The translations under genes were made by a program, and so were the position numbers. Source: Desulfovirgula sp. (lineage in GTDB: Bacteria; Bacillota; Desulfotomaculia; Desulfotomaculales; Desulfocucumaceae). Taken from it: a DNA stretch of 33,380 nt. Numbering within the stretch: the first letter of the stretch is position 1; every line of letters starts with the position of its first letter. The stretch covers positions 1 through 33,380 of the forward strand of contig DYET01000099.1 in assembly GCA_020725625.1 (NCBI GenBank), in the 5' to 3' direction. The notes beneath the pieces are model-generated. The model was not told where the DNA came from. It saw only the letters and a program-made list of their open reading frames with translations, and ran no database searches. Shown one piece after another: positions 1 through 33,380 of the stretch.

Positions 1-81
1 ATACAGCAGGAAGGTTGAAGGTGACATTTTCTCAGTCCGGATAAACGTGTTTTCGGGTGACATTTTCTCAGTCCATTGACA
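1..81. mobile_element. Probable terminal segment of an insertion sequence (IS21-like end), body outside the window
   Basis: Two perfect copies of a 19-base direct repeat, GGTGACATTTTCTCAGTCC, lie at 20-38 and 56-74, with starts 36 bases apart. Directly after the second copy the sequence reads ATTGACA and ends at a CA dinucleotide near 81. Read from the other strand the tip is TGTCAATGGACTGAGAAAAT, which then runs into the repeated unit. Multiple short direct repeats inside a TG...CA terminus are typical of transposase-binding sites at IS21-family ends. The transposase genes would lie to the left of position 1. The tip is only about 15 bases past the padR stop codon. Family assignment is inference: no transposase is visible, and the boundary at 81 is a guess. 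Confidence 0.5.
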
Positions 82-95
82 GTGTTTTTTTAAAA

Positions 96-653
96 TTAAC
101 TATGAATATCTGTCTTTATCTTTTCGGTGACGTCTTCAATCCATTCCAGGTGTGTCCTCGTCAGGCGGATTCCCAGATCCAGGGTCATCTCCCAGTACAG
201 CCTGTCCCGTGGGCCCCCGGCCTTTTTGGCAAAGTCATCGATGACTTGGTAAAGGGACTGGAGGTGCCTTAATTTCTCCTCGGTTTCCTTCTTGTACTTG
301 GTAACCTGGAAGATCACCTCGTCCCGGCCGATGCTCCCCCCGAAGTACAGCCGGAGAAGGAATTCATCGTTGTACCTGACGGCCAGGTTCCGGGGGAAGG
401 AAACCAGCCAGGACTGGAACTTTTCCCTGCCCCGGGGGGTTATCCGGTAGACCTTCCTGTCCGGCCGGCCCTCCCTGCGCTGAACCTCGGAAACGACCAG
501 GCCCTCATCCTCCATCCTGGAAAGTTCACGGTAAATCTGGCTTAGGTGGGCGTGCCAGAAATGACTTATGGCGTTGTCGAAGACTTCCTTCAGGTTATAT
601 CCCGTCATCGGGCGGTAGCTCAAAATTCCCAGAATTGCGTGCGACAGAGACAT
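96..653 (-). CDS. PadR family transcriptional regulator (185 aa)
   Basis: DNA-binding repressor of the PadR family, acting in the cytoplasm. The N-terminal ~85 residues form the expected winged helix (LSHAILGILSYRPMTGYNLK, then an HLSQIYRELSRMEDEGLV recognition region and a wing rich in Arg). The C-terminal half is a helical dimerisation domain with the DRLYWEMTLDLGIRLTRTHL pattern of the VirR-like alpha C-terminal domain. Its length matches the long PadR subfamily. It starts at ATG 39 bases after the stop of the enoate/dienoyl-CoA reductase on the same strand, with only a weak ribosome site, so it is probably co-transcribed. Known PadR proteins respond to phenolic acids, and the upstream gene is an enoate-type reductase, so regulation of that gene is plausible. 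This link is inference. Confidence 0.9.
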   Translation of the reverse strand: MSLSHAILGILSYRPMTGYNLKEVFDNAISHFWHAHLSQIYRELSRMEDEGLVVSEVQRREGRPDRKVYRITPRGREKFQSWLVSFPRNLAVRYNDEFLLRLYFGGSIGRDEVIFQVTKYKKETEEKLRHLQSLYQVIDDFAKKAGGPRDRLYWEMTLDLGIRLTRTHLEWIEDVTEKIKTDIHS

Positions 654-692
654 ACCATCACCGGACTGATTTTTTCGGCCGACCGGGAACCG

Positions 693-2687
693 TTACAGCT
701 TTAAGGCCAGGTCAAAGCCTTCCCGGACCGCCTGGGTAACTTTCCTGGGGCCGGCGGCGTCGCCTATGACGTGGAATTCCGGCACCCTGTCCTTCAGGCC
801 GGCGGCCAGTTCGTCGGCCGGCCGGGACCCTATGGCCAGGACCACGGTGTCGGCCGGGATGAGGGTTTCCCCGCCGTCCCTTTCGATGACGACCCCCCGG
901 TCGTTGACCTCCTTCACTCTGGCCTGATCGACGACATTGACACCCAGCCTGCTGATTTCTTTCATAATCACCCAGCGGGTGGTGATGCCGATGTCCCTGC
1001 CGATACCCTTGAGCATCTCCACCAGGGTTACTTTCTTGGTTCCCCGGTTCAGAAGCTGCAGCAGGGTCTCGTAGGACTCGGCCTGGTTCTCCATCAGGAA
1101 TTTAAGGCTTTCGGCGCTCAGGGTGCCCATTCCGGCAATGGTTAAGGCCGTCTCGCAGCCCACGGCACCCCCGCCGACAACCACCACCTTATTCCCCGGG
1201 ATCTCGTTCCCCCCCAGCACGTCCAGGGCGGAAACCACCTTGCCCCCGGAAGTCACCGGGAACGGCGGGTCAAGGGGCCGGGCGCCGGCGGCCAGGACCA
1301 CCACGTCGGCCCCCAGCCGTAAAACACTGTCCACCGTGGCCTCCCGGCCCAGTTCGACCTCGACGCCGTTGGCCTCCAGTTCGTGGCGGTAGTAGTCCAC
1401 CAGAGTGATAAATTCCTGCTTACCGGGAGGCTTCGCGGCGTAGTGCAACTGGCCCCCCAGTTCCGGGCCCTTCTCCCACAGGGTAACCTTGTGGCCCCTG
1501 GATGCGGCTGTCCGGGCCGCCTCCATGCCGGCCGGACCGCCGCCGATGACCAGAACCTTTCTCGGGGCGGCGGCCGGCTCCAGCGTTATTTCATATTCCC
1601 TCCCCGCCAGGGGATTGACCGTGCAGTGAACGTCCCCCATGCTGAATATGGCGTCAAAACACCCCTGGTTGCAGGCAATGCACTTCCTTATCGAGTTCAG
1701 CTTACCGCTTCTGGCCTTGTTGGGGAGATCCGGGTCGGCGATGAGCGGGCGCCCCATGTTGACCATGTCGGCCTGTCCGCTCCTGAGGATTTCCTCGGCC
1801 ACCCGGGGGTCGTTAATCCTGTTGCTGGCGATTACCGGTACGCCCACCACCGCCTTGACGCCCCCGGCCAGGTAGGCGAAGCCGCCCCGCGGCAGGTCGC
1901 CGGTGATTTGCGGAACCCTGGTCTCATGCCAGCCGCCGGTGACGTTGAAACAGTCGGCCCCGGCCTTTTCCAGCTCGAGGGCAAACATGGCGGCCTCCCT
2001 GTTGGTGTTGCCGCCGGGCATGAAATCATTTCCGGACAGCCGCACCAGTACCGGAAAATCTCTGCCGGCCTTTTCCTTCACCCTTTTCACCACTTCGATT
2101 CCGAAACGGCACCTGTTCTCCCACGAACCGCCGTACTCATCGGTTCTCTGGTTGGTCAGGGGGGACAGGAACTGGCAAATTAGGTAGCCGGCGCTGGCTA
2201 TTATTTCCACCGCATCGAAGCCTGCCTTCCTCGCCCTCAGGGCGGCGTCGGCAAAGCTTTCAATCACCGTCCTGATGTCCTCCAGGGTCATTTCCCTGGG
2301 CACTTCCCGGGTTAGCCTGGAGGCGACGGGCGAGGGGGCCACCGGCTGCTGGCCGATCAGGAAGGAGTGGGTGTACCTGCCGGCCTGGTACAGCTGGGCC
2401 GCCACTTTCGCCCCGGCCCCTTTCACGGCGGACGTCAGCTTTTGCAGGCCCTCTATGTACTTGTCGTCGTGAAGCCCGATCATCTTGGGGCCGATTCCCA
2501 GGTTGTCGATGGTGCACCCGCCCACGATGATCAGCGCCACGCCCCCCCTGGCCCTGGTTTCGTAATAGCTGACCAGCCTGTCGTTGACAAACCCGTCCGG
2601 CGTGTAAGCATGGTGTATCGCCGGCATGGAGATGCGGTTTTTCAGTTCCATCCCGCCGACCTTAATGGGCTGAAACAGCAGGTTCAA
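693..2687 (-). CDS. NADH:flavin oxidoreductase, 2,4-dienoyl-CoA reductase / enoate reductase type (664 aa)
   Basis: Three-domain Fe-S flavoenzyme of the old yellow enzyme superfamily, reducing activated C=C bonds of enoates or dienoyl-CoA esters with NAD(P)H. Residues 1-330 form the FMN TIM barrel (start LLFQPIKVGGMELKNRISMP). C336, C339, C343 and C355 give the CxxCx3Cx11C 4Fe-4S motif. Then comes an FAD/NAD domain with VLVIGGGPAGMEAARTA near residue 380 and a second glycine-rich motif VVVVGGGAVGCETAL. Length matches FadH, BaiCD and clostridial 2-enoate reductases. The start is TTG, chosen because GGAGG lies 8 bases upstream; no ATG is near. It is the first gene of a probable operon with padR. 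The exact substrate (dienoyl-CoA, cinnamate-like enoate, steroid) cannot be told from sequence. Confidence 0.9.
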   Translation of the reverse strand: MNLLFQPIKVGGMELKNRISMPAIHHAYTPDGFVNDRLVSYYETRARGGVALIIVGGCTIDNLGIGPKMIGLHDDKYIEGLQKLTSAVKGAGAKVAAQLYQAGRYTHSFLIGQQPVAPSPVASRLTREVPREMTLEDIRTVIESFADAALRARKAGFDAVEIIASAGYLICQFLSPLTNQRTDEYGGSWENRCRFGIEVVKRVKEKAGRDFPVLVRLSGNDFMPGGNTNREAAMFALELEKAGADCFNVTGGWHETRVPQITGDLPRGGFAYLAGGVKAVVGVPVIASNRINDPRVAEEILRSGQADMVNMGRPLIADPDLPNKARSGKLNSIRKCIACNQGCFDAIFSMGDVHCTVNPLAGREYEITLEPAAAPRKVLVIGGGPAGMEAARTAASRGHKVTLWEKGPELGGQLHYAAKPPGKQEFITLVDYYRHELEANGVEVELGREATVDSVLRLGADVVVLAAGARPLDPPFPVTSGGKVVSALDVLGGNEIPGNKVVVVGGGAVGCETALTIAGMGTLSAESLKFLMENQAESYETLLQLLNRGTKKVTLVEMLKGIGRDIGITTRWVIMKEISRLGVNVVDQARVKEVNDRGVVIERDGGETLIPADTVVLAIGSRPADELAAGLKDRVPEFHVIGDAAGPRKVTQAVREGFDLALKL

Positions 2688-2720
2688 GTGGATCGCCTCC
2701 GTTTAAAGTGTTTTTGTACA

Positions 2721-2743
2721 GTGTTATATATAATTTTAAACAC
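2721..2743. promoter_or_regulatory. AT-rich inverted repeat upstream of the enoate reductase
   Basis: GTGTT (2721-2725) and AACAC (2739-2743) flank a 13-base AT-rich centre containing TATATATAA. The site is 33 bases or more upstream of the TTG start of the reductase, where a promoter/operator should lie. The arms are only five bases. It is a candidate binding site for the PadR regulator encoded downstream, by position only. Confidence 0.25.
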
Positions 2744-2879
2744 AGCAGCCGGTCAGTCAACTAAAAAATTCCGGAGTCCAGTCGTCAACCCTGAAAAAAC
2801 TTCTTCGCCCCCGAGGAGGATTTGGCTTGAGGTGCAAGAATATACCCTTCTAGGAGAAAAACAGAGGGGGTTGTTGTTC

Positions 2880-3233
2880 ATGGCCAAGATAGCCATCTTT
2901 CAGTGTGCGAAGATCAAGGACACCAGCTGCGTCGCCTGCCTGAAATGCTTTAAGGCGGCCGAAAAAAGGGAAGGGGAGTTTTCCAGGTACGATTCCGTCA
3001 GTATAGCAGCTATGTGCGGCTGCGGCGACTGCCCGGGCCTGGTCATGCCCAAGGCCCAGCTGGCCATGGAAATGGCCGACTACCTGGACTGTGAAATCGA
3101 TGCCATTCACCTGGGAACCTGCATGGTAAAGGCCAAGAAGACGGCCGCCTGTCCCATCGACCACGACGCCCTGAAGGGCCTGCTGGAATCAAAGTTCGGC
3201 AAGCCTGTAGTCGTCGGCACCCACAACTATTAG
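2880..3233 (+). CDS. CGGC-domain protein, small cysteine-rich putative metal-binding protein (117 aa)
   Basis: Small cytoplasmic protein with ten cysteines in 117 residues, matching the CGGC domain family, whose function is unknown but which is thought to bind metal. C9 is followed by C17, C20 and C23, then a core MCGCGDCPGLVMPK, which is the family signature region, and further cysteines in LDCE, GTCM and AACP. ATG was chosen over upstream in-frame codons because a purine-rich AGAGGGGG ends about nine bases before it. It is transcribed convergently with the sugar symporter and divergently from the enoate reductase, so it is probably a single-gene unit. No function should be inferred beyond metal or Fe-S binding. 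Confidence 0.85.
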   Translation: MAKIAIFQCAKIKDTSCVACLKCFKAAEKREGEFSRYDSVSIAAMCGCGDCPGLVMPKAQLAMEMADYLDCEIDAIHLGTCMVKAKKTAACPIDHDALKGLLESKFGKPVVVGTHNY

Positions 3234-3240
3234 ACCCGGC

Positions 3241-3274
3241 AAAAAAATCCTCCTGGCGGCAGGGGGATTTTTTC
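3241..3274. terminator. Bidirectional Rho-independent terminator
   Basis: The sequence is an A-run, then TCCTCCT, loop GGCGGC, AGGGGGA and a T-run. The stem ATCCTCCT/AGGGGGAT pairs throughout with one G-T wobble and is extended by A/T pairs on both sides. It sits 7 bases after the CGGC gene stop and about 35 bases after the stop of the convergent symporter, so it can serve both. Confidence 0.8.
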
Positions 3275-3309
3275 AAAGGAAAGCCCGTCTGGCTTAAAGG
3301 AGTTTGCGA

Positions 3310-4722
3310 TCAGGTGTATCTGGGAGTGCTCCCGCCGGGCGGGGCGGCCGCGGTCTGGCCTCTCTTCAGCCTTTCCACCAGGTAGCGGTATTTTTCCTCG
3401 TATCCTTTGAGGAACCCGCCCCGGTCGTCAAGGGGGTAACCCCTGATGATCAGGTAGCTCAGCAGGTTGAGGAACGCGCATACCGGGAAAACAAGCAGTA
3501 TGCCCAGGGGCTTGTCCGCGCTGTACCCGAACCAGCTGAACAGCACGCCGGTAATGGCGATGTTGGTGGAGTCGATGGTCCTGAAAATGAGGCCGTGAGT
3601 GCCGATGTAGAGGGCTTCCTTGCGCTCCCCGGTCAGGTAGCTGTCGAACAGGATTATGTCCGCCAGCATTGGGTTTTTAACGGTGTTGGTGAACATGAAG
3701 AAGAACGAGAAAATAAATGCGAATCCAAGGATGACCGGAAACACGTAGGGTTTAGGAATGAACGGGAGAAGCCCCATAAGGCCGAAAAATACGGCGTTGA
3801 CCAGGACGCTCCAGGCGAACACCTTTTTCTTGCATATTTTTCTGGTGATCAGATTGGCCAGGGGAATGCCGAAAAACATTCCGGTGATGGAGAAAAAACC
3901 CAGTATTGCCGCGTCTGCCGGCCTTTTCCCGGCTATTTCGGTGAGCAGGTAGGGGGCCACTGCGGTCAGGGTGATGAACGAAAGCATCTGGATGCTGTTG
4001 GCCAGCGTAAAGATGATGAAAATCCTGTTCCCGAGGATGCTCTTGATTCCCTTGACGAAACTTATTTTCCTGCCGTTGTTTTCTACATATTCCCGCTTTA
4101 TTACATCTCTTTTTTCATTGATCGAGATAACCGGCCCCATGGCCAGTATGAAGGCCAGGATGCCGAAGATCATGGTCATATTGGCAAAGCCGAGTTTTTC
4201 GAAGATCGGCCCCTGGGTAAGGTTCACCAGACCCGTCACCACTCCCATGAAAAGGGCGACGCTGGTTACCTTGACCCTCTCGTTGCTGTCGGCGGTTATC
4301 TCCGGCCCCAGGGCCAGCATGGGCTGGAACATGACCAGGCTCGAGATGGTCATGATTATATAAAGAACTGAAAAATATATCACGTTGAGCCTGTCCACGC
4401 CTGCCTCAACCGGAGGCCTGGAAATCATCACGGCGGAAACGGCCATCACCAGGGCACCCACGAATATGAAGGGAATTCTCCTTCCCCACCGCGTCCTCGT
4501 GTTGTCGCTGATAATGCCCACTACCGGGTTGAGGATCGCTTCCAGGATCCTGGCCAGGGTTGTCACCACGGAAAAGGTCGCCAGGGGCACCAGGGCAACG
4601 CCCCTGCCCTCAGGCGGGCAATAACCGTACATGATCCAGGTGGTTAAAGCAAACACTATCATGTAGGCTTCTCCACCCAGCCCGTACATCACAATCTGCC
4701 AGTTTCTAAGATTTCCCTTCAA
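3310..4722 (-). CDS. MFS transporter, glycoside-pentoside-hexuronide:cation symporter (GPH) type (470 aa)
   Basis: Integral membrane secondary transporter with about twelve hydrophobic segments. The N-terminus (YGLGGEAYMIVFALTTWIMY), the conserved loop ILNPVVGIISDNTRTRWGRR and the following FIFVGALVM are typical of MelB-like GPH symporters, which couple sugar or related solute uptake to Na+ or H+. The start is TTG, preceded by GGAGGCGC at a good distance. Its 470 residues match the family. There is no sugar-metabolism gene beside it, so the substrate is unknown; some GPH-like proteins in syntrophs may carry non-sugar solutes. It is apparently monocistronic, with a palindromic operator-like site upstream. 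Confidence 0.85.
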   Translation of the reverse strand: MKGNLRNWQIVMYGLGGEAYMIVFALTTWIMYGYCPPEGRGVALVPLATFSVVTTLARILEAILNPVVGIISDNTRTRWGRRIPFIFVGALVMAVSAVMISRPPVEAGVDRLNVIYFSVLYIIMTISSLVMFQPMLALGPEITADSNERVKVTSVALFMGVVTGLVNLTQGPIFEKLGFANMTMIFGILAFILAMGPVISINEKRDVIKREYVENNGRKISFVKGIKSILGNRIFIIFTLANSIQMLSFITLTAVAPYLLTEIAGKRPADAAILGFFSITGMFFGIPLANLITRKICKKKVFAWSVLVNAVFFGLMGLLPFIPKPYVFPVILGFAFIFSFFFMFTNTVKNPMLADIILFDSYLTGERKEALYIGTHGLIFRTIDSTNIAITGVLFSWFGYSADKPLGILLVFPVCAFLNLLSYLIIRGYPLDDRGGFLKGYEEKYRYLVERLKRGQTAAAPPGGSTPRYT

Positions 4723-4752
4723 GAGCGCCTCCGGGTGATGTAAATTAGTTGG

Positions 4753-4767
4753 TTGTCAATTAGACAA
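4753..4767. promoter_or_regulatory. Operator-like palindrome upstream of the symporter
   Basis: TTGTC-AATTA-GACAA is a perfect inverted repeat with 5-base arms and a 5-base centre, about 30 bases upstream of the TTG start of the MFS gene (minus strand). Its position and symmetry fit a dimeric repressor site. The cognate regulator is unknown. Confidence 0.4.
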
Positions 4768-5205
4768 ATACCGAAACTGGATGGACGGCGGCTGGAAATG
4801 AAAAGCCGGACATGGTTACACTTTGTAATTTTAACACAAAACCATTTTTCACGGCAATATATCCCTTAAATTGCAGAAGGCCTTCACGTTCTCAGAACAA
4901 ACAGCCCGGCGTTCATTATTTAAACATGTCCGGCGGCTTCCACTCCCCGCCCTTAGATCGAAGGCCGGACTGCTGCCCGGCATGCCCTAATTTCGAAGGG
5001 AGTTTTTTCACAGACAGGCATAAAAATTGCATCAAAAAGGAATAGATGATTAGCATATCCATTTTTTCCCGGCGTTTCCGCCGGCACAAACTGCGGGAAG
5101 AGCGTTGACGGTCTTAAATAGCCATCATCAGGACAGGGGAGGTAGATAAAGGGGGAGGCAGGGTTATGCGGGAGACGGGAAGAAAAAATTTAGGAGGTAG
5201 TCAGC
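4768..5205. other. Intergenic region between divergent symporter and beta-oxidation operon
   Basis: About 440 bases without a convincing gene. An open frame at 4812-5045 (+) has no ribosome site and no recognisable product. A perfect hairpin CCGGCG-TTTC-CGCCGG lies at 5069-5084, in the expected leader of the acyl-CoA dehydrogenase mRNA. The region should hold promoters for both neighbours. I could not find a -35/-10 pair close enough to consensus to name. Confidence 0.5.
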
Positions 5206-7029
5206 TTGGCAGGCAATTTTTTCTATTCTAACCGGGAACATAAATTTATCGTCAAAGAATGGCTGGACATGGAGAAAGTATTCAACTTTGATCACTTTAA
5301 GGACATCTACGGAATGGAAGACGTAGACATGATCCTGGACCAGGCCCTGAAGTTCACCAGGGAAGTGATCGCCCCCACCAACATCGACGGTGACCGGATC
5401 GGGGCGAAGTTGGAAAACGGAAAGGTGACCACTCCTCCCTCCTTCCACCACCTCTATAAAATGATGCAGGACAACGGCTACGGTGCATCGGCCTTTGACC
5501 CGGAAGAGGAAGGCAAACTCCCCCACGTCCTTTATTTCATCCTGGAGGAATTCTTCAACGCCGGCAACATGGCTTTCATGGCCTATTTCGGCCTGATCGG
5601 GGGCGCCTCCAACCTGATATACACCTTCGGCCGGGAAGAGGACAAAAAGCGTTTTCTTCCGAACATGTACGCCGGGAAGTGGGGCGGCACCATGTGCCTC
5701 ACCGAGCCCTGCTGCGGGTCGGACGTGGGCGACATCACCACCAAGGCCTATGCCACCGGCGACCCCAGGGTATACAAGATTAAGGGGACCAAGTGCTTTA
5801 TCACCGCCGGAGACCACGACCTGACCGAAAACATCATCCACCTGCTGCTGGCCAAGTGCGAGGGCGCAGCCCCGGGTACCAAGGGAATCTCCCTGTTCAT
5901 AGTCCCCAAGATTTGGGTCAACGAGGACGGGAGCCTGGGCGAACCCAACGACGTCACCACCGTGGCCATTGAGCACAAGATGGGCATCAAGGGATCGGCC
6001 ACCGCCATGCTGAGCTTCGGCGACAACGACAACTGCCGCGGCATACTGCTGGGCAACCCCCCCGATGAAAACGGGAGGGCCGAAGGAATGGCCCAGATGT
6101 TTGTAATGATGAACGGAGCCCGCCAGGGCACCGGCCTGCAGGCCCTGTCGGTGGCCCAGGCAGCCTACTACCACTCCCTGCAGTATGCCAAAGAGCGGGT
6201 GCAGGGTAAGGCCATCAACAACCCCAAGGGGCCCAGGGTGCGCATCATCGAACACGAGGACATCAGGAGGATGCTGCTCTTTCAGAAATCGGTTCTCGAG
6301 GCCTGCCGGGCGATGCTCTGCAAAAACGCCTATTACATCGACCTGGCCAGGTACAGCGGCGATCCCGAGGAAAGAAAGATGGCCGAGCGGAGGATCGAGG
6401 TCAACAACCCGCTCATTAAGGCCTACCCCTCCGACATGGCCTGGATCACCACCGCCGAGGCCATTCAAATCCACGGCGGTTACGGCTTTACCGAGGAATA
6501 CCCGGTGGCCCAGGCGGCCAGGGACTGCAAAATCCTGTCCATATGGGAGGGAACGAACTTCATCCAGTCCCTGGACCTTCTCGGCAGGAAATGGATGCTG
6601 GACCAGGGCAGGGTCTTCCAGGAGTGGCTGTCCGACGTGGAGGCTTCCATTGAAGGAAACAAGGGCCTGGAGGGCATGGAGCGGGAATACGAGATCATGA
6701 ACAAGGCCCTTGCCGCCTACAAGGAAATATACGGATTCATTGCCGGCATATTCATGAAGAACATAAAGATTGTGCCCCTGTACTCCACCAGGATCCTGCA
6801 CGCCACCGCCATGCTCTGGGGCGGGTCCCTGCTCCTGGAGCAGGCCGCCATAGCCGCAGGGAGGATGAAGGAACTGGGAGAGGGCCACTTCGACTATCCC
6901 TTCTACCAGGGCAAGGTGCAGTCGGCCAAGTTCTACATCAGGAACGTGGTCCCTGAAATTTTCAAGATCGCCGAAATAATAAAGGACTGCGACACCTCGG
7001 CCATCGACATCCTTGAGGAGGCATTCTAG
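5206..7029 (+). CDS. Acyl-CoA dehydrogenase, long form with C-terminal extension (607 aa)
   Basis: FAD-dependent oxidation of an acyl-CoA to the trans-2-enoyl-CoA, first step of beta-oxidation. At 607 residues it belongs to the ~600-aa bacterial group with an extra helical C-terminal domain. Visible motifs are the substrate/FAD region MCLTEPCCGSDVGDITTKA, IQIHGGYGFTEEYPV, and the catalytic base E448 in SIWEGTNFIQ, matching the Glu of the YEGT motif in medium-chain enzymes. The start is TTG with AGGAGGT eight bases upstream. It is first of a three-gene operon with 3-hydroxyacyl-CoA dehydrogenase (82-base gap) and thiolase. No etfAB is beside it, so its electron acceptor is encoded elsewhere. 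Chain length is not decided by the sequence. Confidence 0.93.
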   Translation: MAGNFFYSNREHKFIVKEWLDMEKVFNFDHFKDIYGMEDVDMILDQALKFTREVIAPTNIDGDRIGAKLENGKVTTPPSFHHLYKMMQDNGYGASAFDPEEEGKLPHVLYFILEEFFNAGNMAFMAYFGLIGGASNLIYTFGREEDKKRFLPNMYAGKWGGTMCLTEPCCGSDVGDITTKAYATGDPRVYKIKGTKCFITAGDHDLTENIIHLLLAKCEGAAPGTKGISLFIVPKIWVNEDGSLGEPNDVTTVAIEHKMGIKGSATAMLSFGDNDNCRGILLGNPPDENGRAEGMAQMFVMMNGARQGTGLQALSVAQAAYYHSLQYAKERVQGKAINNPKGPRVRIIEHEDIRRMLLFQKSVLEACRAMLCKNAYYIDLARYSGDPEERKMAERRIEVNNPLIKAYPSDMAWITTAEAIQIHGGYGFTEEYPVAQAARDCKILSIWEGTNFIQSLDLLGRKWMLDQGRVFQEWLSDVEASIEGNKGLEGMEREYEIMNKALAAYKEIYGFIAGIFMKNIKIVPLYSTRILHATAMLWGGSLLLEQAAIAAGRMKELGEGHFDYPFYQGKVQSAKFYIRNVVPEIFKIAEIIKDCDTSAIDILEEAF

Positions 7030-7111
7030 GATCATACCGGCCATTCACCGGGGTATAAAACGTTTCAAAAAAGTCCGGATTCATAAATATCAAGATAGGG
7101 GGTTATAAAAA

Positions 7112-7984
7112 ATGGCAGTGGAAGGAATTCAAAACATCTGCGTGGTGGGCGCCGGCAACATGGGGCACCAAATCGCCCTGGGGGCGGCCATAGCCGGCTT
7201 CAAGGTCAAATGCACCGACGTCAAGCCCGAAATTCTTAAAAAAGCGGAGGACTTTGCCGGCAACTACCTGTCCGGCAGGGTGGCCAAGGGCAAAATGACC
7301 GAGGAACAGGCCAAGACGGCTAGGGCCAACATATCTTTCACCCAGGACCTCAAGGAAGCGGCTCAGGACGCCGACCTGGTCATCGAGGCCATACTGGAAA
7401 TCCTTGAATTAAAGCGCAAGGTTTTTAAGCAGCTGGACGAGATCTGCCCACCCCATGCCATCCTGGCCACCAACAGCTCCTTCATCGTCAGTTCCAGGAT
7501 CGCCGATGTCACCAAGAGGCCCGACAAGGTCTGCAACATGCACTATTTCAACCCTGCCCTGGTGATGAAGCTGGTGGAGGTGGTCCAGGGGCCCCACACC
7601 TCGGACGAAACGGTACAGAAGGTCATGGCGGTATGCAAGGCCCTGGACAAGGTGCCGGTCCACCTGAAGAAGGAAGTTGAAGGGTTCCTGGTCAACCGGG
7701 TAGTCAGGGCCATCAGCGAGGAAGCCATGTGGATTTACGACATGGGAGTGGCCTCCACTGAAGACATCGACAAGGCCCTGATGTACGGGCTGGGGCATCC
7801 CATGGGAGCCTTCCGCCTGATGGACCTTACCGGCATCGACCTGACCTACATCATGGCCATGGAGAAATACCGCGAGACCGGAGATCCAAGGTACAAGCCC
7901 TCCCCGTCGGTGGTCGAGAAATACATCAAGGGCGAGTGGGGCGAGAAGACAGGCAAGGGCTGGTACGACTATACCAAAAAATAA
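7112..7984 (+). CDS. 3-hydroxyacyl-CoA dehydrogenase (290 aa)
   Basis: NAD(P)-dependent interconversion of 3-hydroxyacyl-CoA and 3-oxoacyl-CoA. The N-terminal Rossmann motif is VVGAGNMGHQIAL (residues ~11-23). The catalytic His is H144 in CNMHYFNPALVMKLVEVV, and the following C-terminal domain carries VEGFLVNRVV and GLGHPMGAFRLMDLTGIDL. Length matches stand-alone Hbd enzymes. The ATG has ATAGGGGG about ten bases upstream. It is second in the beta-oxidation operon. It has no fused hydratase domain, so hydration of the enoyl-CoA must be done by another protein. Confidence 0.94.
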   Translation: MAVEGIQNICVVGAGNMGHQIALGAAIAGFKVKCTDVKPEILKKAEDFAGNYLSGRVAKGKMTEEQAKTARANISFTQDLKEAAQDADLVIEAILEILELKRKVFKQLDEICPPHAILATNSSFIVSSRIADVTKRPDKVCNMHYFNPALVMKLVEVVQGPHTSDETVQKVMAVCKALDKVPVHLKKEVEGFLVNRVVRAISEEAMWIYDMGVASTEDIDKALMYGLGHPMGAFRLMDLTGIDLTYIMAMEKYRETGDPRYKPSPSVVEKYIKGEWGEKTGKGWYDYTKK

Positions 7985-7999
7985 TCATCCCGGGAGGGA

Positions 8000-8029
8000 G
8001 GGAACCGGGGCCAACCGGGCCCCGTTCCC
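8000..8029 (+). other. Intercistronic RNA hairpin
   Basis: GGGAAC and GGGGCC (one C bulged between them) pair with GGCCCC and GTTCCC around loop AACCG, giving a 12-bp GC-rich stem 15 bases after the hydroxyacyl-CoA dehydrogenase stop. No T-run follows, so it is more likely an mRNA stability or processing element than a terminator. Confidence 0.5.
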
Positions 8030-8075
8030 GGTTCCCGTCACCAAAATCCTAATTTTTTCGGCAGGTGAAGAGTGA

Positions 8076-9260
8076 ATGAAAGAAGCCGTCATCGTCAGCG
8101 GGTGCAGGACCGCCATTGCCAAGGAAAGGGGTTCTCTGGCCTTCCTTTCCCCGGACATATACGCCGCCGAGGTGGTCAAGGAGGCCGTGAAGAGAAGCGG
8201 CCTGAAGGACCCGGAGGCCATCGACGAGGTTATTTTCGGGCACTGCCTCGGGGCCCAGTTCGGCTGCATGGCCAGGGTGGTGGCCTTGAGGGCCGGCCTG
8301 CCCATGTCCATCCCCGCCCTCAACATAGACAGGCAGTGCGGTTCCGGCTCCACCGCGGTGAACCTGGCCGCCACCCAGATCTGGGCCGGCGTGGGCGACA
8401 TATACGTGACCGGCGGCGTGGACAGCATGACCCGTATACCCTACATCATGGAACGGCCCGCCGAGCCGTTCTCCAGGATGCCGCCGCCTTTTGTCCGGCC
8501 GGCTCTTTCGATACCCGAAATCGGCGACCCGCCCATGGGCATCACGGCCGAAAACGTTGTGGCCAAGTACGGGATCAGCCGCGAAGAACAGGACGAATTC
8601 GGCTACTTAAGCCAGGTCAAGGCTGAGAGGGCGATCAAGGAAGGGCGCTTCAAGGACCAAATCGTACCCATCCTTATCCCTCAGAAGAAGGGCGACCCGG
8701 TGGTGTTCGACACCGATGAGCACCCCCGCTTCGGCACTACCCTGGAAGCGCTGGCCAAGCTTCGCCCGGCCTTTAAAAAGGACGGGTCGGTGACCGCCGG
8801 CAACTCTTCGGGGATCAACGACGGAGCAGGCGCCCTGGTGCTGATGAGCAAGGAAAAGGCAGAGGAACTCGGCGCCTCCCCGATGGCCAGGGTAGTTTCC
8901 ATCGGCTACGGCGGGGTGGACCCCAACATCATGGGCATGGGCCCGGTGCCGGCGGTGCGCAAGGCCCTGGCCAAGGCCGGGATGACCATCGACCAGATTG
9001 ATGTTATAGAGCTCAACGAGGCCTTCGCCTCCCAGTCAATAGCCTGCTGCAACGAGTTGGGTATAGACTGGCGCGACCAGGAGAAATTCAACCCCAATGG
9101 AGGGGCCATCGCCCTGGGGCACCCCATCGCCGGCTCCCTGGCCATCCTTACCGTCAAGGCCATTTACGAATTGAAAAGAACCGGCAAGAGGTTCGCACTC
9201 ATCTCGGCCTGCTGCGGCGGCGGGCAGGGCGTGGCCACTATTATTGAAAACTGCAACTGA
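8076..9260 (+). CDS. Thiolase, acetyl-CoA C-acyltransferase (394 aa)
   Basis: Thiolytic cleavage of 3-oxoacyl-CoA to acetyl-CoA and a shortened acyl-CoA, or the reverse condensation. The nucleophile is C88 in NIDRQCGSGSTAVN. H349 lies in GGAIALGHPIAGS, and the general acid/base is C379 in the CxGGGQG motif (ACCGGGQG). Length is typical of thiolase II family enzymes. The ATG is preceded by AGGTGAAG. It is the last gene of the operon and is followed within 25 bases by a strong terminator. The sequence does not discriminate acetoacetyl-CoA from longer substrates; the context with acyl-CoA dehydrogenase favours degradation, although in a syntroph the pathway may run either way. Confidence 0.94.
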   Translation: MKEAVIVSGCRTAIAKERGSLAFLSPDIYAAEVVKEAVKRSGLKDPEAIDEVIFGHCLGAQFGCMARVVALRAGLPMSIPALNIDRQCGSGSTAVNLAATQIWAGVGDIYVTGGVDSMTRIPYIMERPAEPFSRMPPPFVRPALSIPEIGDPPMGITAENVVAKYGISREEQDEFGYLSQVKAERAIKEGRFKDQIVPILIPQKKGDPVVFDTDEHPRFGTTLEALAKLRPAFKKDGSVTAGNSSGINDGAGALVLMSKEKAEELGASPMARVVSIGYGGVDPNIMGMGPVPAVRKALAKAGMTIDQIDVIELNEAFASQSIACCNELGIDWRDQEKFNPNGGAIALGHPIAGSLAILTVKAIYELKRTGKRFALISACCGGGQGVATIIENCN

Positions 9261-9280
9261 TGGGAACGGTAGAGCCCCGG

Positions 9281-9310
9281 GGGAGCGGGCATAGCCCGCT
9301 CCCTTTTTTA
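9281..9310 (+). terminator. Rho-independent terminator of the beta-oxidation operon
   Basis: GGGAGCGGG (9281-9289) pairs perfectly with CCCGCTCCC (9295-9303) around CATAG and is followed by a run of seven T. It begins 20 bases after the thiolase stop. Confidence 0.88.
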
Positions 9311-9330
9311 TTCGGTCGATTCTGGATTCT

Positions 9331-9352
9331 GCCGCCCGAAGGGCGGCTTTTA
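9331..9352 (+). terminator. Second, tandem Rho-independent terminator
   Basis: GCCGCCC-GAA-GGGCGGC followed by TTTTATT. It is a perfect 7-bp stem 28 bases after the first terminator and just before the 3' end of a decayed gene on the other strand. Confidence 0.75.
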
Positions 9353-9360
9353 TTATTCAA

Positions 9361-9519
9361 TTACAAAACAACCGCCTGGCCGTGATCCGGAACGATGACC
9401 CCGGTGTCCGGAAAGGTTCTTTTTACGGCCTCACAGAACTTCCGGGTGTCCACGGTTCCGGGCACCGGTGGAAAGGCGTCGTCGAAATGGTGCAGGTACA
9501 GCATCTTAGGCTTTATCCT
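9361..9519 (-). pseudogene. C-terminal remnant of a metallo-beta-lactamase-fold hydrolase
   Basis: The minus strand reads in one frame, to a TAA at 9361-9363, the peptide RIKPKMLYLHHFDDAFPP followed by VPGTVDTRKFCEAVKRTFPD and a PDHGQAVVL end. This resembles the last ~50 residues of UlaG/RomA-like metallo-beta-lactamase-fold hydrolases, including the HHFDDAFPP motif. Upstream of 9519 the frame loses family resemblance and there is no start with a ribosome site, so about three quarters of the gene is missing. Identification is by motif memory, not alignment. Confidence 0.55.
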
Positions 9520-9537
9520 AGAATTCCTTCCGGCAAC

Positions 9538-9566
9538 TTTAGCTGAACCGCATTTTTATATATAAT
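9538..9566 (+). promoter_or_regulatory. Candidate sigma-A promoter of rtcB
   Basis: A perfect -10 hexamer TATAAT at 9561-9566 sits about 65 bases upstream of the RtcB start. The -35 region (around TTTAGC, 17-base spacing) is weak, so strength or the exact -35 is uncertain. Confidence 0.4.
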
Positions 9567-9631
9567 GGATCAGTAAAGAATGCTGCAGATCAGGATTATC
9601 AAAAGACAACAGCCACCGGGGAGGCAGGAAC

Positions 9632-10780
9632 ATGCGGGTAATCGAAGGAAACCGCCTGAAAATCTATTGCTGGGCTGAAGACCTGGAGGAAGAGGCCATG
9701 GCCCAGGCCCGGAACCTGGCCAACCTGCCCTTCGCCTGCAGCCATGTGGCCCTCATGCCGGACACCCACAGCGGGTACGGCATGCCCATCGGCGGCGTAC
9801 TGGCCACCAGGGACGTAATCGTCCCCAACGCCGTGGGGGTTGACATCGGCTGCGGCATGCGGGCGGTAAAACTTCCGTTGCCGGCCGAAAAGCTATACGA
9901 GAAAAGGGATGCCGTCTTAAACGACGTCCAGCGCAGCATACCCACCGGCTTCAACTGGCACAAGAGCCCCCAGGACCACTCCCTGTTCAAGTCTGTGCCC
10001 GACATCCGGGTAATCCGGGAGGAATTTGACAACGCCAGGCGCCAGCTGGGAACCCTGGGAGGCGGCAACCACTTCATCGAACTTCAGAAAGACACCGCCG
10101 GGGAATCGTGGATTATGCTCCACTCCGGTTCGCGCAACCTGGGAAAAAAAACCTGCGACGTCTACAACAAGGCGGCCCGGGATAAGAACTACTACAATCT
10201 GCCCGACTCCTGGCAGCTCTGGGGACTGCCCGTCGACTCGCCCCTGGGCCGGGAATACCTGAGCGCCATGCGGTTCTGCCTGGATTTCGCCAGGGCCAAC
10301 CGGGAGCACATGATGAGGATTATCCTGGGCATCGTGGAAAGGCACCTGAAAATAAGCACCTCCGGCCTTGACCAGATAGACGTTCACCACAACTATGCGG
10401 CCGTGGAGAAAATCGGGGGCGTGGACCACGTCATTCACCGGAAGGGCGCGGTCAGAGCCCGGGGCACGGTGATCATCCCCGGGTCCATGGGCACTCCCAG
10501 CTACATCTGCCGCGGCCTGGAAAACCCCAAATCATTCGCCTCCTGCTCCCACGGGGCCGGCCGGACCATGGGAAGGAACGCCGCCAGGAAGGCGTACAGC
10601 GTGGAGTCGGTGATCCAGGAAATGCGCCGGAAGGATATAAGTTTTTTCAAGGCCAACAAAAAGGACGCCGCCGAGGAATGCAGCGCCGCCTACAAGGACA
10701 TCTCCAGCGTGATGCGGCAGCAGGCGGACCTGGTGGAAATACTGTTGGAACTTAAGCCCATAGGCGTCGTCAAGGGCTGA
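9632..10780 (+). CDS. rtcB: RtcB family RNA-splicing ligase (382 aa)
   Basis: Mn2+ and GTP-dependent ligase joining RNA 2',3'-cyclic phosphate or 3'-phosphate ends to 5'-OH ends, used in RNA repair. D71 and C74 in GVDIGCGMRAVKL are metal ligands. Further family motifs are GGGNHFIEL, HSGSRNLGKK, DVHHNYAAVE and RKGAVRARGTVIIPGSMG. H307 in SCSHGAGRTMGRNAAR is the residue that is guanylylated. Length matches the short bacterial RtcB group. The ATG follows GGGAGGCAG. It is flanked on both sides by decayed genes and stands alone, without the RtcR regulator or archease often found near it. Confidence 0.93.
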   Translation: MRVIEGNRLKIYCWAEDLEEEAMAQARNLANLPFACSHVALMPDTHSGYGMPIGGVLATRDVIVPNAVGVDIGCGMRAVKLPLPAEKLYEKRDAVLNDVQRSIPTGFNWHKSPQDHSLFKSVPDIRVIREEFDNARRQLGTLGGGNHFIELQKDTAGESWIMLHSGSRNLGKKTCDVYNKAARDKNYYNLPDSWQLWGLPVDSPLGREYLSAMRFCLDFARANREHMMRIILGIVERHLKISTSGLDQIDVHHNYAAVEKIGGVDHVIHRKGAVRARGTVIIPGSMGTPSYICRGLENPKSFASCSHGAGRTMGRNAARKAYSVESVIQEMRRKDISFFKANKKDAAEECSAAYKDISSVMRQQADLVEILLELKPIGVVKG

Positions 10781-10793
10781 ATGCCCCGGGGGC

Positions 10794-10820
10794 CGGGCGG
10801 GACCCCCGTTTTCCCGCCCG
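10794..10820 (+). other. GC-rich hairpin after rtcB
   Basis: CGGGCGGGA (10794-10802) pairs perfectly with TCCCGCCCG (10812-10820). It starts 14 bases after the rtcB stop but lacks a T-run, so it is only a possible terminator or mRNA 3'-end stabiliser. Confidence 0.4.
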
Positions 10821-10999
10821 TTACAGCGTACGGCCGGACTTCCCGGCGCGCCGCGACCGCCAGCTCTGGGCCAGGCCGCCATAAGCAGCACTGACAGCCC
10901 GGAGTTAACCCAGAAGTTTTTCAGGAAGCCCGGGACCTCCTTGAAAATCAGGGGACCAGAGTTCTTCAAAGAGGTAGCGGTTGAGGCGTGAATGAGGAG

Positions 11000-11301
11000 T
11001 TCTCTGGTTTTCTCCCCGGAAAACAGGGGGATAATCACCGCCGACCGCAGCTTGCAGTCCGGGTGCGGGCACTGTATTTCCTCCCTGCTGGCGGCCACCA
11101 TTATTTTTCCGTGGTCCAGTACCCAACGGGTGGCCCGGGTCATAATAGACTGCCCCGGCAGGTGGTGGCCGGCACCCCCTCCCACGTGGGCCAGTATTCT
11201 CTGGTCGTCGGTCAGGGCCACGGCCTCCACGCTGCTATTTTCCCTGATTACCTCGGCCACCTTACGGGCGGACTCCCGGGTAAGCCCCTGAATCTGGACA
11301 A
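11000..11301 (-). pseudogene. Fragment of a LytS-type sensor kinase (GAF domain only)
   Basis: One minus-strand frame, open from within the end of gerM, reads ELVVQIQGLTRESARKVAEV, then AVALTDDQRILAHVG, and CPHPDCKLRSAVIIPLFSGE. This order and the CPH-x2-C-x-LRSAVIIPL signature match the GAF domain of LytS/5TM-type histidine kinases. The preceding transmembrane part and the following kinase domains are absent. Resemblance stops near 11005, where the frame appears shifted. A weak YGGLAQSWRS string in another frame near 10870 may be further debris. No start codon with a ribosome site is present. The fragment runs directly into the gerM 3' end, suggesting a deletion joint there. Confidence 0.6.
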
Positions 11302-11892
11302 CTAATTCTTGACCAGGGACCTGTTGGGACCCAGCGGCCCCCTTATATCGATGTGACCCGCCAGACTTTCCAGTTTAACGCCCTCCACCAGGAACTGAAC
11401 CTTTTCAATCCCTTCCAGCAGTGTCAGCGTGTTGACCACCGAGTACACGGTAAAGGTTTCTCCGGCCGATCCCCCCCAGTGCCTGGACTGAAACTCCCCG
11501 GAAAAGTTTACCGTGGCCACCCGGTCCGCCACCGACAGGGACAGCAGCCGGGTTCCCTCGGGAATAGTCCTCTGCAGGCCCTGTTTCACCGGGCCCTTAA
11601 TCAATTCCCTAACCACGATTTCCCCCAGGGGCTCATCCTTTTTTTTGACCACCTCCCGTTCCTCGGCCACCAGCCACTGGGCCTGGCTGTCCCCGAAATA
11701 AAGCGTTATTTTTACCCGGGCTTCCTCTGGAGTTGATCCTGCCGGCGGCCGTTCAGTTCCCTGTCCCGGGTCCGGCCCCGCCCCGCGGCGGGCGCATCCC
11801 ATCACCGGCCAAAGAAGCGCCGGAAGTGCCAGGACGATGACGATCAGGACGATCCCGGCCCGGAGTTTTCCTGTCTTCCAAACTGCTGCCAT
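11302..11892 (-). CDS. GerM-domain lipoprotein-like sporulation/germination protein (196 aa)
   Basis: Envelope protein with an N-terminal hydrophobic segment (AGIVLIVIVLALPALLWPVMGC) that ends in a possible lipobox Cys. A low-complexity Pro/Gly linker follows, then one GerM domain: VKITLYFGDSQAQWLVAEER, VVRELIKGP, GTRLLSLSV and VATVNFSGEF. Bacillus GerM has two such domains; here there is one, as in many clostridial homologues. ATG at 11892 is preferred over an upstream GTG because a GGGGGGT ribosome site lies seven bases before it. Its presence supports a spore-forming Firmicute. Its stop codon overlaps the end of a decayed kinase fragment on the same strand. Confidence 0.82.
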   Translation of the reverse strand: MAAVWKTGKLRAGIVLIVIVLALPALLWPVMGCARRGAGPDPGQGTERPPAGSTPEEARVKITLYFGDSQAQWLVAEEREVVKKKDEPLGEIVVRELIKGPVKQGLQRTIPEGTRLLSLSVADRVATVNFSGEFQSRHWGGSAGETFTVYSVVNTLTLLEGIEKVQFLVEGVKLESLAGHIDIRGPLGPNRSLVKN

Positions 11893-12146
11893 GTTTAAAC
11901 CCCCCACGCATTTAATATTCCCTCGGCCGGCGTCTTAACCGTCCATTGTCATTTACGCTGTCCAGTTTCAAATACATGGTTTCCCGCCGGCCGGGGGAGT
12001 GTAATTATTTTACCACAACGGGGAAGCGGCTTTGTGTTGGTAAATAATAACGCGCGCCTCAAGAAAAAAAAAACAACCCGGGAAAGTAACGCCGTACGCG
12101 CTGCCACGATTTTTGCAAGGGTCTTTTTTTAAGGAGGGGATCGACT

Positions 12147-13328
12147 TTGAGACATACTCCGAGAGGCGAATTGACCCGGCGCACCGCCGGGCTGCAGAAT
12201 TTGATGAGGCAGGAAGGCATCGAGGGGGCCGTCATTGTCCAGAATGCAGACCTTTTTTATTTTACCGGCACTGTCCAGCGATCGCACCTCTTCATCCCTG
12301 CGGACGGAAAACCCGTGCTGATGGTCAAGAAAAGTTACCCGAGGGCCCGTGAGGAATCGGCCCTGGAAGAAATCATCCCGCTGGACAACTTCAAGGATCT
12401 GCCCGGCACCATCGGGGCGTATGGATATAAGAACCTTGACAAAATCGGCCTTGAGATCGATGTTCTGCCCGCAGCGCTTTACCTGAAATACCAAAAACTG
12501 TTCTTCCCGGCCGAAATAGTTGACGTAAGCCCTTTAATCCGGAGGGTAAGAATGGTCAAGTCCGCTTATGAAATTGATCTGATTAAGGAAGCGGCCGATC
12601 TTAACCGGACCTTTTTCTCCCGGGTAAAGGACTTTCTCCGGGAGGGTGTATCGGAAGTGGAATTGGCGGGCCAGCTGGAGGCGGTCTACCGCCGGCACGG
12701 CCACCAGGGCTACGTTAGAATGCGCGGCTTCAACCAGGAAATAATGTACGGCCACCTCATGTCGGGCCGTAACCTGGCAGTTCCCAGCTTTTTGGACAGC
12801 CCCGAGGGAGGCCCGGGGCTGAACCCCTCTTTTCCCCAGGGTGCCGGCTTTAAGAAAATAGGCCGAAATGAACCAGTGATGGTGGACTACGTGGGGGTTC
12901 TGAACGGGTACATGGTGGACCAGGCCAGGATCTTCTGCCTGGGGCGGCTGCCGGAAAAATTTGAAAGGGCGCACCGGGCGGCCATAGACATCCAGGATCA
13001 GATCAAAAAGGCGGCCAGGCCGGGGGTGCTTTGCGAAGAACTTTACAACCTGGCGGTGAGCATGGCTTCCGAATACGGGCTTAAGGAACACTTCATGGGC
13101 CACCCCGACCCGGCGCCGTTCATCGGACACGGCCTCGGCATCGAGCTGGACGAACTTCCGGTGCTGGCCCGGGGTTTCAAAATACCCCTGGAGGAGGGAA
13201 TGACCTTAGCCCTGGAACCAAAATTTATCTTTCCGGACGGCGAGGTGGGGATAGAAAACACCTTCGTGGTCCGGGATCACGGACTGGAAACCCTGACGGT
13301 GTTTGACGAGAAAATTCAATATTTGTAA
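12147..13328 (+). CDS. M24 family metallopeptidase, Xaa-Pro aminopeptidase-like (393 aa)
   Basis: Dimetal peptidase of the pita-bread fold, expected to release N-terminal residues next to proline in the cytoplasm. The N-terminal creatinase-like domain spans residues ~1-130. The catalytic domain retains all five metal ligands: D247 and D258 (VDYVGVLNGYMVDQ), H328 (IGHGLGIELDE), E357 (LEPKF) and E370 (GIENTF). The start is TTG with AAGGAGGGG eight bases upstream. Some M24 homologues are creatinases or dipeptidases, so the substrate is less sure than the fold. It appears monocistronic. Confidence 0.88.
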   Translation: MRHTPRGELTRRTAGLQNLMRQEGIEGAVIVQNADLFYFTGTVQRSHLFIPADGKPVLMVKKSYPRAREESALEEIIPLDNFKDLPGTIGAYGYKNLDKIGLEIDVLPAALYLKYQKLFFPAEIVDVSPLIRRVRMVKSAYEIDLIKEAADLNRTFFSRVKDFLREGVSEVELAGQLEAVYRRHGHQGYVRMRGFNQEIMYGHLMSGRNLAVPSFLDSPEGGPGLNPSFPQGAGFKKIGRNEPVMVDYVGVLNGYMVDQARIFCLGRLPEKFERAHRAAIDIQDQIKKAARPGVLCEELYNLAVSMASEYGLKEHFMGHPDPAPFIGHGLGIELDELPVLARGFKIPLEEGMTLALEPKFIFPDGEVGIENTFVVRDHGLETLTVFDEKIQYL

Positions 13329-13386
13329 TGTCTTCTGAAATCCTCCGGCCTGAAAGGTCCTCCCCCCTCCGTACATTCCGGTCTGC

Positions 13387-13421
13387 CTCCTGTCTCCTGA
13401 CTCCTGTCTCCTGACTCCTGA
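13387..13421 (+). repeat. Heptamer minisatellite (CTCCTGW)5
   Basis: Five head-to-tail 7-base units, CTCCTGT, CTCCTGA, CTCCTGT, CTCCTGA, CTCCTGA, with no gaps. They lie between the M24 peptidase and the metallophosphoesterase. The alternating T/A makes a 14-base higher-order unit. Confidence 0.85.
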
Positions 13422-13461
13422 CAGAATAAGTCACTCAGTATAAGCATTTCAAGGTAGGAAT

Positions 13462-13483
13462 GCCACTATTTTTCAGTGGCTTT
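13462..13483 (+). terminator. Possible weak terminator after the M24 peptidase
   Basis: GCCACT-ATTTTTC-AGTGGC followed by TTTC. It has a 6-bp perfect stem with a short T-stretch, about 130 bases past the peptidase stop and 65 bases before the next start. It is weak and could instead be a repeat-type hairpin. Confidence 0.35.
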
Positions 13484-13547
13484 CAGCGGGCGGAAAAGAT
13501 ATCATTTTTATAAGCCTGAGGCGGAACCAGGCCACGGGAGGTGAAAC

Positions 13548-14966
13548 GTGGAAGCCGCCGGCGTAAAAACAGCCAGCCCGCGGGCCGGAATCAAGGGTCT
13601 CACCCTGTACCTGATCGCCCTGGCGGGAGCCCTCTTATTTATAAGCCTATTCGCACACCAGCAATTCCAGGTGGAAGCCCTGAAACTGCGCCTTGACCTC
13701 GCCCCGGCCCCGGCCGGATACACGGTGGTTGAAATACCACCCCTGGCCACCGTCAGGGCCCGCACCCATGCCGTTCCCGTTCAGCTGTCAGTCAGGCTGG
13801 AAAGCATTGACCCGCATTCGGTACAAAAAATGCTGGAAAAAAACAGGAGCCGCAGCAGCCTGGTGAATTCAATCGGGAAGGGGCTGCGGGAAGCGGCCGT
13901 ACTCTTCACCCTGAAGGTGCTGTTCCTGTCGGCTGCCGGCGGGGCCTTCGGCGTTTTCCTCTGGTGGCGGAAGCCGCGCCCCTGCCTCCTGGGAGCCCTG
14001 GGGGCGACCCTGACCGTGGGCATGCTCATGGCGGGCACCTACCTGACCTACGACCCCGGCAAGTTCAAAAACCCCGAATTCGACGGCGTCCTGAAGGCGG
14101 CACCCTGGGCCTTAAGCCTGGCCGGGCAAGCCCTGGACAAGATCGACACCCTGAGCGATAAAATGGAAACGGTGGCCGACAACGTTCACCAGCTGTTCAG
14201 CCAGATAAACCGGCTGCAGCCCTTCGAAGGGGAGCGGCAGGGCCTGGTCAAGGTTCTCCACGTGTCCGACATCCACAACAACCCGGCGGCCCTGGTGTAC
14301 ATCCAGCGCATCGCGCACCTCTTCGGGGTCGATCTGATCGTCGACACCGGGGACATCACCGACTACGGCACGCCCCTGGAAGGCCTTCTCCTGGAAAGGC
14401 TGGCCGAAATCAAGGTGCCTTATGTTTTTGTCCCCGGAAATCATGATTCCCCGGAAACGGTTAAAAAAATGAAATCCATCCCCGGGGTCTCCGTACTGGA
14501 CGGGACCGCCGTGACGGTGAAGGGCCTGCGCGTGATGGGGTTTGCCGATCCGTCTTCGGCCACCGGCGACCCTGAACCTCCTTCCATGTACACGATTTCC
14601 CGGTTCGCAGGGGAAATTGAAAGGTCCCTGCTTGAAGAACCGCACCGCCCCGACATCCTGGCCGTTCACAACCACCGCGCGGCCCGGCAGATGGCCGGAA
14701 AGGCGCCGGTCGTCCTTTACGGCCACGACCACAGGCTTTCGGTGGACGAAGCCTCCGGCAGCGTCCTCATCAACCCGGGCAGTTCCGGGGCGGCGGGGCT
14801 GCGCAGGCTGCAGGGGGACAGGACTCCCTACTCGGTGGTCATCCAGTACTACGCGCCGGAGGGCGGAAAAATGAGGCTGCGGGCGGCCGACTCCATAACC
14901 GTCAAAAACCTGGACAACGGGTTCCACGTCGAGCGGCACGTGTTCAACGCGGGGGGTGCAAATTAA
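13548..14966 (+). CDS. Membrane-anchored metallophosphoesterase (472 aa)
   Basis: Calcineurin-like phosphoesterase attached to the membrane. Hydrophobic segments occur at ~18-36 (GLTLYLIALAGALLFISLF) and in a pair at ~120-165, so the N-terminal 170 residues form a membrane module. The C-terminal phosphoesterase holds the full dimetal motif set: D241 and H243 (HVSDIHNN), D269 (DTGDITD), GNHD at 297-300, an AVHNH histidine pair and GHDH at 392-395. The start is GTG behind GGGAGGTGA. Substrate is unknown; related proteins include phospholipid-associated and cyclic-nucleotide phosphodiesterases. It stands alone on the plus strand, converging with a small zinc-ribbon gene. Confidence 0.85.
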   Translation: MEAAGVKTASPRAGIKGLTLYLIALAGALLFISLFAHQQFQVEALKLRLDLAPAPAGYTVVEIPPLATVRARTHAVPVQLSVRLESIDPHSVQKMLEKNRSRSSLVNSIGKGLREAAVLFTLKVLFLSAAGGAFGVFLWWRKPRPCLLGALGATLTVGMLMAGTYLTYDPGKFKNPEFDGVLKAAPWALSLAGQALDKIDTLSDKMETVADNVHQLFSQINRLQPFEGERQGLVKVLHVSDIHNNPAALVYIQRIAHLFGVDLIVDTGDITDYGTPLEGLLLERLAEIKVPYVFVPGNHDSPETVKKMKSIPGVSVLDGTAVTVKGLRVMGFADPSSATGDPEPPSMYTISRFAGEIERSLLEEPHRPDILAVHNHRAARQMAGKAPVVLYGHDHRLSVDEASGSVLINPGSSGAAGLRRLQGDRTPYSVVIQYYAPEGGKMRLRAADSITVKNLDNGFHVERHVFNAGGAN

Positions 14967-14981
14967 GGCTATTACGCATAT

Positions 14982-15320
14982 TTACTGATCGGCGGCCAGG
15001 GCCTGGCCGCAGTACTTGCAGATCTCGGCGTCCTTTTTCACCCTGCGGCGGCAGGCCGGGCAGGGCTTCCTGTTAAACCTCAGGGTTTCAATGATGTATA
15101 TGTTCAGAACGGCCGGCGTGTAAAACAGCAGGGCCTCCGGGATGGAGTAATCGGAAACCATAATCAGCAGCAGGTAGGTAAACCCAAGGGAGAGCCTGAA
15201 GGCCTTGACCACCTCCAGCTTGTTGAACACAAACCTGCTCAGGATGTAATAAACCACATAAGATGCGATAAAACCCCCGATCCACCCCCTGAAAAGATAA
15301 ACCGCCGTGCTGTACTCCAA
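14982..15320 (-). CDS. Small membrane protein with C-terminal zinc ribbon (112 aa)
   Basis: Function unknown. About three hydrophobic segments (for example GGFIASYVVYYILSRFVF and FTYLLLIMV) are followed by a cytoplasmic zinc ribbon with CPAC and CKYC pairs (RKPCPACRRRVKKDAEICKY). The start is TTG, taken because AGGGGG lies about seven bases upstream of it and the frame is otherwise fixed. It ends only 15 bases from the end of the convergent phosphoesterase gene. Zinc-ribbon membrane proteins of this sort are common orphan proteins in Firmicutes. Confidence 0.7.
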   Translation of the reverse strand: MEYSTAVYLFRGWIGGFIASYVVYYILSRFVFNKLEVVKAFRLSLGFTYLLLIMVSDYSIPEALLFYTPAVLNIYIIETLRFNRKPCPACRRRVKKDAEICKYCGQALAADQ

Positions 15321-15583
15321 TCCTCATTCCCCCTGTTAATGAATTTATACTCAGAATTTTCCGTGAATAAACCTGAATTCAACAAAAAAATCGACAATTC
15401 CTCCTCCGGGTAAAGCGCCCGAAGGAATAATGCCCAGGATCTTTGGCGGCCCCAGCCTCCGCCCGGAAAAACCGATATTCCTGTTCGGCCTGATAACATT
15501 ATTGTAGAAAAGGAAATGCCGGGGGAGGCGGCGAAAAGAAAAGTAGGGAAGAAAAACAACTTAAACGGCGGGAGGTAAATACC

Positions 15584-16360
15584 GTGAAATATCAAAATAT
15601 TTTGTTTACGGTCGACGGCAAGGTGGGGCACCTTACCCTCAACCGGCCGGAAAAACGCAACCCGATGTCCAGGGAAATGCTTGAGGAGATATCCGGTCTG
15701 CTGAACGAAGTGGGACGGGAGAAAAGCGTACACGTGGTGGTGGTCAAGGGGGCCGGCAAAGTATTCTCGGCCGGTCACGATCTCCGGGAAGTGGCCGGAG
15801 GCAGCCCCCGGGAGGTGCTGGAGATTTTCCGGGCCTGCTACGACACCATGAAGGCCATCCGGGACATCCCCCAGCCGGTTATTGCCCAGGTGCACGGGGT
15901 GGCCACCGCCGGGGGCTGCCAGCTGGTGGCCGCCTGCGACCTGGCAGTGGCCTCCGAGGACGCCTTGTTCGCCACCCCCGGGGCCAGGATCGGCTTCTTC
16001 TGCACCACCCCGTCGGTCTTCCTGAGCCGCAACATAGGCCGGAAGAAAGCCATGGAGATGCTCCTGACAGCAGATTTTATCACGGCCCGGGAGGCTCTTC
16101 TGCACGGCCTGGTCAACAAGGTGGTGCCTGCGGAGGAACTGGAATCGGCCACCCTTGAGCTGGCCAACAAAATAGCCGGGTACAGCCTTTCCACCATAGG
16201 AACTGGCAAGCGGGCCTTTTACCAGCAGATCAACATGGAGGATTTCATGGCCTTCAACTACGCGGCGGAGGTGATGGCCCTGAGCAGCACCACCGATGAC
16301 GCCCGGGAGGGCATCAACGCGTTCCTGGAAAAAAGGGAACCCCGGTGGACCAATAAATAA
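15584..16360 (+). CDS. Enoyl-CoA hydratase/isomerase family protein, ECHDC3-like, catalytic Glu residues absent (258 aa)
   Basis: Crotonase-fold protein. The oxyanion-hole regions are intact (GKVFSAGHDLREV and HGVATAGGCQLVAACDLAVA), and the sequence closely follows the ECHDC3 subfamily: SAGHDL, FATPGARIGFFCTTPSV, EALLHGLVNKVVP, GKRAFYQQ. In rat mitochondrial hydratase the catalytic glutamates are E144 and E164; the aligned positions here are Q113 and G133, with the same 20-residue spacing. Ordinary hydratase activity is therefore doubtful. The start is GTG after GGGAGGTAAATACC. It is monocistronic and separate from the beta-oxidation operon. Confidence 0.88.
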   Translation: MKYQNILFTVDGKVGHLTLNRPEKRNPMSREMLEEISGLLNEVGREKSVHVVVVKGAGKVFSAGHDLREVAGGSPREVLEIFRACYDTMKAIRDIPQPVIAQVHGVATAGGCQLVAACDLAVASEDALFATPGARIGFFCTTPSVFLSRNIGRKKAMEMLLTADFITAREALLHGLVNKVVPAEELESATLELANKIAGYSLSTIGTGKRAFYQQINMEDFMAFNYAAEVMALSSTTDDAREGINAFLEKREPRWTNK

Positions 16361-16375
16361 GGCGGAAAAACAGGT

Positions 16376-16398
16376 CGGCAGGCCTAACGGGCCTGCCG
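16376..16398 (+). terminator. Probable terminator/hairpin after the crotonase gene
   Basis: CGGCAGGCC (16376-16384) pairs perfectly with GGCCTGCCG (16390-16398) around loop TAACG, 15 bases after the stop. The trailing T-stretch is short (ATTTC), so efficiency is uncertain. Confidence 0.55.
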
Positions 16399-16496
16399 AT
16401 TTCAAGGCAGGGGGCCTTTTAATGGGCCCAGTGCCATATCTTGCTCTTTGCTTTTTCCCTGCCGGGTTTTGCTCTAATTCATCCCGGTCGATATCC

Positions 16497-17062
16497 TCAG
16501 CCAGTTTCTTTACCGTGGCGGGGGTAATCCTGACCGTCACCTGGGAGCAGGTATTTGCCGTCCCCGGGATCCTCCGGCCCCCACCGGCTGCCGGTGGAAA
16601 AACTGAAGCTGTAGCCCTCCTCCAGCAGATTGCCGTCCAGGTCCCTGACGGCATCAGCCGGGATGCCGACGGCGTACCAAAGGCCGCTGGCCAGCCGTTC
16701 CCCCGGGCTGATGGTAAGGAACCGGCCGCTGATGAACCGGTCAACCGAAACAGTGTTGTTGAAGGCATCCTTTATTTCAATGCGGTCAAAGCCGCTGCCG
16801 CCCGCACTTCCCCGCTGAACGTGACGGTTATGACCTTGTCGGGAGGAACGGCGGTGGCGCCGTTTTTCGGGCCGGTGGAGACCACCGTCGGCCCGGTTCC
16901 GCCGTGCGGCCCCAGCTTAACCAGGAGGACGTCATCGGATCCCGAAATTCTGCCTCCGGTGAAATATCCAGCGATTACGTACCGCCCGTCCGCGGTCTGC
17001 TGGACCGACTGGCCTTGATAATTTTCCCTGAGCGCAATCTCCCACTCCTTATTCCCGGAAGC
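16497..17062 (-). pseudogene. Frameshifted remnant of a surface protein with a beta-propeller-like repeat and an Ig-like (Big_5) domain
   Basis: From 17062 down to about 16805 the minus strand reads ASGNKEWEIALRENYQGQSV, DGRYVIAGYFTGG and SDDVLLVKLGPHG. This is one unit of the repeat often seen in large secreted proteins (SVQQT-DG-YVIAG). It is followed by the start of an SbsA/Big_5 Ig-like domain, NGATAVPPDKVITVTFSGEV. The reading then continues in another frame from ~16803 (GSGFDRIEIKDAFNNTVSVD, RFLTISPGERLASGLWYAVG, YSFSFSTGS) to a TGA at 16497-16499. A single-base deletion near 16800 accounts for the shift. The N-terminus is missing: a TAG precedes 17062. It lies directly downstream of the SLH protein. 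Confidence 0.7.
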
Positions 17063-17127
17063 CTACGTCTTAACCAAATAAGCACTCCTCTTATTGCTGG
17101 AACGTTTACCCGCACCGTCAAACCCTC

Positions 17128-19767
17128 TTATCGGCTGAGAAGATAGTCCAGCACCCTGACGATCGTGGCCGCGCTTTCGGCCCTGCTGGCCCCGTCGGCG
17201 GGCCTGAATTTCCCGTCATTGTCCCCCTTCATAATGCCGGCTGCGTAGACAGCAGCCACCGGGTCCCGGGCCCAGGCAGGGACGGCGGCCCCGTCGGTGA
17301 AGACCCCGGCGGGCCTTACGCCTTCGCCCGCCGGGAGGGACAGGGCCCTGTGGATCATGGCGGCCATTTCCGACCTGGAGACTTCCTTCGAAGGGCGGAA
17401 GGTGCCGTCCCCGTAGCCTGAGACCACGCCCCTTCCGGCCGCGGCCAGGACATATCCCCTGGACCATGCCGGTATTTCAGCGTTGTCCCTGAATTCTCCT
17501 TCTCCCCCGGCCGGCTGCCAACCCAGGGCCCGGCAGATCATGACCACCAGCTCCGCCCTGGTAATCTTCCTGGACGGATCGAATTTATTTCCCGGGTAAC
17601 CGCTGACGATGCCGGCCGCCGCCAGTCTGGAAACCGGCCCGGCCGCCCAGTGCCCCGCCAGGTCGGCAAAAACGGGCGGCGGCTGTTCGTCCCTGACCAG
17701 GGCCAGGGGAGCAAGTTCCCAAATCCTGCAGGACACCAGGTTCTCCTCTTCCGCCAACCTGGACGGGATTTCCTGCCAGCGGCCCTTCAGCAGTTGAAGA
17801 ACGGCCACTCTCCCACCCTGCGCGGGCTGGAATTTCCACGTCACAGCCGCCGGTTCGGCAAGGGCTCCCGGATCCGCGCCCAAAACCTCCAGGGTGACCG
17901 TGGAAACAGATTTGTAACGGCTGGGAACAGGGCTGAACAGCTCGCCTCCATAAGAAGCCAAGACAGTCACCGGCCGGCCGAAGGCCCCTCCGGGGAAGCC
18001 GACTGTCAGTTCTCCCAGGGCCAGCGATCCGGGCCGGCCGGGACTGATTTTGGCGACTGCCTGGTCGTCGCGCTTCACCACCACCGGAATTGCAACCGAG
18101 AGTTCCCCGCAGGAAATTTTTATTTCGCCTGCCGCCGGGGTTCCCGCAGCCATGAATACTCCGTCTTCCAACCGCCCCAGCAGGGGGTCCGCGGCCGCGG
18201 TGTAGTTCCTGGGAGAGAGGGTGTAGACGGTATCGTCCCGGCCTACGGCATTAACGGTCAAATTTACTTTTCCTCCGGGACTGACGGAAATAGACCGCGG
18301 TTCTACGGTTATCTTCTTTAGATCCCGGGGGCCCAGAACCTTGATGCTCACTGCCGCCCTCAAGCCGCCCGACTCTGCTTCGATTACCGCTTCACCGCCG
18401 CCCCCGGCGGTGAAAACATTCCCGGCCAGGGTCCCCGGCCCGGAAACCAGTGTCCACCGGACCCTTTCCGGGGTAACGGGCAAGGGGTTGTAATGGGAAT
18501 CGTAACCCTTAAGCGTGAAGGACACAACATCACCCGGAAAAACCGCCTTGGGACCTTTAAGGACCAGTCCGGCCAGGCTGCCCCGGGGGGCGCTGGAAAA
18601 AAAACCGACGGCCGTCGGTACCGCCCTCTGCGTATCCTTCAGGGGCCTGTTGACCAGGACCGCCTTTTCCTCACCCAGGGGCCTTGCCGCCAGGGTGGTT
18701 GATCCTCCTCCGTCAAGGTTCAACGCCCGGTCCGCCTTCAGGCTCACCAGGTATTCCGCCAGTTCATCCAGGGTAAACCCCCTGCTGGCGGGACCCTTTT
18801 CAACCACCACCAGCAGCATGGTCTTTCTGTCATGGGAGTACGCTAAGGCCGTTCTGGCGTTGGGTTCATTGATGGTGCCGGAGAATCCTCCCAGGGCCCT
18901 TCCATGGTCGACCAGCAGCGACCAACCCCCTGTGCCTGCCCAAATTTTGTCACCCTCCGGCTCAACCCTGTACTCCACGGTTATCTTTTCCCCGACCCGG
19001 ATGTTCGATTTTATGAACTCAGCGGCCCTTCCCCTGCCGGCAAGCACGAAGCCGTTTTCCGGAATGGACTTTCCGGGCTGGTTGACCAGTATTTCGGCAA
19101 CTACGCCGTTGTTCACGAAAACCTCGGTCACACTGTCTTTGTCATCGGTCCTCCCCCTGCTGGACCGCCCCCAGAACCGGTCGTACAGCAGCAGGGCATC
19201 TTCATGGGAGTTTTTCCCACCGGACTCGATGTAAGAAGGTTTATTCAGGCCTGACAGGGGAAACTGGGCCCCATTGCGGGCCGTCACCTTTCCGCTGAAA
19301 TTGAAGATATCTATCAAGGGGACACCGGAGCTGGTGACGGCCCAGCCGAACATGTCGTTCCTGAGAGGCGGGCTGGTCACCAACCGCCCGTCCTTGAATG
19401 TCATACCGATGGGCCTTCCGCTTTCCTCCATCTGGAAAAAATCGGCGTTGACCGCGGCGACGGCCCCGGCACTTACCGCCATGTCCGTGACACTGGCGTT
19501 CTTGTCGAGGGTTCCCGCGGCCCCCACCAGGGTGTTTACCTTCAGGTAAGGGTTGGCCAGGTCGACCCTGAGCACGTATACCAGAACTTTCCCGCCGCCG
19601 GCGGTCACCTCCACTTTTTGCAGCACAAGCCCCTCGGCCACGGGCCTGATCTCCAGTACCCGCTCACACTGAATCGCGGCCGGGGCGTAACCCGGAAACC
19701 AGAAGCATAAGGCAAAGGCTAATGCCGCCAGCACCGCCTGTTTTCCGAACTGAAAATACTTTAACAT
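17128..19767 (-). CDS. Secreted phosphodiester glycosidase (NAGPA) domain protein with three SLH domains (879 aa)
   Basis: Large cell-surface protein. ATG at 19767 is preferred over an upstream in-frame TTG because AAGGAGGGA lies just before it and the signal peptide then starts cleanly (FGKQAVLAALAFALCFWF, cleavage near PGYAPAA). Residues ~45-400 form the phosphodiester glycosidase domain, with the NADFFQ, GMTFKDGRLVTSP and ALNLDGGGSTTL motifs. In the middle are Ig-like/Big domains (near KKITVEPRSISVSPGGKVNL). The C-terminus has three SLH repeats, at ~699-757, 758-821 and 822-879, beginning VFADLAGHW, EFRDNAEIPAW and VFTDGAAVPAW. SLH repeats bind pyruvylated secondary wall polymer, so the enzyme probably works on glycans at the cell surface. 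The substrate is unknown. Confidence 0.88.
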   Translation of the reverse strand: MLKYFQFGKQAVLAALAFALCFWFPGYAPAAIQCERVLEIRPVAEGLVLQKVEVTAGGGKVLVYVLRVDLANPYLKVNTLVGAAGTLDKNASVTDMAVSAGAVAAVNADFFQMEESGRPIGMTFKDGRLVTSPPLRNDMFGWAVTSSGVPLIDIFNFSGKVTARNGAQFPLSGLNKPSYIESGGKNSHEDALLLYDRFWGRSSRGRTDDKDSVTEVFVNNGVVAEILVNQPGKSIPENGFVLAGRGRAAEFIKSNIRVGEKITVEYRVEPEGDKIWAGTGGWSLLVDHGRALGGFSGTINEPNARTALAYSHDRKTMLLVVVEKGPASRGFTLDELAEYLVSLKADRALNLDGGGSTTLAARPLGEEKAVLVNRPLKDTQRAVPTAVGFFSSAPRGSLAGLVLKGPKAVFPGDVVSFTLKGYDSHYNPLPVTPERVRWTLVSGPGTLAGNVFTAGGGGEAVIEAESGGLRAAVSIKVLGPRDLKKITVEPRSISVSPGGKVNLTVNAVGRDDTVYTLSPRNYTAAADPLLGRLEDGVFMAAGTPAAGEIKISCGELSVAIPVVVKRDDQAVAKISPGRPGSLALGELTVGFPGGAFGRPVTVLASYGGELFSPVPSRYKSVSTVTLEVLGADPGALAEPAAVTWKFQPAQGGRVAVLQLLKGRWQEIPSRLAEEENLVSCRIWELAPLALVRDEQPPPVFADLAGHWAAGPVSRLAAAGIVSGYPGNKFDPSRKITRAELVVMICRALGWQPAGGEGEFRDNAEIPAWSRGYVLAAAGRGVVSGYGDGTFRPSKEVSRSEMAAMIHRALSLPAGEGVRPAGVFTDGAAVPAWARDPVAAVYAAGIMKGDNDGKFRPADGASRAESAATIVRVLDYLLSR

Positions 19768-19807
19768 CTGTCCCTCCTTGAAGCCTGAATTTTTCATTTC
19801 CAACCTT

Positions 19808-19825
19808 TAATACGCCTAATACGCC
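19808..19825. repeat. Tandem 9-base duplication in the SLH gene leader
   Basis: TAATACGCC occurs twice head to tail, about 40 bases upstream of the SLH-protein ATG (minus-strand gene). It may form part of its promoter or a regulator site; no clear -35/-10 pair was recognised. Confidence 0.4.
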
Positions 19826-19866
19826 GGCACCTTAAAATAAACGGGCCCCTATAAAGGTTAGACGGC

Positions 19867-19897
19867 GAAAAAAAGGCAACGTTTCAAACGTCGCCTT
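19867..19897 (-). terminator. Rho-independent terminator of the glycosyltransferase gene
   Basis: On the minus strand AAGGCGACGTT pairs with AACGTTGCCTT around loop TGA (11 bp with one G-T wobble), and a run of T follows. It lies about 37 bases past the GT2 stop and separates that gene from the SLH protein gene, which therefore needs its own promoter. Confidence 0.85.
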
Positions 19898-19934
19898 CAA
19901 AATCCGATATTTTTTTAAATCAACGTTATTTCAT

Positions 19935-21182
19935 TCACTCAAGGGATGTTATGGAAATCCCCCGGGTGTGCAGGGTATGGGCCCACTCGGACTGGTTGCC
20001 GTGCTTGATCAATCCTACCAGGGTTACCGGAAACCAGGTCAAACCGTATATCGGGTAGGTTATGTAATAGTAATACGCCTTCCGGGGCGCGCCTTCCAGG
20101 AAGAGCCCCAGCATCGGGTAGCTGTAACCCAAAATCCCGAAAAGAACCCAGAACCAGCCCGGCATCATGGAAGTGATTGGCGAGGCGTAAATGGGTTCGG
20201 GGAAGAAGGCCGCCACTATGGTAATAAGCATATTAAACAGCATGGTCATGATCAGGAATGGCTGAAAGAGGTAGATGGCCCCGTCTATGGGATACCATTT
20301 CCTCTCCGCGATTCCCTTTTTCAGCAGGGGGATCATGTAGCGCAGGGCGACGTCCCAGTGGCCCTGCAGCCAGCGGGTGCGCTGCCTCCAAGTCTGCGAG
20401 AAATAAACCGGCTTTTCATCGTACACCTTGCAGTCGTGGGCCCAGGCTGTTTTAATCCCGTTGAGCAGGAGCTTCATGGTGAACTCCAGGTCTTCGGTCA
20501 GGCAGGTTGCCCCCCAACCGTATTTTTTCAGCAACTCGTAATCCAGGCAAAGGCCTGTTCCTCCGAGGGCGTTTGACAGACCCAGGTTATAACGGGCAAG
20601 CTGCCACATCCGGTTCATCGACCAGTAGGCGGTGGCGTAGCAGGCGGTGACCCAGGAGTCGTTGGGGTTCTTCGTGTCCAGGTAACCCTGGATGGAACGG
20701 TAGCCCTGCTTCAACTTGGCGTTCATTTCCAGAAGGAAGTTGGAAGAGACGACGTTGTCTGCGTCGAAAACACAGACGGCATCGTATTGCTTCTCTTCCA
20801 TTTTATATAATTCGTTAAACATCCATTCTAGAGCAAAACCCTTGCCCCGCCTTTTCGAATAGCGCTCGAAAACATTTACCCCTTCCTGGCGGGCCACCTC
20901 GGCGGTGTTGTCCGTGCAGTTGTCGGCGATTATGTAAATATCGAAAAGATCCTTCGGGTATTTGAGCTTTTTGAGACTCTCAATGTGATACCGGATGACT
21001 GCTTCTTCGTTGTGCGCTGCGGTTATGAGGGCAAATCGCTTGGTCGGGGTATAATCCTTTTCCTCTTGGTGCTTTTTCCAACCGAAAATCGATACAAAAT
21101 AGTAGTACATTAAGACAAACAGGATTACCGCTTCGGATACTGTGACGAGAGCCGTGAGCGCGTAGAAAAACAAGCCGTCCAA
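19935..21182 (-). CDS. Membrane glycosyltransferase family 2, processive type (415 aa)
   Basis: Inverting GT-A glycosyltransferase with one N-terminal transmembrane helix (~8-34) and about four C-terminal ones (from ~300). The cytoplasmic catalytic core has ITAAHNEE, D140-A-D142 in VFDADNVV, the acidic pair E230-D231 in LTEDLEF, and QRTRW (267-271), the QxxRW acceptor motif of cellulose/hyaluronan/poly-GlcNAc synthases. It likely makes or extends a surface polysaccharide or glycolipid. The start is TTG with AAAGGGG seven bases upstream. It is monocistronic because a strong terminator follows. Lying between murE and the SLH protein suggests an envelope locus, by position only. Confidence 0.88.
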   Translation of the reverse strand: MDGLFFYALTALVTVSEAVILFVLMYYYFVSIFGWKKHQEEKDYTPTKRFALITAAHNEEAVIRYHIESLKKLKYPKDLFDIYIIADNCTDNTAEVARQEGVNVFERYSKRRGKGFALEWMFNELYKMEEKQYDAVCVFDADNVVSSNFLLEMNAKLKQGYRSIQGYLDTKNPNDSWVTACYATAYWSMNRMWQLARYNLGLSNALGGTGLCLDYELLKKYGWGATCLTEDLEFTMKLLLNGIKTAWAHDCKVYDEKPVYFSQTWRQRTRWLQGHWDVALRYMIPLLKKGIAERKWYPIDGAIYLFQPFLIMTMLFNMLITIVAAFFPEPIYASPITSMMPGWFWVLFGILGYSYPMLGLFLEGAPRKAYYYYITYPIYGLTWFPVTLVGLIKHGNQSEWAHTLHTRGISITSLE

Positions 21183-21504
21183 AGCATAACCCCTTTCTCC
21201 GCATGTTTTTTTTCTGATATAGTTTGTCCTCTTTTTAGAAGCTTATTCCATTCGGCGGCACCGTTAATTCTATAAGCAACGTCAATCTCCCCTCATTTGA
21301 CATCCCCTCTATTTTTTTTTCTTTTTTCACTGTGGAACCGACAACTTCAATCCAAGTCTTGGGTTTTAAGGTAACATTTGAATACAAGTTTTATATTACC
21401 ACTTACTCTTCGTACAGTCCAGAACTTTTTACCGGCTTTTTGACTTTGTTCACGTTTCCGGCCTGTGATTAATCAACGAACTGAACCCCGCGCTCCCGCT
21501 GGCG
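21183..21504. other. Intergenic region between the MurE-like gene and GT2
   Basis: About 320 AT-rich bases with long T-tracts on the plus strand (for example around 21310-21328). The MurE transcript end and GT2 promoter must lie here. No coding remnant, recognisable riboswitch or convincing terminator was found. Confidence 0.5.
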
Positions 21505-23013
21505 CTACCTGGCCGCCGTCGCGGCCTCCGGGCTGTATCTCTTCAGCAGCAAGGATGTTACTATTTCCCTGTCGTTGAAGGGGATCTGCCGGTCGAAAAA
21601 AAGCTGCACCGTTTCGTGACCCTTGCCGGCGATAAATACCATATCCCCCTCCCCGGCCAGCTCCAGGGCGGTTTTGATGGCCTCGTAGCGGTCGGTGATG
21701 ATGAAATAGTCCCGGTTGATTTTTTTGTTGTGGCGCGTAAAGCCTATTTCAATTTCCCCGGCGACTTTTTCCGGGCTTTCGCCGTACATGTTGTCGGTGG
21801 TTATTATGCCGATATCGGCATGCCTGGCCGCAACCTCCCCCATCACAGCGCGCTTGGTGCTGTCCTTGCCGCCCTCGCAGCCGAAAACCACGATTTTTCT
21901 GGAATTCGGTTTCCTTTCGCAGAAAGTGATCAACTTTTCCAGGCCGTCGGGATTGTGAGCGAAGTCAACCACCACGGTAAAGGGCTGGCCGCAGTCGATC
22001 CTCTCAAACCTGCCGGGGACTCCGGCCAGGTTCCTGAGCCCCTTTTTGACCAGTTCCATGTCTATCTGCCGGTCATAGGCATAAGAAACGGCGGCCAGGG
22101 CGTTGTACACGTTGGCCTTTCCGGGCATATTCAGGTCGATTCTGGCAAAATAGCTGTTTTTTATATCCAGGTCAAAGGAGCACCTGTGGGTGTCCAGGGT
22201 TACGTTATAGGCCCTGACGTCGGCCGGCCCGTCGATTCCGTACATGATTACCGGTATGGATATTTTCTCGGCGAAAGACGGGCCGTAGGGGTCGTCGGCG
22301 TTGATTACCGCCACTTTTTTTCTTAGCTTGGTCCCCCCGGCGTCAACCATTTTAAAAAGCTTGAATTTAGAGTGCAGGTAGCTCTCAAAATCCTTGTGAA
22401 AATCAAAGTGATCATGGGTGATGTTGGACAGTATGGCGGCATCGAACTCGCACCCGTCCACGCGGTTCAGGTCGAGAGCATGGGAGGACACCTCCATGAC
22501 CACGGCCTGCACCCCCGCGTCCACCATCTCCCGGCACAGCCTCTGCAGCTTAATTGAATCGGGGGTTGTCCTTTCCGACTGGAATACTTGTCCCATGTAC
22601 CTGTAGTTGATGGTCCCGATGACGCCGGTGTTCACCCCGGCGGCCTGCAATATTGACTCGATCATGAAGGTTATGGTGGTCTTGCCGTTGGTACCGGTTA
22701 CGCCGACCATCTCCAACTGAGAAGTGGGGTTGCCGTAAAAAAAGCTTCCCGCCTTGGCCTGGGCGGCCCGGGCGTCGCCCACGAAGAGCTTAGGGCACCG
22801 GCAGGGAACATCCCTTTCCAGCACCAGCGCCACCGCTCCCCTTTCCACCGCTTCCTGGGCGTATTTATGACCGTCGGTTTTAAGTCCGGGGACACAGATA
22901 AAAAGCGATCCTTTTCCGACCTCTTTGGAGTTGTTGGTAATGTGGGTTATTTCAACCGACAGGTCGCCTTCCGGCCTGGCGCCGATGGCTTTGCCAATTT
23001 CAGACAAAAACAT
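21505..23013 (-). CDS. MurE-like UDP-N-acetylmuramyl-tripeptide synthetase, variant specificity motif (502 aa)
   Basis: Mur ligase adding the third residue to UDP-MurNAc-L-Ala-D-Glu in peptidoglycan synthesis. The N-terminal UMP-binding domain is residues 1-~100, the P-loop is TGTNGKTT (106-113), and the central domain has EVSSHALDLNRVDG and the carbamylated-Lys region SYLHSKFKLF. The C-terminal domain has FAHNPDGLEKLI, FGCEGGKDSTKR and GKGHETVQ. ATG at 23013 is chosen because GGAGGAG precedes it and the length fits the family; the longer open frame adds 34 unlikely residues. The usual DNPR motif reads DNMYGESP (from D407), so the amino acid added is uncertain. It lies outside any division/wall cluster, so it may be a second MurE. 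Confidence 0.85.
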   Translation of the reverse strand: MFLSEIGKAIGARPEGDLSVEITHITNNSKEVGKGSLFICVPGLKTDGHKYAQEAVERGAVALVLERDVPCRCPKLFVGDARAAQAKAGSFFYGNPTSQLEMVGVTGTNGKTTITFMIESILQAAGVNTGVIGTINYRYMGQVFQSERTTPDSIKLQRLCREMVDAGVQAVVMEVSSHALDLNRVDGCEFDAAILSNITHDHFDFHKDFESYLHSKFKLFKMVDAGGTKLRKKVAVINADDPYGPSFAEKISIPVIMYGIDGPADVRAYNVTLDTHRCSFDLDIKNSYFARIDLNMPGKANVYNALAAVSYAYDRQIDMELVKKGLRNLAGVPGRFERIDCGQPFTVVVDFAHNPDGLEKLITFCERKPNSRKIVVFGCEGGKDSTKRAVMGEVAARHADIGIITTDNMYGESPEKVAGEIEIGFTRHNKKINRDYFIITDRYEAIKTALELAGEGDMVFIAGKGHETVQLFFDRQIPFNDREIVTSLLLKRYSPEAATAAR

Positions 23014-23179
23014 GGTCCTACTGCTCCTCCGCTTTTTAGTTCCCCGAACTGACACAAAAGACCGTGTTCCGCTATCCCCTGCTCCGTGCAGAAGAATCTC
23101 TTTATTATTCAACATTATTTGAAGGATTCCTTCTAACCCAATTATGGACTAATTTTTTGAACGATAACCCAAAAAGTCA

Positions 23180-23208
23180 TTGTGAAATCTAGTTTATCAT
23201 GATAGCAT
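23180..23208 (+). promoter_or_regulatory. Candidate promoter with overlapping palindrome upstream of the PadR/WtpA/radical SAM genes
   Basis: TTGTGA (23180-23185) and TAGCAT (23203-23208) match sigma-A hexamers at four of six positions each, with 17-base spacing. A perfect 10-base palindrome TATCATGATA (23195-23204) covers the spacer and the -10, where a repressor such as PadR would act. Confidence 0.4.
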
Positions 23209-23229
23209 TAAAATATATCTATATGCAGC

Positions 23230-23487
23230 GTGCAGATAGGAAACGACGGAATGTCGAACCTCATCTACAACATCGTGGCCATACCGGGGGGACTTTACAG
23301 GTACATCAAAGAAGGCAGGATGGCCTGGCCCCTGACCTGGGTGGTGGTGACCGGAACCCTGCCCGGTGTTTTTTTCGGCTCGTGGGTGAGAATAAAATAC
23401 CTGCCCGACCCCACCACCTTCAAGTTGTTTGTCGGCCTGCTTAAAATTAAAATGCGTAAATCGATTTACTGCGAGGTGTTCCCATGA
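23230..23487 (+). pseudogene. Internal fragment of a TauE/SafE family membrane transporter
   Basis: The frame reads MSNLIYNIVAIPGGLYRYIK, EGRMAWPLTWVVVTGTLPGV, FFGSWVRIKYLPDPTTFK and LFVGLL, and then diverges. This matches the central part of TauE/SafE (DUF81) permeases, which are normally ~250 residues with about eight membrane helices. Both the first ~60 and the last ~120 residues are missing. The stop overlaps the padR start in an ATGA (23484-23487), so translation of the fragment could still couple to the regulator. There is no clear ribosome site before 23251. Confidence 0.65.
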
Positions 23488-23882
23488 ACGGGGAAATGGA
23501 AGGCAGGGCCGCCGGCGAACCTCCGGTCATGCCGCTGGAGAAGCTCACCCAGCCGGCGATTTTGTTGCTTCTGGCCCAAAACAAAGCCCACGGCTACGAA
23601 CTGATTCAAAAGCTCAACCAGATGGAATTTACCGACGGCGACCTGGACACGGCCACGGTATATAGAATCCTGAGGCGCATGGAGCAGGAGGGCCTGCTGG
23701 CTTCCAACTGGGAGCACGGCGAATTTGGCCCGGCCCGGAGGCAGTACCGGCTGACCGGGGAAGGCCTGAATTCCCTCGATGAATGGGCCAGGACGCTGCA
23801 AGCCCGCCTCCGGCAAATCGAAACCTTCCTGACCTTATACCGGCACATAAAAAAGGGGCCGCTGCAGAACGGCCAAGGGTAG
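23484..23882 (+). CDS. PadR family transcriptional regulator (132 aa)
   Basis: Short PadR-type winged-helix repressor. Residues ~17-105 show the family pattern: LTQPAILLLLAQNKAHGYEL, then DLDTATVYRILRRMEQEGLL as the recognition helix region, then the basic wing with RRQYRLTGEGLNSLDEWA. A short C-terminal helix completes the dimer interface. The ATG has GAGGTG six bases upstream. It is followed 18 bases later by a WtpA-like binding protein, and then a radical SAM gene, so it most likely regulates this cluster. The ligand is unknown. A physical or signalling link with the neighbouring oxyanion-binding protein is inference. Confidence 0.88.
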   Translation: MNGEMEGRAAGEPPVMPLEKLTQPAILLLLAQNKAHGYELIQKLNQMEFTDGDLDTATVYRILRRMEQEGLLASNWEHGEFGPARRQYRLTGEGLNSLDEWARTLQARLRQIETFLTLYRHIKKGPLQNGQG

Positions 23883-23900
23883 ATTATTGGGGGTGCCTTT

Positions 23901-24722
23901 ATGGCGGACAATCGCAAGACTCTGAAAATACTGCACGCCGGTGCGCTGAGAAAACCGATCAAGGATTGCGTGCACCAATTCTGGAAAGATTGCCCCGATG
24001 TGGAAGTCACCCTGGACTACGCCGGGTCCAGGGCATGCGCCCACGCGGTGCTGGAGGGACGGGAAGTGGACGTCATCGCCCTGGCCGACCCGCACGTTTT
24101 CGAAGACCTGCTGGTGCCCGGTCATGTAGATGTATTCTTTGTCTTCGCCACCGACCAGATGGTCCTGGGCTATGATGAATTCTCCCAGTACAACAGTGAA
24201 ATAACCAGGCACAACTGGCCGGACATCCTGTTGAGGGAAGGGGTCTTGTTCGGCAGGTCCGACCACAACCTCGACCCCTGCGGATACAGGACCCTGATGG
24301 TCTGGCAGCTGGCCGAAAAATACTACAACCGGCCCGGTCTTTTCAATCTCCTGAACGGGAGGTGCGGGCCCGACCTAATCCACCCGAAGTCGATCGACCT
24401 CGCCGGGTCCCTCCTCGAAGGAAGGGTTGACTACGTGTTTATATACTCCTCGGTAGCCGAGCAGTTAAACTTCCGCTACGTCAGGCTTCCGGACCAGATA
24501 AACCTGTCCAATCCGGCCTACGCCGACGAATACGCCAAGGTGTCAGTGACGGTCACCGGCAAGGGGGGCGGGGTTTCCCTGGTCAGAGGGGCGCCGGTGG
24601 AGTTTGCTGTGGCCGTACCCAAAAACAGCGCCAACAAGGAACTGGCCAACCTTTTCGTAAAGACACTGACCAGCCGGGAAGGAGAAAAAATACTGGAAAG
24701 CTGCGGGCTTGTACCCTGTTAA
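23901..24722 (+). CDS. WtpA/ModA-type tungstate/molybdate-binding protein lacking a signal peptide (273 aa)
   Basis: Periplasmic-binding-protein fold of the WtpA subfamily. Visible motifs are LKILHAGALRKPI (7-20), LDYAGSRACAHAV, FATDQMVLGYDE, SDHNLDPCGYRTLMVWQLAE (120-139), and DYVFIYSSVAEQ followed by RLPDQINLSNP. Known relatives are exported lipoproteins that feed an ABC transporter. Here the protein starts MADNRKTLKILHAG, and an in-frame stop (the padR stop) lies six codons upstream, so no signal peptide or lipobox can be present. It should be cytoplasmic. D125 in the LDPCGYR motif is kept, while the expected glutamate of the F-E-Y-x-SVA motif appears as I181. No permease or ATPase genes adjoin. 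Confidence 0.82.
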   Translation: MADNRKTLKILHAGALRKPIKDCVHQFWKDCPDVEVTLDYAGSRACAHAVLEGREVDVIALADPHVFEDLLVPGHVDVFFVFATDQMVLGYDEFSQYNSEITRHNWPDILLREGVLFGRSDHNLDPCGYRTLMVWQLAEKYYNRPGLFNLLNGRCGPDLIHPKSIDLAGSLLEGRVDYVFIYSSVAEQLNFRYVRLPDQINLSNPAYADEYAKVSVTVTGKGGGVSLVRGAPVEFAVAVPKNSANKELANLFVKTLTSREGEKILESCGLVPC

Positions 24723-24762
24723 GAGCTGCCTCGCCCCGGAGGCCGGGAGGTGGAGGTGCAGG

Positions 24763-25803
24763 ATGTGGAAAAAGATTATAGACTTCCTGCTGATGCCGGA
24801 CCTGGACTGGCTGCAGGTGGAAATCACCACCTTCTGCAACGCGGCCTGCCTTTACTGTCCCCGCACGGTGTACGGCAGCCGGTGGCAGAACAGGCACATC
24901 GACCCGGCCGTGTTCGAAAAGATCGGGCCGGCGCTAAAAAGAACCGGCCTGGCCCACCTCCAGGGGTGGGGTGAACCGCTCCTGCACCCGGATTTTTTCC
25001 GGCTGGTGGGGCTGGCCAAAAAGTCTGGCTGCCTGGTGGGCACCACCACCAACGGCATTCTGATGGACGACGAAAAGGCCAGGCAGATTGCGGCCTCGGG
25101 CCTGGACCTGATTTCGTTTTCCCTGGCCGGAACCGGCCCGCGCAACGACGCCGCCCGCCGCGGCACCAGCCTGGCCGGTGTGCTGCGAGCCATCGAGTCG
25201 GTGGCCGGGGCCAGGGAAAGGTCCGGCACCGGCAGGCCGGCCGTCCACGTCAGCTACCTCCTTTTAAAGTCCGGCCTTGACGACCTGGCGCGCCTGCCGG
25301 AACTGCTGGCCGGGTCGGGAGCCACCGAGGCCGTCGTCAGCACCCTTGACTTCGTCCCGGATGAAAGCCTTGCGGCGGAAGCCTTTCCGCCCTCGGACAA
25401 AAGAGGCCTGGCCGCCGCCAGGTCCCTGATCAGGGAGGTCACCAGGGAAGGTGAAAAACGGGGCCTTGTAATTCACCACCGGCTTCCCGGGGACAGGATA
25501 CTGGGCCGCCCATGCGCCGAGAACCCGCTCCGGGCTGCCTTCATCTCAGCCGGCGGGCTGGTCTCGGCCTGCGTTTTCGGCTGCCTGCCGGCGAAAGACC
25601 GGCAAATCGAAGGGGAACCCGGCAGCCCCGCCGGCAGGGGCACAACATTCGGCAACCTGGGGGATTTGAGTTTTTCGGCCGTCTGGCGGCGCAGGGACTA
25701 CCGTTCCTTCCGCCGGAAACTGGAGGCCGGCCGGCCGGATCAGCCGTGCCGCACCTGCCCGAAGCTTTCCGGCCGGACGTGGACCAGATTTCCCTTTTAT
25801 TGA
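24763..25803 (+). CDS. Radical SAM protein with C-terminal Cys-rich (SPASM-like) region (346 aa)
   Basis: The radical SAM core binds a 4Fe-4S cluster through C25, C29 and C32 (TTFCNAACLYC, the CxxxCxxC motif), with HLQGWGEPLLHPDF as the GGEP-like SAM motif and TTTNGILMDD beyond it. The C-terminal region has further cysteines (GRPCAEN, SACVFGC, CRTCPK), suggesting one or more auxiliary clusters as in SPASM/twitch enzymes. ATG at 24763 with GGAGGTGGAGGTG upstream is preferred to a start inside the preceding gene. It follows the WtpA-like gene by 40 bases. One possible role is cofactor or protein maturation for Mo/W enzymes, by analogy with radical SAM proteins near aldehyde:ferredoxin oxidoreductases. 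That is speculation. Confidence 0.85.
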   Translation: MWKKIIDFLLMPDLDWLQVEITTFCNAACLYCPRTVYGSRWQNRHIDPAVFEKIGPALKRTGLAHLQGWGEPLLHPDFFRLVGLAKKSGCLVGTTTNGILMDDEKARQIAASGLDLISFSLAGTGPRNDAARRGTSLAGVLRAIESVAGARERSGTGRPAVHVSYLLLKSGLDDLARLPELLAGSGATEAVVSTLDFVPDESLAAEAFPPSDKRGLAAARSLIREVTREGEKRGLVIHHRLPGDRILGRPCAENPLRAAFISAGGLVSACVFGCLPAKDRQIEGEPGSPAGRGTTFGNLGDLSFSAVWRRRDYRSFRRKLEAGRPDQPCRTCPKLSGRTWTRFPFY

Positions 25804-25835
25804 AAGCGGGCTGCCCCGCGCCGGGCGAAGAAAAG

Positions 25836-25867
25836 GCCGGCATGGAAAAAACTTGCCCGATGCCGGC
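25836..25867 (+). other. Hairpin after the radical SAM gene
   Basis: GCCGGCAT (25836-25843) pairs with ATGCCGGC (25860-25867) around a 16-base loop, 33 bases after the stop. There is no T-run. It could mark the transcript end between the convergent radical SAM and coaX genes. Confidence 0.35.
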
Positions 25868-25958
25868 TGGAGGATAAAACCTGCAGTAGGCTTTAGAATA
25901 ATCCCGAAGGGAGGAATTAAGGACCGGCAGCCCCCCGGGTCTAAGCCTGCTCTCAAAT

Positions 25959-26723
25959 TTATGAAGGGACCGGCCTGTTCCTCCGGTAGAGTATCCTCAA
26001 GCCCTGCAGGGTCAGGCAGGGGTTAATCTCCCTGATCTGAACCGAATCCCGGGCCAGGATGGAGGAAAAACCGCCGGTGGCCACCACGAAGGAGTCCCGG
26101 CCCACTTCCCCCTTGAACCTCTCGATCAGCCCGTCGACCATGCCCACGTAGCCGTAATATATTCCCGACTGCAGGCTGGCCACGGTGTTTGTTCCAATAA
26201 CCCGGGGAGGCCGGGCCAGCTCTACCCGGGGGAGCTTGGAGGCGGAACTGAACAGGGCTTCCATGGAAATGCCGATGCCGGGCAGGATTGCCCCGCCTAG
26301 AAAATCCCCGGCAGCCGACACGGCGCAGCAGGTGGTGGCCGTTCCCAGGTCCAGGACAATTACCGGCCCCCCGTAGAGGTGGTATGCGGCAGCAGCGTTG
26401 ACTAAGCGGTCGGCCCCGATCTGGGAGGGTTGGTCAACCTTCAAATCCAGTCCCAGGTCGGAATTACAGTTCACGATGAAGGGGTCCTGCCTGAAGCAGC
26501 CGAGGCAGACCTCCCGCAGCGTCGGGTTGACGGGCGGGACGACAGAGGAGATGGCTACCCCCTTCACCTGCCGCCAGTCCGGGATCAGTTCCCGGAAAAG
26601 CATGCCGTACTCCGAGGCCGTCTTCGGCGGATCGGTGGCTACCCGCAAGACCCTGTCCAGGTTTTCCCCCTTGAACATCCCCAGCACCATGTTGGTGTTC
26701 CCGACGTCAATCACCAGCAGCAA
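25959..26723 (-). CDS. coaX: Type III pantothenate kinase (254 aa)
   Basis: Phosphorylates pantothenate, the first step of coenzyme A synthesis, in the cytoplasm. The ASKHA-fold signatures are visible: LLVIDVGNTNMVLG at the N-terminus (D6 of DVGNTN), then QIGADRLVNAAAAYH, VLDLGTATTCCAV, GGAILPGIGISMEAL and a late VVATGGFSS. The start is TTG, giving the usual ~255 residues; it has GGGAGGG seven bases upstream, whereas the longer frame has no ribosome site. It is on the same strand as the TRAP transporter genes, ~180 bases downstream of dctM, and is probably separately expressed. CoA supply fits the acyl-CoA-rich surroundings. Confidence 0.93.
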   Translation of the reverse strand: MLLVIDVGNTNMVLGMFKGENLDRVLRVATDPPKTASEYGMLFRELIPDWRQVKGVAISSVVPPVNPTLREVCLGCFRQDPFIVNCNSDLGLDLKVDQPSQIGADRLVNAAAAYHLYGGPVIVLDLGTATTCCAVSAAGDFLGGAILPGIGISMEALFSSASKLPRVELARPPRVIGTNTVASLQSGIYYGYVGMVDGLIERFKGEVGRDSFVVATGGFSSILARDSVQIREINPCLTLQGLRILYRRNRPVPS

Positions 26724-26789
26724 ACAGCTTTCCCTCCCAGGCTTAAAAAACGGGATCGGATCCGGCTCCCCCAACGGACAACCCTTATA

Positions 26790-26897
26790 CTATAGTTTCG
26801 CCGGATACTCCCTTATTATCTGTATCTCCCCGATTTCCACGTCCTCAACATTCCGGGCAGCCGGTTCAAGGGCCGCCCGGGCTCCACGGTACCACAT
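26790..26897 (-). CDS. Unassigned small ORF after dctM (35 aa)
   Basis: Three bases after the dctM stop codon an ATG opens a short frame, MWYRGARAALEPAARN followed by VEDVEIGEIQIIREYPAKL, ending in TAG. The composition looks like real protein, with an acidic/hydrophobic tail, and it could be translated by re-initiation because AGGGG touches the ATG. I recognise no family. It may equally be the surviving tail of a lost gene. Confidence 0.3.
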   Translation of the reverse strand: MWYRGARAALEPAARNVEDVEIGEIQIIREYPAKL

Positions 26898-26900
26898 CCC

Positions 26901-28181
26901 CTAGGCCGGCATGAAGACCCTCGGCAGCAGGGTGGTCAGGGGCGGGAAGAGGGTAATCAGCAGGAGCACTGCCAGGCCGATGATGAAAGGCATCCAAACC
27001 GCCCGACTCAGCCGCTCCATGGAGATGCCCGAAATTCCGCAGGCTGAAAACAGGACCGCGCCCACGGGAGGAGTGACCAGCCCCAGGATCAGGTTGAAGA
27101 CCACCACTGCGCCCAGGTGCACGGGGTCGATGCCCATCTGGACAGCCAGGGGGGCGAGAACCGGCGTTACAATGGTCAGGGCCGGAGCGGTTTCCAGGGG
27201 AATCCCGATCAGAATCAGGGCGGCGTTCACCAGCAATAAAATCACCAGGGGCGTCTGTCCCACGGCGGTTAACGCCTCCAGCAGCCTTTGGGGAACCTGC
27301 TCCACCGCCACCACCCAGGCAAAGGGCTCCGAAAGGCCCAGCAGAAGCATGACCATGGCCGTTTCCAGGCCGGCACGAAGCAAAACCGCCGGCAGGCGGG
27401 ACAGCCTGATCCCCCGGTAGACCAGGCTCCCCACCAGAAAAGCGTAAATCACTGCTATCCCGGCCGCCTCGGTGGGGGTGAAAACCCCTCCCAGTATGCC
27501 GCCCAGAATTATAACGGGCATAAGCAGGGCCGGCACAGCCCGCCATGTGCCCACCGCCAGATCCCGCCAGCCCTGGGGGCTCTCCAGCGGGTATTTGCGC
27601 CGGCGGGCCAGGAAGTACATATAAATCATCAGTCCCATGCCCAGCATGAGCCCGGGCACAACCCCGGCCAGGAACAGGGCGCCTATGGAAACGTTGGCGA
27701 TTACCCCGTAGATTATAAAGGGGATGCTGGGGGGAATAACCGGGCCCATGCATGAGGCTGTGGCGGTAACCGCAGCCGACACGTCCTCATCGTACCCGGC
27801 CTCTTTCATGGCCGGGATCATGACTGCGCCGACGGCCACCACAGTGGCCACCGCCGATCCTGAAATGGCGGCAAAAACGGCGCAGGCCAGGATGGTGGCC
27901 AGACCCAGGCCGCCGCTGATGCGCCCGAACAGCAGCCGGGCAAAGCTGACCAGGTCCTTGGTAATCCCGCTCTCGTTCATCAACGCTCCCGCCAGCATGA
28001 AAAGGGGTATGGCCAGGAGCGGGAAGGAAGCCATCCCGGCAAAGGTGGTCTGCACCAGGAGAGTCAGCGAAAGGCCTCCCTTCAAAAACAGGTAGGCCAG
28101 GGCGGTTCCCCCCAGGGCAATGGCGATGGGAATCCCCAGCACCAGCAAAACAATAAAAGCCAGTACAAAAACAGTCAGCAT
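26901..28181 (-). CDS. dctM: TRAP transporter large permease subunit, DctM type (426 aa)
   Basis: Main membrane subunit of a tripartite ATP-independent periplasmic transporter, taking up organic acids with Na+ or H+. There are about twelve hydrophobic segments (MLTVFVLAFIVLLVLGIPIA at the N-terminus), with family motifs SFPLLAIPLFMLAGALMNES, ATASCMGPVIPPSIPFIIYG, GGVFTPTEAAGIAVIYA, and LGLVTPPVGAVLFSACGISG. ATG at 28181 with GGAGG just upstream gives the usual length; the longer frame overlaps dctQ. It lies 10 bases after dctQ. The transported solute cannot be read from this subunit. Confidence 0.94.
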   Translation of the reverse strand: MLTVFVLAFIVLLVLGIPIAIALGGTALAYLFLKGGLSLTLLVQTTFAGMASFPLLAIPLFMLAGALMNESGITKDLVSFARLLFGRISGGLGLATILACAVFAAISGSAVATVVAVGAVMIPAMKEAGYDEDVSAAVTATASCMGPVIPPSIPFIIYGVIANVSIGALFLAGVVPGLMLGMGLMIYMYFLARRRKYPLESPQGWRDLAVGTWRAVPALLMPVIILGGILGGVFTPTEAAGIAVIYAFLVGSLVYRGIRLSRLPAVLLRAGLETAMVMLLLGLSEPFAWVVAVEQVPQRLLEALTAVGQTPLVILLLVNAALILIGIPLETAPALTIVTPVLAPLAVQMGIDPVHLGAVVVFNLILGLVTPPVGAVLFSACGISGISMERLSRAVWMPFIIGLAVLLLITLFPPLTTLLPRVFMPA

Positions 28182-28191
28182 GGGTCCTCCC

Positions 28192-28701
28192 CTACTCCCC
28201 GCGGGGCGGTGTTTTCTCTCCGGTGAACAGGACGGCCATGGCCTGCTCAAGGGTAACCAGCCACATTAAAAAGGCTCCCACTGGTATGGCCAGGTAGGGA
28301 ATGGCCATGGATATCTGCATGGCCGAAGAGGTCTGTTTCTGGTTGAAAAGGGTCTGATCGGCGCCGTATACGAGAATTACCGAAAGAATAAAGAGGGTCA
28401 CCAGGTGGGCAAGGAACCGTACCAGCCGGCCCAACCCCCCGGGCAGGCGATCGACAAAAAAGGTCATCCCGATCTGGTAGCCCCGGGGCAACCCCACCGC
28501 CGCCCCCAGCATGGAAATCCAGACCAGGGTAAAGACTGTCAGCTCCCCGGACCAGTACGGGCCGCTGCCGAGAAAATAACGGCCAAACACCTCGTAGGGA
28601 ATGACTATGCTGATTAAAGCCATTCCGGCCACTACGCCCCAGCCGGCCGCCCGGAGGAAGATTTTGTTGACCCTGCTTAAAACATTCAAAATCAGCAGCA
28701 A
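28192..28701 (-). CDS. dctQ: TRAP transporter small permease subunit, DctQ type (169 aa)
   Basis: Four-helix small membrane subunit that pairs with DctM. It has the expected four hydrophobic segments and the conserved VIPYEVFGRYFLGSGPYWSG region between helices one and two, followed by LVWISMLGAAVGLPRGYQIG. The start is uncertain: TTG at 28701 with GGAAGGGA upstream fits the family length, while an alternative TTG at 28734 has no ribosome site. It lies between dctP and dctM, 10 bases before dctM. Confidence 0.9.
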   Translation of the reverse strand: MLLILNVLSRVNKIFLRAAGWGVVAGMALISIVIPYEVFGRYFLGSGPYWSGELTVFTLVWISMLGAAVGLPRGYQIGMTFFVDRLPGGLGRLVRFLAHLVTLFILSVILVYGADQTLFNQKQTSSAMQISMAIPYLAIPVGAFLMWLVTLEQAMAVLFTGEKTPPRGE

Positions 28702-28800
28702 AACGACCGTTCCCTTCCGTCCTCCGGCCGGCAAGCTATCAGACCCCGGGCATTGTTTTCTGTTCTAAACCGCAAAAACCCCGCAAAGGGGCTGAGCCCG

Positions 28801-28852
28801 GGGCCGGCGCCGGGGCATTATCCCGCCTGGCGGCAGTTCCGGCGCCGGGCCC
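28801..28852 (-). other. Strong intercistronic hairpin between dctP and dctQ
   Basis: The 10-base self-complementary sequence CCGGCGCCGG occurs twice (28804-28813 and 28839-28848), and the copies can pair with each other around a 25-base loop. GGG/CCC flanks extend the stem with one bulged base. No T-run is present. Such structures after the binding-protein gene often protect its mRNA and raise its level over that of the permeases. The remainder of the 28735-28885 gap holds only a small CCCC-GCAAA-GGGG hairpin. Confidence 0.55.
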
Positions 28853-28885
28853 GTCACCCGGGATGCCAATTGCCGGCCAAAAATT

Positions 28886-29902
28886 TTACTTGGCCTTCAG
28901 AATGGCGTCTATTTTATCCTTACCGAACTGCTTGGAGAATTCGTCGAAGGCGGGCTGCATCGCCTTTTGCCAGGCAGCCTTGTCTATATCCTTGGCAATG
29001 ACCATGCCCTTTTGCTCAAGTTCGGCCAGCATCTTCTGCTCGTTGTCGCGCCCCAGCTTGCGCTGCCACGGCGCCACTTCCAGGGCGGTCTTCATAAACA
29101 GGTCCTGGTCCTCCTTGGACAGGGCCTGCCACTTCTTAAGGCTCATGATAATCGGGGCCGGGGAATAAACGTGCTGGGTCATGCTGAGGTGCTTCTGGAC
29201 CTCGTACAGCTTGCTGGTGGTGATTACCGCCAGGGGGTTCTCCTGCCCGTCGACCACCTTTTGCTGCAGGGCGCCGTAAACCTCGGCCCAGGCCATGGGG
29301 GTGGGAATCACGCCCACCGCTTTCCAGGCAGTGATGTGCACCTTGTTTTCCATGGTGCGGATTTTCAGGCCCTTGGCGTCATCAGGGGTCTTCACCGGCT
29401 TTTTGGAGTTGGTCAGGTTCCGGAATCCGTTCTCCCAGAAGGCCAGGCCCTTCAGGTTGGCCTTTTCCAGGTCGTCCAGCAGCTGCCTGCCGACGGGGCC
29501 GTCCAGAACCTTGTCGACGTGGTCGTAATCACGGAACAGGAAAGGAATGTCAACGATCAGCATGGACGGGCTGAAACCCCCGACGGGACCGGTGGATCCC
29601 ACGTAGAGGTCAACGGTTCCCTGCTGCAGGGCCTCCAGAAGCTCGCGTTCACCCTTGCCCAGCTGGCCGTCGGGATAAACGGCAATCTCGATCCGGCCCT
29701 TGGTTCTCTCTTTGATTAAGTCGGCAAAGCGCTGCGCTCCCTGGGTATAGGTGTGGTTGGACGGTGTCATGGTGGCTATCTTAAGCTGCAGTTTATCTTC
29801 CTTCTTTCCCGTAGGGGCCTGTTCCTTCTTGCCGCCGCAGCCGGCCGCAACCAGGATCAGCATGGTTCCGATGACGGTAAAAATAGCTAAACGCCAGCGC
29901 AT
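28886..29902 (-). CDS. dctP: TRAP transporter solute-binding protein, DctP type (338 aa)
   Basis: Extracytoplasmic solute receptor of the TRAP system. The N-terminus is a lipoprotein signal: AIFTVIGTMLILVAAGCGGK with lipobox AAGC. The mature part shows LKIATMTPSNHTYTQGAQRF, GRIEIAVYPDGQLGKGEREL and DIPFLFRD. The GLKIRTMEN region holds the conserved Arg that binds the carboxylate of the ligand, followed by GVIPTPMAWAEVYGALQQKV. This family usually binds C4-dicarboxylates or other organic acids. The ATG follows GGAGGAGG at about ten bases. It is first of dctPQM. There is no two-component regulator nearby. Confidence 0.93.
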   Translation of the reverse strand: MRWRLAIFTVIGTMLILVAAGCGGKKEQAPTGKKEDKLQLKIATMTPSNHTYTQGAQRFADLIKERTKGRIEIAVYPDGQLGKGERELLEALQQGTVDLYVGSTGPVGGFSPSMLIVDIPFLFRDYDHVDKVLDGPVGRQLLDDLEKANLKGLAFWENGFRNLTNSKKPVKTPDDAKGLKIRTMENKVHITAWKAVGVIPTPMAWAEVYGALQQKVVDGQENPLAVITTSKLYEVQKHLSMTQHVYSPAPIIMSLKKWQALSKEDQDLFMKTALEVAPWQRKLGRDNEQKMLAELEQKGMVIAKDIDKAAWQKAMQPAFDEFSKQFGKDKIDAILKAK

Positions 29903-30293
29903 TTTTTCTTCTTCCTCCTCCGTTCATTCTTGCGGGTATGCCAAGCCCGTTCACTTTCCGGGGACCTCCCGCTCCGCCGGGGCGGGCTGGCATCCCGTCC
30001 CGGGCTCCCGCGCAGCTCTTCAGCCGGCTACCACCACCTTTTCAGAAAAATTTTTTCTTTCCCTGCAAGCATCAAAAAGCTCTTCCGGAACAGGGGGCGG
30101 CCAATTGCTAGCCCCCAGGCGGTTCACCACCTGGCTCCCCATTTTGAAGAGTTTGAGAGTTGAAAATTTTCCGCCCCTGCCGTTATATAAACCGCCCTGA
30201 AAACAGCTCATTTATAAATCCGGTCAACTATCTTTGAGATACAAGGTTATTTTTTCGACAGTGCACCTTGATTTCCTCCCGGCGGCGAATTTT
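29903..30293. other. Intergenic region upstream of dctP, with a doubtful small ORF
   Basis: About 390 bases between the EamA gene and dctP. An open minus-strand frame at 30020-30211 ends GSQVVNRLGASNWPPPVPEE then LFDACRERKNFSEKVVVAG and a stop; it looks protein-like but has no good ribosome site and no family I recognise, so it may be a remnant. The dctP promoter should be here, but no convincing pair of hexamers was found. Confidence 0.4.
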
Positions 30294-31208
30294 TTAACCA
30301 GCGTCAGTCCCCGGCCCCTCGCAGGACTTCCCCAGCCGTCCAATCCCCAGGTAAACCCCCGCTAAAACCATCAGGCCGCCCACCAGGTGGTAAGGGTGCA
30401 ACTCCTCCCCGAGAAACAAACAGGCCAGGACCGACGCGTACACCGGGATCAAATTGTAAAAGGCCGCCGCCCTGGCCGGCCCTATCTCGGACACGCCTTT
30501 GTTCCAGCCCAGGAAGGCCAGGACCGAGGCGAAAACACCCAGATAGACCAGCCACAGGATGTGGCCGGGGCTGAAGGGGGGTGCAACCCCACCCCACTCG
30601 CAGAACGCAACCGGAAGAAGAAAAAGGACCCCGGCCAGGTTGGCGTAGGCGGTGGTCTCCAGGGGCGTAAGCCTGGCCATCACCTTTTTTCCCTGGACCG
30701 TGTAAAAGGCCCAGACCAGGGTGTCAAGGAACACGATCACGTCCCCGGGATTGAAACTGAGGGAAAGAAGGACCTCCCTGGAGCCCCGGGTGGCAATCAC
30801 GGCCACGCCCAGAAAAGACATCAGAAGCCCGGCGAACTGGCGCAGGGCCAGCCTCTCCCCCAGCCAGAGGGCGGACAGAACCGCCACCGAGACGGGGCTG
30901 AAGGCGTTGACGATGGTGCTGTTGACCGCCGTTGTGTATTTTAAGCCGATATAAAGCAGGGTATTGAAGGTGAACACCCCGCTCAGCCCCAGCAGGGCGA
31001 GGGGAAGGACCAGGCCCGGTTCGGGCCGGCGCAGCAGGCCCCAGGCCCGGGTGATGACCAGCAGGATGACCAGGGAAACGACGAACCTGCCAGCGGTGAT
31101 GGTAAAGGGCGGCAGGTCCCGGATCAGGACCTTGCCGATAATGAAGTTGGAACTCCAGATGAGCGGCACCAGGAGCATGATCAGGTAGACGGGGCTGACT
31201 TTCTTCAT
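30294..31208 (-). CDS. EamA/DMT family transporter (304 aa)
   Basis: Inner-membrane drug/metabolite transporter with ten predicted helices in two EamA repeats. The first repeat begins YLIMLLVPLIWSSNFIIGKV and contains FTITAGRFVVSLVILLVIT. The second includes VIVFLDTLVWAFYTVQGKKV and ends with GEELHPYHLVGGLMVLAGVY. ATG at 31208 is chosen over a GTG two codons earlier because AAGGAA then has proper spacing. A likely promoter lies just upstream, overlapping the terminator of the preceding acyl-CoA dehydrogenase. Family members export amino acids or other metabolites; no substrate can be assigned. Confidence 0.9.
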   Translation of the reverse strand: MKKVSPVYLIMLLVPLIWSSNFIIGKVLIRDLPPFTITAGRFVVSLVILLVITRAWGLLRRPEPGLVLPLALLGLSGVFTFNTLLYIGLKYTTAVNSTIVNAFSPVSVAVLSALWLGERLALRQFAGLLMSFLGVAVIATRGSREVLLSLSFNPGDVIVFLDTLVWAFYTVQGKKVMARLTPLETTAYANLAGVLFLLPVAFCEWGGVAPPFSPGHILWLVYLGVFASVLAFLGWNKGVSEIGPARAAAFYNLIPVYASVLACLFLGEELHPYHLVGGLMVLAGVYLGIGRLGKSCEGPGTDAG

Positions 31209-31249
31209 CTGCACAGTTCCTTTTCGCCTGTTGGCGGGCGGCCCCGGTA

Positions 31250-31293
31250 AAACAAAAGGCCTCCCGGCTATTTCATTATATATCGGAAGGCCT
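31250..31293 (-). terminator. Rho-independent terminator after the acyl-CoA dehydrogenase
   Basis: On the minus strand AGGCCTTCC pairs with GGGAGGCCT (9 bp with one wobble, long AT-rich loop), followed by TTTTGTTTT. It lies about 34 bases past the dehydrogenase stop. Its loop contains the -10 of the next gene's candidate promoter. Confidence 0.6.
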
Positions 31294-31302
31294 GAACAGC
31301 AA
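31275..31302 (-). promoter_or_regulatory. Candidate sigma-A promoter of the EamA transporter gene
   Basis: On the minus strand TTGCTG (31302-31297), a 16-base spacer, and a perfect TATAAT (31280-31275). It is about 65 bases upstream of the EamA ATG. Confidence 0.55.
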
Positions 31303-31326
31303 CAGGTTTTTTCGTCCGGAACGGAA

Positions 31327-32568
31327 CTAACCCCCGTACATCCTGAGGATGGCCTCGGCCGCGGTCAGGCTCAGGATGTCGTTGGACCCGTCCTCGATGA
31401 GCGCCGCCCGGGCGTCCCGGAACAGCTTCTCCACGTAGTATTCCCTGCTCACCCCGTACCCGCCGAAAATCTGAACCGCCTCGTGGGCCACCTCGAAGGC
31501 GGCCTGGGTGCAGTAGACCTTGGAGGCGATGGAGTACTCCGTCCTGGGCGGGGACACGCTCATGTTGTAGATATAGGCCTTCCGGGAAATGGCCCGGCAG
31601 GTTTCCACCTTCATGAACATGTCGAAGAGCTTTTTCTGCACCAGCTGGTGTTCACAGAGGGGTTTGCCGCCCTGGACCCGCTCCTTGGAGTATCTCAGGG
31701 CCTCCTCGAAGGCCGCCCGGGCCACTCCGGTGAAGAAGGCCCCCATGGTGGCGTTGGCCGTGGCCAGGGTCATGTCCAGCATGGCCTCGTAGGTGTCCGG
31801 ATCGGCCACCAGGCACCAGCCGGGAACGCGCACGTTGTCAAAGAATATCTCGCCCTGGGGCAGCTCCCGCTGGCCCATCTTGTTGAGGGGCTTGCCCCTG
31901 GAAACCCCGGGCAGGTCCAGCGGCACGACGGCGATGCCCCCGCCGGCCATGCCCATGGACTGGTCGATATTCAAAAAGAGCAGGGCGTGAGTGGCGTTGG
32001 GTCCGTTGGAAACCCAGGAGGACTTCTGCCCGTTGATCACCCAGCCGTCCCCGTCCCGGCGGGCCTTAACGTTGCCGGTGATCCTGGGATCGTGGAAGTA
32101 CGGCGTGCCTACCATCAGGGTGTCCGACCCGTGGTCGGGCTCGGTGATGGCCCAGCAGCCGATGAAGCTGCAGTCGGTGCTGCTGACAAAGGGCTCCACT
32201 ATGTTCTTCACCAGTTCATCCGTGCCAATGAGGGCGGCGAAGAAGGCCGGGAAGCTGTCAACCCCCAGGGAAACCGCGAGCCCCACGCTGCCCCAGGCGA
32301 TCTCCTCCCAGAAGATGTGCAGCTCCAGGGGGGAAAGGCCCATGCCGCCGAAATGATCGGGAATAAAGGCGGTATGGTAGCCCAGTTCCTTCATCTGCCT
32401 CATCACGTCCCAGTAGACGGACTCCCTCTTCAGCACCTCCTCGGGGCCGGCCAGGGCGTCAAGCTGCATGGCGGCCGGCCTTAAGACCTCCTTGGCGAAC
32501 TTGTGCACCGACTTCTTGAGCGCTATCTGCTCGTCGGTCAAATCCATGTCCAGTTCAAGGTATTCCAT
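31327..32568 (-). CDS. Acyl-CoA dehydrogenase (413 aa)
   Basis: FAD enzyme oxidising an acyl-CoA at C2-C3. The N-terminal helices are MDLTDEQIALKKSVHKFAKE. The middle domain has CWAITEPDHGSDTLMV and the substrate-binding WVINGQKSSWVSNG. The C-terminal domain has VQIFGGYGVSREYYVEKLFR. The catalytic base is E392 in ALIEDGSNDIL, at the position of the YEGT glutamate. Length is close to the ordinary ~380-410 group, unlike the 607-aa enzyme at 5206. The ATG follows AGGAG. It starts 14 bases after the acyl-CoA ligase stop, so the two genes are an operon that would activate and then oxidise an organic acid. Confidence 0.93.
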   Translation of the reverse strand: MEYLELDMDLTDEQIALKKSVHKFAKEVLRPAAMQLDALAGPEEVLKRESVYWDVMRQMKELGYHTAFIPDHFGGMGLSPLELHIFWEEIAWGSVGLAVSLGVDSFPAFFAALIGTDELVKNIVEPFVSSTDCSFIGCWAITEPDHGSDTLMVGTPYFHDPRITGNVKARRDGDGWVINGQKSSWVSNGPNATHALLFLNIDQSMGMAGGGIAVVPLDLPGVSRGKPLNKMGQRELPQGEIFFDNVRVPGWCLVADPDTYEAMLDMTLATANATMGAFFTGVARAAFEEALRYSKERVQGGKPLCEHQLVQKKLFDMFMKVETCRAISRKAYIYNMSVSPPRTEYSIASKVYCTQAAFEVAHEAVQIFGGYGVSREYYVEKLFRDARAALIEDGSNDILSLTAAEAILRMYGG

Positions 32569-32582
32569 GCGCTAAAACTCCT

Positions 32583-33380
32583 TTACTGGAAATTCTCGAA
32601 TCTGTAGACGTTGGGGGCGCCGGGGCTGAACTGCTCCCGCAGCACCCGGTCCAGGTTCTTTTCGGAGACTGTTTTGGGAATATCGTCAACCACCTGGATG
32701 TAGGAAGGCACCGAGTTCTTCTCCAGCCCCTTGACGCAGGCGTCGAACAGCGACTTGGGGTCGACGGACCGCCCGGCAAAGGGCACCACCGCCGCCACCA
32801 GGTCGCTTTCCCCGGGGGCGCCGCTGGCTGCCGGAATGCCGTAAACGCAGACCTCGGACACGTCCGGGTGCTCGGCGATTACCTTTTCCACATAGTCCGG
32901 CAGGATGAAGTCTCCCTGCCTCCTCAGGCCCCCGCCCTTGCGGAAATCAAAGAAGAACCAGCCGTCGGCGTCCCGGTGGCACATGTCCCCGGTGCGCAGC
33001 CAGCCGCCCCGGGTCTTCTCACTGGACGCCCGGGGGTTGCCGTGGTACTCCACCCTGGTTTCCCCCTGGACCATGCGGCAGATCAGCTCGCCTATCTCTC
33101 CCGGATCGCACTCGGTGTCGTCCTCCCGTACCACCTTCATCTCCATCAGGCCGGGCAGGGGCCTGCCGAAGGACCCGATAGGGCCCTGGCCCGGGGGCTT
33201 GTGGGCGAAGCCTCCCTCCACGGCGCCGTACCACTCGTGGATTTGAACGTTGAAGCGCTTTTCAAAGGCCTCCCAGATGGAAACGGGGGTGCCGGCGCTC
33301 AGCACCAGGCGCACCGGGTTGTCCCCGTCGTTCTCCCGGGCCGGCTCACTGTAAATGCCCATCATCATGCCGCCCAGCAG
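32583..33380 (-). CDS. AMP-dependent acyl-CoA synthetase/ligase, 3' part (266 residues visible, 5' end outside the window)
   Basis: ANL-superfamily ligase converting a carboxylic acid, ATP and CoA to an acyl-CoA. The reading frame is open to the window edge, so the N-terminal half is missing from view. Visible motifs are LVLSAGTPVS, the adenylate-binding HEWYGAVEGGF, GWLRTGDMCHRD (A7), the hinge WFFFDFRKGGGLRRQGDFIL (A8), and near the C-terminus PKTVSEKNLDRVL with the candidate catalytic Lys. This pattern is closest to the CaiC/FadD group. With the dehydrogenase immediately downstream it probably activates the acid that enzyme uses. Substrate is not evident. Confidence 0.9.
   Translation of the reverse strand: MLGGMMMGIYSEPARENDGDNPVRLVLSAGTPVSIWEAFEKRFNVQIHEWYGAVEGGFAHKPPGQGPIGSFGRPLPGLMEMKVVREDDTECDPGEIGELICRMVQGETRVEYHGNPRASSEKTRGGWLRTGDMCHRDADGWFFFDFRKGGGLRRQGDFILPDYVEKVIAEHPDVSEVCVYGIPAASGAPGESDLVAAVVPFAGRSVDPKSLFDACVKGLEKNSVPSYIQVVDDIPKTVSEKNLDRVLREQFSPGAPNVYRFENFQ

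Follow-up and report, generated by a model that had tools for sequence, protein, structure and literature searches.

Intracellular control of transporter genes by molybdate or tungstate is known from regulators of the ModE and TupR types, and ModE senses via TOBE/Mop domains. LysR regulators also use a periplasmic-binding-protein (PBP) fold inside the cell, with the sensor fused to a helix-turn-helix (HTH). PF12727 PBP-like domains are likewise an intracellular use of this fold. One such domain occurs on a MoeA, and TupR is described as a regulator of tungstate uptake (PMC10102598). The WtpA receptor of P. furiosus binds tungsten by Asp160 and Glu218 and is no longer selective once Asp160 is lost (PMC10221389). 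PadR operators have been reported that carry ATGT and ACAT with 8 to 10 nt between them; small PadR proteins without a ligand pore have been described, with their ligand sensing left open (PMC3506622). The locus considered here brings a PadR together with a WtpA-like protein. It lies in a window of 33,380 nucleotides, the whole stretch of Desulfovirgula sp. DNA analyzed, with the following features:

23180 to 23208, plus strand: predicted promoter, TTGTGA-17-TAGCAT, a weak match
23219 to 23239, no strand assigned: predicted PadR operator, CTATATGCA-GCG-TGCAGATAG, an exact match to CTANNTGCANNNTGCANNTAG
23251 to 23487 (open frame from 23230), plus strand: truncated TSUP (TauE/SafE) permease relic (PF01925, 33.0 bits against a cut-off of 32.6, and tblastn)
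23484 to 23882, plus strand: PadR-family repressor, 132 aa (PF03551)
23901 to 24722, plus strand: signal-less WtpA-like oxyanion-binding protein, 273 aa (PF13531, fold, and clade)
24763 (ATG) or 24709 (TTG) to 25803, plus strand: radical SAM/SPASM protein (PF04055 and PF13186), outside the conserved module

An earlier note on this DNA had placed PadR, the WtpA-like protein, and the radical SAM protein consecutively on one strand, and they do lie so, with gaps of 18 nt between the first two and 40 nt from the WtpA-like gene to the ATG at 24763. That note had also stated that no permease is adjacent. This holds for intact genes, but a truncated TSUP gene lies 5′ of PadR; neither this relic nor the inverted-repeat operator was recorded there. 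The relic overlaps the PadR start by 4 nt and corresponds by tblastn to residues 55 to 115 of an intact 322-aa paralogue on contig C118 of the same genome. The repressor belongs to the PadR family, with a PF03551 score of 58.5 bits (6.8e-16; cut-off, 27). A further PadR-family protein of 185 aa, encoded at 96 to 653 of the window, is more distant, scoring 51 bits to the module's PadR model.

The TAG at 23880, which is PadR's own stop, does stand in frame six codons before the ATG of the WtpA-like gene, as had been claimed. The frame is therefore closed, leaving no room for a signal peptide, and the protein has neither the signal peptide nor the lipobox of exported WtpA. It matches PF13531 at about 108 bits and falls below both NCBIfam WtpA models (258.4 bits against a cut-off of 355 and 238.5 against 242.75). 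Its AlphaFold model (pLDDT, 94.8) has the WtpA fold: the best structural match is 3k6u, the open, unliganded ModA/WtpA of M. acetivorans (Z, 34.9; 39% identity over 264 residues), and nine ModA/WtpA entries score Z of 28.9 to 34.9, with the next group at 25.2 and below. With WtpA and archaeal ModA, the receptor of WtpABC, the protein also shares the HAG and DPCGYR motifs and Asp125. A domain search found no TOBE/Mop domain in the window PadR or the binding protein, and neither has the HTH joined to TOBE/Mop that typifies ModE. In contrast to ModE, the candidate sensor here is a whole two-lobed WtpA-type protein and the DNA binder is a PadR. Nor does a LysR HTH share one chain with the PBP fold; the HTH is that of PadR, on a separate chain. 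The protein family differs from the PF12727 and LysR effector domains as well.

How general is this arrangement? A scan of named genomes gave 80 loci, 50 signal-less and 30 exported, and these sets also supplied the models used for scoring. Of the signal-less loci, 48 have a PadR gene immediately before the receptor gene on the same strand, and in the 49th (L111) the two are fused; the 50th (L124) starts at a contig end, so that PadR is upstream or fused in all 49 readable loci. The PadR-WtpA gene order, pointed out earlier for this locus, is thus conserved. By comparison, PadR was directly upstream of none of the 30 exported receptors, and 29 of these had wtpB and/or wtpC beside them. A wtpBC pair is missing from the window and from the immediate surroundings of all 50 signal-less loci, of which L120 has modBC instead. 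The exported proteins begin with a hydrophobic leader and the signal-less ones at the HAGAL strand, and a signal peptide is absent from every member of the signal-less clade that was checked. A maximum-likelihood tree divides the signal-less (52 rows) and exported proteins into two clades (support, 100/100) and needs a single change of state; this comparison of sequences shows a single origin for the signal-less type.

The signal-less protein occurs in 48 of 120 relatives. When the survey was widened to 299 genomes from across the phylum, scores fell into two groups with a clean gap between them (at least 412 versus at most 291 bits), and outside the window's order the signal-less form was confined to one family, that of Desulfosporosinus. 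The idea that orthologues of the window protein carry signal peptides was rejected on the two separate clades and the score gap. Desulfotomaculum-like and Desulfosporosinus-like bacteria account for nearly all the signal-less loci; two records are labelled as other phyla and are perhaps mislabelled MAGs.

The third gene is usually a TSUP permease (PF01925), placed before PadR or behind the binding protein. Its place may be taken by MOT1 (PF16983, molybdate transporter), by CHR (PF02417, chromate transporter), or by both. Since the third gene varies in this way, the part that is kept is PadR with the receptor, and the oxyanion permease is exchangeable. Judged from gene order, the real unit is an oxyanion permease, PadR, and a signal-less WtpA, and it is a unit of Desulfotomaculum-like and Desulfosporosinus-like sulfate reducers. 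In Desulfosporosinus UBA4726 (L120, 2599 to 10491), it is embedded in the order XdhC-ModB-ModC-PadR-receptor-MOT1-CHR-ModA. In the receptor of that locus, YAAAL replaces HAGAL and VPRGYR replaces DPCGYR, so that Asp125 is lost. Separately, in one genome (G036; L198:992-2546) PadR is followed directly by TSUP without a receptor; the two may have been paired before the receptor joined them, or have stayed together after it was lost.

The fused protein, from a Thermoanaerobacteraceae MAG (L111, on the same contig as L072), is a chain of 417 aa with PadR at 28 to 100 and the receptor at 151 to 414, followed by TSUP. It too carries a PadR rather than a LysR HTH. The contig has low coverage, 3.2x by its record name. 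A one-base sequencing error is an unlikely source of the fusion: the nearest split pair overlaps by ATGA, and at the fusion junction neither that stop nor any start codon remains. A natural fusion of this kind supports direct contact between the two proteins.

The upstream regions of the operons have in common the motif CTATRTGCA-NNN-TGCAYATAG, and the family consensus holds ATGY-N9-RCAT within its 21-bp site, an inverted repeat of the PadR type. An exact match such as that in the window is expected 0.01 times per window. The window's own genome has three sites with no more than one mismatch. One is that of the window, another falls in the interior of a gene resembling acyl-CoA dehydrogenase, and the third lies 33 bp before an unlinked MOT1 gene, the only MOT1 of that genome. 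In the paralogous module at C118, a site with two mismatches precedes the TSUP gene by about 300 bp; the remaining sites with one or two mismatches in this genome lie inside coding genes and were set aside. Across 110 genomes, the pattern gave 47 sites, versus 11 for a reversed control pattern, and 33 of the 47 stand before the module, a gene for PadR, or one for TSUP, MOT1, or CHR. The motif was derived from promoters of the module itself, which makes sites at unlinked genes an independent test. Such sites precede MOT1 once (the window's genome), CHR twice (G022 and G034), and TSUP four times (G039, G047, G078, and G088); in G039, G047, and G078, the module itself has no adjacent TSUP.

In 14 of 24 related promoters scoring 9 or more, exactly 10 nt separate the −10 box from the start of the operator, and the window keeps this spacing at a weaker promoter score of 8. 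This is the position of a repressor; PadR binding and repression there are predicted from promoter geometry. Operator matches are weak at Desulforudis PadR promoters. A similar palindrome, CTAAATGCATAATGCATGTAG, stands before a thiolase gene in two Desulfofundulus-type genomes (L209:635 and L210:2004) and probably belongs to another regulator. Some loci also carry a second, divergent PadR of the same subfamily beside the module (L216:1399-1821, L217:1170-1559, and L083:4972-5355), and in L190 one such PadR stands alone behind an operator. In relatives of Desulfallas and Desulfotruncus, an ORF of about 90 aa ending in ...DIDYFCNVA lies between the operator and padR (L216:1954-2244 and L080:2594-2860); it is maybe a small ferredoxin-like-fold domain.

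We think it quite likely that oxyanion transport is repressed by a pair of proteins acting through a common operator, with PadR as the DNA-binding half and the cytoplasmic WtpA as the sensor. The earlier note had proposed a cytoplasmic oxyanion sensor, buffer, or chaperone beside a regulator, and the sensor role fits because the proteins are signal-less throughout, never lie beside wtpB/wtpC, always accompany PadR and in one case are fused to it, and have a common operator before oxyanion permeases. We imagine that PadR would bind CTATRTGCA-NNN-TGCAYATAG just downstream of the −10 box and, once bound, would block transcription of its own operon and of the unlinked MOT1, CHR, and TSUP genes; both steps are well supported. 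Cytoplasmic WtpA may then close on an intracellular oxyanion and, by contact with PadR, alter the hold of PadR on DNA, either as co-repression or as release. This would be akin to a LysR effector domain placed on a second polypeptide. Like other PadR repressors, the predicted one would autoregulate its operon; the difference is that it is permanently paired with a binding protein, which seems to do the sensing for it. The weak operator match in some genomes and the missing permease of the window copy speak against such a repressor.

That brings us to the ligand. Molybdate or tungstate is likely, rather than a sulfur oxyanion, given the MOT1 partners, the mod operon context, and the WtpA ancestry, though we hold this less firmly than the regulatory role. 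The pocket is of the oxyanion receptor type but altered, as judged by alignment. Asp125 is taken as the equivalent of P. furiosus Asp160 from a sequence alignment with the WtpA of A. fulgidus. It is retained by 48 of the 52 signal-less proteins, the window's included; three Desulfosporosinus proteins lack it, including the receptor within the mod operon. The Glu position, taken as 164 from sequence alignment, is Ser in all 52 and never Glu, and the Ser of HAGSL (position 15) is Ala in all 52. Glu181 is present in 19 of the 52, whereas 29 of the 30 exported proteins have Glu at 164 or, alternatively, at 181. The window protein, with Asp125, Ser164, and Ile181 in the alignment, lacks the two-carboxylate metal site of WtpA. 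In the exported WtpAs (L127 to L156), the second acidic residue thus stands at 164 or at 181, in most of the 30 at one position instead of the other, which suggests a possible alternative tungsten ligand.

Since the pocket differs from that of exported WtpA, the ligand may not be molybdate or tungstate at all. The changes at positions 15 and 164 and the loss of Asp125 in the three Desulfosporosinus proteins count against those anions, as does the link of the TSUP and CHR families to sulfur oxyanions too. The same two-protein repressor could instead respond to sulfate, sulfite, or thiosulfate and control sulfate/sulfite traffic in sulfate reducers. Consistent with this, dsrA scores over its cut-off in 46 of the 48 genomes with the protein versus 32 of the 72 without it (Fisher, 1e-9, with phylogeny ignored), the two-carboxylate tungsten site is mostly gone, and the commonest partner is TSUP, which is predicted to move sulfur compounds (PMC5840216). 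Set against it are the WtpA ancestry and fold, the MOT1 partners and the operator before MOT1, the ModABC context in L120, and the retention in most members of Asp125, a direct metal ligand in WtpA. In sulfate reducers, to which molybdate is toxic (PMC10102598), both kinds of ligand are plausible, and we regard a sulfur oxyanion as the ligand as possible but rather doubtful.

Even if a repressor responding to molybdate or tungstate is accepted for the family, the window copy might be a decaying, functionless paralogue, with only the C118 copy at work. Its TSUP gene is reduced to a relic, and C118 carries an intact TSUP-PadR-receptor module (G000:C118:1757-4365, L037) whose receptor is 72% identical to the window's. 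We consider decay unlikely. The window operator is exact, closer to the consensus than the C118 operator with its two mismatches, and the promoter spacing is kept. Both reading frames are open and constrained, with dN/dS relative to the C118 paralogue of 0.07 for the binding protein and 0.19 for PadR (rough values, as dS is high). A copy without a permease could still act in trans, and it is possible that the window copy now does so on MOT1.

The genome also carries seven genes of the aldehyde ferredoxin oxidoreductase (AOR) family (contigs C21, C167, C12, C175, C162, C174, and C102), and its demand for tungsten or molybdenum is therefore likely to be high. Such demand would suit a signal-less protein that buffers oxyanions in the cytoplasm or, as a chaperone, passes them on to cofactor synthesis, with PadR, which could have a ligand of its own, sensing something else. 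This seems improbable to us: the fusion and the strict linkage to PadR point to a common task, and in the loci read neither moco nor AOR genes recurred as neighbors.

Judged by its genomic contexts, the radical SAM gene is a chance neighbor. It had been counted as part of the module, with perhaps a role in maturation of a Mo/W enzyme; that part of the proposal finds no support. The gene lies beside no other member in the neighborhoods read and the three-gene order is not conserved. Homologues occur in 21 of 120 relatives, in mixed contexts with none in common. The NCBIfam models that fit the protein best describe maturases of metalloenzymes and tungsten oxidoreductases, but it reaches a third of the score they require (TIGR04317, 122.5 bits against 380; TIGR04311, 123.2 against 400), which places it outside the tungsten-enzyme maturases. 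Joint action of PadR, WtpA, and the radical SAM protein, for instance in maturing a Mo/W enzyme, is thus extremely improbable, being largely refuted already by the missing gene order, although the single strand, the short gaps, and the identity of those best matches would have suited it.

A search of the open-access literature found no paper linking PadR to molybdenum or tungsten, to TauE/SafE, or to a signal-less receptor. Intracellular sensors of the same fold are known (LysR and PF12727); what appears new is the pairing with PadR, together with the operator and the regulon. On balance, we lean slightly toward the full proposal of an undescribed two-protein repressor family in which a cytoplasmic WtpA serves PadR as a detachable sensor and the regulon consists of interchangeable TSUP, MOT1, and CHR permeases, and by which sulfate reducers of the Desulfotomaculum and Desulfosporosinus types sense molybdate or tungstate.

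If so, a whole transport receptor would have been reused as a soluble, separate sensor subunit of a regulator, one whose operator and regulon can be read from sequence. The operator, the PadR-receptor pair, and the natural fusion make for a straightforward bench test. Function predictions for TSUP permeases have been called not feasible (PMC5840216). The proposed family would give one subfamily of these otherwise unassigned permeases a regulated role in oxyanion transport. It would also offer a testable way into the many TSUP permeases found in sulfate reducers, and into the means by which such bacteria cope with molybdate.
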